From NCBI GenBank assembly GCA_013287205.1, contig JABDEE010000004.1:5001-53937 (forward strand): a stretch of 48,937 nt of DNA, given 5' to 3'. The position numbers were made by a program, and so were the translations under genes. Within the stretch, counting starts at the first letter, position 1, and each line of letters starts with the position of its first letter. The stretch is from Alphaproteobacteria bacterium. Its GTDB lineage: Bacteria > Pseudomonadota > Alphaproteobacteria > UBA9655. The notes under the pieces were generated by a model that saw only the letters and a program-made list of their open reading frames with translations, ran no database searches and was not told the origin of the DNA. Positions 1 through 48,937 of this stretch are shown here, piece by piece.

Positions 1-420
1 GAAAATAGATCCCCCCGGCTTCAAGGCTTTATAGGCGACCTTCAGGGCCACATCGATTTCATCAGGCGTTAAAAAAATGAGAAGGCGCGCAAGGAATATA
101 GCGTCAAAGGTATTCTCGGGGAGGGAGACTGTATTGGGAAAATGGCCACAGACTGTCTCTAGGTTTTGAGCTAAATGTGCAGGGCAGCTCTCCTTTAAGG
201 CGTCTAGATGGTCTTGCGCAAGGTCAATGGAGAGAACACGCCCGCCCCTTTTGAGGGCTTCCAAGGAGGCATAGCCAAAAGCCGTTCCAATATCCGCCAC
301 ATACCCCTTTGTTTTGTCGACATAATCCAAAAAGGCATCAAAGACAGGATCCTTTCGTGAAAACATAAATCCCATATTATTGACAGTTTTCATACGGTCT
401 AAAGTTTGCGTTGGATTCAT
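1..420 (-). CDS. class I SAM-dependent methyltransferase (partial, 3' end outside window)
   Basis: The first 140 codons of a minus-strand gene are visible and the frame runs off the left edge. An SAM-binding motif I (DIGTAFGYAS) lies near residues 41-50, followed by an acidic strand end (LSIDLA, near residue 62) and a later stretch reading FDAIFLARLLIFLTPDE then LKPGGSIF, which is the usual Rossmann methyltransferase order. The start at 420 opens with MNPTQTLDR. The substrate cannot be told from the visible part. A 49-bp piece of this gene, covering the residues just before and through motif I, is repeated with two mismatches about 260 bp upstream at 548-596, so this locus has been rearranged. 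Fold assignment is fairly sure; the function is open. Confidence 0.75.
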   Translation of the reverse strand, partial: MNPTQTLDRMKTVNNMGFMFSRKDPVFDAFLDYVDKTKGYVADIGTAFGYASLEALKRGGRVLSIDLAQDHLDALKESCPAHLAQNLETVCGHFPNTVSLPENTFDAIFLARLLIFLTPDEIDVALKVAYKALKPGGSIF

Positions 421-452
421 CTTTTTCTCTCATGGGTTGATTCACTTTACGA

Positions 453-496
453 GTGCCGGCAACACGTTATCTGAAAGGAATCTGGGAAACAAGGTG
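453..496. repeat. Left copy of a ~44-bp imperfect direct repeat flanking the APH-type gene
   Basis: This stretch aligns with 1467-1509 at roughly 40 identical positions, sharing the core ATCTGAAAGGAATCTG. The two copies have the same orientation and bracket the 1-kb stretch with the methyltransferase fragment and the GC-rich phosphotransferase gene. This could mark an insertion by recombination between repeats or a duplicated promoter region. No insertion-sequence ends or transposase are visible here. Confidence 0.7.
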
Positions 497-547
497 AGGA
501 TTAAGCTGTGGAGGATAGCTCCGACCGTGCAACCTTCCAGGGAAGTC

Positions 548-596
548 AATATCCACCACATACCCCTTTGTTTTGTCGGCATAATCCAAAAAGGCA
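548..596 (-). repeat. Duplicated fragment of the neighbouring methyltransferase gene
   Basis: These 49 bp match 289-337 inside the methyltransferase gene with two mismatches and in the same orientation. Translated on the minus strand the copy reads FLDYADKTKGYVVDI against FLDYVDKTKGYVADI in the gene. No other methyltransferase motif follows. I read it as the remnant of a tandem paralogue or of a local duplication that was then deleted. The 421-657 gap holds this fragment and the left copy of a 44-bp direct repeat and nothing else I recognise. Confidence 0.8.
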
Positions 597-657
597 CTTC
601 CTGCCTTGAAAATATAAATATACAAGCTAATTAAACTTCTCACTGGGGGTGTTCTGC

Positions 658-1404
658 TCAAACCCCTCGAACTTCCGCGAGCCGCTTGATGGCGAAGTCG
701 TCGTCCCAGCAGACGGCGGCTTCCCATGCGGCCGATGCTTGTGCGGCAACGTCGAACGCAACATCATCGAGACCGGCGGCATTGTGGGGGAGGACCAGGT
801 CGAGATCGGGGACGTCGGCGTGCGACTCGTCCCAGTCGATCAACCCGACCCGATCTGTGGTCATGCGGATATTGCTAGGATTCGGGTCGCCATGGACGAC
901 GCATGTCTGTCGTCCAGTTAGCCGTGTCCACGCTGCGCGGCACCGAGCAACTCCCTCAGGTGGCATCGCGCGAAGATCGATTCTTGTCCCGGTCTCGGTG
1001 TGCAAGAGGTCGGTTGATGATCGCCAGCCCGGACGCTGCGGCCACCCTTGCGTCAATCGGTGCAACTGGCGGAGCGTGTCAGCCACGCGGCGCCAATCGG
1101 CTTGCGACTCGGGACGCTCTCCCTCCACGTAAGTCATTACCACCAGACCTTCGGCGAACAGCCGGCCGTCTGTGGTCGGGATGGGAAGCGGCACGGTCAG
1201 ACCTTCACGGTCAAGATAGTGGAGGAGCTCGGTCTCCCACGCAAGATCAGCGTCACTCCTGGTGCCGAGGCGAGCAACCGCAAGATGCCCATTGACGTGC
1301 ACACGCCACACGTCGTTGGCGGCTCCGCCCGCGAGACGCTCGATGCGCGTGACATCGTCACCCCACTGCTTGAGAGTCTCCCAACTCGGCTCGATGCATT
1401 TCAT
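658..1404 (-). CDS. APH-family phosphotransferase (aminoglycoside/choline-kinase-like), probably acquired
   Basis: A 248-residue protein of the aminoglycoside phosphotransferase/choline kinase fold. The catalytic loop HGDPNPSNI and the metal-binding LIDWDES that follows are intact, and a hinge-like VVMTYVEGERP lies in the middle. It should transfer phosphate from ATP to a small hydroxylated substrate. Resistance is one option and metabolite salvage another; the sequence does not decide. The frame is open further upstream to 1566, but those residues come from AT-rich flanking DNA. The ATG at 1404, preceded by AAGAAGG, fits the family's N-terminus (IERLAGGAANDVWRV). Sampled lines are about 63-67% GC against about 42% in a sampled line of the next gene, and the gene lies between direct repeats, so recent transfer is likely. 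Confidence 0.8.
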   Translation of the reverse strand: MKCIEPSWETLKQWGDDVTRIERLAGGAANDVWRVHVNGHLAVARLGTRSDADLAWETELLHYLDREGLTVPLPIPTTDGRLFAEGLVVMTYVEGERPESQADWRRVADTLRQLHRLTQGWPQRPGWRSSTDLLHTETGTRIDLRAMPPEGVARCRAAWTRLTGRQTCVVHGDPNPSNIRMTTDRVGLIDWDESHADVPDLDLVLPHNAAGLDDVAFDVAAQASAAWEAAVCWDDDFAIKRLAEVRGV

Positions 1405-1466
1405 ATCTTTCACGGTACCTTCTTGAAAGCTGACATTCTGGCGTATCCATTTTTTGTTCTGTAGAA

Positions 1467-1509
1467 GTACCGACAACACTATCTGAAAGGAATCTGAGGG
1501 ACAAGTTGA
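1467..1509. repeat. Right copy of the ~44-bp imperfect direct repeat
   Basis: Partner of 453-496, same orientation, sharing the core ATCTGAAAGGAATCTG with scattered substitutions. It lies upstream of the start of the minus-strand APH-type gene, so it may hold that gene's promoter region. Confidence 0.7.
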
Positions 1510-1618
1510 TGCATATAAATTAAGCTTTTTGAAATGAATAAAAGGTAACCTATACCCCTCTCTCATTTTTTGAAAAAACGTGAGCGGAGGTCTAGGTCAA
1601 GCCTGAGGGGACACACAC

Positions 1619-3313
1619 ATGTCACACACCGTTTCAGATATCCTCGTCGCAACCCTCGAGCAAATAGGCGTCAAACAAATTTTTGGCCTTATTGGCGATT
1701 CATTGAACCCCCTTGCAGATTCAGTGCGGCGAAGCTCCATAGAGTGGATTGGCGTGCGCCATGAGGAGGGTGCCGCACTTGCTGCTGCAGGACAAGCCAA
1801 ACTCACGGGAAATCTTGGGGTATGTTGTGGCACGACGGGACCCGGTGGCACACATCTTGTCGCAGGGCTCTATGAAGCGGCGCGAGATCATGCACCCGTT
1901 CTCGCTATATCAGGAGGGATGCCTCGCAAAATGGAGGGAAGTGACGCCATTCAGACGACCACACCGCTCCTTCTCTTTCGCGACGTTGCCCTCTATACCG
2001 AAACAATTGCAACCGCAGAGCAAGCCCCTCACGTCATCCACCAAGCGATCGCTTCAGCCTATGCAGGGAGAGGTGTGGCCCATCTCACAATTCCTCAAGA
2101 CATCATCGGCGCCAAAGTAAGCGGTAATATGACAAGTCTCGCGACATTAAAACCGCGTTCGGAATTTACGCCTTCTGAGACGGATATTGCGGAAGTTGTT
2201 CGTCACATTGATCTTGCAGAGAACGTCGTGATTATGTGTGGCCATGGCTGCCATGGCTTGGCGGAGGAAATCCGGGCTCTTTCAGAAAAACTCAAGGCAC
2301 CCCTCATCCATTCGTTTAGAGGTAAAGAAATTATGCCTTATGATGAGCCTTGTTGGATGGGGGGAATTGGTATGATTGGCACCAAAGCCGTTTATAACGC
2401 CGTCATGAATTGCAAATTGCTTCTTATGGTTGGGACTGACTATCCCTATCCAGAGTTTTTGCCGCGCAACGGAACCGTGATCCAGATCGACGAGCGTCCA
2501 GAGGTTCTCGGACGGCGTACACCGATTGTATTAGGGGTTGTAGGATCTGCAAGACCCACTCTCAAAGTGTTGTTGGAGAAAGTGGCCACAAAAAATGATA
2601 CAAATTTCTTTCAGACAGTCTCAACGGAACGCAAGAAATGGGATGCGATGTTGAATAAGCAAGCTGATTTGGGTCGAAGCAAAGATATCATTCATCCGCA
2701 AGGAGTCGCCCGGGCGGTGAGTGATCTCGCCAAATCGAATGCTGTATATGTTATGGATACAGGTCTCAACACGCTCTGGTCCGCCAACTGGATGCAACAA
2801 AGCGGCTCCCAACCCATTATTGCGTCCTTCAACAATGCTGCTGTCGGATCAGCTCTAGGTCAAGCCAATGGGATACAAGCGCTGGATCGTTCACGCCAGG
2901 TGATTGCGCTTTGTGGAGATGGAGGCTTCAACATGTTGATGGGCGAGTTTATGACAGCGGTGCACCACAAGTTGCCGGTTAAGGTCATCATTTACAACAA
3001 TTCCTCCTTCGGATTCATTGTTTTAGAAGCGGAAAGACTTGGTTTAGCCCCTTTTCACAAAGGCATTGATTTCCCCAATCCGGATTTTGCAGCCTTCGCG
3101 CGGGCCTGTGGCGCGTATGGATTTACGGCTAAGAAACCCGATGAGTTGAAAGCGGCGATAGCCGGGGCCTTTGCCGTAGAGGGACCAGCCATTGTAGATG
3201 CCGTCATCTGTCCGACAGAGCTTCCCAACGTACCACATTTAGAATTAAAGACAGTTGGAAATTTCGCGATGGCAAAAATTAAGGAAGCCATTCTGTCTGT
3301 AACCGGGTCTTAA
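1619..3313 (+). CDS. poxB: Thiamine-diphosphate enzyme, pyruvate oxidase / pyruvate:quinone dehydrogenase-like
   Basis: A 564-residue ThDP enzyme with all three family domains. The N-terminal pyrimidine-binding domain carries the catalytic glutamate in VRHEE (residue 50) and the TTGPGGTHL loop. The middle domain (about 185-330) is of the nucleotide/FAD-binding type. The C-terminal domain has the GDG...NN cofactor motif (GDGG at 433-436, NN at 460-461). The opening VSDILVATLEQIGVKQIFG and overall length are closest to PoxB (572 residues in E. coli), which oxidises pyruvate to acetate and CO2 and passes electrons to quinone. Acetolactate synthase or another pyruvate-using relative remains possible. 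The start is supported by GAGGGG 8 nt upstream. It appears monocistronic, with rsmD 80 bp downstream. Confidence 0.75.
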   Translation: MSHTVSDILVATLEQIGVKQIFGLIGDSLNPLADSVRRSSIEWIGVRHEEGAALAAAGQAKLTGNLGVCCGTTGPGGTHLVAGLYEAARDHAPVLAISGGMPRKMEGSDAIQTTTPLLLFRDVALYTETIATAEQAPHVIHQAIASAYAGRGVAHLTIPQDIIGAKVSGNMTSLATLKPRSEFTPSETDIAEVVRHIDLAENVVIMCGHGCHGLAEEIRALSEKLKAPLIHSFRGKEIMPYDEPCWMGGIGMIGTKAVYNAVMNCKLLLMVGTDYPYPEFLPRNGTVIQIDERPEVLGRRTPIVLGVVGSARPTLKVLLEKVATKNDTNFFQTVSTERKKWDAMLNKQADLGRSKDIIHPQGVARAVSDLAKSNAVYVMDTGLNTLWSANWMQQSGSQPIIASFNNAAVGSALGQANGIQALDRSRQVIALCGDGGFNMLMGEFMTAVHHKLPVKVIIYNNSSFGFIVLEAERLGLAPFHKGIDFPNPDFAAFARACGAYGFTAKKPDELKAAIAGAFAVEGPAIVDAVICPTELPNVPHLELKTVGNFAMAKIKEAILSVTGS

Positions 3314-3393
3314 TCGCCACGTTGAAAATTTGACTTTTTCTTGAAAAAGCCCACAATGGACACAAAAGATAAAGTTTTTTGAGAGCCTAAAGT

Positions 3394-3945
3394 ATGCGCA
3401 TCATCGGCGGACAATTCAGGGGAAAAAAGATTCTCCCCGTTCTTTCGGAGCACACCCGCCCGACGGCAGATCGCACGCGGGAGATGGTCTTTAACATCCT
3501 CAGCCATAACCCTGCACTGGGCCCTCAAACAATCGTGGACAAACGGGTGCTTGATGTCTGTGCGGGGACAGGGGCCATGGGGCTGGAGGCCCTCTCAAGG
3601 GGGGCTAAGTCAGCAACTTTTGCGGAGAACAATCCTGAAAGCCTGAAGATCTTGAAGAAAAATGTTGAAGGCTTTGGGGCGGATGTGATTGCGCAGGACG
3701 CGCGGCACTTAGGACAGGCACCCCACCCCTTCGACCTTATTTTCCTGGATCCTCCCTACGGACAAGACCTGGTGAGTCCCATCCTCTCCCGCCTGTTTTC
3801 TGAAGGATGGCTGACCCCTCAGGCGGTGGTTGTGATTGAAGTCGAGAAAAAAGAAAGCGTTACCCTCCCTCCCTTTCTGTCCGTCCTCACAGAACGTTCC
3901 TCAGGACGGGCCAAGTTGATATTTGCGCGCGTGCAAGAATTCTGA
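3394..3945 (+). CDS. rsmD: 16S rRNA (guanine966-N2)-methyltransferase
   Basis: A 183-residue protein that begins MRIIGGQFRGKKI as RsmD does and carries RPTADRTREMVFNIL (about 22-36), motif I LDVCAGTGAMGLEALSRGA (about 53-71) and the N6/N2-methylase signature DPPY (119-122). It methylates G966 of 16S rRNA during 30S assembly. Length matches the family. The 3' end overlaps the convergent gene on the minus strand by 45 bp. Confidence 0.93.
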   Translation: MRIIGGQFRGKKILPVLSEHTRPTADRTREMVFNILSHNPALGPQTIVDKRVLDVCAGTGAMGLEALSRGAKSATFAENNPESLKILKKNVEGFGADVIAQDARHLGQAPHPFDLIFLDPPYGQDLVSPILSRLFSEGWLTPQAVVVIEVEKKESVTLPPFLSVLTERSSGRAKLIFARVQEF

Positions 3946-4845
3946 GTAGGATAACTTCTCCCCCCCTTCAGGATTAATCAGAAGAGAAAGGGCAAAGAGG
4001 ATATCAAGATGAGGGGATTCAACGGAAACAGTCGTCCATTTTTGGCCCTGGAGATGAATGAGAGAAAGCTCAATTTTGGATCCATGGTCCAATTGCTGAA
4101 TGTATCGCTCTTTAGACACCTGGATAGGCGTGTAGGTTTGCAAATCAAGCGGCGTGTCAGCCGTCTCTTTTTGCATGAAACAACTAATCGGCAACCCATT
4201 GTGGAGCGTGGGTTTCACATAGAGTGCCCCAGAGCGCATTTTTAAGTTAAGCCCCTCATCATTCAGAAAGTAGGTGTCTTTTTCGTGAGAGAGATGGAAA
4301 GAGGAGAGATGAAACACAGGGCCATAAAGCTGTGGAGTCGTGGGAGGCGGGTAAAAAAAACGAATCTCATAATGCGCGTGCGCCGTATGAGAAAAATGGG
4401 TCAGTAAGTGAAAAAGCTTTGCATTAAAGACCTCAACAATTTTTTTGAGATGCGGGAGGTTAGGAGAATTCTCAAGAGCCTGCAAAATCAAATGATCCAT
4501 CTTATGCTTATGAAAGGAAGGAAAAGGAGGGGACGGCTTAAGATGAAGAAGGGAAAAATATTTGAGGAATTTCTGCGGCTGACACTCAAGGCGCTTCAGG
4601 GTCTGTAACTTTTTAAGAGCAGGAAAAAGAAGATCTTTTCCATTCCAAAAATCGCCGGGCATCAGAAAGTAGTCATCAATCCGCGCGTCGTCTGTCAACC
4701 CTTCCTGTTTCGTTTGAACCAGATCCAGGAAGTCACAAGCATAAAGTCCCAGGAGAGCCATAGAGAGAGGTTTGAGCTTGATGTCATGATTGACACCCTG
4801 CAACAAAGCAAGAATATAGGCTTCCTTATAAGTTAATGGGCTCAT
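3901..4845 (-). CDS. Unrecognised conserved-looking protein, 314 residues
   Basis: I do not recognise the family. From the ATG at 4845 (AAAGGAT about 12 nt upstream) the protein starts MSPLTYKEAYILALLQG. It has no signal peptide and no clear membrane segment. The middle is rich in His, Phe and Pro (HAHYEIRFFYPPP), and the C-terminal third (GLPISCF... SVESPHLDILFALSLL) alternates hydrophobic and polar residues like a beta-rich domain. An upstream start at 4890 is open but has no ribosome-binding site. The last 45 bp overlap the rsmD 3' end on the other strand. Coding is supported by length and even composition; the function is unknown. Confidence 0.6.
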   Translation of the reverse strand: MSPLTYKEAYILALLQGVNHDIKLKPLSMALLGLYACDFLDLVQTKQEGLTDDARIDDYFLMPGDFWNGKDLLFPALKKLQTLKRLECQPQKFLKYFSLLHLKPSPPFPSFHKHKMDHLILQALENSPNLPHLKKIVEVFNAKLFHLLTHFSHTAHAHYEIRFFYPPPTTPQLYGPVFHLSSFHLSHEKDTYFLNDEGLNLKMRSGALYVKPTLHNGLPISCFMQKETADTPLDLQTYTPIQVSKERYIQQLDHGSKIELSLIHLQGQKWTTVSVESPHLDILFALSLLINPEGGEKLSYSEFLHARKYQLGPS

Positions 4846-4929
4846 GATCAATCGTATCCTTTGTAGAGTCATGAAGCATACCACGCACATTCTTAGAAAA
4901 GATTTAATTTTTTATATACATTTTTACGG

Positions 4930-4935
4930 TATAAT
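4930..4935 (+). promoter_or_regulatory. Probable -10 element (TATAAT) of the 2TM-domain gene
   Basis: A perfect TATAAT lies 29 bp before the likely ATG, in a very AT-rich stretch just upstream of a strong AGGAGG ribosome-binding site (4952-4957). The -35 region is only T-rich and shows no good TTGACA match, so the promoter call is moderate. Confidence 0.45.
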
Positions 4936-4963
4936 GCCCTTCTAGGTTAGAAGGAGGCCGTTG

Positions 4964-5266
4964 ATGATGGAAGAAGAGGAAGTTCGCAAAAAGGTGAGGG
5001 CTTTACGGAATTTTTACCGGGATGTCCTTCATTACGTTGTGATGAGCGGGGTACTGATAGGGATCTGGATCATTTTTGATAGAAGTGGGAACTTTTGGCC
5101 AAAATACGTCATTATCCTTTGGGGCCTCGGTCTTGTGCTCCTTGCCATGAATAAAGGCATCTTTTCCCTTATCTTCCCCAAGGTTTCGCTTTTCGATGAC
5201 CACTGGGAAGAAAGAAAAGTGAAAGAGCTCAAACAGCGGCTCGACGCACGGAAGGATAAGAAATAA
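4964..5266 (+). CDS. 2TM domain-containing small membrane protein
   Basis: A protein of about 100 residues with the 2TM-domain layout: a charged N-terminal helix (EEVRKKVRALRNFYRDVLHY), two membrane helices (about 25-42 and 48-66) separated by a short loop with FWPKYVI, then a charged tail containing DDHWEERKVKELKQRL. The WEERK(V/I)KEL tail is typical of this family, which is widespread and has no firm biochemical role. AGGAGG is placed 6 nt before ATG 4964 and 9 nt before ATG 4967, so either could start; an in-frame TTG precedes them. Confidence 0.75.
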   Translation: MMEEEEVRKKVRALRNFYRDVLHYVVMSGVLIGIWIIFDRSGNFWPKYVIILWGLGLVLLAMNKGIFSLIFPKVSLFDDHWEERKVKELKQRLDARKDKK

Positions 5267-5268
5267 CT

Positions 5269-5931
5269 CTACCCGTTGACAACCTTTGCAAGCGGATTCA
5301 AGGCAGCAGACACATACTGACTGACATGGGCTGTCATGAGCGGAAGAGCGTTGGTAAAGAAATGATCCGCTTCTGGCACCGTGCGGTAGTCAATGAAGAG
5401 CCCCCGCTGGGCGGCAAGCCGTTGGGAGAGTTTTTGGACAGACTCCTTAGGGACAAGCTCATCCTTTTCGCCATGGAGCATCAAACCCGGCACAGGGCAG
5501 GGGGCCAGGAAAGTGAAGTCATACAAATTAGCGGGAGGGGCAACGGCAATAAATCCGTCTAGTTCAGGGCGGCGCATGAGAAGTTGCATACAAATCCAAG
5601 CGCCAAAAGAAAAGCCAGCCACCCAACATTGACGCGGTTCTGGATTTTGGACTTGAAGCCAATCCAAACAAGCGGCGGCATCGCTGAGCTCGCCTTCTCC
5701 GCGATCAAATTTCCCCTCAGAGCGTCCAACGCCCCGGAAGTTAAAGCGCAATGTGGTAAAGCCTTGTTCAACAAAGGTACGGAAGAGGGAATAGCTCACC
5801 TTGTTGTTCATGGTGCCCCCGTGCTCTGGATGGGGGTGGAGCACAATCGCAAGTGGTGCGTTACGATCTTTTGACTGATGATAACGGGCTTCGATGCGGC
5901 CAACCGGCCCACTGATGAGAACTTCAGGCAT
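5269..5931 (-). CDS. Alpha/beta hydrolase (COG2945-like)
   Basis: A 220-residue cytoplasmic alpha/beta hydrolase. The nucleophile elbow is GFSFG (Ser108), the acid is probably Asp157 in GEKDELV and the histidine His190 in EADHFF. HPHPEHGGTM near residue 33 would form the oxyanion-hole region. The layout and length match the small proteobacterial hydrolases often annotated as dienelactone-hydrolase-like or COG2945; the natural substrate is not known. It ends 3 bp from the convergent 2TM gene, and about 100 bp separates it from wzt, so it probably has its own promoter. Confidence 0.8.
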   Translation of the reverse strand: MPEVLISGPVGRIEARYHQSKDRNAPLAIVLHPHPEHGGTMNNKVSYSLFRTFVEQGFTTLRFNFRGVGRSEGKFDRGEGELSDAAACLDWLQVQNPEPRQCWVAGFSFGAWICMQLLMRRPELDGFIAVAPPANLYDFTFLAPCPVPGLMLHGEKDELVPKESVQKLSQRLAAQRGLFIDYRTVPEADHFFTNALPLMTAHVSQYVSAALNPLAKVVNG

Positions 5932-6027
5932 AGTTTAAAACCCTTTGTTAAACAAATCCGATAAGGAGCTAACTTCTAGCAGAAAACCTTAGAATAGTCA
6001 AGTTTTATTAACATGTGTGTGCTAAAC

Positions 6028-6777
6028 TCAGCTCGCTTTTTTATAGAAATCGAGAATTTCTTTTGTTTCCCCCATGGCCTTAATTTCTCCCTTTTCTAAA
6101 ATCATCACCTTATTGCAAATCTGGGTCAGGAGATCTTCTGAGTGACTTGAAAACACAAGGATGCCAGCACGCTCAATGAGAGCCGTGAGTCTTTCAATAG
6201 ACTTCGTGACGAACCCTTGGTCGCCTGCCCCAAATACCTCATCAATGAGTAAAATATCAGGCGCGCCCTCCGTTGCCACTGCAAACCCAACCCGAACTTT
6301 CATACCTGCCGAATAGGTACGCATCGGGAGATCTAAGTAGCCTCCTAACTCTGTGAATTCGCCCATTGCCTTTAAGGATTTCTTTGTCTCCGCAACAGAT
6401 TTTCCACGGATGAGACTCGAAATATAAAGGTTTTCATAGCCCGTCATTTCATCCTGCGCTCCCAAAAGCACATCAAAAAGCGTTGCAATTTTTCCCTCGA
6501 CCCGTAGATCACCCGAAGTTGGTGCATAAATGCCGGCCAACAATTTTAAAAGAGTTGATTTCCCTGAACCATTATGGCCGATGAGCCCTAAACGATCGCC
6601 GTGTTCTAATGAAAAAGAGATGTTTTTTAAGGCAGAAACCGTAACCGTATTTTTTTTATTTCTATTGAGAATTCCTCCTGTTGCTGCTTTTGCAAGAGAG
6701 TGCATCAAGGAAAAGGACTGTGGCGTATTATATATGGTGAAGTCTATGCCAATGTTATTGAGTGCAATATGAGCCAT
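6028..6777 (-). CDS. wzt: Polysaccharide ABC exporter, ATP-binding subunit (Wzt/KpsT type)
   Basis: A 249-residue ATPase with Walker A GHNGSGKST (67-75), signature YSAGM and Walker B DILLIDEVFGAGD, followed by the switch histidine in FSSHS. The long region before Walker A (FSLMHSLAKAATGG) is typical of O-antigen and teichoic/rhamnan exporters. It energises export of a lipid-linked polysaccharide across the inner membrane with Wzm. The protein stops soon after the ATPase domain, so it lacks the C-terminal carbohydrate-binding domain found in some Wzt proteins such as E. coli O9a. The ATG at 6777 lies 4 nt after the wzm stop. An upstream open frame overlaps wzm and is not used. Confidence 0.88.
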   Translation of the reverse strand: MAHIALNNIGIDFTIYNTPQSFSLMHSLAKAATGGILNRNKKNTVTVSALKNISFSLEHGDRLGLIGHNGSGKSTLLKLLAGIYAPTSGDLRVEGKIATLFDVLLGAQDEMTGYENLYISSLIRGKSVAETKKSLKAMGEFTELGGYLDLPMRTYSAGMKVRVGFAVATEGAPDILLIDEVFGAGDQGFVTKSIERLTALIERAGILVFSSHSEDLLTQICNKVMILEKGEIKAMGETKEILDFYKKAS

Positions 6778-6781
6778 TATT

Positions 6782-7573
6782 TTATATCCAGAACACGATG
6801 CGATGCGCGTATTTTTTATAAATCCATAATGAAAATAAAGATCCCACAAAAAAGAGGACAATACAAACAGCATAATTTAAAAAAGAGGGAACCTGCCCTA
6901 GAAGGGGGGCACGCACAACGCTAATCATGTGTGCAAAAGGGTTCAATGAAACGATAAAATGAGAGCGTCCTTGCAGCATATCCGGCTTCCACATGATTGG
7001 CGTCACAAGCATGCAGAGTGTCACAACGCTCCCCACCATCGAGGGCAGATCCCGATAGCGTGTTCCAAAAACACCAAGCAAAACAGTCACCCAGAAACTA
7101 TTAAGGATAAGAAGGAGAACGCCTGGGATAAATAGCAAAATTGCCGGTGAAACATGTTGACCGCACAACAAAAAAACAGCAACAATGACAATCATATTGT
7201 GCATGAAAATCATAACGTTTTTCGAAAGAAGTGTCGTCACATGAAGAAAATACGAAAAATTTACGTTGTGCATAATATGGGCCTGAGAGATGAAAACCGT
7301 ACATCCTTCGTTTAAAATCGAGGCAATAAAGGTCCAGACAATCATCCCTGCAGCAACATAGGGGAGAAATTCTTTTATGCTCATGTGAAAAATAGCGGCC
7401 CACACAACTCCCATCCCCAAGATCGTAACGGCTGTTCCGAGAGAGAGCCACAAAGGTCCGAGGACGGTCCTTCTGTAACGTGCCCTGATCTCATAGGAGG
7501 AGAGGGTAAACCATATGTGCCTATGGGAAAAACACCCATAGAGATCATTCAGAATATTGCTAAAAGAGGACAA
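6782..7573 (-). CDS. wzm: Polysaccharide ABC exporter, permease subunit (Wzm type)
   Basis: A 263-residue ABC-2 permease with about six membrane helices. The family signature IRARYRRTVLGPLWLSLGTA lies at the cytoplasmic N-terminus, and SLNPFAHMISVVRAPLLG lies before the last helices. It forms the channel for undecaprenyl-linked glycan with the ATPase encoded directly downstream. The start is a TTG with GGAG 6 nt upstream; no closer ATG fits the family start. wzm and wzt are surely co-transcribed. Since the exporter is of the ABC type, no Wzy/Wzx pair is needed and none is seen in the window. Confidence 0.88.
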   Translation of the reverse strand: MSSFSNILNDLYGCFSHRHIWFTLSSYEIRARYRRTVLGPLWLSLGTAVTILGMGVVWAAIFHMSIKEFLPYVAAGMIVWTFIASILNEGCTVFISQAHIMHNVNFSYFLHVTTLLSKNVMIFMHNMIVIVAVFLLCGQHVSPAILLFIPGVLLLILNSFWVTVLLGVFGTRYRDLPSMVGSVVTLCMLVTPIMWKPDMLQGRSHFIVSLNPFAHMISVVRAPLLGQVPSFLNYAVCIVLFFVGSLFSLWIYKKYAHRIVFWI

Positions 7574-7723
7574 AAGAATCTCCGTCTACATCAATGATCG
7601 TATTTATAACGAGATCCACCCTTTAAATCAACATTGTTCGTAGAGGATCCAGAGGTAACATGAAGTTATCTATCTTTCTTGCCTTGACTTCTAGAGCCCC
7701 GATAAATTTTTTGGAAGATGTCC

Positions 7724-8806
7724 TTACTGTCCAAGAGGAGAGAGAAAACTACGACGCATCTCTTCTGGGGTTACATCTTTTTCAACCTTCTCCAATATAA
7801 TTGTAAAGCTAGAATTACCACGATCTGGAAAACTTGGAGTCGTCGGATAAAATTGATAGCATCGAAACTGTAAAAAGCCATCTGCTGCTAATTGTGCCAT
7901 TGTCAACAAAAAGGAAGGGGGTGTAAATACCCAACAGTGGACATCGAGATATTCCCCCTCATCTTTTACGCGTTGGACAAAACTAAGATGATTTTTGGTA
8001 GCTCTTATAGGGGAAACGCTCCCCTGTCCTGCAACAACTTTCTCTGGATATACAGAGACGGGTGTGGCCCATTCCATGTTGACGAATGAAGCCAGTGAAT
8101 GATGGTCGTAAACACGTTGAATGTCCGGAATAGTTGCATCATTAAGGTACGCGGCCACAATGTCAGCTGGTTGCGTTTCCTCTCGCAAAAAATCAAAAGT
8201 CATACGACGATCAGGCAGTGATAAGGCTAAAAGACCACCACTTCGCAGTACTGTTGCTGCTTCTTGTAACCACCGAATTGGGTTTGGAACATGTTCAAAA
8301 ACTTGTGAACCCAAGAGAAAGTCCAGAGGTGCATCAGAACAAAGCGTTTCCGCTAAGCTGTCATTTACCATTGGCCTATCAACTGAAACAATATCTGTCA
8401 AATGTGTATATTTTTTTTGCAATCCTTCCGTAGTGAGATGATCAACATATAGTACCTGACTTTCATCCTTGGATATAATCGGAATATCTAAAGGTCCAAT
8501 CTCTGCACCCACTCCAGTTGATAGTGGCAGCAAGCCAATTAACTTCTCTCTATAAGAAAGGCCTGTATCTTCCCTCGGCCAAGCGCGTGAGGTTGGCAAC
8601 GCCGGCGCTGGCGCAATAGCGCCATGTATTTGATAGTGAGCCTCTCTATACTGCAAAACAACACCCGTTGTATTCACATAGTATGAATACATCTCGAGAA
8701 GCGAAGAATGCTCATTTAATCGATTCTGTAAGTCATCTCGTTGGTCAATCAAGCGTCGTAATGATGGAGACACCTTCAAAAGACAACATTTAAGAGAATG
8801 ACGCAT
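7724..8806 (-). CDS. SAM-dependent methyltransferase of the polysaccharide cluster
   Basis: A 360-residue protein whose core has motif I GAEIGPLDIP, then YVDHLTTEGL, LLGSQVFEHVPNP and SGGLLALSLPDRR, which is a class I methyltransferase layout common in O-antigen clusters. Upstream of it is a short amphipathic or coiled region (LRRLIDQRDDLQNRLNEHSSLLEMY). Candidate roles are O- or N-methylation of a sugar, or capping of the glycan chain; a chain-capping role would suit an ABC-exported polymer but is only inferred. ATG 8806 has AAAGGA 7 nt upstream and is preferred to the ATG at 8842, which has none. Confidence 0.75.
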   Translation of the reverse strand: MRHSLKCCLLKVSPSLRRLIDQRDDLQNRLNEHSSLLEMYSYYVNTTGVVLQYREAHYQIHGAIAPAPALPTSRAWPREDTGLSYREKLIGLLPLSTGVGAEIGPLDIPIISKDESQVLYVDHLTTEGLQKKYTHLTDIVSVDRPMVNDSLAETLCSDAPLDFLLGSQVFEHVPNPIRWLQEAATVLRSGGLLALSLPDRRMTFDFLREETQPADIVAAYLNDATIPDIQRVYDHHSLASFVNMEWATPVSVYPEKVVAGQGSVSPIRATKNHLSFVQRVKDEGEYLDVHCWVFTPPSFLLTMAQLAADGFLQFRCYQFYPTTPSFPDRGNSSFTIILEKVEKDVTPEEMRRSFLSPLGQ

Positions 8807-8945
8807 AGGATTTTCCTTTATAATTTCAGTGACTATACCCATTGCGAATCAATCTTCAGGCATGAGGGATCGATATAAGTTTCTTGACTTCAGGATGGGA
8901 GATTCATATCAGCACGCCATTGTTATGCTAGTCAAGGAGGTTTTT

Positions 8946-9014
8946 ATGAGATGCGGGCGCAATTTGAGAATGTATCTTATATCTTATTTACAAGAGAGGC
9001 ACAGAGCAACTTAA
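8946..9014 (+). CDS. Possible 22-residue small ORF
   Basis: A perfect AAGGAGG (8934-8940) sits 5 nt before ATG 8946. The ORF is short (MRCGRNLRMYLISYLQERHRAT) and its 3' half overlaps the end of the minus-strand glycosyltransferase gene. A TTGACT (8881-8886) lies upstream without a good -10 at standard spacing. It may be a real small protein or leader peptide, or a chance match; I see no homologue by eye. Confidence 0.25.
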   Translation: MRCGRNLRMYLISYLQERHRAT

Positions 9015-9891
9015 GGTTGCCAAGGATCGTTTGGTGAAAAACGCCTGATTTTATAAAAAAGATCACGCGCATAAATAAGGATTTCTGTCGCGAACAAGCG
9101 AGGCAATCTATCGTTTTCTTAGCATCTCCTGTTATAGGATCTTTCATATGGGACAAGAAGAAAAGATGGGATTCTGTCCATCCCTTGAATTCTCCTTTCC
9201 AAACTCTTTTGAGGGCATTGTGGAATGACTTGAATGCAGAGTTGATTCCGATGAGATTAGCGCTGTGCTGACGGTAAGACACGGAGGGCTGTGCATCAAA
9301 ATAGACGCCTCCCCCACAAGCAGTGACCACGATATACGTCCACCAATCATGAATAAAAACTCCCACCACCCCCATGTTTTTGAGGAGGTTTCGTGCCTGT
9401 TTATTAAAAACCATTGTATGCCCTGCAGCAATGTTCTGCACGAGCGCATTTTTAAAGGAGGGCGGACGGGTATATGCTGACGTCCTTCCCATAATCTTTC
9501 CATTCTCATCGATCAATCGTGAAGAGGAGCAATAGAGAAACGGAACTGCAATATGGTTTTTCAGAACCTTCACTGCACGCTCGAGTTTATCGCTATCCCA
9601 GACATCATCTTGATCTGCGTACGCATAAAAATCAGAGGTGATGGTTTTATCGCACACAAGAGAGAGAAATGTTTTGACGCATCCTTGATGATGTCCCTGG
9701 CGAAGGGTTATCTTATTTGTTCCAACGCGTTGTTGGAACGCGTCAAGAATCGCCCACGTATCGTCCTTAGAGCCATCATCGAGAACATACAAATGCCAGT
9801 GGGGATAGGTTTGCTTCTCAATCGAAAGGAGTTGTTCTTCTAAAAAACGGGCCCCATTATAGGTTGCCATGAGGATGGATATTGAGTTCAT
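8977..9891 (-). CDS. Family 2 glycosyltransferase (rhamnosyltransferase-like)
   Basis: A 304-residue GT-A enzyme. The N-terminus ISILMATYNGARFLEEQL, the nucleotide-binding DDGSKDDTW near residue 38 and the metal/acceptor motif DQDDVWD near 93 are those of GT2 enzymes that use dTDP-sugars, many of them rhamnosyltransferases. It is cytoplasmic and membrane-associated and adds one sugar to the growing chain. Its start overlaps the rmlD stop by 4 bp (ATGA), so the donor synthesis genes and this transferase are translated together. That makes dTDP-rhamnose a reasonable donor guess. Confidence 0.85.
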   Translation of the reverse strand: MNSISILMATYNGARFLEEQLLSIEKQTYPHWHLYVLDDGSKDDTWAILDAFQQRVGTNKITLRQGHHQGCVKTFLSLVCDKTITSDFYAYADQDDVWDSDKLERAVKVLKNHIAVPFLYCSSSRLIDENGKIMGRTSAYTRPPSFKNALVQNIAAGHTMVFNKQARNLLKNMGVVGVFIHDWWTYIVVTACGGGVYFDAQPSVSYRQHSANLIGINSAFKSFHNALKRVWKGEFKGWTESHLFFLSHMKDPITGDAKKTIDCLACSRQKSLFMRVIFFIKSGVFHQTILGNLKLLCASLVNKI

Positions 9892-10787
9892 TGTCTATTT
9901 TTTAACCATAAGTCGATGCTACGTTCGACATCTTGTTCCCACATAATGGGAACAATTGCAAAATTTTTCTGAAGTTTTTCGGTTGAAAGACAACTATTTT
10001 TTGGACGTTTTGCTTTAAAGTCGAGCGTGTCTGACGAAGTAGGTATTACATTAACGCCCTTTATTCCTGCTTTTTCCACTATAAAACGCGCATAGTCAAA
10101 CCAGGTTGTCTCTCCTTGAGCGACAGCATGATAAATACCACTTTCGATGGGCTCTTCCGACATAAATTTTTTCGATAAGTTTACTGTCACCGCCGCAAGC
10201 CATGGAGCAGAGGTCGGGCTGCCATGTTGATCATTCACGATTGAAAGTTCTTTCCTTTCTTGCGCAAGACGCAGAATCGTGAGGAGAAAATTATGACCTT
10301 TATCTGCATAAACCCAACTTGTTCTTAAGATAAGAAAATTTCCCCCTGTTGAGATAATGTTGACCTCTCCTTCCCTCTTTGTGTTTCCATATACATTGAG
10401 AGGATTTGTTTTATCATTTTCTTTATAAAATCCTTCTTTTATGCCATCAAAAACATAATCCGTTGAATAATGAACCAGAAGGCTATTATTTTTTTCAGAT
10501 ATTTCTGCAAGAATTTTTGGCACTTCAGCATTCACAACATAAGCCATATCCTGTTCGCTTTCTGCCTTATCAACAGAAGTGTAAGCGGCTGCATTAATAA
10601 TGATATGCGGAGCGAATTCTTCAACAGTTTTTCTAAGCTTCTGAGTATCTAAGAGATTTAATGATGTACGATCACAAAATAAAATGTTTGCAGCAGGGAA
10701 AGCCAGGGGAAGTTGATCGCTGAGGTGCGTCCCCACTTGTCCCTTGGCCCCTGTCACCAAGATCCGTATTTGTTTTGGGGAAATCAT
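9888..10787 (-). CDS. rmlD: dTDP-4-dehydrorhamnose reductase
   Basis: A 299-residue short-chain reductase. It has the NAD(P)-binding ILVTGAKGQVG at the N-terminus, STDYVFDG in the middle, the catalytic YGNTK (Tyr-x3-Lys) and SGIYHAVAQGETTWFDYA in the C-terminal part, all standard for RmlD. It performs the last step to dTDP-L-rhamnose. ATG 10787 overlaps the rmlC stop as ATGA. The frame is open 78 bp further upstream, but that part lies inside rmlC. Confidence 0.93.
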   Translation of the reverse strand: MISPKQIRILVTGAKGQVGTHLSDQLPLAFPAANILFCDRTSLNLLDTQKLRKTVEEFAPHIIINAAAYTSVDKAESEQDMAYVVNAEVPKILAEISEKNNSLLVHYSTDYVFDGIKEGFYKENDKTNPLNVYGNTKREGEVNIISTGGNFLILRTSWVYADKGHNFLLTILRLAQERKELSIVNDQHGSPTSAPWLAAVTVNLSKKFMSEEPIESGIYHAVAQGETTWFDYARFIVEKAGIKGVNVIPTSSDTLDFKAKRPKNSCLSTEKLQKNFAIVPIMWEQDVERSIDLWLKNRQ

Positions 10788-11329
10788 CGATACAGGTCCG
10801 CATCTTGTAACAAGGAGGCCATAGCATCTTTTGGAGACAGCGTGAGCGATTCCGTGGTGGGCCATTTGATGCCAAGTTGCGGATCATCCCATCGAATTGT
10901 TCTTTCCCACTGGGGCGCTCTGTATTTTGTGACTTTATAACAAATATCCACCGTATCGCTTAAAGCCAAAAAACCATGGGCAAACCCAGGGGGAATCCAT
11001 ACTTGGCGTTTGTTTTCTGCTGAAAGCTCAACGCCAACCCACTTTCCAAAAGAGGGAGACTGTTTTCTGATATCAACGGCAACATCAAAGACAGCCCCCC
11101 TGAGGACTTGTATTAATTTTCCTTGGGGCTGCTTTATTTGATAATGGAGCCCTCTCAGAACCCCTTTGTGAGACTGGGAGAGATTATCCTGGACAAAGCT
11201 TACTTTCTGACCCGTGCATTCTTGGAAAGTTTTTTTGTTGAACATTTCTAAGAAAAATCCTCGCTCATCCTTAAACACCTCTGGCTCAAGGATTAAAACG
11301 TCTGGAAAATCAGTCGAAAAAACCTTCAT
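10784..11329 (-). CDS. rmlC: dTDP-4-dehydrorhamnose 3,5-epimerase
   Basis: A 181-residue cupin. FKDERGFFLEMFN, VLRGLHYQ with the catalytic histidine, KLIQVLRGAVFDVAVDIR and PPGFAHGFLAL appear in the RmlC order. It converts dTDP-4-keto-6-deoxyglucose to the L-lyxo form. Length matches the family. It is followed with a 4-bp overlap by rmlD. The 113-bp gap to the large glycosyltransferase gene upstream holds no gene I can see. Confidence 0.93.
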   Translation of the reverse strand: MKVFSTDFPDVLILEPEVFKDERGFFLEMFNKKTFQECTGQKVSFVQDNLSQSHKGVLRGLHYQIKQPQGKLIQVLRGAVFDVAVDIRKQSPSFGKWVGVELSAENKRQVWIPPGFAHGFLALSDTVDICYKVTKYRAPQWERTIRWDDPQLGIKWPTTESLTLSPKDAMASLLQDADLYR

Positions 11330-11442
11330 TACCTCTCCTTATATGCGATCAATGCGAGGCTGCCGATTTTAGTCTCATTTTTTCTGCACCTATCAAAATC
11401 ATCTGCACTCCTCTTTTAAATTCAGAGGCCTCGCATTGAACA

Positions 11443-13923
11443 TCATGCTGCTTTGTGAAATGTCTCATTTTGTTTTTCCAGCATCTTGAAAACTTCCGGA
11501 AGGGTCGAATATTTCCCAGTAGCAATAAGCTGAGGAACAACTCTAAATGTTGTGGGAGAAACAATCCTCTCAATTATCCTTATAACGATTTGTATGTTAA
11601 CGTAATAAATAGTATTTACAAGTATCGAAAAAGCTTTTTCTGGAAGGGACATCTGTTGCCACAATGTTTTCCCAATAGGCGTTTTCCACAACCCTTGACT
11701 ATTTTTTAGGCGCTGGAGATGAGAGAGGATCTGATAACGGCGATATCTACGTATGCCAAATGCGGTGCTCACTCTTTCAGGAGCATTTTTTGCAACATGC
11801 CCCATTGTCAAAATATAGTTCGTTTGATACCTCTCTCCGGGAAGGAAGTTCTCCTTGTATTCCATAAAAAGAGAATCATGTTCGAGGGTTGTGTGTAACA
11901 TCTCAGCGCCCTGCTGCTCTAGATTATTAAATAATGTGTACCCAAAAGACTCTTGAGAGACTCCCTGAATTGCTAAAGGTTCTGGGCAAACAACAATATT
12001 TTTTCCATATGCCATTGCCAATGTTGCAAGATAGTAATCTGGAAAAGGGGAGTGAAATATCTTGCCATCGATTCTCAGCGTTTCCAAGAAGGATCGCTTA
12101 AATGTGAGGCCCTGCATATTGAAGCAAAAGTTTCTCCGAAAATTAACTGCGTCTTTCCATGCCTTTTGAGCCTCTTCTGTGCTCAGCAAAAAGGGAGCCG
12201 TGTTGTCTTTGAAGAAAGAGGCGTTACACGTAATCTCAAGACTCCCTTGGCGACACCATGGAAAAACCCCTGGATGTCCAAAAAGATACAATCCAGAGTA
12301 AATGAAGTCTGGCCCTCTAAAGCGCTCGGTTATCGCGTTGAGCTTCTCAAAATATTTTGGAGCTAAACCATCGTCATTTCCGAAAAACATAACGTACTCG
12401 CCCGTCGCACAATCAATCGCTTGGTTCCAACTCTCTGTCACAGGCAGAAATTCTTCAGAGCGCTCAAAGCGAATCCTTGAATCTGCCAATGACTCTATAT
12501 ACGCTTTGATCGGTTCAGAAGATGCATTGTCAAAGATAATCAGCTCCCAATCAGAAAACGATTGCTGGACGACTGAGAAGATCGCCTGTTTAAGCAATTG
12601 GAGACGATTGTGCGTCGGGATGACGATGCTTACTTTAAAAGGACTTTCTTTTACTTTTCCTATAGATAAGTCGGAAACCGTTAGCTTATCCTCCTTGCTA
12701 AAATCTAGTTTAGAAATCACCTTGGGAGCAGGCCCTACATAGTCTCCCCACGTTAAATATTCTATGACTTTTTGAGAAGCTCCTGCTGCCTCATACGCAG
12801 TAGAGTGATTATCTTTTGCGATTAAGTTTTGTTGCTGATCTAATCGAAAGGTTTGACTTCTTGGCCACTCTTCTAGGGGGTAGACTGTTCCATTTGCTCC
12901 AATGAGCAAGGTTTTTTTTCCTCTTTTTAAGAAATAATTAGTGAGACTTTCTCTACCACTTTCGAAAGCACAGCATGCCACTTTCGTTTTTTTAAGGTTT
13001 TTAAAATTAAGGAGTATTTCACGCTCAAGCATGAACCCTGTGCTTCGAATGTGAGGGTTCGGAAAAACGGGAAAATCGAACGCATAATCTAGAGGAGCAC
13101 CTGTCTTTGTAATAGCGTGCCAATATGCCTCAAACTTTTTTGTTCTCTCAGCGGCAGAACATTTTGCAAAAAAAGTGGGTCGAAGTTTATAAATATCTCG
13201 GTAGAGATGCCGATTCAAAAAAATATGATATAGAAGGCCAATGCATTTGTCAGAAAGCATATGTGCACGCACCTTGTACGGAATCATTTTCTTTAGTGCG
13301 CGACGGGGAAGGATTTTGCAAAGCGAGTGCATGCATATAAAAAAAAGAGGCAATAAAAATAATATATATTTGCGAATAAATTCTTTTTTTTTCTTACTTG
13401 AAATTTTCTTTTTGTTATGATCGTTGTGTGGACCTTCCAGTATATAAGCAAATTTTCTTTGTATATCCTTGTCCAGAGATTTCCCCAAAGTTTTAGAGAG
13501 AAAAAGAACCTTCTGCAGGATCTTGTGGCCGATTTGAATGCTCTCGTAAGAAGCAGAGGTGCCCACAATGCCAACATCCGGATCAGCAAAAGGGGCATAA
13601 AGCTTTTTGAGCCAATCTTCCGTCATTATTTCTGTATAGGTATTAAAAGGACACACATATTGATGCGGTAATTTTTCAGCAACATGCATATAAGCATGAA
13701 TATCAAATCCGACTTCATCAGCGATCCAAACCGGTTGATGAGGGATATCTTTAAAAATAGCTTCTGCACCCATTTTTTCAGTTTTTGTAAAGTCTCCCTT
13801 ATAAATCACGATCAAATCATGAGCTTGTCCCGCGGGATATTGACGATAGGACCGGGCGAATTTTTCAAAATCATGCAGACCTTCTTTGATGCGCGCTAGG
13901 TATAAGACCGCTATTTTATTCAT
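11443..13923 (-). CDS. Large multidomain glycosyltransferase
   Basis: 826 residues. The N-terminal part (1-125) starts MNKIAVLYLARIKEG and contains FNTYTEIMTEDWLKKLY and VGIVGTSASYES, a pattern seen in GT-A-like domains of polysaccharide clusters. A Lys-rich linker (170-180) and a hydrophobic stretch (186-205, YILFLLPLFFICMHSL) follow, perhaps a membrane contact. A canonical GT2 domain runs from about 430, with VSIVIPTHNRLQLLKQAI, a DNAS loop near 465 and GNDDGL at 515-520. The protein is likely a bifunctional or processive transferase building the rhamnose-containing chain. The start has GGAAGG nearby. The gene is divergent from rfbF. The coding strand has a 9-base A run and an 8-base A run in the linker region, which could slip. 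Confidence 0.75.
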   Translation of the reverse strand: MNKIAVLYLARIKEGLHDFEKFARSYRQYPAGQAHDLIVIYKGDFTKTEKMGAEAIFKDIPHQPVWIADEVGFDIHAYMHVAEKLPHQYVCPFNTYTEIMTEDWLKKLYAPFADPDVGIVGTSASYESIQIGHKILQKVLFLSKTLGKSLDKDIQRKFAYILEGPHNDHNKKKISSKKKKEFIRKYILFLLPLFFICMHSLCKILPRRALKKMIPYKVRAHMLSDKCIGLLYHIFLNRHLYRDIYKLRPTFFAKCSAAERTKKFEAYWHAITKTGAPLDYAFDFPVFPNPHIRSTGFMLEREILLNFKNLKKTKVACCAFESGRESLTNYFLKRGKKTLLIGANGTVYPLEEWPRSQTFRLDQQQNLIAKDNHSTAYEAAGASQKVIEYLTWGDYVGPAPKVISKLDFSKEDKLTVSDLSIGKVKESPFKVSIVIPTHNRLQLLKQAIFSVVQQSFSDWELIIFDNASSEPIKAYIESLADSRIRFERSEEFLPVTESWNQAIDCATGEYVMFFGNDDGLAPKYFEKLNAITERFRGPDFIYSGLYLFGHPGVFPWCRQGSLEITCNASFFKDNTAPFLLSTEEAQKAWKDAVNFRRNFCFNMQGLTFKRSFLETLRIDGKIFHSPFPDYYLATLAMAYGKNIVVCPEPLAIQGVSQESFGYTLFNNLEQQGAEMLHTTLEHDSLFMEYKENFLPGERYQTNYILTMGHVAKNAPERVSTAFGIRRYRRYQILSHLQRLKNSQGLWKTPIGKTLWQQMSLPEKAFSILVNTIYYVNIQIVIRIIERIVSPTTFRVVPQLIATGKYSTLPEVFKMLEKQNETFHKAA

Positions 13924-14004
13924 TGTGGACCTTCCGAGATCCCGCTCACACTTGAGGCATTAGCATATGCTTCCGGGAATGAAACTGACATTTTAACTCC
14001 TCTC

Positions 14005-14032
14005 TTGAATTCCCGCAGAGAATATTTATAAT
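14005..14032 (+). promoter_or_regulatory. Sigma70-type promoter of the rfbFG operon
   Basis: TTGAAT (14005-14010) and a perfect TATAAT (14027-14032) with a 16-bp spacer. Transcription would start near 14039. This rules out the in-frame ATG at 14031, which lies in the -10 box, and supports ATG 14070 as the rfbF start. Confidence 0.7.
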
Positions 14033-14069
14033 GCCCCCGAAATGCAATAGCCCTTTTGTGGACTCACTA

Positions 14070-14843
14070 ATGAAAGTTGTTATACTCGCTGGAGGATTAG
14101 GCACACGCCTATCAGAAGAGACAGTTTCTAAGCCAAAACCCCTTATTGAGATTGGCGATAAGCCAATCATTTGGCATATTATGAAGACTTATGCAGCCCA
14201 TGGTTTTAAAGAATTTATTGTTTGTTTAGGATACAAAGGATATTCTTTGAAAGAGTATTTTGCAAATTATTTTCTGCATTCAGCCGATGTGACGATTTCT
14301 TTAGACTCTGGACATTTAGAAATTCACCAAAAAAGAACGGACGATTGGAAAGTAACCCTTGTCGAGACCGGCGAAAATACAATGACAGGGGGACGTCTTA
14401 AAAGAGTACGCGATTACCTGGGAGATGAGGATTTTTGCTTTACCTATGGGGATGGCGTTTCGGACGTCAATATTACGGGTCTTGTTGATTTTCATAAACG
14501 CCATGGACGGCTCGCAACCGTTACGGCAACCCAACCTGCAGGAAGATTTGGAGCCTTAACCATTGTCGGCGATAGAGTGGACTCAATGCAGGAAAAGCCC
14601 GTGGGAGATGGCAACTGGATTAATGGGGGCTTTTTTGTCCTTTCCCCTAAGGTCATTGATTACATCGAAGGAGACCACACTTCTTGGGAAGAAGAGCCTT
14701 TAACGGCACTTGCAAAAGACCAGCAGCTACACTGCTTTTTACACCAAGGTTTTTGGCAGCCTATGGATACCCTCAGAGAGAAAACATTACTCGAAAATCT
14801 GTGGACTAACAATCAAGCGCCTTGGAAGGTCTGGAATGACTAA
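14070..14843 (+). CDS. rfbF: Glucose-1-phosphate cytidylyltransferase
   Basis: A 257-residue nucleotidyltransferase, exactly the RfbF length. It has LAGGLGTRLSEET at the N-terminus, PKPLIEIGDKPIIWHIMK, FTYGDGVSDVN and EKPVGDGNWINGGFFV, which separate the CTP-using enzyme from RmlA. It makes CDP-glucose from CTP and glucose 1-phosphate, the first step of CDP-deoxysugar pathways. It is the first gene of a six-gene plus-strand operon and overlaps rfbG by 8 bp. Confidence 0.93.
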   Translation: MKVVILAGGLGTRLSEETVSKPKPLIEIGDKPIIWHIMKTYAAHGFKEFIVCLGYKGYSLKEYFANYFLHSADVTISLDSGHLEIHQKRTDDWKVTLVETGENTMTGGRLKRVRDYLGDEDFCFTYGDGVSDVNITGLVDFHKRHGRLATVTATQPAGRFGALTIVGDRVDSMQEKPVGDGNWINGGFFVLSPKVIDYIEGDHTSWEEEPLTALAKDQQLHCFLHQGFWQPMDTLREKTLLENLWTNNQAPWKVWND

Positions 14844-15933
14844 TTTCTGGGAAAATAAACGTGTTTTTATTACGGGTCACACCGGTTTTAAAGGAGCTTG
14901 GCTGTGCCACCTGCTCGATACCTTAGGTGCAAAATTATGCGGGTATGCCTTAGAACCTCATACATCCCCCAACCTCTTTACCCTGACTGCTCTCGAAGAG
15001 AGTGTGGAGCATCATGTTGGTACGCTGCTCGATTTTGATCATTTAAAAGAATGTATCGACACGTTTGCCCCCGATGTTATATTCCACCTCGCCGCTCAAG
15101 CGCTCGTAAGGGACTCCTATGATGATCCTGTGGGGACCTATCAAGTCAATGTGTTGGGGACGGTACACTTATTGGAAGCGATAAGGATTATAGGAAAGCC
15201 AACCGTTGTCATTAATGTAACAACAGACAAATGCTATGAAAACAAAGAATGGATTTACCCCTACAGGGAAATTGACAGACTCGGCGGACATGACCCCTAT
15301 AGTAATAGCAAAGCTTGTTCAGAGCTTGTGACAAATTGTTATAATGACTCCTTCTTCAAACAGGAAAAAGGGAGAATTGCGCTTGCATCTGCAAGAGCAG
15401 GTAACGTCATTGGGGGGGGCGATTGGGCAAAAGATCGTTTAATTCCTGATTGTGTGCGCTCTGTTGAGAACAACGAAAAAGTACAGATACGCAACCCACG
15501 CGCAGTCCGTCCATGGCAACATGTTCTCGACCCTTTAAATGGCTACATTCTTTTAGCCAAAAAACTTTACGAAAACGCTCAAGCCTATGGAGGGGGTTGG
15601 AATTTTGGACCAAGCCCTCTTGACTTTAAACCCGTTTCTTGGATGGCAGACCAAACAGTGGGCATTATAGGAGGAGAGTGGGAAGTTTCTGGACCTCAAG
15701 AGAAAAATTATCATGAAGCGAATTATTTAACACTCGACTCCTCCAAGGCGATGAAGGAACTAGGCTGGCACCCTAAACTATCTGTGGACAAAGCGATCAC
15801 ATGGACCGCAGAATGGTATAAACATTTTTTATCAGATCCCGCAACAGTGAAGGATGTAACCTGCGCTCAAATCAAAGAGTTTTTAAGGCATGATTATGAC
15901 TACGGCGATGAACGCATTCGGGGGGCCTCCTAA
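14836..15933 (+). CDS. rfbG: CDP-glucose 4,6-dehydratase
   Basis: A 365-residue extended SDR enzyme. ITGHTGFKGAWL is the NAD-binding motif, FHLAAQALVRDSYDDP and NVTTDKCYEN follow, and YSNSK is the catalytic Tyr-x3-Lys. The RfbG-specific stretch ASARAGNVIGGGDWAKDRLIPD is complete. The product is CDP-4-keto-6-deoxyglucose. ATG 14836 overlaps the rfbF end by 8 bp. The 3' end of the gene has a partial duplicate directly downstream (15958-16030). Confidence 0.93.
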   Translation: MTNFWENKRVFITGHTGFKGAWLCHLLDTLGAKLCGYALEPHTSPNLFTLTALEESVEHHVGTLLDFDHLKECIDTFAPDVIFHLAAQALVRDSYDDPVGTYQVNVLGTVHLLEAIRIIGKPTVVINVTTDKCYENKEWIYPYREIDRLGGHDPYSNSKACSELVTNCYNDSFFKQEKGRIALASARAGNVIGGGDWAKDRLIPDCVRSVENNEKVQIRNPRAVRPWQHVLDPLNGYILLAKKLYENAQAYGGGWNFGPSPLDFKPVSWMADQTVGIIGGEWEVSGPQEKNYHEANYLTLDSSKAMKELGWHPKLSVDKAITWTAEWYKHFLSDPATVKDVTCAQIKEFLRHDYDYGDERIRGAS

Positions 15934-15957
15934 ACTGCCTGTGAACCATGTTGACCA

Positions 15958-16030
15958 CATAAACATTTTTCATCACATCCTATGGATGTGACCTACACTC
16001 AAATCAAGGAGTTTTTAAGACATGACTATC
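15958..16030 (+). repeat. Decayed tandem duplicate of the rfbG 3' end, forming the leader of the next gene
   Basis: This segment aligns with 15819-15898 inside rfbG (TATAAACATTTTTTATCA against CATAAACATTTTTCATCA, then both CTCAAATCAA(A/G)GAGTTTTTAA). About 8 bp are lost in the middle. The ribosome-binding AAGGAG and the ATG (16022) of the next gene are at positions that encode Lys-Glu and His-Asp in rfbG. Confidence 0.85.
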
Positions 16031-17254
16031 TTTAACTGCCGTTCTTGTGACGCCCCCCTCAGCACTACATTTGTAAACCTTTACAGTTCCCCCTTGGCAA
16101 ATAGCCTTTTGAGCCAAGAGCAGCTTTGTAAGCCAGAAGCTCATTATCCTCTTCATGTCATGGTCTGTTCCCAATGCTACTTGGTGCAGGTCACAGAAAA
16201 ATCATCTCCAGAAGACATATTCAAAGACTATCTGTATTTTTCATCTTATTCCCCTTCTTGGTTGGCGCACTGCAAAAAATATGCCCAAGAAATGATGGAC
16301 CTATGTGCATTAGATAATACAAAAAAAGTTGTGGAGATTGCGTGCAATGATGGGTACTTACTTCAGTACTTTAAAGAAGAAGGCATCCCCGTTTTAGGTA
16401 TAGAACCTGCAGAAAATGTTGCCTTAGTCGCAAAAGAAAAAGGCATCGATGTCTTCACTGATTTTTTTAGTGATGAGACGGCCTCCTTATGGGCACAGCA
16501 GGGTCATCAAGCAGATCTCATTGCCGCTAAAAATGTCTTGGCGCATGTGCCTCACATTAATTCATTTGTGCAGGGAATAAAAATTCTCCTAAAACCTGAG
16601 GGCATTGTCACCATCGAATTTCCTCACCTTTTAAAACTCTTTCAGGAGGGGCAGTTTGATACTATCTATCATGAACATTTCTTTTATCTTTCCCTCAATG
16701 TCGTACGTAACATATTTAAAGCCCATGGGCTTTCCATTTTCGATGTCAAAGAACTTCCCACCCATGGAGGGTCTTTGAGAATTTATGGGTGTCATGAGGG
16801 AAATCGTGCAAGAGAGATATCTGAAAACGTTCAGGATATTATCAAAAAAGAAAATGACTTTGGCCTCACAAATATCGACACATACAAAAATTTTCCTGAC
16901 GTTGTTAAGAAAATAAAGACAGATTTTCTTTCCTTTCTCGTTGATGAAGTACAAAAAGGAAAAACAATTATGGCCTATGGAGCGCCAGCAAAGGGAAATA
17001 CGTTCCTTAATTATTGCGGCGTAAAAGCTGATTTTATAGGTGCTACCGTTGATAAAAATCCGCATAAACAAAATAAATTTTTACCTGGATCGTATATCCC
17101 TATTTTCGATGAAGAATATATAAAAAAGAATCAGCCTCATTATGTACTGATCCTCCCCTGGAATTTGAAGAAAGAGATTGCAGAGCAACTGGCCTATATC
17201 AGAGAGTGGGGTGGAAAATTTGTAACGGCAATCCCCACTCTTGAAGTTTTCTAA
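16022..17254 (+). CDS. Sugar C-methyltransferase (NDP-4-ketohexose type)
   Basis: A 410-residue protein with the three-part layout of sugar C-methyltransferases. An N-terminal zinc knuckle has Cys6, Cys9, Cys49 and Cys52. A central SAM domain carries VVEIACNDGYLLQYF (from about 101) and a HEHFFYLSL loop. The C-terminal domain has the hallmark YGAPAKGNTFLNYCG. Relatives methylate carbon 3 of NDP-4-keto-6-deoxysugars (TylC3 and similar). Directly after CDP-glucose dehydratase and before an epimerase and a reductase, it should give a CDP-linked branched 6-deoxyhexose. No RfbH-type 3-dehydratase is in the window, so C3 probably keeps its hydroxyl. The exact sugar is not known. Its start region derives from duplicated rfbG sequence. 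Confidence 0.85.
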   Translation: MTIFNCRSCDAPLSTTFVNLYSSPLANSLLSQEQLCKPEAHYPLHVMVCSQCYLVQVTEKSSPEDIFKDYLYFSSYSPSWLAHCKKYAQEMMDLCALDNTKKVVEIACNDGYLLQYFKEEGIPVLGIEPAENVALVAKEKGIDVFTDFFSDETASLWAQQGHQADLIAAKNVLAHVPHINSFVQGIKILLKPEGIVTIEFPHLLKLFQEGQFDTIYHEHFFYLSLNVVRNIFKAHGLSIFDVKELPTHGGSLRIYGCHEGNRAREISENVQDIIKKENDFGLTNIDTYKNFPDVVKKIKTDFLSFLVDEVQKGKTIMAYGAPAKGNTFLNYCGVKADFIGATVDKNPHKQNKFLPGSYIPIFDEEYIKKNQPHYVLILPWNLKKEIAEQLAYIREWGGKFVTAIPTLEVF

Positions 17255-17255
17255 T

Positions 17256-17795
17256 ATGCAATTTATTCAGACGCCCTTAAAGGATGCTTTCATTATAGAA
17301 GTAACGCCCTTTCAGGATGAACGAGGATATTTTTTTAGATCCTTTTGTGAAAAAGAATTTGCTGAGAACGGGCTTCCTTCCTCTTTTCCACAGTGTAATT
17401 TCTCCTATAATTATCAAAAAGGAACGTTGCGGGGGCTCCATTTTCAACACCCCCCCCTTGCAGAAGGTAAACTTGTGCGAGCGATTGAAGGAAAAATATT
17501 TGATGTTATCATTGACCTTCGAAAAGAATCACCCACTTACCTCCAGCATATAAGTGTGGAACTCAGCAAAGAAAATAAAAAATCTTTGTTTGTTCCTGCT
17601 GGTTTTGCCCATGGCTTTCAGTGTTTAGAGGATAATTCCACCGTATTTTATCAAATGACAAACTTCTATGATGCGAACTACCAAGATGGCATTCATTGGA
17701 ATGATCCAACGCTCGCCATTCAATGGCCTATCGAAAAAAAAATTATCTCCGAACGTGATAACAATTTTGGATATGTAGAGACATACTCCTCATGA
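17256..17795 (+). CDS. RmlC-like NDP-4-ketosugar epimerase
   Basis: A 179-residue cupin of the RmlC superfamily, clearly different from rmlC at 10784-11329. FQDERGYFFRSF, LRGLHFQHPP with the catalytic His, EGKIFDVIIDLRKESP and PAGFAHGFQCLEDN are present. Given its place in the operon it should epimerise the C-methylated CDP-4-ketosugar at C5 and/or C3. ATG 17256 lies 1 nt after the upstream stop; an in-frame TTG at 17241 is also open. It overlaps the next gene as ATGA. Confidence 0.85.
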   Translation: MQFIQTPLKDAFIIEVTPFQDERGYFFRSFCEKEFAENGLPSSFPQCNFSYNYQKGTLRGLHFQHPPLAEGKLVRAIEGKIFDVIIDLRKESPTYLQHISVELSKENKKSLFVPAGFAHGFQCLEDNSTVFYQMTNFYDANYQDGIHWNDPTLAIQWPIEKKIISERDNNFGYVETYSS

Positions 17796-18688
17796 AAAGA
17801 GTCCTTATTACTGGCGCCAGTGGATTTATCGGACAACATCTTTTGCCCTTTCTGCAAGAGAAAGACTATGAAGTCTTTCCCTGTTATCATTCCCGTAAAA
17901 TAGATTTCCCTCCATGTATGCATCCCGTCAAAGCTAACCTTTTGGATCAAGAGGAAAGGCGTGCTCTTCTCAAAGAAGTTAGACCCTCACACCTTATCCA
18001 TTTAGCATGGTACGTTAATCCCTTGGATTATATGCATTCCCAAGAAAATTTAGAGTGGATGCTGGCCTCTATTGATCTCTTTACAGAATTTGGACGCAAT
18101 GGCGGCAAAAGATGTCTCTCTGTCGGCTCCTGTGCCGAATATGATTGGTCTGAAAGTATTTTAGAAGAAGAGGGCCTCTTGCAAAATGAGACCTTATACG
18201 CATGCGCAAAAAATATAACTCATCATTCGTTAGAAGCCCTCGGCCGTTTTTTCAAATTTGATACACTATGGCCACGCATCTTTTGGCTTTATGGACCTGG
18301 GGAGTCTCCAAAAAGATTCATTCCTTCGCTTATTTCCACATTAGATAGAGGAGAAACATTTATCTGCAAAGATCCTGACAAAGAGATCGATTTAATGCAT
18401 GTAAAGGAAGTAGCTTATGCCCTATGCTGCGCATTGGACGATGAAAGCGTCAGTGGAGCACTCAATATAGCCTCAGGACACTCCATACGCATTGAGACTA
18501 TTGTGAAAGAAATCGCCTCTCTTCTGCACTGCCCTCCCGGTCTTGTAAAATTTGAACACGGCGATGTTAGTCCCATAAAAATAAAGGTGTCTTCCACAAA
18601 AATAAAAAAATTGAGAGGATTCCATTATCATCAGAAAGACGCCCTCAAAGATTATGTAGACAGCATAAGAAAAGATTTTATTGTATGA
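17792..18688 (+). CDS. NAD-dependent epimerase/dehydratase family reductase of the CDP-sugar pathway
   Basis: A 298-residue SDR. ITGASGFIGQHL is the dinucleotide-binding motif, SVGSCAEYDWSE lies in the active-site strand, and YACAK gives the Tyr-x3-Lys pair. It probably reduces the 4-keto group as the last step of the CDP-branched-sugar pathway. An epimerase role cannot be excluded. It shares 4-bp overlaps (ATGA) with both neighbours, which indicates tight translational coupling. Confidence 0.8.
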   Translation: MKRVLITGASGFIGQHLLPFLQEKDYEVFPCYHSRKIDFPPCMHPVKANLLDQEERRALLKEVRPSHLIHLAWYVNPLDYMHSQENLEWMLASIDLFTEFGRNGGKRCLSVGSCAEYDWSESILEEEGLLQNETLYACAKNITHHSLEALGRFFKFDTLWPRIFWLYGPGESPKRFIPSLISTLDRGETFICKDPDKEIDLMHVKEVAYALCCALDDESVSGALNIASGHSIRIETIVKEIASLLHCPPGLVKFEHGDVSPIKIKVSSTKIKKLRGFHYHQKDALKDYVDSIRKDFIV

Positions 18689-19812
18689 ACTTCCTTACTA
18701 AAATGGCCAAAAAAATAGCCTCGCATATATTGCTATCTTTGTTTTATGCATATACCTTTTGTCTTTTATTTATAAAAAATTTTAAGAAAACAACTCTCCT
18801 GCAGCTCAGTAGTCGCTCCCCTGGACAATGCAATCGTTTTGCTATTTTTGCTGTTTATTGTGAGAAGATCGGCAGAAACCAAAAAAATATAATAAAAAAA
18901 TTAGCTGAAAATAATTATTACATAATTGTTTTAAACAATGGAAAATTGTCACAAGAAGAGCTAGAAAAAATAAATGCAGATGTGTACATAGAGCGTCCCG
19001 AAATTGGTAGAGATTGGGGACTTTATCAGTACGCTGCACAATGGCTTTATAAAAATGTGAATATACCCAACGAGGGCCAAGTTTTATTTATGAACGATTC
19101 TATATTTTATCTAGAAGGTTTATGCCCTGATTTATTTGAAAGAATTTCTAGAATGCAACAAGATTGCATCGCCATAGCAGATATTAAAACCATCTCCTAC
19201 CATATGGCTTCTTGGCTTTTTGTCTTATCAGGCAAAGCATTCAAGCATGAAAAAATACAAAACTTCTGGAATCAATATATTCCCTTAGATTTCAAACGCC
19301 ATTGTGTCCAACAAGGAGAAGTAGGATTCACATCTGTTGTACAGAGAGCAGGGTACACACCCTATATTATATATCCTTCTTCTCATTTTATAAATAATAT
19401 ATTAGACGACGGAAATATAGAAAAGGCATGGCGCGTATTCCCAAAAGACGTGTTAATGCCCCCTGCGCTCTCTTTTTCGGATGACACCAAATTACCTGCA
19501 AAACGTCTATCTCAAGAACATGAAAAGGAAAAGTTATCTCAATTTTTTTATGATTTATCTGAAACAAAGCAGCAAATGCACCTGTTCAATTTGAATGGTA
19601 TTTGTTTTGGCTCTTTTCCTTTTTTGAAAAAAGACCTTAGGTGGCTGGAAATTTATTCTCTAGATCAAATATACTACGCTCTTGATTACGTAAAGAATCG
19701 CGTAAAAAAAGAGGATATAACCGAAATTCGCACCTACTACACCAAGAGAGGCAGCGCACGCGAAAAACTCTCTCTCGTTCAAAGGATTCTTGTAACGAAA
19801 GGATTTCTGTGA
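18685..19812 (+). CDS. RgpF-like (rhamnan synthesis F family) glycosyltransferase
   Basis: 375 residues. A hydrophobic N-terminal helix (about 11-30) precedes a region with FAIFAVYCEKIGRN, ERPEIGRDWGLYQYA, LFMNDSIFY and YHMASWLFVLSGKAF, the signature set of the rhamnan synthesis protein F family. These enzymes add rhamnose or related deoxysugars to surface polymers. As the last gene of the CDP-sugar operon it may transfer the branched sugar. The gene is very AT-rich (one sampled 60-base line is about 27% GC), well below housekeeping genes in the window. It starts within ATGA of the previous gene. Confidence 0.75.
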   Translation: MNFLTKMAKKIASHILLSLFYAYTFCLLFIKNFKKTTLLQLSSRSPGQCNRFAIFAVYCEKIGRNQKNIIKKLAENNYYIIVLNNGKLSQEELEKINADVYIERPEIGRDWGLYQYAAQWLYKNVNIPNEGQVLFMNDSIFYLEGLCPDLFERISRMQQDCIAIADIKTISYHMASWLFVLSGKAFKHEKIQNFWNQYIPLDFKRHCVQQGEVGFTSVVQRAGYTPYIIYPSSHFINNILDDGNIEKAWRVFPKDVLMPPALSFSDDTKLPAKRLSQEHEKEKLSQFFYDLSETKQQMHLFNLNGICFGSFPFLKKDLRWLEIYSLDQIYYALDYVKNRVKKEDITEIRTYYTKRGSAREKLSLVQRILVTKGFL

Positions 19813-19969
19813 GGATTATATAGATTGGCTCTACGTCCAACAAGGGGTCGTTGACGTTCGCTCATGAAGAAGAAAAAATCCTATTTGTCGGAAATTCGTT
19901 TCTTGATGTGATGAATTTTCGTGTCTATACCCAACGCCAATGAAGCAGCTTGATGTTGAGACGAAATTG

Positions 19970-20265
19970 ATAGTTTTTACGGCCAGAAGATAATACTGAC
20001 GCCATCAGAGAAAGAAGATCTCGAGAAGAAGTAGAGAATAGGACGGGATCGTCGGGTTGCCGACAGGATCAAATCTGTTCTTTTGAATGCTGAGGGATGG
20101 AGCCAGCAGCAGATTGCGCAAGTGTTGCGTATTCATTACGAAACAACCATGACCATCTGAATGATTAGGTGAACGCTAAGAAGCTAAAACTGTTCAATGG
20201 AGGATCAAAGAGCCATCTGAATGATGTACAAATAAAAGCTGTGATCGCTCACTTAGAATAGCATA
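19970..20265 (+). pseudogene. IS630-family transposase remnant
   Basis: Broken reading frames spell the N-terminal helix-turn-helix part of an IS630-type transposase: LTPSEKEDLEKK, then after a stop RVADRIKSVLLNAEGWSQQ and IAQVLRIHYETT, then in another frame KLKLFNGGSKSHLNDVQ and KAVIAHLE. Stops and frameshifts separate them and the catalytic DDE part is absent. It is a dead fragment. The 19813-20564 interval holds this, a small membrane-protein remnant on the other strand and nothing else I recognise. Confidence 0.75.
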
Positions 20266-20490
20266 CATAACCTGAGTTTTGGAGTGTTGATCGCTCTTTA
20301 AACGACCGTCTTCAGCGTGCCTCTTGCGCGCCTGAACAACAATCATAATTACAGCGCCAATTAAGGCGCATAAAAAACCACCGACTGGTCCAGATACTCG
20401 GATCATTTTCATATTGAATGAAGAGATAAAAGGTGGTGGCATTACAGACAGCATCTGAACGTAAAACAGACTCGAGATAGCGATCAGCAA
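20194..20490 (-). pseudogene. Fragment resembling the C-terminus of a GlsB/YeaQ/YmgE membrane protein
   Basis: The frame contains GPVGGFLCALIGAVIMIVV followed by a basic tail, which resembles the last membrane helix of the GlsB/YeaQ/YmgE family. The N-terminal helices of that family are not found, no ATG or ribosome-binding site is placed well, and the last ~25 codons run into the IS630 remnant. I read it as a gene damaged by the insertion. The family assignment is tentative. Confidence 0.35.
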
Positions 20491-20564
20491 CCCCAGGAAA
20501 ACAAGTCCAAGTCACTCTCGCGATATTCTTTGAAGTATTTTTTCACGTGGCTTCCCTTCTCTCT

Positions 20565-21443
20565 CTAATCCATAGGTTGGGCTAAAAGGGTTTCGAGGTA
20601 TATTTTATATTGTGAACTTTTGAGAGCTTGGATTGTTTTGCGAACCATAAATTGATCAATCCACCCCTTATGCAGAGCAATTTCTTCTAAGCAGGCGATT
20701 TTAAGACCCTGACGACGCTCAATCGTTGCAATAAAATTTGCAGCATCTAAAAGACTGTCGGGACTGCCCGTATCGAGCCATGCTGCACCTCGACCAAGAG
20801 GGTTGATGGAAAGAGCACCTTCTTGGTGATAGGCCCGCATCAGATCAATAATTTCGAGCTCTCCCCGAGCAGAAGGCGTTAACTTCTTTGCAAAAGATGG
20901 GGCACGGGAATCACAAAAATAGAGCCCTGTGAGGGCTAAATTCGACTTTGGTGCAATAGGTTTTTCTTCAATGGATATAATCTTATTGTTAGGAGAGACC
21001 TCTACCACACCATAATCTTGGGGATTCTGAACAGGATAGGAAAATACATTCATACCCTCGATCTGAGAAGATAGCTTCTCTAAAACAGATTGTAACCCCA
21101 ATCCAAAAAAGATGTTATCTCCAAGAATGAGAACAGAGGGAGCACCTTGTAAGAAATCTTCAGCCAAAATAAAGGCTTCAGGCAAGCCCCGAGCTTCAGT
21201 CTGAATTTGATAAGAAAGGCGCATCCCCAGCTGATGTCCGTCCTTTAAAAGATCTTCATAAAGAGGTAGGTCAGAGGGGGTGGAGATGATTAGGACTTCT
21301 TTGATGCCAGCTAGCATTAAGATCGACAGAGGATAATATACCATCGGCTTATCATAAACAGGCAGGAGTTGTTTGTTGACGACGCATGTCAGGGGATAAA
21401 GTCGCGTTCCTTTACCCCCAGCAAGAAGAATACCTTTTCTCAT
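20565..21443 (-). CDS. rmlA: Glucose-1-phosphate thymidylyltransferase
   Basis: A 292-residue enzyme with LAGGKGTRLYPLT, KQLLPVYDKPMVYYPLS, LGDNIFFG, the EEKPIAPKSNLALTGLYF stretch and AWLDTGSPDSLLDAANF, all standard for RmlA. It makes dTDP-glucose. ATG 21443 overlaps the rmlB stop as ATGA. The frame is open for 26 more codons upstream, but these lie inside rmlB. Confidence 0.94.
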   Translation of the reverse strand: MRKGILLAGGKGTRLYPLTCVVNKQLLPVYDKPMVYYPLSILMLAGIKEVLIISTPSDLPLYEDLLKDGHQLGMRLSYQIQTEARGLPEAFILAEDFLQGAPSVLILGDNIFFGLGLQSVLEKLSSQIEGMNVFSYPVQNPQDYGVVEVSPNNKIISIEEKPIAPKSNLALTGLYFCDSRAPSFAKKLTPSARGELEIIDLMRAYHQEGALSINPLGRGAAWLDTGSPDSLLDAANFIATIERRQGLKIACLEEIALHKGWIDQFMVRKTIQALKSSQYKIYLETLLAQPMD

Positions 21444-22504
21444 TTTATAAGTCCTAATCGATGAGGTTGAAACCCTCTCCCTTGGATAGCCTCCCACCAA
21501 GAGCGATTTTCTAAGTACCACATCACAGTTTTTGTTAACCCTTCCTTAAAAGAAGTTTTGGGCTGCCAACCCAATTCTCTTGCAATCTTACTCATATCAA
21601 GGGCATAGCGGAAGTCATGCCCCGGCCTATCTATCACATAAGTTGTAAGGTCCCTGTAAGAAGCTTGAGGGGTGCGCGGCTGCAGAGCGTCGAGGATCGC
21701 ACAGATTTCCTCAACCACTACTTTATTGGAAATCTCTCCCTTTAATCCTGCTATATTATAGGTGTTTCCGAGTTTTCCATTCTGAAGGACATGCAAGATG
21801 GCTTCGACGTGATCTTCAACATAGAGCCAATCCCTCACTTGCATTCCTGTGCCATAAAGAGGCAAGGATTGACCTGCACATGCGCGGATAATCATAAGGG
21901 GAATCAATTTTTCCGGAAACTGGAAAGGGCCGTAGTTATTTGTACAATTGGTAATCAGGAGAGGAAATGCATAAGTATGGTAATAGGATTTAAGAACAAG
22001 GTCTGCAGCAGCTTTGCTAGCGGCGTAAGGCGAACTTGGGTTATAAGCGGCTTCTTCGGTATAAGGATCATGGGGACATGATCCAAACACTTCGTCCGTT
22101 GAGATATGCAAAAATCTAAAATTTTCTTTTTCGTCGTTAGAGAGCTTATTGTAGTAGGAGCGACTTTCGTCGGCTAAAATGAAAGAGCCCCTGATATTGC
22201 TTTCAATAAAGGGAGCCGGGGAATCGATAGAACGATCTACGTGAGTTTCGGCAGCAAAGTTAACGATAGCTGTAGGCTTGAACGTTGCAAGAAGGGAACA
22301 TATAAAGTCCGGATCCTGAATCAATCCTTTTTGGAAATGATAGAGGGGGTGATGCGCACAGTCTTGTAATGTATCTTGAGAAGCAGCGTAAGTCAGGGCA
22401 TCCAAATTAAGAACTTGATACCCTTTATGAAGGCAGAGACGGACGAAATGGGATCCAATAAAACCAGATCCTCCCGTGATAAGAAGTTTAGGATGGCCGC
22501 TCAT
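21440..22504 (-). CDS. rmlB: dTDP-glucose 4,6-dehydratase
   Basis: A 354-residue extended SDR. ITGGSGFIGSHFVR, FAAETHVDRSID, HISTDEVFGS, YAASKAAADL (Tyr-x3-Lys) and TNCTNNYGPFQFPEKLIPL match RmlB throughout. It forms dTDP-4-keto-6-deoxyglucose for RmlC and RmlD, whose genes are 10 kb away across the CDP-sugar operon. It is first in an rmlBA pair. Confidence 0.95.
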   Translation of the reverse strand: MSGHPKLLITGGSGFIGSHFVRLCLHKGYQVLNLDALTYAASQDTLQDCAHHPLYHFQKGLIQDPDFICSLLATFKPTAIVNFAAETHVDRSIDSPAPFIESNIRGSFILADESRSYYNKLSNDEKENFRFLHISTDEVFGSCPHDPYTEEAAYNPSSPYAASKAAADLVLKSYYHTYAFPLLITNCTNNYGPFQFPEKLIPLMIIRACAGQSLPLYGTGMQVRDWLYVEDHVEAILHVLQNGKLGNTYNIAGLKGEISNKVVVEEICAILDALQPRTPQASYRDLTTYVIDRPGHDFRYALDMSKIARELGWQPKTSFKEGLTKTVMWYLENRSWWEAIQGRGFQPHRLGLIK

Positions 22505-22746
22505 TTCAAAATGCCTATCTAAATTTTTATGAAACCGGATGAATCCAGTCCTTAGAAGGCTTTATTGCCCATATTTATCTAATTGTCGATGGTTTTTACG
22601 CGTGTATAATAAAATCTTGGTTCTTCACCCCATCCTCCACACATCCTTCTGACATGCACTCCCAGCTGTAGCCTCCCAACTGTTACCTATAGGCTGCCTG
22701 GAATGTTTTTTCTACTTGCAGAATGTTCGAAACCTCTGTCCATCCC

Positions 22747-22822
<76 letters not shown>

Positions 22823-22935
22823 AACTGTTTGGTTTCTAAAGAAAAGATGGGCGTTCTGCAAGGCTTATCTGATGTCATATCTCTCTTCTTGATGCTGACC
22901 TTTCCCCCTGCACCTTTTCACCCGCCTCCGTAAAA

Positions 22936-22955
22936 CCCCGAGCCAAAGCTCGGGG
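22936..22955 (-). terminator. Hairpin with short T run on the minus strand
   Basis: A perfect 8-bp stem CCCCGAGC/GCTCGGGG with a 4-nt loop. Read on the minus strand it is followed by TTTTA, as in a weak intrinsic terminator. It lies upstream of tRNA-Thr, so it would end a transcript that begins within 22956-23204. Confidence 0.5.
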
Positions 22956-23190
22956 CTGAAGTCGAATCGGGTATCCGCCAAAACTCCTGTCACATCAAAG
23001 CTTCAGGGGCGAATGGCATCCCAAACTCTCGTCTCGGCTGACGTAGCCGGGAGCTACAGGGGAGAATTCACTTCGACGTGTGAAACCAAACGAAGAACCG
23101 CGGCCTTAAGTCCATTGGGCTTCACCCCTCAATTCTTCCACATTGCCAATGGTTCTATAAATCACTATATATTCACTATATGCATCTGTA
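22956..23190 (-). ncRNA. Possible structured RNA ending at the 22936-22955 hairpin
   Basis: The 22823-23204 gap has no credible protein frame. On the minus strand an AT-rich TATAGT stretch near 23170-23190 is followed by about 200 nt with several short self-complementary parts (for example GTAGC/GCTAC and TTCAC/GTGAA) and then the terminator-like hairpin. That is the layout of a small RNA. I tried to match it to 6S, SRP, RNase P and tmRNA cores and found no match. It may equally be plain intergenic DNA. Confidence 0.25.
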
Positions 23191-23204
23191 GACGAGGCTG
23201 TGGC

Positions 23205-23822
23205 ATGAACGTTGAAGATCTCCCGGATATTCTCCCCCTCTATAAGGCGGCGGGGACGATTTTGCTCCCAAGGGCCCAACTCCCGCTGATCATGACTGAT
23301 CGGGCGGGACGCACGGCCTTGGATGCAGCACTTGCCGAACGTCATCGCCTCCTCGGAATTGTGCAAACCCATCCTGATGGAGGACATTTCCAAAAGGGGT
23401 GCGTGGGGCGCATCATCAGTTTTCAAGAAGAATCTCGCCCTTTTGTGCTTTTGCAAGGACTGTGCCGATTTCATATTCATGAAATTGCCACGACGTCCCC
23501 TCTCAAAGCCCGTGTCACCTACACAGGGTATGAGGCAGATTTGGAGGATTCTTCGGCCGATCCTTTTATGGATCGCCCGCGTCTTTTGGATCGCTTGAAG
23601 GCCTATTTATCCGACCAAGATATTGCGGCCAATTGGGATGAAATTGATCATGCCAGCGATGACCTGATCCTCAATTCTCTCACCATGGCGTGCCCGTTTG
23701 AACCTATCGAAAAGCAGGCGCTTTTAGAGACTGATTCCTTGTCGGAACGATGCGATATGATGATCGCCCTCATGGAAATGTCCCACCCTTATTTTCCCAG
23801 GCAGGGACCCGTGTTGCACTAG
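23205..23822 (+). CDS. LON substrate-binding (LonB-type N-terminal) domain protein
   Basis: A 205-residue stand-alone LON N-terminal domain. [19 protein letters not shown] opens the domain, followed by [24 protein letters not shown] and [12 protein letters not shown], then a helical C-terminal half ([21 protein letters not shown]). There is no ATPase or protease part. Alphaproteobacteria commonly carry such a protein, often beside a Trm112-like gene as here; its task is unproven. ATG 23205 has GAGG upstream; the frame stays open to 23013 without a good start. Confidence 0.88.
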
Positions 23823-23836
23823 GGCGGAGGCTTAAA

Positions 23837-24028
23837 ATGAAGAAAACGATGCGTTTGAATGCCCGGCTTTTTGAAATGCTTGTCTGCCCTTTGACAAAGG
23901 GGCCTTTGACCTATGATGAAAAGAAGAATGAACTCATCAGCCCTCGCGCGAAGCTTGCCTACCCGATTCGGGATGGGGTGCCCATTATGCTGGTTGATGA
24001 GGCCCGCTCTCTTGAGAAGGAACGTTAA
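23837..24028 (+). CDS. Trm112 family protein (UPF0434)
   Basis: 63 residues. [21 protein letters not shown] then [17 protein letters not shown] is the full UPF0434/Trm112-like pattern. The family is a small zinc-ribbon-like module that supports methyltransferases in eukaryotes; the bacterial role is less certain. Only the first of the usual cysteines (Cys in CPLT) is kept. GGAGG lies 8 nt upstream of ATG 23837, and the gene follows the LON-domain gene by 14 bp, so they form one unit. Confidence 0.88.
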
Positions 24029-24045
24029 CAATTGATCAGTGTTGC

Positions 24046-24135
24046 TGACCCGCGCAAGCACGGGAATTATATCTGGGTCCCCGCCTCTTGCCACGGCGTA
24101 GCCTTTGGCGTAGCCCGGGTCGCGGGGATGACAAG
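24046..24135. repeat. Dispersed palindromic element (copy 1), 5' of potF
   Basis: Contains CCCGCGCAAGCACGGG (hairpin), then CTGGGTCCCCGCCTC, a 28-nt block (24094-24121) identical to 31654-31681 near slt, and the terminal GCGGGGATGACA. The same terminus and the CGCGCAAGC hairpin occur in the element at 26391-26485. The ATG of potF is inside the terminal GGGGATGACA. Confidence 0.8.
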
Positions 24136-25219
24136 AATTTTTCTGAGTTCTACCTTCATATTCCTGTTCCTTACGCTCACCTTCCCAGGCGCCTTGAGCG
24201 CCCGTGTCGTCAATGTTTACAATTGGGCTTATGCCATTGCGCCTGACATTTTAACGCAATTTGAGAAGGAAACAGGCATTCAGGTCAACTATGACGTCTA
24301 TGATAGTTCTGAGGTCATGGAAACGAAACTCTTGGCGGGATCATCGGGCTATGATGTTGTCGGGCTCACTGTCTGGCCTGACCTTGCACGCCAACTGGGG
24401 GCCAACCTCTACCAACCTCTGAACCTCTCTTTAATCCCCCAGGCGAAGGGAGTGAACCCTTCCTTTCTTACCCGTATGAAAGCTGTGGATCCAGACAATC
24501 GTTTTGCCCTTCCCTCTATCTGGGGCACGCGCGGATTTGCATTTAATAAGCGCATGATTGAAGAGCGCTTCCCTAACGCCCCTCGCACCAGCGCGGCCAT
24601 GCTGTTTGATCCTGCTGTTGTGTCACGCTTTGCGGACTGTGGCGTGATCCTGATTGATTCCCCTCTTGATGTCATTCCCTCTGTCTTAAGCTATTTAGGA
24701 AAAGACCCTGACTCAAGCAGCCCTGATGATTTAAAGTTGGCGAGTGCCCAGCTCATCAAGGTGCGGCCTTTTATCAAAAAATTTCAAGCTGTTCCTTCGG
24801 TGGGCGATCTCACCTCTGGAGATTACTGCCTTGTGGAAGGATTTTCAGGCGAGCTTATCCGAGGACAAAAGCTTGGTAAAGCTGCGGGCATGGACATTGA
24901 ATACGTCATCCCTCAGGAGGGGGGGGCTTTGTGGATCGATGTCTTCGCGATTCCTCAAGACGCGCCCCATGTGCGGGAAGCCCATGCTTTTATCAATTTT
25001 ATGCTTCGGCCTGAGATTATTGCCCGGGTCACCAACGCAACGGACACCGCTAATTGTATTCCTGCTTCTCTTCCCTTTGTTGAGCAAAAAATTAGAGACA
25101 ATCCTCTTGTGTATCCCCCTCAAGAGGTTGTTGATACACTCTACGTCGACACGACCCATGCACCCCGGTATGAACGTATGCGATCTCGTGAATGGACGCG
25201 TGTCAAGATTGGACGGTAA
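24128..25219 (+). CDS. potF: Putrescine/spermidine ABC transporter, periplasmic binding protein
   Basis: A 363-residue solute-binding protein. Its Sec signal peptide is MTRIFLSSTF... with a hydrophobic core and a likely cut after ALSA (residue 25). The mature part starts VVNVYNWAYAIAP, like PotF/PotD, and has FEKETGIQVNYDVYDSSE, GYDVVG and GGALWIDVFAIP. It captures polyamine in the periplasm for PotGHI. ATG 24128 is chosen because it gives a proper signal peptide; it lies at the end of a dispersed palindromic element, with GGGG directly before it. An upstream TTG (24032) would add 32 residues encoded by the element. Confidence 0.88.
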   Translation: MTRIFLSSTFIFLFLTLTFPGALSARVVNVYNWAYAIAPDILTQFEKETGIQVNYDVYDSSEVMETKLLAGSSGYDVVGLTVWPDLARQLGANLYQPLNLSLIPQAKGVNPSFLTRMKAVDPDNRFALPSIWGTRGFAFNKRMIEERFPNAPRTSAAMLFDPAVVSRFADCGVILIDSPLDVIPSVLSYLGKDPDSSSPDDLKLASAQLIKVRPFIKKFQAVPSVGDLTSGDYCLVEGFSGELIRGQKLGKAAGMDIEYVIPQEGGALWIDVFAIPQDAPHVREAHAFINFMLRPEIIARVTNATDTANCIPASLPFVEQKIRDNPLVYPPQEVVDTLYVDTTHAPRYERMRSREWTRVKIGR

Positions 25220-25225
25220 AAGAAG

Positions 25226-26362
25226 ATGCAACGACTGAAACGAAGAGATCTCCAGCCTTGGCAGGATCCAAAAGCGAAACCTTATATTCATTTAGAGGGC
25301 GTTTCTAAGGAATTTGGGGGCCATGTGGTTGTGGATGACGTGACCCTTTCCATCTATCAGGGCGAGTTTTTTGCCCTTTTGGGACCTTCGGGATGTGGCA
25401 AGACGACGCTTCTGCGCATGCTCGCAGGGTTTGAGGCTCCCAGCCAGGGCAAGATTTATATTGATGGGGTTGATGTCACCCGCAGACCTGCCTATGACCG
25501 CCCTGTGAATATGATGTTTCAGTCCTATGCGCTTTTTCCCCATATGACCGTTGAAAAAAATGTCGCTTTTGGTCTTAAGCAGGAAGGAATTTCTGCTGCA
25601 GAAATGAAGGAGCGCATTCGGGATGTTCTGCATCTCGTCCAAATGGAAAAGTTTCGCGCCCGCTATCCCCATCAACTTTCAGGCGGGCAGCGTCAACGGG
25701 TGGCTTTAGCCCGTAGCCTTGTAAAACGACCTAAACTTCTGCTGCTTGATGAGCCCCTTGCCGCCCTTGATAAAAGGCTGCGAGAGCAAACCCAATTCGA
25801 ACTTGTGAACATTCAGGAAGAAGTGGGTGTTACGTTTATCATGGTGACCCATGACCAGGAAGAAGCCATGACCATGGCCTCGCGCCTCGGCATTATGGAC
25901 CACGGACGTCTCAGTCAAATCGGTACACCAAATGAGATCTATGAGTATCCGCATTCCGAGTATGTTGCGGACTTTATTGGATCGATTAATAAGTTTGAGG
26001 GCCGCGTTATCGAGGAGGATTCAGATCACCTGTTGGTCGAATCAGAGGAAGCAGGCTGTGAGCTCTACGTCAGCCACTCGACGAATGCCCCCATAGGGGC
26101 GCAAGTCAAAGTCGCCATTCGTCCTGAAAAGGTGATGATTGCAACCTCACCACCCGAACATCAGCGCAATGCCACCAAAGGCATTGTGAAGGATATCGGA
26201 TATTTGGGAGATGTTTCCATTTATCATGTGGAGCTCAGCAGTGGAAAAATTGTACTGGCCACCCAGCCGAATCTGGTGCGACTTGCTGAGCGTGCCGTCA
26301 CGTGGGAGGATGAGGTGTACCTCTTCTGGCGCGCTGAAAATAGTATTGTGTTGTCGTCATGA
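25226..26362 (+). CDS. potG: Putrescine/spermidine ABC transporter, ATP-binding protein
   Basis: 378 residues, the PotG length. Walker A GPSGCGKTT (about 53-61), Q-loop FQSYALFPHMTV, signature LSGGQRQRVALARSL and Walker B LLLLDEPLAALD are intact, followed by a C-terminal TOBE domain (VAIRPEKV). The N-terminal extension WQDPKAKPYIHLEGVSK is also typical of PotG. It powers polyamine uptake. It starts 6 bp after potF. Confidence 0.93.
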   Translation: MQRLKRRDLQPWQDPKAKPYIHLEGVSKEFGGHVVVDDVTLSIYQGEFFALLGPSGCGKTTLLRMLAGFEAPSQGKIYIDGVDVTRRPAYDRPVNMMFQSYALFPHMTVEKNVAFGLKQEGISAAEMKERIRDVLHLVQMEKFRARYPHQLSGGQRQRVALARSLVKRPKLLLLDEPLAALDKRLREQTQFELVNIQEEVGVTFIMVTHDQEEAMTMASRLGIMDHGRLSQIGTPNEIYEYPHSEYVADFIGSINKFEGRVIEEDSDHLLVESEEAGCELYVSHSTNAPIGAQVKVAIRPEKVMIATSPPEHQRNATKGIVKDIGYLGDVSIYHVELSSGKIVLATQPNLVRLAERAVTWEDEVYLFWRAENSIVLSS

Positions 26363-26390
26363 GAAAGACGTGTCACCCTCGCGTTCTTCT

Positions 26391-26485
26391 TTGTCATCCC
26401 TGTGAAAGCAGGGATCCAGAAATAATGCCCGCGCAAGCGCGGGAAAGTTTAAGTCTGGCCCCCCGCCTCCGCGGGGGTGACAAGA
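26391..26485. repeat. Dispersed palindromic element (copy 2), between potG and potH
   Basis: It begins TGTCATCCCTG, pairs with CAGGGATCCAGA, contains the central hairpin CCCGCGCAAGCGCGGG and ends in GCGGGGGTGACA. It fills most of the 142-bp potG-potH gap inside an operon that is otherwise tightly packed. It could fold into three hairpins in the mRNA. Confidence 0.85.
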
Positions 26486-26504
26486 GGGGGCGTGGCAACA
26501 ACCC

Positions 26505-27422
26505 ATGATACATCTCCCCTCCAAACTTCGCCGCTTTCTTTCCACCCCACTTTGGGCCACTGTTGCGCCCTATGGATGGGGTCTGCTCTTTTGCCTTATT
26601 CCCTTTTTGATTGTTCTTAAGATTAGCCTCTCTGAATTAAAAATGGGGCTCCCTCCTTATGGGCCGCTGGTCGAGTGGGTGGAAGAGGGCCTTCTGGTGA
26701 TTCGCTTGCACTTAGGAAATTATACGTTCATCGGAACAGATTCCCTCTATGTGCTCTCTTACCTTGAAGCCCTGACCATTGCCCTCATCAGTACTGTCAC
26801 TTGCCTTCTCATTGGATACCCTATGGCTTATGGACTTGCGAAGGCTTCTCCTTCCGTACGGGCGCCTCTGTTAATGCTGGTCATCCTCCCTTTTTGGACG
26901 TCCTTCTTGCTCCGTGCTTATGCATGGATTGGGATTTTGAGCCCCCACGGGCTTTTAAACACAGCCCTTATAAAGGTCGGATTGATTCACCAACCCCTTG
27001 TCCTCCTCGACACCCATTTTGCGACAATCTTAGGCATTGTTTATTGCTACCTCCCCTTTATGATTCTTCCTCTGTATGCTTCTCTTGAAAAAATCGACAG
27101 CTCCCTTTTAGAAGCTGCCTATGATTTAGGGGCACGGCCCTTTCAGGCTTTCTGGCAGGTTGTCGTCCCTCTTTCCTTGTCTGGGGTGATCTCAGGATCC
27201 TTATTGGTCTTCATTCCTGCAGCAGGAGAATTTGTGATTCCAGAACTTCTGGGGGGGTCTCAAACTTTCATGATTGGCAAGGTCCTCTGGAACGAATTTT
27301 TCACAAATCGTGACTGGCCTGTTGCGGCGGCTCTTGCCACCGTTCTCCTCGCTTTCCTTCTGATTCCGCTTGCGATTTTCCAACGGCTTCAGGAACGTCA
27401 GGTGAGGCTATTCAATGCATAG
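26505..27422 (+). CDS. potH: Putrescine/spermidine ABC transporter, permease
   Basis: A 305-residue inner-membrane permease with about six helices. ILPFWTSFLLRAYAWIGIL and the EAA loop EAAYDLGARPFQAFWQVV are PotH hallmarks, and the C-terminal part has AAGEFVIPELLGG. It forms the translocation pore with PotI. The nearest purine-rich ribosome-binding candidate (AGAGGGGG) belongs to the end of the upstream palindromic element, some 15 nt before the ATG. Confidence 0.93.
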   Translation: MIHLPSKLRRFLSTPLWATVAPYGWGLLFCLIPFLIVLKISLSELKMGLPPYGPLVEWVEEGLLVIRLHLGNYTFIGTDSLYVLSYLEALTIALISTVTCLLIGYPMAYGLAKASPSVRAPLLMLVILPFWTSFLLRAYAWIGILSPHGLLNTALIKVGLIHQPLVLLDTHFATILGIVYCYLPFMILPLYASLEKIDSSLLEAAYDLGARPFQAFWQVVVPLSLSGVISGSLLVFIPAAGEFVIPELLGGSQTFMIGKVLWNEFFTNRDWPVAAALATVLLAFLLIPLAIFQRLQERQVRLFNA

Positions 27423-28212
27423 GACACTCTCCCTTTTCTTGAAGATCTGGATGACCTTAGGTTATGGATTTCTCTATTTTCCCATTCTTACTCTTGTGGT
27501 TTTTTCTTTTAACGCATCCCCCCAAGTCACGGTATGGCATGGCTTCTCGACTCAATGGTATGGATCCCTCCTGCAAGATACGGTGTTAATTCGATCGGCT
27601 TTTGTCAGCCTCCAAGTTGCTGTTTTATCCGCGACACTTGCGGTTGTGCTGGGCACGCTCGCTGCCGTCTCTCTTGTGCGGTTTGGAAAATTTCGAGGGC
27701 GAGGGCTTTTTGGAATCTTGACCACGGCCCCTTTGGTGATGCCCGAGGTCATCACCGGCCTCTCGCTTCTGCTGCTTTTTGTAGGCTTAGAACAAACTTT
27801 TGGGTGGCCCAAGGGTCGAGGCATTCTCACCATTACCTGCGCCCATACCACACTGTGTATGGCTTATGTGACGATTCTCGTGCGGGAGAGGCTGGCAGAT
27901 ATGGATTTGTCCCTTGAGGAAGCGGCTCTTGATCTTGGCGCTCGGCCCTTAAAAGTTTTTACAGCCATTACCTTGCCTCTTATCTCTCCGTCCCTTGTCT
28001 CAGGATGGTTGTTGGCTTTTGCCCTCTCCTTGGATGATGTGGTTCTTGCGAGTTTCGTAGCAGGTCCCGGTTCATCCACTCTCCCCATGGTGATTTTCTC
28101 AAGCATCCGCTTTGGCATTACGCCTCAAATCAATGCCCTCGCGACTCTGATCATTACAGGGGTTGCGATGAGCGTGGGCATCGCCGGGTGGTTAATGCAC
28201 CGGCGGCGGTGA
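27415..28212 (+). CDS. potI: Putrescine/spermidine ABC transporter, permease
   Basis: A 265-residue permease with six helices and the EAA loop EAALDLGARPLKVFTAI. FSFNASPQVTVWHGFSTQWY after the first helix, TAPLVMPEVITGLSLLLLF and ALSLDDVVLASFVAGPGSSTLP are characteristic of PotI. It overlaps potH by 8 bp and completes the transporter. Confidence 0.93.
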   Translation: MHRTLSLFLKIWMTLGYGFLYFPILTLVVFSFNASPQVTVWHGFSTQWYGSLLQDTVLIRSAFVSLQVAVLSATLAVVLGTLAAVSLVRFGKFRGRGLFGILTTAPLVMPEVITGLSLLLLFVGLEQTFGWPKGRGILTITCAHTTLCMAYVTILVRERLADMDLSLEEAALDLGARPLKVFTAITLPLISPSLVSGWLLAFALSLDDVVLASFVAGPGSSTLPMVIFSSIRFGITPQINALATLIITGVAMSVGIAGWLMHRRR

Positions 28213-28361
28213 CGTTTTTATGCAATAATTTTAATTGGTTGTTAACCCTCCCTGTGATAGAGATGATGACGTACTTATTTTAAAGGATTCGACTAATTTA
28301 AATGCGCTCGTTATTGAACATCAATTTCACAGCCTCTTTCAGCGTCTGCGCGCATCTCTGT

Positions 28362-28379
28362 TGCTAGCGGCTGCTAGCA
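28362..28379. promoter_or_regulatory. Short perfect inverted repeat upstream of the symporter gene
   Basis: TGCTAGC-GGCT-GCTAGCA, 7 bp each side, about 65 bp before the ATG at 28445. It could be a dimeric repressor site or a weak hairpin. There is no T run after it. The rest of 28213-28444 shows nothing else I can name. Confidence 0.3.
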
Positions 28380-28444
28380 TATTCCCTTTTTCCCCTCACA
28401 TTTACGGCTTTTCTTCATAAACACATTTAACGATGAGGTGCACC

Positions 28445-29677
28445 ATGTGCGTTCAACATTCAAAAAAACGGCCCTCAATGGCCTTGATTTATCTTCTTGC
28501 GATTACCTTAGGGGTCATCAGCGGCTTTTCAGGCATTACGTTCCTGCAAGAGCTGGGTACCCTTACTTCCGATGTTTTTATCAAAATCTTTAAGTGCATC
28601 AGCTTACCCATTATCGCACTTTCGATCATTGTGACGATCTCTCAATATAGCGCCACCGATTCGATGAAAAAGATTTGGCAAAGCACGCTTTTTTATACGG
28701 TCGGCACAACGATCATTGCAGCCGCTGTGGCGTGTGGCCTTTACCTGCTGATCTCGCCTTCGAATATCAGTGCGGTTTCTGCGCCTATGGGGGCTGTGCA
28801 TGACTCGGTTTCGCAAACGAGTTACTTGAGCTATCTCACCCATCTTATCCCTGCGAATGTCTTCTCTCCCTTTCTCGAGCATCAAGTCATGGGGGCTCTT
28901 TTTGTGAGCATTGTGGTGGGGCTTGCCATTCGTCAGATTCCGAATGAAGAATCACGCCTTGGGATTATGGATTTCTTTAAAGGCGCCCATGGGATCTTTC
29001 TGGTGATTACGGGATGGGTCGTCAAGATTATTCCTATTGCCCTCTTTGGCTTTATTACCGCAACCATTGTTCAGTTGCGCAGTGGGGTCGATATTCGGGG
29101 CTTAGGCGGTTACCTTGCGGTTGTTGTCCTTGCCAATGTCGTCCAGGGGTTTGTGGTATTACCTCTCCTCTTACGCCGCCACAATATTCAGCCGTTTCAG
29201 GCCCTGCACGGCATGCTGCCGGCCCTCTCCGTTGCGTTTTTTTCTAAATCCTCAGCGGGAACATTGCCTGTCACGATGGAGACCATTGAGCGTAATCTGA
29301 ATGTGTCTCCTAAGGTCAGCCGGTTTGTTTTGCCGCTCTGCACGTCCATTAATATGAATGGATGCGCCGCCTTTATTTTTGCAACGGTGATTTACCTCAT
29401 GCAAAACAACGGGGCTGAGATTGATATGCTCACCATGATCTTATGGATTTTTGTTTCGACCATTGCGGCCGTTGGGAATGCAGGCGTGCCGATGGGATGC
29501 TTTTTCCTAAGCGCCAGTTTGCTCACCAGCATGAATGTTCCCATCACCCTTCTCGGTCTTATTCTGCCTTTCTATAGTTTAATTGATATGGTGGAGACGG
29601 CCCTCAATGTTTGGTCCGATGCGTGTGTGACGAAAATCATTGATGAACGCGTCAAAGACCATGAAGTGGTTGTCTAG
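28445..29677 (+). CDS. Dicarboxylate/amino acid:cation symporter (DAACS family)
   Basis: A 410-residue transporter with about eight membrane helices and two re-entrant loops. The serine-rich hairpin appears as FFSKSSAGTLPVTMETIERNL and the following substrate-site motif as TSINMNGCAAF (NMDGT in many relatives). VPMGCFFL and IDMVETALNVWSDA close the protein. It should couple Na+ or H+ entry to uptake of glutamate, aspartate or a C4-dicarboxylate; the substrate cannot be fixed. ATG 28445 has GAGG 5-6 nt upstream and is preferred to ATG 28433. Confidence 0.88.
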   Translation: MCVQHSKKRPSMALIYLLAITLGVISGFSGITFLQELGTLTSDVFIKIFKCISLPIIALSIIVTISQYSATDSMKKIWQSTLFYTVGTTIIAAAVACGLYLLISPSNISAVSAPMGAVHDSVSQTSYLSYLTHLIPANVFSPFLEHQVMGALFVSIVVGLAIRQIPNEESRLGIMDFFKGAHGIFLVITGWVVKIIPIALFGFITATIVQLRSGVDIRGLGGYLAVVVLANVVQGFVVLPLLLRRHNIQPFQALHGMLPALSVAFFSKSSAGTLPVTMETIERNLNVSPKVSRFVLPLCTSINMNGCAAFIFATVIYLMQNNGAEIDMLTMILWIFVSTIAAVGNAGVPMGCFFLSASLLTSMNVPITLLGLILPFYSLIDMVETALNVWSDACVTKIIDERVKDHEVVV

Positions 29678-29686
29678 ACCCTCCTT

Positions 29687-31534
29687 CTACGCCCCTCGTC
29701 TTTGGAGGTCATCGACGAGGGTATATTGAGGCGTGCCGTTGACGCATCGATACACGGTTGTTGTCTCAAGCACGCGCTGGACGTAATTGCGGGTTTCCGC
29801 GTAAGGGATGAGCTCAATCCAATCAATAACATCAATGCGCGGATCGCGGGGATCTCCCCGTTCTGTGACCCACCGGCTGGCCACATGAGGACCCGCGTTA
29901 TAGGCAATGGCGACCAAAAGATAGGACCCGTCAAAGTCCTTCAGAAGGGAGGAAATATGGGAAGCTCCCAGGCGCATGTTATGTTTTGGATCAAAGATTT
30001 TTTTCTCTGAGTGGGGAATCCCGAGTCTTTTTGCTTCCCTTGCTGCTGTGGAACTGAGGAGTTGGAGTAGTCCTTTGGCCTCTTTGTTGCTGACGGCCGT
30101 CGGATCGAAACGGGTTTCTTGGTAAGCAATGGCCATCACAAATGCATCTTCTGGCCCTGTGCATGGCACAGAGCAGGTGGGAAAAGCGAGCTTCAGATGG
30201 AGAGGATCTGCATGCCCTGCCTTGCGGGCAACCCACACAACGGAGGGGGGGGAGAGGGTATGGGCGAGATGCACAGCCAGATCTTTTTCTCCAGGGGTTG
30301 TGGCATTGGCCCCAATTTGGATGAGGAACTGCCTGAGTTCCGGCTCACAGGCTTTTCCCCGCTTCTTCAAAACGTGCGCCGCTTTCACGAGATCCTGTTG
30401 ATTAAAGCGGGCCTTGTCTTGCGGCGTAACCTTGAGCGCTCTGAGAGACGGATAAGCCTTATCTTGAAGCTTGGCAGCTGCCAGCTGACCATAATAAACC
30501 GTCTTATAGCGTGCGGCTTGTCCGTAGGCTTGTGCCGCCTTCTCAAGATCGCCTACGTGCTCATAAGTTCGCCCCAACCAATAGAGCGCCCGTGATTTAC
30601 TGATCGCGCCATTGACATTATTTGCGACCTTTTGAAAATGACACAGAGCCTCTTGCGGACAATTGAGAAAGCGCAGTGCGAGCCATCCACAGAGCCATTC
30701 TGCGCTGGCAAAGTCTTCTCCACCTGCCTTCAGGTTATGAGAAGCGACCACTTGATAAGCGCCGCTATAATCTTTCAACCCAATGAGTTCTCGCGCAATG
30801 TAATTTCGGGTTTTCCACCAGTGCTCGGCTGACTCAGAACGTGGACATACCGCCGCTAAAATACGCGCAGCTTCCCCCACATTTTTGTGTTTTTTATGCC
30901 AAGCAGCCACCGCATGGAGCAGTCCCTCGTTTTGATGCAATCGCGCCGGGAGGGTACGTAACTTTTGCGACGCATCTGGCTGATCTTGCATAAAGGCGAG
31001 AGAGACCGCCGCGACCTGTTGCATGTCCGCTGACAGGTGGGGGGACAATCGTTTGACATGGTCGTGATGACCATTCCACACACAAAAGTGCAGCCGGTCA
31101 TGGTGGGCGTCAGCGGGGAGATAGCGCTTAAAGCTTTTAAGAAATTTTGTTTCCTCGGCTTGCGTAAAATGCAACGTTGACCAAGCGGTTCTGACAATAG
31201 ACGTTATCTTTGAGGGGGCCTGCAACGCATGCGCATAGGCCATCGCACCGGCTGCTGTTTGAGGAGGATGTTTTGTAAACCAATTAATGCATTCCTGGTC
31301 CGACCCACTCTTAGCAAGAACAGCCTCGACCTTTTCGCAGAACTCCTTATGGGACGGCCAATGAGGATGGGCCTCCACAAAGGTGGTAATGTCATGGGCA
31401 GAAAACTGATGAGGATTTTGCCGAATCCCCAGCCACATATCCACTTTTTTATCGATGGAGGTGGAGGCGTGGAGAGGGTCGGTGCTTAAAAGTACTGCTA
31501 TCATCAGTGTCACCACCCAATTAAGAGTTGTCAT
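29687..31534 (-). CDS. slt: Soluble lytic murein transglycosylase
   Basis: 615 residues. A signal peptide (about residues 1-24, hydrophobic WVVTLMIAVLL) is followed by a long alpha-superhelical region with TPR-like pieces (about 30-450) and a C-terminal SLT domain. The catalytic glutamate is in YQETRFDPTAVS (Glu473), followed by KGLLQLLSSTA and IAYNAGP. It cleaves peptidoglycan in the periplasm, forming 1,6-anhydromuramyl ends. The ATG at 31534 falls in the terminal GGATGACA of a palindromic element; the frame is open 91 codons further up but those codons are repeat DNA. slt-dapA-smpB is a known alphaproteobacterial neighbourhood, with slt divergent. Confidence 0.9.
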   Translation of the reverse strand: MTTLNWVVTLMIAVLLSTDPLHASTSIDKKVDMWLGIRQNPHQFSAHDITTFVEAHPHWPSHKEFCEKVEAVLAKSGSDQECINWFTKHPPQTAAGAMAYAHALQAPSKITSIVRTAWSTLHFTQAEETKFLKSFKRYLPADAHHDRLHFCVWNGHHDHVKRLSPHLSADMQQVAAVSLAFMQDQPDASQKLRTLPARLHQNEGLLHAVAAWHKKHKNVGEAARILAAVCPRSESAEHWWKTRNYIARELIGLKDYSGAYQVVASHNLKAGGEDFASAEWLCGWLALRFLNCPQEALCHFQKVANNVNGAISKSRALYWLGRTYEHVGDLEKAAQAYGQAARYKTVYYGQLAAAKLQDKAYPSLRALKVTPQDKARFNQQDLVKAAHVLKKRGKACEPELRQFLIQIGANATTPGEKDLAVHLAHTLSPPSVVWVARKAGHADPLHLKLAFPTCSVPCTGPEDAFVMAIAYQETRFDPTAVSNKEAKGLLQLLSSTAAREAKRLGIPHSEKKIFDPKHNMRLGASHISSLLKDFDGSYLLVAIAYNAGPHVASRWVTERGDPRDPRIDVIDWIELIPYAETRNYVQRVLETTTVYRCVNGTPQYTLVDDLQRRGA

Positions 31535-31745
31535 CCTCGGCTTAGGCCCTCTTACCCCCGACATCATCGGGGACTTAGAGAGCCTTGACCGGGGATCCAG
31601 GAAGCCAAAATATGAAAGAATTTTTCTGCGGCTCCTGGGCCCCCGACTCGCCGCGGCGTAGCCTTTGGCGTAGCCCGGGTCAACAAGTCCTAACATCCCC
31701 GACGATGTCGGAGATGAAGGACTTGTAAGTCGGGGATGACACATT
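31529..31745. repeat. Dispersed palindromic elements (copy 3, composite) between slt and dapA
   Basis: Begins TGTCATCCTCGG at the slt start and includes a CCCCGACATCATCGGGG hairpin, GGGGATCCAGGAAGCC, the 28-nt block shared with 24094-24121 (31654-31681), a long inverted repeat ACAAGTCC...GGACTTGT around CCGACGATGTCGG, and a terminal GGGGATGACA. GGATGACACATTG is then repeated once more at 31751. It looks like two or three elements nested or fused. It occupies most of the 302-bp gap. Confidence 0.8.
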
Positions 31746-31775
31746 GAAACGGATGACACATTGGTATCACAAAAC

Positions 31776-31804
31776 TTGTGGCGAAACGTCAAAAATGATA
31801 TAGT
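31776..31804 (+). promoter_or_regulatory. Probable dapA promoter
   Basis: TTGTGG (31776-31781), 17-bp spacer, TATAGT (31799-31804); predicted start of transcription about 31811, giving a leader of about 26 nt before dapA. The promoter lies directly after the repeat element. Confidence 0.55.
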
Positions 31805-31836
31805 CATGGTCGATATACTTTCACAAGGATCTGAAG

Positions 31837-32715
31837 ATGTTTCACGGGGTTTATACAGCCATTGTTACACCATGGCAGGGCGGGACGCTAGACGTAAAAA
31901 AGCTGGAAGAACTCGTCGCTCACCAGATTGAGGCGGGCGTACAGGGCGTCGTTGTCTGCGGGACGACAGGGGAATCTTTGAGTCTTTCACCTACCGATCA
32001 AACCCATCTTGTGCAGATCGCTGCGGACGTGTGTAAAGGCAAAATCCGCGTCATGGCTGCCACCGGATCTATTTCAACGGAAGAGACCATCCTCCAAACC
32101 AATGCGGCCCAAAAAGCGGGCGCGGACAGTGCCCTTTTGATTTCCCCTTGGTATACGCGACCTACCCAAGACAACCTCTATCACCATTTTAAAGCCGTCC
32201 ATGATCAGACGGATCTCCCCCTCATGCTTTACAATAATCCTGCACGTACAGGCGGGGATATCAATGTGGACACAGTGATCCGGCTTGCCCAGCTGCCTCG
32301 GATCCAAGGCCTGAAGGACGGTGCGCCGTGCCTGGGACGTATCGCAAAACTTCGGACCGCTCTTGGGCCGGACTTCCCGTTGATGGAGTGTCTTGATGAT
32401 CGTCTTGCCGCTTATTTGGCGATGGAAGGCACGGGGGTTGTGTGTGTGGCCTCAAATGTCGTTCCTGACCTGTATGTTCAGCTCATGAACGCATGGAACG
32501 AGAATGACCTGGCCACCTTTAAATCCATTTGGCATCGCCTTACACCTTTGTTGTCTGCTTTAGGACTGGAGCCCAACCCTGGCCCCATTAAATACGCGGT
32601 GCACCTGGTCCATGGGATCAAGGATGAGTATGCCCTCTCTTATGTTTCTCTCACGCCTGCCACAAAGCAAGCCATCCAAAAGGCCCTGCAAGATTTGGGT
32701 GTGTGGGCGCCATGA
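31837..32715 (+). CDS. dapA: 4-hydroxy-tetrahydrodipicolinate synthase
   Basis: A 292-residue aldolase-fold enzyme. GTTGES (42-47), the catalytic Tyr in LYNNPARTG (Tyr132) and the Schiff-base lysine in IQGLKDG (Lys160) are in place. It condenses pyruvate with aspartate semialdehyde in the lysine/diaminopimelate pathway, which feeds peptidoglycan. AAGGA precedes ATG 31837. It overlaps smpB by 4 bp. Confidence 0.95.
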
Positions 32716-33176
32716 CAGGGGAAAAAAAAGTCGTGGCTCTCAACAAACGGGCACGCTTTGATTACTTTATTGAGAACACGGTTGAAGCGGGTATCATCCT
32801 TCAGGGGAGTGAGGTGAAGTCCTTACGCCGTGGCCAGGGGAGCATCATGGAGGCGTATGCGTCTGATGAAAAGAGTGATGAGCTCTTTCTCGTCAATGCC
32901 TTTATCCCTGAGTACACGGAGGCAGGTCGCTTCAATCACAACCCTCGAAGACCGCGCAAGCTTTTGCTGCGCCGTCGGGAGATTAACCGCCTTTCAGGGC
33001 TTGTGCGCAAGAAGGGGATGACCCTGATCCCCCTCTCCCTTTATTTTAATGAGCGCGGGAAAGCGAAAGTCGAGATCGGCGTTGCTGTCGGTAAAAAGAA
33101 CCATGACAAACGTCAAACCGAAAAGGATCGAGACTGGCAACGGGAAAAAGGTCGCCTCATGCGGCGGGATATGTAA
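32712..33176 (+). CDS. smpB: SsrA-binding protein
   Basis: A 154-residue protein with [71 protein letters not shown] and the basic tail ending RRDM, the full SmpB pattern. It binds tmRNA and helps rescue stalled ribosomes. ATG 32712 overlaps the dapA stop (ATGA). tmRNA itself is not in the window. Confidence 0.95.
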
Positions 33177-33188
33177 GGAGGGCAAACG

Positions 33189-33398
33189 ATGGTGGCTTCT
33201 CTTTCCCTTTTGTACGTTACTTTTCCCGACAAGCAAGAAGCGCTTCAGATGGCACGTGTCCTTTTAGAAAAGCGCTTCATCGCCTGTGCGAATATACTGG
33301 ATTCTGTTACCTCGGTCTATCCCTGGGAGGGACAGCCCTACACACACATAGTAAAATCCTTGACTTTCTCCTCCACATCCCCTATACTTAATTCATGA
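33189..33398 (+). pseudogene. cutA: Truncated divalent-cation tolerance protein CutA
   Basis: The first ~49 codons read like CutA1: LLYVTFPDKQEALQMARVLL, then KRFIACANILDSVTSVYPWEGQ. After that the family pattern stops, and about 20 unrelated codons lead to a stop at 33398. CutA1 normally has about 105 residues, so the second half is gone, replaced by DNA with a strong promoter at 33360-33388. A start with GGAGG 6 nt upstream is still present. A trimeric CutA cannot form from this piece, so I call it a broken gene. Confidence 0.75.
33360..33388 (+). promoter_or_regulatory. Strong sigma70-type promoter
   Basis: TTGACT (33360-33365), 17-bp spacer, TATACT (33383-33388). Transcription would begin near 33395 and run through a ~177-nt leader to the MFS gene. 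It lies at the point where cutA breaks off. Confidence 0.75.
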
Positions 33399-33439
33399 CA
33401 TTAAGCCCATTTGCTCAGAATCCTTGTTTTTTGTATAAG

Positions 33440-33500
33440 CGACCTCGCAGCGCGTAAGGCCGTCGTCTCCGTCTGGAGACGCGTAAGCGGCCTCTTGCGT
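33440..33500 (+). promoter_or_regulatory. Hairpin-rich leader of the MFS gene
   Basis: The leader has CGTCTCC-GTCT-GGAGACG (7-bp stem, about 33466-33483), enclosed by AGGCC...GGCCT, so it should fold into a stable stem-loop in the RNA. No T run follows. It might be a 5'-UTR regulatory fold or the body of a small RNA. Confidence 0.35.
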
Positions 33501-33571
33501 GTGATCTATTTCTCCTTAGCCACACTCAATCAATAGAACCATCTTAACCTATTGCTTGTGGACATTTTCTT

Positions 33572-34816
33572 ATGACTTTATCAAACCGTAATGCCTATAC
33601 CCTGTGGGGGATAGGCGCCCTTTTTTATCTTTACCAATTCGTCCTCCGTCTTGCGCCCAGCGTGATGATGGAAGATTTGATGCGAGACTTTTCCATTGAT
33701 GCGACGGGCTTTGCGGCCTTGGGCTCCATTGCCATGCTGAGCTATTCTGCCTGCCAGATCCCCTTGGGTCTCTTTGCGGACCGATACGGAGTGCGCCGTT
33801 CGATTCTGATTTTCCTCAGCTTTTGTATTGGTGGGACGCTGATTTTTTCTCTTTCCTCCACGCTGTTGGGAGCTCAAGTGGGGCGTTTCCTCATCGGCGT
33901 TGGATCAGCAGCTGCCTTTCTGTGCACCAGCAAAATCCTTAACCATGTTTTTCCCCGAGAGAAATGTGCGACGATGTTGGGTCTCACCATGGTTGTGGGC
34001 ACCATCGGTGCCTTGAATGGGGGGTTGCCTCTCTGTGCGCTGATTAACCGAGTCGGATGGCGGTCTGCCTTGCTTATCATGTGTGGCATCGGCTTTATCC
34101 TTTTGGGAGTCGTGGCATGGTTCTTGAAAGACCCTTCTCAGCAAAAGCAAGCCAATGCCCTTTCCCTCAGCTATTCCCTGAAGCTTGTCTTTCATAAGAA
34201 GGCGTGTTGGATTTTTGCAACCACTGCCATCGGTCTTTACATTGCCATCTGTGTCCTAGGGGATCTCTGGGGGGTTGCTTTCATGATGAAGACCCATGGC
34301 ATTGAACGTGCCCTTGCAGTTGAGCTGGTCTCCACCCTCTATGTGGGACTGTGCGTGGGGTGCTTTGTCATTCCTTGGATGAGTGATCGTATCAAACGTG
34401 CAAAGCCTCTGGTTATCATCAGCATTTTGTGTCTGCTGTGTTTATTGAGTGTGCTCTTAGCGCCCATCAGCCTTCCTTTTGGGCTCTATTATCCGCTGTT
34501 TTCCCTCATCGGGTTTTTCTCAGGAGCGGAGATGCTTTGTTTTGCAGGAGCCTGCAAAGCTGTCTCCTCTTCTGTTGCCGGTCTCATCACCGGATTTATC
34601 AATGGCCTTGTCATGATGGGAGGGGCGCTTGCGCAGCAAAGCGTCGGCGTCCTCCTGGATTGGCTCTGGGCCGGAGAAAGGGGTGCAAACGGAATCAAGA
34701 TCTATACAATCTCTGATTACCGTCTCGCCCTGAGCCTCATGATACCCATTATCGTGATGGCGCTTTGCGCGTCTTTGTTTATCAAAGACACTCACCCTCA
34801 ACAAAAAGGAACATGA
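33572..34816 (+). CDS. Major facilitator superfamily transporter
   Basis: A 414-residue carrier with 12 predicted membrane helices. LGLFADRYGVRRSI between helices 2 and 3 is the MFS motif A, and VGRFLIGVGSAAAF follows in helix 4. The opening WGIGALFYLYQFVLRLAPSVMMEDL resembles MFS proteins found in Legionella, Coxiella and intracellular alphaproteobacteria, some of which take up amino acids; this similarity is from memory and the substrate is unknown. It is probably transcribed from the promoter at 33360 and co-transcribed with csaA (1 bp apart). Confidence 0.82.
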   Translation: MTLSNRNAYTLWGIGALFYLYQFVLRLAPSVMMEDLMRDFSIDATGFAALGSIAMLSYSACQIPLGLFADRYGVRRSILIFLSFCIGGTLIFSLSSTLLGAQVGRFLIGVGSAAAFLCTSKILNHVFPREKCATMLGLTMVVGTIGALNGGLPLCALINRVGWRSALLIMCGIGFILLGVVAWFLKDPSQQKQANALSLSYSLKLVFHKKACWIFATTAIGLYIAICVLGDLWGVAFMMKTHGIERALAVELVSTLYVGLCVGCFVIPWMSDRIKRAKPLVIISILCLLCLLSVLLAPISLPFGLYYPLFSLIGFFSGAEMLCFAGACKAVSSSVAGLITGFINGLVMMGGALAQQSVGVLLDWLWAGERGANGIKIYTISDYRLALSLMIPIIVMALCASLFIKDTHPQQKGT

Positions 34817-34817
34817 C

Positions 34818-35153
34818 ATGATTATTTCTTACGACGATTTTTCAAAAGTGGACATTCGCTCTGGCACGGTGATGAAGGTGGAACCCTTTGCCCGCGCTCT
34901 CAAACCCGCCTACAAAGTATGGGTTGATTTCGGGCCGGAGGTGGGCACCCTCCAAACCTCAGCCCAAGTCACAGTGCACTATACGCCTGAAGCCCTCGTT
35001 GGTCGCCAGGTGCTCGGCGCTGTGAATTTAGGCGAGAAAAATATTGCGGGTTTTGCCTCCCAGTTCCTCATGCTCGGCTGTGCCGATGCTCAAGGCGCCG
35101 TGTGCTTGGCCACCATCGATCCCAAGGTTGCGAATGGGCAGAAGTTGTTCTGA
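34818..35153 (+). CDS. csaA: CsaA-type tRNA-binding (EMAP domain) protein
   Basis: 111 residues of EMAP/OB fold. FSKVDIRSGTVMKVEPF, the KPAYKVWVDFGPEVG strand, SAQVTVHY, LGAVNLGEKNIAGFASQFLMLG and VANGQKLF match CsaA. In Bacillus CsaA binds tRNA and has chaperone-like effects. It starts 1 bp after the MFS stop. Confidence 0.9.
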   Translation: MIISYDDFSKVDIRSGTVMKVEPFARALKPAYKVWVDFGPEVGTLQTSAQVTVHYTPEALVGRQVLGAVNLGEKNIAGFASQFLMLGCADAQGAVCLATIDPKVANGQKLF

Positions 35154-35157
35154 TACC

Positions 35158-35230
35158 AGGAGTCAGAAAACAGGAGTCAGGAGTCAGGAAAGCTCTCCTG
35201 TCTCCTGGTTCCCGCCTCCCGACTCCTGAA
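35158..35230. repeat. GGAGTCAG short direct/inverted repeats between csaA and tmk
   Basis: CAGGAGTCAG-type units occur about three times (35158-35187), and the complementary CTCCTG units follow up to 35228. The two halves could pair as a long imperfect hairpin, perhaps a terminator for the convergent genes although no T run is present. The last ~14 codons of tmk are written in this repeat. Confidence 0.6.
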
Positions 35231-35855
35231 ATATCCCAAACCTTCTCTCCACTTCCGCAAAAATAAAGTCAGCCATGGTATCGATGTCGTGGAGGGCATC
35301 CACGGCCACGCATCGCGTCGGATTGCGCTTGAGAATTTCCGCATATCCCCGTTCCACATTGCGATGGAATTCAATATCGAACCGCTCGTACCGGTCCTCT
35401 TTGCCTTCCCGCAGGGCCGTGCGTTCCAGTCCAATCTCCGGATTAAGTTGAAAGATAAACGTGAGATCGGGCAGGAGAGAGCCTACAGTGAAGGCATTGA
35501 GCTGCTCCACCAGCTCATAGCCGAGCCCATGACCAAAACCTTGGTAGGCGATGGTTGAGTCTGAAAAGCGGTCACATAAGACCCATCCGTTATTTTCGAG
35601 TTGGGGGAGAATGCAGCGAGTGATCAGATCGGCGCGGGAAGCACTCATCAGGAGGGCCTCTGTTTTGGGCGTCCACCGTCCCGGCTCCCCCTGCACTAAT
35701 AAGGCCCGTATCTCTTCCGCTCCAGGTGTTCCGCCGGGTTCACGGTAGGTCGCAAGGTCAATCCCTGAGAGTCGGAGACGCCGCGCCAGGCGATCGATCT
35801 GTGTCGATTTCCCTGAGCCTTCCCCGCCCTCAAAGGTAATAAAGGATCCCTTCAT
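35184..35855 (-). CDS. tmk: Thymidylate kinase
   Basis: A 223-residue kinase. P-loop FEGGEGSGKSTQ, the TYREPGGTPGAEEIR loop, DRFSDSTIAYQGFGHGL and the lid region (LREGKEDRYERF) are complete. It phosphorylates dTMP to dTDP, which also supplies dTTP for dTDP-rhamnose. ATG 35855 overlaps the dacA stop by 1 nt (TAATG). The C-terminal tail FQESGGGNQETGELS is unlike the family and comes from repeat DNA. In many relatives holB follows tmk; here csaA is convergent. Confidence 0.94.
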   Translation of the reverse strand: MKGSFITFEGGEGSGKSTQIDRLARRLRLSGIDLATYREPGGTPGAEEIRALLVQGEPGRWTPKTEALLMSASRADLITRCILPQLENNGWVLCDRFSDSTIAYQGFGHGLGYELVEQLNAFTVGSLLPDLTFIFQLNPEIGLERTALREGKEDRYERFDIEFHRNVERGYAEILKRNPTRCVAVDALHDIDTMADFIFAEVERRFGIFQESGGGNQETGELS

Positions 35856-36985
35856 TAAGAGTGTTTTCCCCACAAGAGATAATTCACTGAGTCCTTAATC
35901 CGTTGGTGGAACCAGGCGCGATCAACATCTTTCGCAACACACAAAGGAACCTTGAAGACGCCCTTATCAGGAACGGTGGCTTCAATATATCCGACCGCAT
36001 CTCCCGCTTTGAGAGGAGCTGCAACCGGGGAGTCGTAATGAATTTTGACGACAACTTCCCGTCGCTTACTCCGGGGCATTGTGACAACCAAGGTACGTTG
36101 CGCAACCAGCGGCACGGTTTTTTCCGTACCCCCCCAGATATCGGCAACTTCTAAGGGCACGCCTTTTTCGCAGATCTTGTAATTCTTAAAGAAATTAAAG
36201 CCCCAATTTAAGAGGGCGGTGGCTTCTTGATCCCGCGCCTGCGCATTGGGAAGCCCATTAACGACCAGCATCAGACGGCGCGTTCCTTGTTTCGCACTGG
36301 CGACAATTCCATATCCTCCCGCATCTGTGTGACCTGTCTTCATGCCATCAGCCCCAAGATTTGATTTGCCAAGGAGGGTGTTGCGATTTTGCTGGTTGAT
36401 GTTGTTGTACTTAAATTCCTTCACCCCATAGTATTTTGCATATTCTTTTGGAAAATCATGGATGGTGCGCTCCCCCATAATGGCCAGGTCCCGGGCTGTT
36501 GTCACGTGCCCTTCATCCGGCCATCCGGTCGAGTTCAGGAAGGTCGTGTTTTTGGCTCCCATTTCATGGGCTTTTTTTGTCATCTCTTGGGCGAAGGCGG
36601 CTTCTGTCCCGCCCAGTCCTTCTGCCAGCACAATACAGGCATCATTTCCCGATTGAACGACAACGCCGTGCAGCAGGTCCTCAATGCTGACCTGAGCATT
36701 GAGAGGCACAAACATTTTTGTTCCCTGCTTCGCCCAGGCTTCTTGACTGACAAAGAGAGTGTCCCCCAATTTTGCATCCCCCTGCTTGAGGCGCTCAAAA
36801 ACAAGGTAAGCGGTCATGATTTTTGACATGGAAGAAGGGACCATCTGTTTGTCCGCATCCTTTTGAAGCAGAATATCCCCCGTCTCCATGTCTTTTAGAT
36901 AGACTTGCGGCGCTGCGGTTTCAAAGGACTCCGCGAAAGCAACGTTGCTCAGAATAAGGCTACACAGGAGGAGAAAAAGTTTCAT
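35855..36985 (-). CDS. dacA: D-alanyl-D-alanine carboxypeptidase (PBP5/6 type)
   Basis: 376 residues with a signal peptide (cut likely after AFA, residue 18). The three penicillin-binding motifs are intact: SMSK (Ser52-Lys55), SGN (112-114) and KTG (216-218). The C-terminal domain (about 275-355) and an amphipathic end for membrane contact follow. It trims the terminal D-Ala of peptidoglycan pentapeptides in the periplasm. It is encoded between rlpA and tmk, an alphaproteobacterial order. Confidence 0.94.
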   Translation of the reverse strand: MKLFLLLCSLILSNVAFAESFETAAPQVYLKDMETGDILLQKDADKQMVPSSMSKIMTAYLVFERLKQGDAKLGDTLFVSQEAWAKQGTKMFVPLNAQVSIEDLLHGVVVQSGNDACIVLAEGLGGTEAAFAQEMTKKAHEMGAKNTTFLNSTGWPDEGHVTTARDLAIMGERTIHDFPKEYAKYYGVKEFKYNNINQQNRNTLLGKSNLGADGMKTGHTDAGGYGIVASAKQGTRRLMLVVNGLPNAQARDQEATALLNWGFNFFKNYKICEKGVPLEVADIWGGTEKTVPLVAQRTLVVTMPRSKRREVVVKIHYDSPVAAPLKAGDAVGYIEATVPDKGVFKVPLCVAKDVDRAWFHQRIKDSVNYLLWGKHS

Positions 36986-36997
36986 GATGTTTTCCTT

Positions 36998-37914
36998 TTA
37001 ATGTTGAATGATGATGCGCGCGGGGGTTGAGAGTTTACTGAGCAGTTGATCCGCGTGAGAAAGGCTGGCGAGCGGCCCAATGCGAACGGCGTAAGGCGCA
37101 GACCCACTGTTTTTCACGGTCTTGATCTGGGCGTCCCCCATCCCGTTAAGTTGCTGAGAGAGTGCAAGGGCTTCCGCGTGGGTTTTGTGTTGCCCTACAT
37201 CCACAAAGATGCCCGTGCTGGCAGGAGATGGGGATTGGATAGGAAGTGATTCTGTGGCTGCAAGAAGTGTCTCGATGGAAGGTTCCGCAGTTGTGGGCGT
37301 AGCGATCACAGGCGGCGGCGACGCCGGAACAGGCGCCTGCGCCACCAACCCATTTATTGGAGGACAAATTCCATTAAGGGCCAGGGTTTCAGGCACAAGG
37401 GTGCGCACCCGCACCTGTGCCGTTCCTTTTTGTTCAAAGCCCAGCAGCTGGGCAACACGTCGGGAGACATCAATAATACGACCTTCCACAAAAGGCCCAC
37501 GGTCGTTTACCTTCACGGCGAGCTGTCGGCCATTTTCAAGATTGCAGACCTCTACCATACAGGGAAGAGGCAGGGTTTTATGGGCCGCCGTAATCCCGTG
37601 CATATCAAAAGTTTCTCCTGTCGCTGTGCGCTTCCCATGAAATTGGTACCCACGTCCACCCCCATAATAAGAAGCGATCCCGATATCATCATGCTCGTAA
37701 TGGGGCTGAGGATGATACCAAACCCCTTTGATTTGATAAGGACGACTCGTGGCCTTCACAGGCGCTGGCGTGCAGGTAACAGGCGTATAGCACACGGGCG
37801 CTTCGGGACCACTGGAGCAGGCGGCGAGGAAGGCGGCGGCCAGGAGAGCAGTGTAGCGGTGTAGCGGTGTAGCAGTTTTGTTGAGTAGTGTAGATAAGGA
37901 AAAAAATTTGTCAT
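36998..37914 (-). CDS. rlpA: Septal-ring lytic transglycosylase RlpA-like lipoprotein, start region frameshifted
   Basis: A lipobox LAAAFLAAC is followed by a double-psi beta-barrel domain (GIASYYGGG..., FHGKRTATGETFDMHGITAAHK, VKVNDRGPFVEGRIIDVSR), a Pro/Ala-rich linker and a C-terminal SPOR domain (IFVDVGQHKTHAEALALSQQ... AVRIGPL). RlpA cleaves denuded glycan strands at the septum. The His in AAHK and Asp in NDRGPF are kept. No start lies near the lipobox in this frame; it is open to 38140, through repeat DNA. The ATG at 37914 would give a good lipoprotein signal, but it is out of frame: an 8-bp repeat (37849-37872) would need one unit fewer. So the gene may be switched off, phase-variable or broken. 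Confidence 0.82.
37849..37872. repeat. rlpA: Three-unit 8-bp tandem repeat in the rlpA signal-peptide region
   Basis: On the coding strand the units read CTACACCG, CTACACCG, CTACACTG. Loss of one unit joins the frame of ATG 37914 to the rlpA body: 917 nt becomes 909 nt, a multiple of three. Gain of two units would do the same. This is the form of a contingency locus, though three units is a short tract. Confidence 0.85.
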
Positions 37915-38092
37915 CCTTGATTAGAAGGCCTTGCTCTCGGCGAAGCCCGGCTGTGCCGGGGAGAGGCGAGAGCTTTAGGCCCTTCTTAATCGAGGATCTT
38001 ATTGAAACAGTAAAAGTGTTGAAGCAAGATCCCCGGTCAAGAAGTGCTAAAGCGCTACGATGTAGCGCAAGCACTTCTAGCCAGGGATGACA
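37909..38092. repeat. Dispersed palindromic elements (copy 4, composite) upstream of rlpA
   Basis: Runs from TTGTCATCCTTGATTAGAAGG to GCCAGGGATGACA. It contains a GC-rich hairpin around GAAGCCCGGCTGTGCCGGGG and a strong inverted repeat GAAGTGCTAAAGCGCTAC...GTAGCGCAAGCACTTC. The left terminus, read on the minus strand as GGATGACA, provides the ATG at 37914. Confidence 0.8.
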
Positions 38093-38136
38093 ACAATTCT
38101 GGTCAGGTGGTAAGGAGTCACTGCGATACTGTAAAC

Positions 38137-39468
38137 TCATGCCGCCCTCCTCATAAAATCTTCCCGAGAGAGCGCATACCAGATTTCTGGTCTCGTCCCC
38201 TCGTAGGCGAGGGAAATGCCCTCCCTAATCTCTGTTTGCGTAAAGCCTAATTTTTCAATAATGCGGCGAGAGGCAGCGTTGTCAACCAAGGCACTAATCT
38301 TAAGCATGGGTTTTTCAAGAACCGTAAATGCGAATGTCACTAAGGCCCTAGCCGCTTCCGTCCCATATCCCTGACCCCAAAAGTTGTGACCCAGCCAGTA
38401 TCCAATCGTATCGCTTTCAAGGCCGATACCGCCGATGAATGCGTGATCCGCCTTTCGGATGATGGCCAGCCTCAGAATGAGAGCTCGCTGCCTTGCTTCT
38501 TTGGCTTTCTCTATAAAAGAGTGGGCATCCGCTAAGGTATAGGGATAAGGCATGGTCCTCAAATTTCCGGCAACCCTCATGTCATTTGCAAGGAGCGCCA
38601 TAGAGGTCGCATCCTCATCCTCCACAGGACGCAAGATCAATCGCTCTGTTTCAAGGGGAAAGGTAGAAAAAGGGAGGAGGCTTTTGTCTTTGCAGGCGCG
38701 CCATGCAGTGGTGAGCTCTGGAAGAGACATTTGTCTCACAACCAACCCTTCCGCTTTGAGATGGGCTTCAAAACGCGCATACTGTTTTTGAAATTTCTCC
38801 AATCCTGTCCTTGCGGCTATATCCGGGTCGACATGGCAATGACGCGCTAAATTGACCCAAGCAAACAAGAGATCTCCAAGTTCATCTTGAAGGGCGAATT
38901 TCCGCAGAGGAGACGGATCTTTGCGCGCTTCGACGAGCACTTCTTCCAGCTCTTCCCGCACTTTTTCAGCTACCTGAAAAGGAGAATCCCAATCAAAACC
39001 GGTTTGTGCAGCCATTAAGGACGTTTGGTGCATTTGTGCAAGGGGGGAGGCAAGAGGGGTAAGGGCCGTAGCTTCAAAAGCTTCCCGAATAAGCGCAACA
39101 CGAGCCACTTGATCTGCAGCAGAATAAGTCGCACTCACCCCACTGTTCCACACAGGGCCAGGCCAGGCCGGGTCCGTATCAGAGCGGGCAATCACATGGA
39201 TGTGAAGCTGCGGCACCACATTGCCTAAGGAAGCAACATTGAGTTTCGTCGGCGCAAAAAGAGACCGCATTACACGACTGCTCAGGTCAATCTCTTGGGT
39301 GAGTTGCTGTTGATCCACAGGGCTGAGATCAATGATTTCTGTCACGTCAGGAAGGCGCGGAATGAGAATAATCCAAGGAAACGCCGCATTGTGACTCAAG
39401 CGCACCTGACACAACCCCAAGTCGGTCACAAAGGTAGAATCCGACTGAAGACGAGGGTCAAGGTTCAT
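38137..39468 (-). CDS. HIT hydrolase - MazG pyrophosphohydrolase - GNAT acetyltransferase fusion
   Basis: 443 residues with three domains. Residues 1-135 are a HIT domain: LDPRLQSDS, FPWIILIPRLPDVTEIIDL and the triad QLHIHVIA (87-94) with DPAWPGPVW. Residues about 160-245 are MazG-like: PFQVAEKVREELEEV and LQDELGDLLFAWVNLARH give the EExxE/ExxD metal motif. Residues 270-440 are a RimJ/RimL-type GNAT: LETERLILRPVEDEDA, GYWLGHNFWGQGYGTEAARAL and SRRIIEKLGF. HIT and MazG parts would hydrolyse unusual nucleotides; the acetylated target is unknown. ATG 39468 matches the usual HIT start; GTG 39477 is also possible. tRNA-Glu lies 24 bp upstream on the same strand. No stop or frameshift separates the domains. 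Confidence 0.85.
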   Translation of the reverse strand: MNLDPRLQSDSTFVTDLGLCQVRLSHNAAFPWIILIPRLPDVTEIIDLSPVDQQQLTQEIDLSSRVMRSLFAPTKLNVASLGNVVPQLHIHVIARSDTDPAWPGPVWNSGVSATYSAADQVARVALIREAFEATALTPLASPLAQMHQTSLMAAQTGFDWDSPFQVAEKVREELEEVLVEARKDPSPLRKFALQDELGDLLFAWVNLARHCHVDPDIAARTGLEKFQKQYARFEAHLKAEGLVVRQMSLPELTTAWRACKDKSLLPFSTFPLETERLILRPVEDEDATSMALLANDMRVAGNLRTMPYPYTLADAHSFIEKAKEARQRALILRLAIIRKADHAFIGGIGLESDTIGYWLGHNFWGQGYGTEAARALVTFAFTVLEKPMLKISALVDNAASRRIIEKLGFTQTEIREGISLAYEGTRPEIWYALSREDFMRRAA

Positions 39469-39491
39469 GCGAATCACGGCTCGGAGTTAAA

Positions 39492-39567
39492 TGGCGTCCC
39501 CTACGGGATTCGAACCCGTGTTGCCGCCGTGAAAGGGCGGTGTCCTAGGCCTCTAGACGAAGGGGAC
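39492..39567 (-). tRNA. tRNA-Glu (anticodon TTC)
   Basis: 76 nt with encoded CCA. The acceptor stem GTCCCCT pairs with AGGGGAC, the anticodon loop CTTTCAC lies between CCGCC and GGCGG, and the T loop is GTTCGAATC. It reads GAA and GAG. Confidence 0.96.
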
Positions 39568-39670
39568 TACGCACCCCACAGTGTCTACAAGAAGCGCCAA
39601 GGGAAATCAAGGAAAAATTGCAAAAAAAGTCCTCCTTTTGAAAAAAACCTCTCGATTTTTCGATTACTTG

Positions 39671-39679
39671 TGGTATACA
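39671..39679 (+). promoter_or_regulatory. Extended -10 element of the secreted coiled-coil gene
   Basis: TGGTATACA matches an extended -10 (TGn-TATAAT). The upstream -35 region is poor. It lies about 45 bp before the ATG at 39723. Confidence 0.4.
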
Positions 39680-39722
39680 TTAAGTAATTGTTTAAATATG
39701 AAGTGAAATTGATAGAGGAATA

Positions 39723-40367
39723 ATGATTAAGAAAATGACAAGTTTAAAAACACTTTTAGGAGGTGCAGCCCTTGCGCTCCTTTGTTCATTCCCTGCACAA
39801 GCGATGGAGGGCTTACATTCACAGGAAGTTGATGACTCAAGAACCCCTTCCATACCATCCGCAGTTTCCAGTCCGGAGGACCTTGACGCCAAAATCGGCG
39901 ATAAAGCTGGAACTCCTCACGAGAAATTTCAGGCTGATCATAAGAAAATCGAAGTTAATCTTGAAGCCGAAATCGACGCTGCTAACCAGAAAGCTGCAGC
40001 TGCTGAGAAGGAAGCGGATGATGCTTGCAGGAAAGCTCAAGAGGTTTGCGCTCAAATGACATCTGCTTACAACCAAGCTGAAGCTGCACTTAAAGCCGAG
40101 ATCAGTGAGGAAGCTCTCATTATAACGCGGGAGGCGCTTAAAGCCAAAATCAGCGCTGAGGCTGAAAATCTAGCTGCTTTCACGAAAGCTAAGGTTGCTT
40201 GCGAGCAAGCGAAAGCCACACTTGAAGCCGAAATCGACGCTGCTAACCAGAAAGCGCTTACTGCTCACCTGCGCCTTTGGAAGTCCTCACGTGCAAGTCA
40301 AGAGAAAAGAGAAGTGCGGAAAGCAGTCCTCGGCCATCAGATAGGTATGAGTGAGCTTTCGATCTGA
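39723..40367 (+). CDS. Secreted coiled-coil protein with internal repeats
   Basis: 214 residues. The signal peptide (MIKKMTSLKTLLGGAALALLCSFPAQA) has a likely cut after residue 27. The mature part is almost all charged and Ala-rich heptads, and the unit LEAEIDAANQKA occurs twice, 87 residues apart. At DNA level the repeat is an exact 35-bp direct repeat. The protein should form a long helical coil in the periplasm or outside the cell. No enzyme motif is seen. GAGGAA precedes the ATG by 3-4 nt. Similar small secreted proteins lie at 41671-42138 and 43160-43634. A surface or host-contact role is a guess only. Confidence 0.75.
   Translation: MIKKMTSLKTLLGGAALALLCSFPAQAMEGLHSQEVDDSRTPSIPSAVSSPEDLDAKIGDKAGTPHEKFQADHKKIEVNLEAEIDAANQKAAAAEKEADDACRKAQEVCAQMTSAYNQAEAALKAEISEEALIITREALKAKISAEAENLAAFTKAKVACEQAKATLEAEIDAANQKALTAHLRLWKSSRASQEKREVRKAVLGHQIGMSELSI
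39960..39994 (+). repeat. 35-bp direct repeat, copy 1 (within coiled-coil gene)
   Basis: Identical to 40221-40255. The spacing is 261 bp, a multiple of three, so recombination would remove 87 codons and keep the frame. Confidence 0.9.
40221..40255 (+). repeat. 35-bp direct repeat, copy 2 (within coiled-coil gene)
   Basis: Identical to 39960-39994, same frame, encoding LEAEIDAANQKA. Confidence 0.9.
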
Positions 40368-40383
40368 CGCTGATGCCAGATCG

Positions 40384-40716
40384 TCATTTCCCCGTATGCG
40401 GAATGCCTTTTGCTTCCAAAAGGGCCTGCAGTTCGCCATCTTGGTACATTTCTCGCACAATATCGCACCCGCCGATAAACTCCCCTTTGATGTAGAGCTG
40501 AGGAATGGTCGGCCAATTGGTAAAGGTCTTAATCCCTTCCCGGAGCTCCTCACTCTTCATAACATCAATAGCTTTGAACGCCACACTGAGGGTTTTGAGA
40601 ATTTGCACAACAGCCGATGAAAAGCCACACATCGGCATTGTCTCATTCCCCTTCATATAGAGGACAACATCATTGGACGCCAGGTCATTACGGATTTCTT
40701 CAAAAATTTGGGACAT
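40384..40716 (-). CDS. grxD: Monothiol glutaredoxin, Grx4 type
   Basis: 110 residues with the CGFS active site (Cys30-Ser33), KGNETMPMCGFS ahead of it, the TxP loop in NWPTIPQLYIKGEFIGGCDI and a short helical tail. Such proteins carry [2Fe-2S] clusters with glutathione and hand them on, often together with BolA. The gene directly follows bolA (stop and start adjacent), which supports a Grx-BolA complex. Confidence 0.94.
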   Translation of the reverse strand: MSQIFEEIRNDLASNDVVLYMKGNETMPMCGFSSAVVQILKTLSVAFKAIDVMKSEELREGIKTFTNWPTIPQLYIKGEFIGGCDIVREMYQDGELQALLEAKGIPHTGK

Positions 40717-40956
40717 TTATTCCTCCGAAGGGACTTTTGTTTTGAGGGAGAGGGCATGGAGGCGGGTGCCCATATGCCCATCGAGCGCGTCATAGACCAT
40801 TTTATGCTGCTCAATGCGTGTCTTGCCGATAAAGGCGCGGGAAGTCACAGTGGCCACGTAGTGGTCATTGTCGCCCGCCAGTTCTTTAATTTGGATAACC
40901 GCATCCGGGAAAGCATTCACGAGATACTCTCGCAGTTGTTCTTGGGGCATCGCCAT
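40717..40956 (-). CDS. bolA: BolA family iron-sulfur/stress protein
   Basis: 79 residues. QIKELAGDNDHYVATVTS, FIGKTRIEQHKMVYDAL and GTRLHALSLKTKVPSE follow the BolA fold, with the conserved His in RIEQHKMVY. It likely partners the CGFS glutaredoxin encoded next to it. It begins 2 bp after the dsbA-like gene, so the three form an operon. Confidence 0.93.
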   Translation of the reverse strand: MAMPQEQLREYLVNAFPDAVIQIKELAGDNDHYVATVTSRAFIGKTRIEQHKMVYDALDGHMGTRLHALSLKTKVPSEE

Positions 40957-40958
40957 GA

Positions 40959-41588
40959 TTAAGATTTTTCCTCAGAGGACTTTTTGCTAGATTTTGGCTC
41001 AAGGATCGGCCGGAAAATCGCTTCAACTTCCTCCAGTGTCAGAGCCCGTTGATAAACCTTGGAAACTGAATTTGCGTTAATCACAAGGGTTGGCGTTGAT
41101 TTGATGCTGTACTGTTTTTGTCCCTTCAGACGCCCTTGAATAATTTGATTCATCAAGCCTGCATTCTGGACGCACGCCTTAAATTGCTTGGGCGTAAAGC
41201 CGTTTTTAAGGACAACCTCTTTAAGGGCCTTGGCAGGATCTTTTGCAAGTAACCATTCATCCTGTTTTGCATAAAAAAGCTTAACAAAATTGAGGTATTC
41301 GGCTTCTCCCTTGCACCAAGAAAGCTGATGGGCCAAAAGGGCCACTTTATCTCCGGGAAAATCGCGAATAATGAGGCGGACATGCCCTGGTTTGACATAT
41401 TTTTTTATAATGACAGGCAAAATTGTTTTGTGAAATTCCGCACAGTGGGTGCAGGTGAGAGAAGAATAATCGATCATCGCAATAGGAGCATTCGGTTTCC
41501 CCATGCAAATGATGGGCAAGCACGCATCTGCCTGCACGTTTTGAACCGTCAGGATTAAAAAAAAGAATAGAGGTGTTAAAAAGCGCAT
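40959..41588 (-). CDS. DsbA-family thiol:disulfide protein
   Basis: 209 residues. A signal peptide (MRFLTPLFFFLILTVQNVQA) is followed by a thioredoxin fold with active site CTHC (46-49) in DYSSLTCTHCAEFH and the cis-proline in KSTPTLVIN. It belongs to the DsbA/DsbG-like group (thioredoxin_4) common in alphaproteobacteria and acts in the periplasm on disulfides. AAGGAGAG lies about 9 nt before ATG 41588; the frame's earlier start has no support. It heads the dsbA-bolA-grxD unit. Confidence 0.9.
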   Translation of the reverse strand: MRFLTPLFFFLILTVQNVQADACLPIICMGKPNAPIAMIDYSSLTCTHCAEFHKTILPVIIKKYVKPGHVRLIIRDFPGDKVALLAHQLSWCKGEAEYLNFVKLFYAKQDEWLLAKDPAKALKEVVLKNGFTPKQFKACVQNAGLMNQIIQGRLKGQKQYSIKSTPTLVINANSVSKVYQRALTLEEVEAIFRPILEPKSSKKSSEEKS

Positions 41589-41670
41589 GGTGCTGACTCT
41601 CCTTGTGACTGCAAAATCATAGCGAAAACCCAATGCGCTGGCAACTGGAGAAAAATTTTTGTGTTGGGCT

Positions 41671-42138
41671 TTAGGAATACAGGTCTACAGGAGCTGTTGC
41701 CGCAGCTTCTCGCGCAGCTTCACCGGTTAGATGCTGCAGTAGCTGTGTTGAAAGCTTTTTTCCTTCAGGACATGCCTTCCCAGCTTTCAAGAGAGCATTT
41801 GCGATACCTTCGTAAATTTCCCATGGAAGCTGAGTCCTCAAAAGACTCAGTTTAGAAAGATCTACGTTTTCTCGTTTAATTTCTTGTTCAAGATCTTTCG
41901 AGGCCCTCATAAAAAGATCTGGAGCAGCGAGATCTGTGTTTTGAGCAGGGACACTCGCCAGTTTTCCCAGATCTCCATCAGTGAGTGCAGCTGGGGCAGA
42001 AGGCACAAATCTGTGACTTACACTTTTAGAAGAAGTGTTGTCCCTCGATGATGTCGCCGAGGCTGCAAAGCCGGCAGAGGAAGTCAGCACCATGAAAGAG
42101 GACACAAGAAAGGGACTTCTAAGAGAAAGTGTGTTCAT
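41671..42138 (-). CDS. Small secreted protein of unknown function
   Basis: 155 residues. A signal peptide (MNTLSLRSPFLVSSFMVLTSSAGFAASA) is followed by a Ser/Ala-rich stretch and a helical C-terminal part (LFMRASKDLEQEIKRENVDLSKL, IYEGIANALLKAGKACPEGKKL). I do not recognise the family. AGGA precedes the ATG by about 10 nt. It lies in a run of small secreted proteins. Confidence 0.6.
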   Translation of the reverse strand: MNTLSLRSPFLVSSFMVLTSSAGFAASATSSRDNTSSKSVSHRFVPSAPAALTDGDLGKLASVPAQNTDLAAPDLFMRASKDLEQEIKRENVDLSKLSLLRTQLPWEIYEGIANALLKAGKACPEGKKLSTQLLQHLTGEAAREAAATAPVDLYS

Positions 42139-42249
42139 GGTAGTTTATTCCTAGATAAAGGGATTAAGTATCAAGGAATGCGTAGCAAATGGGTAAGTAT
42201 GCGTAAAGGGTTACGGTAAAAACAATTCAACTTTAAGAGGCACGAACCC

Positions 42250-43032
42250 ATGGACATCATCGAATCGATCTACCGTTTTTTTGGATGGGGAATCATCAAC
42301 ATTGATAAAATCTTGCTCCTCCTCCTCATCAGCGGGGCCCTGCTTTTAGGATGCAAGAAAACAAAAGCGGGCAAGCGCTGCATCCTGTGGGGATGCCTTG
42401 GGTTTGCCTTCTTCGCCACGGTTCCTGTGGGCGTATGGATGATTGAACACTTGGAAAATCGTTTTCCCCCTATGACCGCTTTTCCCCAGGGTGCAAAGGG
42501 AGTGATTTTTTTAGGTGGAAGCTTTGACCCGTTGACATCTCACGCGCGTAAAGAAACAGCCTATAATTTAACCGCGGGCAAGTTTATTCGGTTTGTTCAG
42601 CTCGCGAAGGGGCATCCCCCTCTGCAACTGGTTTGTACAGGAACACCCTTTGAAGCGGAAGCCGCAAAGAAAGAGCTTTGCGCCTTCGGAATCGATCCTT
42701 CCCCCATTTTGTTTGAAGCAGGGTCGAAAAATACGCATCAGAATGCATCGATGACAGCAGCCCTTATCCACCCCCGCCCGCAAGATAAATGGATCTTGGT
42801 CACGTCTGCTTTTAACATGCCTCGCGCGGTAGCTCTCTTCCGCAAAGCAGGATTCAACGTGATCCCGTGCCCCGTCGATTATCACACACCGGGTCATTAC
42901 GAGCTCTGGTTTTTCGCCCCTCTTTCCTTGAACCTCCAAGGGTGGGAAACCGCATCTCGGGAATGGCTCGGCATGGTCATCAACTATATCATGAGGCGGT
43001 CTGACGCCATTTGGGCGGGTGTTGAGCTATAA
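42250..43032 (+). CDS. YdcF/ElyC family protein (DUF218)
   Basis: 260 residues with two N-terminal membrane helices (about 18-34 and 45-64) and a DUF218 domain: AKGVIFLGGSFDP, LQLVCTGTPFEAEAAKK, FEAGSKNTHQNASMT and WILVTSAFNMPRAVALFRKAGFNVIPCPVDY. E. coli ElyC (YcbC) acts in envelope and undecaprenyl-carrier homeostasis; YdcF binds SAM. The exact role here is unknown, though an envelope role suits the neighbourhood. Confidence 0.88.
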   Translation: MDIIESIYRFFGWGIINIDKILLLLLISGALLLGCKKTKAGKRCILWGCLGFAFFATVPVGVWMIEHLENRFPPMTAFPQGAKGVIFLGGSFDPLTSHARKETAYNLTAGKFIRFVQLAKGHPPLQLVCTGTPFEAEAAKKELCAFGIDPSPILFEAGSKNTHQNASMTAALIHPRPQDKWILVTSAFNMPRAVALFRKAGFNVIPCPVDYHTPGHYELWFFAPLSLNLQGWETASREWLGMVINYIMRRSDAIWAGVEL

Positions 43033-43050
43033 TTTTTTCAAAAAATTTTC

Positions 43051-43078
43051 TTGCAATGCAATGTTTTTGTGCTATATT
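43051..43078 (+). promoter_or_regulatory. Sigma70-type promoter upstream of the frameshifted secreted gene
   Basis: TTGCAA (43051-43056), 16-bp spacer, TATATT (43073-43078) in very AT-rich DNA. A second possible -35 TTGACT lies about 40 bp downstream. Confidence 0.55.
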
Positions 43079-43159
43079 AATTAATAAGATTATTGTTGAC
43101 TTTCGCTATTTGTTTCATAAATGGATGAGGAAGCGCACCATTTTAAAAGGATTTATAGT

Positions 43160-43634
43160 ATGACACAGAAAACTCTTTTTTCAGCCCTTGTCTTAAGCGT
43201 GCTTATTGGCTCTTCTTCCACTCTCTGGGCTAGTTCATACTCTTGGAGATTATGACTATCCTAAGGTTGACGAGGTAAACACCATCCTTGTACAGTTTGA
43301 TGCCAGCAAAAAGACACCCAAGGACTTGATCGTCGCACAGGGTAAGCTTAAGGCCATAGAGGAGGGCCTACACGACGCGTGGAGATCTGCACTCGCTGAA
43401 AGGAACACTGTGCGACATGAAGGAAAAACGATACCCGTAGAAGAAGTGAACACTGCAAAGGAAGCTCTTAAACAGAAAGAAGAAGCATTAGACGCCGCTA
43501 GACAACATGTGAGTCGCAATGGAGCGCATTACGAGGACATAAGAAAAAGATTTTTTACAGAAGTAGAGGACCGAGTATACGCACAAGCCCAAGCAGAAAG
43601 CGCGCCTGATGAAGAAAAAAAAGACGTAGAATAA
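43160..43634 (+). pseudogene. Secreted coiled-coil protein with a frameshift after the signal peptide
   Basis: ATG 43160 (AAAAGGA 8-9 nt upstream) opens a clear signal peptide, MTQKTLFSALVLSVLIGSSS then TLWA, but the frame stops at 43253 after SSYSWRL. The next frame, open from about 43206, continues GDYDYPKVDEVN and then a charged helical body (KEALKQKEEALDAARQHV) to 43634. Skipping one base between about 43206 and 43250 would join signal and body into a protein of about 157 residues. It is a single-base frameshift: real decay, a programmed shift or a sequencing error. Confidence 0.75.
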
Positions 43635-43784
43635 GCCTTATTCGGTAGGTCTTTCGATTCAAGTCGAGGTCCTTCATGCCTATATGTGCTGAACTTATGC
43701 ATCTGCCCATGCCAACCTTGACAGCCTGCCCCCGCCTTGTCATGGTGCATTCAGTCGGCAAGACATCGCAACTTTGGCCTTAAT

Positions 43785-44372
43785 GTGCATGATTTAATTC
43801 AATATTTTGGGTTTCTCGATTTTAACGGGCGCGAATTTATCCAAGATTGGGGATATATTGCGGTCTTGTTAGGGTCGATGGTCGAAGGGGAGTCGATCAT
43901 CTTCGCAGCGGGGCTACTGGCCCACGAAGGGTATCTTTCCATTTACAAAGTTACGCTGATTGCTTTCGTCGGCACCCTTGTGGCAGATCAAAGCCTGTAC
44001 TTTATGGGACATTTTTATGGCAAAGCCTTTCTTGAAAAGTTTCCATCCCTGCAGGCAAAATCAGAAAAAGCCTTCCGGCTTCTCCACAAGTATAACAACC
44101 TCTTCATTATGAGTTTTCGCTTTATCTATGGCATTCGCATCCTGAGTCCCCTTGTCATTGGCGCAAGCGGCATTCCCATGAGGCGGTTCATGATTCTCAA
44201 TCTTATTGCGGCCGTCATTTGGTCCGTCTCAAGTTGTGCTGCGGCTTACTATTTTGCCCATCTTCTCATTGAGTACTGGCATGTCATCTCAAAAATTATC
44301 TTTGGGTTCATGATCTTTGGGGCAGGGGTTCTCTACGGCATACACCTATGGCGCAAGCGGAATCGTCGTTAG
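43785..44372 (+). CDS. dedA: DedA family membrane protein
   Basis: 195 residues from GTG 43785. YIAVLLGSMVEGESIIFAAG, the Gly-rich GHFYGKAFL, FRFIYGIRILSPLVIGASG (the DedA F-x-R-x3-G-x-R region) and MRRFMILNLIAAVIWS are present, with about five membrane segments. DedA proteins (VTT domain) move lipid carriers such as undecaprenyl phosphate and phosphatidylethanolamine across the membrane and keep envelope homeostasis. The start is unclear: no good ribosome-binding site precedes the GTG or the TTG at 43737. Confidence 0.85.
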   Translation: MHDLIQYFGFLDFNGREFIQDWGYIAVLLGSMVEGESIIFAAGLLAHEGYLSIYKVTLIAFVGTLVADQSLYFMGHFYGKAFLEKFPSLQAKSEKAFRLLHKYNNLFIMSFRFIYGIRILSPLVIGASGIPMRRFMILNLIAAVIWSVSSCAAAYYFAHLLIEYWHVISKIIFGFMIFGAGVLYGIHLWRKRNRR

Positions 44373-44392
44373 GTTCCGCAAACAAAAACCGG

Positions 44393-44514
44393 TGTCATCC
44401 CCTGCTGTGGCGGGGACCCAGAAAATACTTAAAAAAACTCCACAACAAAAAACTCTTTAAAAATAGCCAAAAAAAGAGCTTAAGTCTGGGTCCCCGCCAC
44501 AGCAGGGGATGACA
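44393..44514. repeat. 122-bp element with 30-bp perfect terminal inverted repeats (copy 5)
   Basis: TGTCATCCCCTGCTGTGGCG... at 44393-44422 is the exact reverse complement of 44485-44514, with an AT-rich 62-bp centre. Termini match the TGTCATCC/GGATGACA ends of the other dispersed elements. It lies between the convergent dedA and rppH and could act as a two-way terminator. The form is that of a small non-coding mobile element. No target-site duplication is evident by eye. Confidence 0.9.
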
Positions 44515-44533
44515 ATATTGTACGTTTCTAACC

Positions 44534-45025
44534 CTAACTCTCTCTTAATACATAGGGCCATAGATCCTCAAGAACCTGCGTATAAAGATCCCGCTTAAAG
44601 GGAATGATGAGGTCGAGAAGATCCTCCTTCTCAATCCATTTCCATTCTCGAAATTCAGGGTGGTAGGTCTGGATGTTGATGTCTGAATCCTCCCCGCAGA
44701 ATCGCAGCGCATACCAAATTTGCTGCTGCCCTTTGTATTTGCCGCGCCATAAACGCTTTGCAAGCTCCCGAGGCAGATCATATTTGTACCACTTCTTCGA
44801 TTTAACCAGGATTTCAACATTGCGGGTGCCGACCTCTTCATCGAGTTCACGCAGCATCGCTTGATCCACATCTTCATGAGGGGCGATACCCCCCTGGGGC
44901 ATTTGCCAGGCATCCGCTTCATAGTCTGCCCGTTGACCCACAAAAATCTTATTCTCCTCATTAAGGAGCATCATCCCCACAGCAGGACGGTAGAGAGGAT
45001 CGCCGAAAGGTTCTTTTAAGGACAT
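44534..45025 (-). CDS. rppH: RNA pyrophosphohydrolase
   Basis: 163 residues. YRPAVGMMLLNEENKIFVGQR then WQMPQGGI lead into a complete Nudix box (GGIAPHEDVDQAM... RELDEEVG, residues 45-66), followed by WYKYDLP and KRLWRGKYKGQQQIWYALRF, which are typical of RppH. It removes pyrophosphate from mRNA 5' ends and starts decay. It begins directly after the fabI stop, so the two are co-transcribed. Confidence 0.94.
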   Translation of the reverse strand: MSLKEPFGDPLYRPAVGMMLLNEENKIFVGQRADYEADAWQMPQGGIAPHEDVDQAMLRELDEEVGTRNVEILVKSKKWYKYDLPRELAKRLWRGKYKGQQQIWYALRFCGEDSDINIQTYHPEFREWKWIEKEDLLDLIIPFKRDLYTQVLEDLWPYVLRES

Positions 45026-45850
45026 CTAGTCGTTGCCGTTGACAACCACAGTGATATCTGGCGCATCCACCGCTTTCATGCCAACAACGTGATAGCCTGA
45101 ATCCACATGCAGAATTTCACCGGTCACGCCGCTTGAAAGATCGCTGAGCAGATAAAGTGCGGACTTGCCCACATCGTCAATCGTTGTGTTGCGCTTGAGG
45201 GGCGCGTTATACTGATTCCATTTCAGGATATAGCGGAAATCGCCAATGCCGGACGCAGCCAAAGTCTTGATCGGACCTGCAGAGATGCCATTCACGCGAA
45301 TGTTATCTCCTCCCAAATCCACCGCCAAATAGCGCACACTGGCCTCAAGGGCGGCTTTCACAGGGCCCATGACGTTATAATGGGGCATGACTTTTTCCGC
45401 CCCATAATAGGTCAGCGTGAGCAGGCTGCCGCCGGGCCGCATCATCGGAACCGCATACTGAGCGATTTCTGTGAAGGAATAGCAAGAAATATCCATCGCA
45501 TTGAGGAAATTCTTGCGGCTTGTATGCAGGTATTTTCCCTTGAGCTCTTCTTTGTCAGAAAAAGCAATCGCATGGACGAGAAAGTCGAAAGAATCCCAAT
45601 GGGCCTTAAGGCCTTGAAAAGCAGCCGCAACACTCCCTTCTTCACCTACATCGCAGGGAATGACAAGCGAAGAGCCCAGGGATGCAGCGAGCGGCTCCAC
45701 CCGCTTCTTCATGACATCCCCCTGGTATGTAAACGCAAGCTCGGCTCCATGGTCGGCCAAGGTCTTAGCAATTCCCCACGCAATTGAATGATTGTTGGCG
45801 ACGCCCATAATAAGCCCGCGCTTCCCTGCCATCAGGTGTGATGTTGACAT
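45026..45850 (-). CDS. fabI: Enoyl-[acyl-carrier-protein] reductase (NADH)
   Basis: 274 residues. GKRGLIMGVANNHSIAWGIAK is the NADH-binding motif with the FabI Ser, HAIAFSDKEELKG follows, and the catalytic Tyr158-x6-Lys165 lies in PHYNVMGPVKAALE with the second Tyr at about 148. It reduces trans-2-enoyl-ACP in the last step of each fatty-acid elongation round. Length matches the family. Confidence 0.95.
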   Translation of the reverse strand: MSTSHLMAGKRGLIMGVANNHSIAWGIAKTLADHGAELAFTYQGDVMKKRVEPLAASLGSSLVIPCDVGEEGSVAAAFQGLKAHWDSFDFLVHAIAFSDKEELKGKYLHTSRKNFLNAMDISCYSFTEIAQYAVPMMRPGGSLLTLTYYGAEKVMPHYNVMGPVKAALEASVRYLAVDLGGDNIRVNGISAGPIKTLAASGIGDFRYILKWNQYNAPLKRNTTIDDVGKSALYLLSDLSSGVTGEILHVDSGYHVVGMKAVDAPDITVVVNGND

Positions 45851-45989
45851 TTTGCTGTTTTCTCCATAGTCAAAAATTGTCTTAAGGTACGCTTATCCCC
45901 CCTAGAGCGTCAAGGAAAATTGAAGGGATGACCGTTCGCGCCCTGCAGGCGAGCTGTCAACGCAAAGCTTAACAAAAAGTAAAAAAATT

Positions 45990-46018
45990 CTGGCAAATTT
46001 CTTAAAGTGTGATATAGT
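45990..46018 (+). promoter_or_regulatory. Probable promoter of the 108-residue protein gene
   Basis: CTGGCA (45990-45995), 17-bp spacer, TATAGT (46013-46018), about 70 bp before the ATG at 46090, which has AAGGAG in good position. Confidence 0.5.
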
Positions 46019-46089
46019 TACCATATCAGTGGATAAGAGCTTTTGCCGTCCTCTGTGCCCCCATTTCACATTCAGCAAGGAGAAAAACA

Positions 46090-46416
46090 ATGACAGTCAA
46101 AGAAACGGTAAAAGAAACCATTTTGAAGCTTGAAACCTTGTGTGAATCCTACGAAAAAGAATCGGTTGTGGAGTTCAATGATCTTGAGAAAGCCGTGACT
46201 CATCTCAGCGATGCCGTGCAAACCGTTGACATTGCGTCCGACCAAATTCTCAAGAAAGAACTGAACGTGCTGCAAAGCGCCCTTCGCAAACTTTCCTCCA
46301 CCCTGAATCTACAACAAGAAAACCTGGCCCGTCAGGCTCAAGGCTTGAATTTGCATCAACGTGCCCTTCACGCTTATGCCCATGTGGCGAATAACAATCT
46401 TGGTGCAATGGCCTAA
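46090..46416 (+). CDS. Small helical protein of unknown function
   Basis: 108 residues, acidic and Leu-rich, all helix by composition (LETLCESYEKESVVEFNDLEKAV, LQSALRKLSSTLNLQQENLARQ). No signal peptide. The heptad-like leucines and a Gln-rich end remind me of FlgN-type chaperones, but no flagellar gene is in the window and I do not claim it. The coding call rests on AAGGAG 9 nt upstream, a plausible promoter and the lack of a rival frame. Confidence 0.6.
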   Translation: MTVKETVKETILKLETLCESYEKESVVEFNDLEKAVTHLSDAVQTVDIASDQILKKELNVLQSALRKLSSTLNLQQENLARQAQGLNLHQRALHAYAHVANNNLGAMA

Positions 46417-46571
46417 AAGAAATAGCCTAAAACGTGTCACCAAGTGCGACGGGTAGAGATAACCTGCCCTCCCCGCAACTCGGGGATGCGAGGTCTCCTC
46501 ATCAAGGATAACAATTTTTTTCGACCCATCTCATACGATTTTCTTCTGATCACTGCGAAAAGGAAGCCCCT

Positions 46572-46937
46572 ATGGATCTGAGCACTCTTTTGAATGAAGG
46601 CCTCCACATCATTACCACAGGGATTGATCTTGTGGGGATTGGCATCGTCCTGTGGGGCACACTGGTTGCGACCGTTGGTTTTGTGCGCATCAAAATTGGA
46701 AAATTTTGTGGGGGGGACTTTGTCATCGAATCGGCCCACATTCGTGCCACGTTGGGTACCTATGTTTTGCTGGGCCTTGAGTTTATGATTGCCGCCGATA
46801 TCATTAACACTTTTCAGCGCCCCTCTGTGCAAGATGTCCTCACGCTTGCGGTCATCGTGGTAATCCGGGTGGCAATCCGGTATTCCCTCGGTCGTGAGAT
46901 AGAAGCGATTGCCCAAGCCTCAGGCAAACAAAAATGA
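46572..46937 (+). CDS. DUF1622 family membrane protein
   Basis: 121 residues with three membrane helices (about 13-35, 58-76 and 85-103). VGIGIVLWGTLVATVGF, IRATLGTYVLLGLEFMIAADIINTF and VLTLAVIVVIRVAIRYSLGREIEA are the DUF1622 pattern. The function of the family is not known. AAAGGAAG lies upstream of ATG 46572. Confidence 0.85.
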   Translation: MDLSTLLNEGLHIITTGIDLVGIGIVLWGTLVATVGFVRIKIGKFCGGDFVIESAHIRATLGTYVLLGLEFMIAADIINTFQRPSVQDVLTLAVIVVIRVAIRYSLGREIEAIAQASGKQK

Positions 46938-47024
46938 AATAAAATGTGACCCTCGCCTTGTCTAAAAGTTTAGCTTTGTCATAGAGAATGCATTAATCTT
47001 GCACTTTGAAAGGCGAAGAGTTAT

Positions 47025-48371
47025 ATGCGTACACTTTTTGGAACAGACGGAATTCGAGGCCGCGCGAATGTGGCGCCCTTTACCCCTGACGTCCTGACCC
47101 GCCTGGGTCAGGCGATTGGCTCGCAATTTATGCGAGGAGACTATCGCCACAAGGTGATCATTGGAAAAGACACCCGTCTCTCCGGCTACATGGTGGAGTC
47201 GGCTCTTGCCGCGGGATTGACCTCCGTTGGCATGGATGTGACCCAGGTGGGCCCCCTGCCAACTCCTGCCATTGCCATGTTAACACGCTCCCTCGGCATG
47301 GATTTAGGCGTGATGATTTCAGCCTCCCATAACCCCTTTGAAGATAACGGGATTAAACTTTTTGGGCCCGATGGGTTTAAGTTATCCGATGAGATTGAAC
47401 GGGCGATTGAAGAGCGCCTTCTGGCACCGCCCGCCCTTGTGGAATCTTCTGCCTTGGGGCGCATGGATCATTTGTTTGAGGCTGCTGATACCTACTGTGC
47501 ATAATCTGAAAGGATGATGTGGCCTGGGGTGAACTTTAAAGGGTTGCGCATTGTCGTTGACTGCGCCCATGGCGCTGCCTACAAAGTGGCCCCTCGTGTC
47601 CTGCAAGAGCTGGGAGCTGAGATTATTCCTCTAGCTGTAAGCCCTAATGGTCGAAATATCAATGAGGGGTGTGGTGCGACCCATCCTCAGCTGATGGGCC
47701 AAACCGTGAAAGAAACAGGGGCCCATGCAGGGATTGCTTTTGATGGAGACGCGGATCGGGTCGTTTTTGCGGATGAGACGGGAACGGTTGTGGATGGGGA
47801 TCAAATCATGGCCCTCATCGCCACCACATTACAAGCCCAAGGGCGCTTAAAGGGTGCAGCCGTTGTGGCCACCCACATGTCCAACCTTGGCCTGGAAACC
47901 TATCTCGCCGAGCGGGGGCTGTCCCTCATCCGCACCTCTATCGGAGACCGCTATGTCACCGAGAGGATGCGTGCAGACGGGTATAACGTGGGGGGCGAAC
48001 AGTCAGGCCACATCATCCTTTCAGATTATGCCACTGCCGGTGATGGTTTGCTCACAGCCCTCCATGTGCTCGAAACTTTAGCCACCCAGCAGAAACCCGC
48101 AAGTCAGGTGCTGCAGGTCTTTAAACCCCTTCCTCAAATTTTGCGGAATGTACGCCTCTGTCCCTCTCTGCTAACGCACCCAGAAGCAGAAGCAGTTGTG
48201 GCCCAAGCTCGCACGCTTCTTGGGACAACAGGGCGCCTTCTCATTCGTCCCTCAGGAACCGAACAGCTCTTACGGATTATGGCAGAAGGAAGTGATGAAA
48301 CCACCACCCGGGAGGTGGTGGACGCAATTGCCGACGCATTGCTTCTCTGTGCAAAGCAAGGGGTGGCTTAA
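47025..48371 (+). pseudogene. glmM: Phosphoglucosamine mutase interrupted by an in-frame TAA
   Basis: The frame encodes GlmM in two parts. Codons 1-159 hold [11 protein letters not shown], the phosphoserine site [14 protein letters not shown] (Ser101) and the first domain. Codon 160 is TAA (47502-47504). From codon 161 the same frame goes on (GVNFKGLRIVVDCAHGAAYK, metal site DGDADR at about 240-245, GGEQSGH, RPSGTEQLLRIM) to 48371. Alignment from memory with E. coli GlmM needs no gap, and the stop sits where Phe is found there. GlmM converts glucosamine 6-phosphate to the 1-phosphate for UDP-GlcNAc and is normally essential. Re-initiation at ATG 47514 or 47517 after GAAAGG could give two fragments. 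It may be a point mutation, split gene, read-through or sequence error. Confidence 0.85.
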
Positions 48372-48937
48372 GCTCCCCTCCGCTCCCCAAAAGGGCGGTA
48401 AGGACGCTCCCCGTGTCCCGTATAAAGCTGGCGCGGGCGGCCGAGTTTTTGGGTCGGGTCCCCGCTCATTTCCATCCATTGGGCAATCCACCCCACCGTG
48501 CGGGCCACGGCAAAGAGCACCGTAAACATGGAGGGCGGAATCCCCATGGCTTTAAAAATGATGCCCGAATAGAAATCCACATTCGGGTAGAGCTTTTTTT
48601 CAATGAAGTAGGGATCTTCAAGAGCGATGCGCTCAAGCTCTTGTGCCAAGGGAAGGAGAGGGTCGCCCTGATCCCCCAGAGCCCCCAACACCTCTGCACA
48701 CGTCTTGCGTAAGACAGCGGCGCGAGGGTCATAGCTTTTATAGACCCGGTGGCCAAATCCCATCAGGCGGAAGGGATCTTCGGGATCTTTCGCCCGCTTG
48801 ATATATTCAGGGATTCGATCTTTATGCCCGATTTCTTGAAGGACAGTTAAGACAGCTTCATTCGCGCCCCCATGGGCGGGCCCCCACAAGCAGGCAATCC
48901 CTGCGGCAATGCAGGCGAAAGGATTGGCTCCTGTGGA
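48368..48937 (-). CDS. gltA: Citrate synthase (partial, 5' part outside window)
   Basis: The last 189 codons of citrate synthase, running off the right edge. [27 protein letters not shown] includes the active-site His of [21 protein letters not shown] carries the second catalytic His region, and [14 protein letters not shown] includes the catalytic Asp. RPRQLYTG lies near the C-terminus. It catalyses acetyl-CoA plus oxaloacetate to citrate. The stop overlaps the convergent glmM stop; there is no room for a terminator between them. Confidence 0.95.

Follow-up and report, generated by a model that had tools for sequence, protein, structure and literature searches.

The question raised by this locus is how a GC-rich gene for a small-molecule kinase came to lie between two direct repeats, beside a piece of a methyltransferase gene, and what its product may do. 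We analysed a stretch of 48,937 nucleotides (the window; positions 5,001 to 53,937 of contig C4) from an alphaproteobacterial assembly of 946 kb in 46 contigs, which is 63.7% complete. Our answer, which we consider likely as a whole, is that a horizontally transferred GC-rich kinase gene of the APH fold is present twice in this genome, that its intact copy lies where a tandem duplicate of a methyltransferase gene has decayed, and that it would encode an antibiotic kinase.

Gene and protein

The kinase ORF is intact and occupies positions 658 to 1413 of the minus strand, with a GTG start at 1413, a stop at 658-660 and 251 codons for amino acids. An alternative ATG at 1404 gives a form of 248 residues, the length given in an earlier note on this DNA. 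We consider the GTG the more likely start because a Shine-Dalgarno-like stretch (AAGAAGGT) precedes it and because this start is common to the two nearest relatives, those of an uncultured alphaproteobacterium (L082) and of Legionella anisa (L055). The leader with the Shine-Dalgarno-like stretch and the start codon (1403-1437, minus strand) is identical to that of L082 at 32 of 35 bases, and around the GTG the window agrees with L055 at 12 of 13 bases.

The protein is a further member of the known APH kind; the Pfam profile, the motifs and the predicted fold agree on this, as the earlier note had proposed. In its ATG-start form it matches Pfam PF01636 (APH) with 77 bits against a cut-off of 23.2. 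The hallmark of the APH superfamily is a catalytic HxDxxxxN loop plus a second metal-binding Asp, and both are present in the motifs HGDPNPSNI and LIDWDE. The AlphaFold2 model (pLDDT 80.6, pTM 0.77; some loops below pLDDT 70) showed the APH fold, with a Foldseek match to 6sui at E 9.2e-9 and a Z score of 15.1 to 6ef6 over 240 residues (rmsd 4.2).

Origin of the gene

The composition of the kinase gene is foreign to its surroundings. Its GC content is 62.8%, against a mean of 47.8% (sd 0.053, maximum 0.560, as fractions) in the 42 other window ORFs of at least 150 amino acids outside the kinase region, so that the contrast with lower-GC sequence noted before is borne out. The GC3 is 68.3%, against a mean of 0.481 and a maximum of 0.617 in the same ORFs. 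Codon usage, which had been suggested as a check, points the same way less sharply: the score of -1.266 is about 2 sd under the background mean (-1.149, sd 0.057), but the lowest background gene scores -1.310, and the kinase is thus unusual yet inside the background range. Contaminating high-GC DNA, brought in by an assembly or binning artefact, would also give such an outlier, and the fragmentation and incompleteness of the assembly (46 contigs, 63.7% complete) would allow for it. However, the sequence in which the kinase is embedded has a lower GC content and includes remnants of the methyltransferase. Moreover, contig C13 carries a second copy, similar in its 3' flank, near ffh, and the Ffh protein encoded there is 80% identical to those of the two genus relatives compared. 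We regard an artefact as highly improbable.

In searches at E <= 1e-30, this genome gave the only kinase match among 17 genomes of its order and the only match to the full-length gene among 385 genomes drawn evenly from its class. Likewise, the L. anisa genome was the only one with a kinase match among 45 of its genus; Legionella gresilensis (L022) also has a homologue of the family and evidently lies outside those 45. A scan of GTDB contigs, which was built on peptide patterns from the window protein and thus favours close relatives, yielded 71 loci of the family at 67-90% identity in Actinomycetota, Chloroflexota, Pseudomonadota, Myxococcota, Acidobacteriota and others. The nearest relatives found are L082 (90% identity) and L. 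anisa (86%), both in AT-rich genomes, and several other phyla have homologues that are further removed (67-84%).

The trees of these sequences are incongruent with the relationships of their hosts. In the protein tree (71 rows), the window kinase, L082 and L055 form a clade with a support of 100/99, and these three are joined at 100/98 by the broken C13 copy in the tree built on DNA (72 rows); the bootstraps of both trees were not settled. The deeper branches are weak, with 36 of 68 inner branches in the protein tree and 32 of 69 in the DNA tree below 80, and the phyla are mixed. By comparison, the identity of Ffh between this genome and that of L082 is 57%, and between this genome and that of L. 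anisa 50%. The L082 value lies below the 67-80% of four genomes of the same family and within the 51-61% of six genomes from other families of the class (a seventh had no match). Accordingly, kinase copies that are 86-90% identical are found across an uncultured alphaproteobacterium, a Legionella and this genome, although a housekeeping protein is only 50-57% identical among them.

Horizontal transfer of the kinase gene into this lineage is strongly supported by these sequence comparisons. Vertical inheritance with loss elsewhere could be argued from the homologues in Rhizobium, Bradyrhizobium and Inquilinus, the named alphaproteobacterial carriers. However, these lie outside the clade that unites the window kinase with Legionella, this genome stands alone among the 385 of its class, and the gene is an outlier in GC content. 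The earlier note had named a vertical placement within the alphaproteobacteria as what would speak against acquisition; it is contradicted by the trees, by the searches of the order and the class and by the Ffh comparison, and we consider it scarcely credible.

Regarding the donor, the proposal of a high-GC source holds in so far as the gene is foreign and stems from a high-GC gene pool. The immediate source itself may not have been a high-GC organism, because the nearest relatives occur in AT-rich genomes, one of which shares the 5' leader. In the AT-rich hosts L022, L055 and L082, the GC content of the family gene is 0.52-0.64 and that of its flanks 0.35-0.39. Judging from genome size and GC content, this bacterium and the L082 organism may both be host-associated. 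In an excerpt of one report (PMC3220658), genes that may have been exchanged between intra-amoebal bacteria include one for a protein of the aminoglycoside phosphotransferase family (COG3173). A literature search returned no description of the present family, which is weak evidence of absence.

A second kinase copy lies on contig C13 (L018:4897-5265). It matches only positions 633-1032 of the window and is broken, in that the N-terminal part is missing and the match is split over two frames. The two copies share the 25 bp that follow the kinase stop in the window (633-657, minus strand): 19 of 25 bases are identical, against 12 of 25 in the best of the 71 other members, and none of 100000 shuffles reached this value. 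The far end of this flank on C13 consists of the last codons of an adjoining GNAT acetyltransferase gene, which occurs only in this genome among 15 of its genus. C13 also carries ffh near the kinase copy, the gene whose product was compared above with those of two genus relatives. As sisters, the two kinase copies have a support of 94/41, which is not firm; the pairing therefore leans on the shared flank. We consider that the kinase probably entered once and was then copied within the genome, possibly with C13 as the source and C4 as the target. Because the support of the pair is only 94/41, a single source may also have supplied both copies in separate imports.

Insertion site

The direct repeats that bracket the kinase are real and wider than had been noted. 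The cores at 452-497 and 1466-1509 are 82.6% identical over 46 columns, and a gapped alignment widens them to 437-507 (copy A, the upstream region of the methyltransferase) and 1454-1526 (copy B, upstream of the kinase). Both are read on the minus strand, in the same orientation, and they are imperfect (15% diverged). Their local alignment scores 68, whereas none of 2000 single-base shuffles scored above 40. The 17-bp core of the repeat occurs only at these two window sites in the 63.7% complete genome, even when 2 mismatches are allowed.

The methyltransferase itself is a class I SAM-dependent enzyme (Pfam PF13649, 50.7 bits), of which the 5' part lies at 1-420 on the minus strand and the rest runs past the left edge of the window; its closest homologues, 53-60% identical, are found in 4 of 14 genus relatives. 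A 49-bp near-identical piece of this gene had been reported within the bracket. It is present, with 96% identity over 50 bases (547-596 against 288-337), but the duplicated segment is larger and degenerate: when a 10-bp gap is admitted, it extends over about 73 bp (547-619, minus strand, against 288-370) and represents nucleotides 51-133 of the gene with a 10-bp deletion. This piece lies on the 3' side of the kinase and repeat B on its 5' side. Along the coding strand, repeat B comes first, followed by the kinase unit, the methyltransferase piece, a spacer of 39 bp, repeat A and the start of the methyltransferase.

This layout is best read as the result of a tandem methyltransferase duplication whose second, decayed copy would have received the kinase. 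If there were two tandem copies, each consisting of the upstream region and the methyltransferase, and the kinase replaced the start of one of them with the remainder being deleted, the observed order would result. One duplication would suffice to account for both duplicated segments, which have diverged alike (8/73 in the methyltransferase piece against 10/66 in the repeats, Fisher p 0.61). Taken by itself, the narrower piece reported before shows less divergence than the repeats (2/50 against 10/66, p 0.066). A search of positions 498-546 for C-terminal remnants of the methyltransferase gave no convincing match. The idea that the repeats carry a promoter was also considered and dropped: a single sigma-70-like site was found in 300-1750, inside the methyltransferase, against a shuffle mean of 0.9.

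Recombination between the repeats, or integration by a single crossover of a circle that carried a piece of the methyltransferase, would make the repeats the product or the cause of the insertion instead of an older duplication. The repeats do bracket the kinase unit, their core is found nowhere else in the assembly, and integration would likewise yield a tandem duplication. On the other hand, the remnant is degenerate (10-bp gap, 8/73 mismatches) and the repeats are 15% diverged, and therefore the duplication is not recent; the core is also missing beside the C13 copy. We consider this course rather unlikely. Accordingly, of the earlier proposal of a repeat-mediated acquisition by means other than a standard insertion sequence, the second part stands and the first is revised, because the repeats are better explained as the regions that preceded two methyltransferase copies in tandem.

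An insertion sequence or transposon that carries cargo has terminal inverted repeats and a transposase. No inverted-repeat pair of at least 16 nt with one arm on each side of the kinase was found in window positions 1-6000, and a scan of seven window ORFs revealed no transposase domain. The kinase had no match in phage records or, by peptide patterns, in viral contigs, and PADLOC assigned it to no defence system. Arrival on a transposon, integron or phage with ends that have since become unrecognisable would accord with the presence of the family on 45 plasmid records (10 of them predicted to be conjugative; 43 of the 45 in Rhizobium, Ensifer, Shinella or Sinorhizobium), but considering the absence of these features from the sequences searched, we judge it very unlikely. 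We thus regard insertion into the decayed methyltransferase copy as the better reading, and the locus as an evident, though not very unusual, instance of gene transfer into a bacterium whose genome is small. It documents the spread of a resistance-type kinase gene without recognisable mobile-element ends.

On the other side of repeat B, a gene on the plus strand (1619-3313) encodes a ThDP enzyme resembling pyruvate oxidase or quinone-dependent pyruvate dehydrogenase (NCBIfam PRK09124, 544.8 bits, below the cut-off of 792). At E <= 1e-60 it occurs in this genome only, of 15 in the genus, and was probably acquired too. For an empty site, we compared the neighbourhoods of the methyltransferase, pyruvate-oxidase and RsmD genes, using 7 of the 13 relatives that carry RsmD and all 4 in which the methyltransferase has a close homologue. 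The 7 relatives lack a pyruvate-oxidase, kinase or methyltransferase gene upstream of rsmD; in 4 of them, a DoxX-family gene takes this place. The genes upstream of rsmD differ in these relatives, and therefore the block in the window looks lineage-specific. Searched against 53 loci of relatives (237 kb), the flanks at 421-657 and 1414-1618 matched nothing at an E value below 0.043. Accordingly, the genus relatives examined offer no empty site at the nucleotide level; they have other genes at this place.

Elsewhere in the window, glmM (phosphoglucosamine mutase, an essential gene; 47025-48371) is broken by an in-frame TAA at 47502-47504. The sequences on either side of this stop each match the glmM model, without a change of frame between them. 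The interruption could reflect decay, a sequencing error or a split gene. A strong negative AT skew, to about -0.33, was seen at 26501-29500 and 33501-34500, where the genes look by eye like those of membrane proteins.

Putative function

The kinase protein is under purifying selection. Its dN/dS is 0.115 against L082 and 0.09-0.12 over four hand-picked pairs of the window kinase, L082, L055 and L021, and therefore the protein is maintained, now or until recently. The L082 copy has an in-frame TGA close to its N terminus and may be decaying.

The fold searches returned antibiotic kinases (amicoumacin, spectinomycin, macrolide and corramycin) as well as metabolic kinases (homoserine, aminopropanol and N-acetylhexosamine). 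The predicted fold gives no substrate, because both groups match at 10-20% identity. Among the named APH classes, only the APH(9)-Ib model was matched, with 20.2 bits against a cut-off of 675.

Neighbouring genes at two loci bear on resistance. In L082, the next gene is divergent and resembles APH(9)-Ia (394.5 bits against a cut-off of 680; L082:3747-5729), and in L055 a class D beta-lactamase above its cut-off lies 3.4 kb from the kinase copy; these are two cases. When the neighbours of all 71 loci are clustered, an SDR-type cluster (10 loci) and one of ABC transporters (6 loci) are the largest, and no pathway is seen; both are large families and therefore uninformative on resistance. The cluster lists include shadow ORFs, and the small clusters across phyla are known from single Pfam scans. 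One such cluster (L067:449-1081, also L026, L072 and L080; four phyla) consists of small P-loop kinase-like genes near the APH gene, identified as AAA_18 by the scan of L067 alone, and may reflect chance or shared mobility.

We consider phosphorylation of a natural-product antibiotic the most likely function of the kinase. A metabolic or salvage kinase, similar to those of homoserine, thiamine, amino alcohols or sugars and acquired by the same transfer, is a possible though less favoured reading. It draws on weak profile matches to the models of thiamine kinase (TIGR02721, 21.2 bits against a cut-off of 299.45) and KDO kinase, and on the homoserine kinase 2ppq, which ranks high in the fold searches and is the only structure with a sequence match at E <= 0.001. 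However, all five NCBIfam matches of the protein are far below their cut-offs, the presence of the family is patchy, and even the largest cluster of neighbours covers just 10 of the 71 loci.

Within the family, the catalytic loop itself varies. Among 72 members (the window kinase and the 71 loci, L019 to L089), 55 have HGD, as does the window protein, 16 have HGN, in which Asn replaces the catalytic Asp, and 1 has HSD. The loop is one residue longer in 15 of the 16 HGN members, against 4 of the 56 others (Fisher p 5e-11, with kinship ignored). The HGN members are spread over the tree, and the best tree (71 rows) requires a minimum of 13 changes of catalytic state; the true number may be lower, because 36 of 68 inner branches have a support below 80. 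Five HGN pairs, picked by hand and with one member used in two pairs, showed purifying selection with dN/dS of 0.10-0.26, and therefore the HGN members look functional. In an excerpt of PMC10730852, the exchange D189N abolishes the activity of Cph001, and Cph is described as acting via phosphorylation plus sequestration. The family could thus be a mobile protective protein with two catalytic states, one with HGD, in which Asp serves as the general base, and one with HGNPNNPGN, in which Asn and a longer loop would bind or sequester the ligand, or carry out other chemistry, instead of phosphorylating it. These states would have been interchanged many times with the rest of the protein conserved. 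We hold this wider proposal to be quite doubtful. If the Asn-bearing cousins do protect without catalysis, the family would allow the modification of a drug and its sequestration to be compared in natural proteins that are almost alike.

Proposed course of events

We infer the order of events at the locus as follows. The GC-rich kinase gene would have entered the lineage horizontally as a short unit that comprised the ORF, its ribosome-binding leader and a few flanking bases. The copy on C13, beside the GNAT acetyltransferase gene, would have lost its N-terminal part and broken, and the intact copy would have settled in the decayed second copy of the tandem methyltransferase duplication. The flanking repeats would then be the two upstream regions of that duplication. 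With its HGD..N and IDWD residues intact, the kinase most probably phosphorylates a hydroxyl group of a natural-product antibiotic.

Comparison with known enzymes

With the APH family (PF01636), the window protein has in common the profile match, the HGD....N and IDWD residues and the predicted fold. It differs in being shorter (251 amino acids) than most of the matched structures and in reaching the cut-off of no named subfamily. The spectinomycin phosphotransferase APH(9)-Ia is a fold match (3i0o, E 1.3e-7), and a homologue of it adjoins the L082 copy; however, the window protein is only 13% identical to APH(9)-Ia, which is not among its five NCBIfam matches. The amicoumacin kinase AmiN is the top Foldseek match (6sui), with an identity of 19%. 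The capreomycin phosphotransferase Cph is likewise distant: the Cph001-D189N structure (8i8g) is a fold match with 20% identity. Whereas Cph001-D189N has Asn, the window protein retains Asp.
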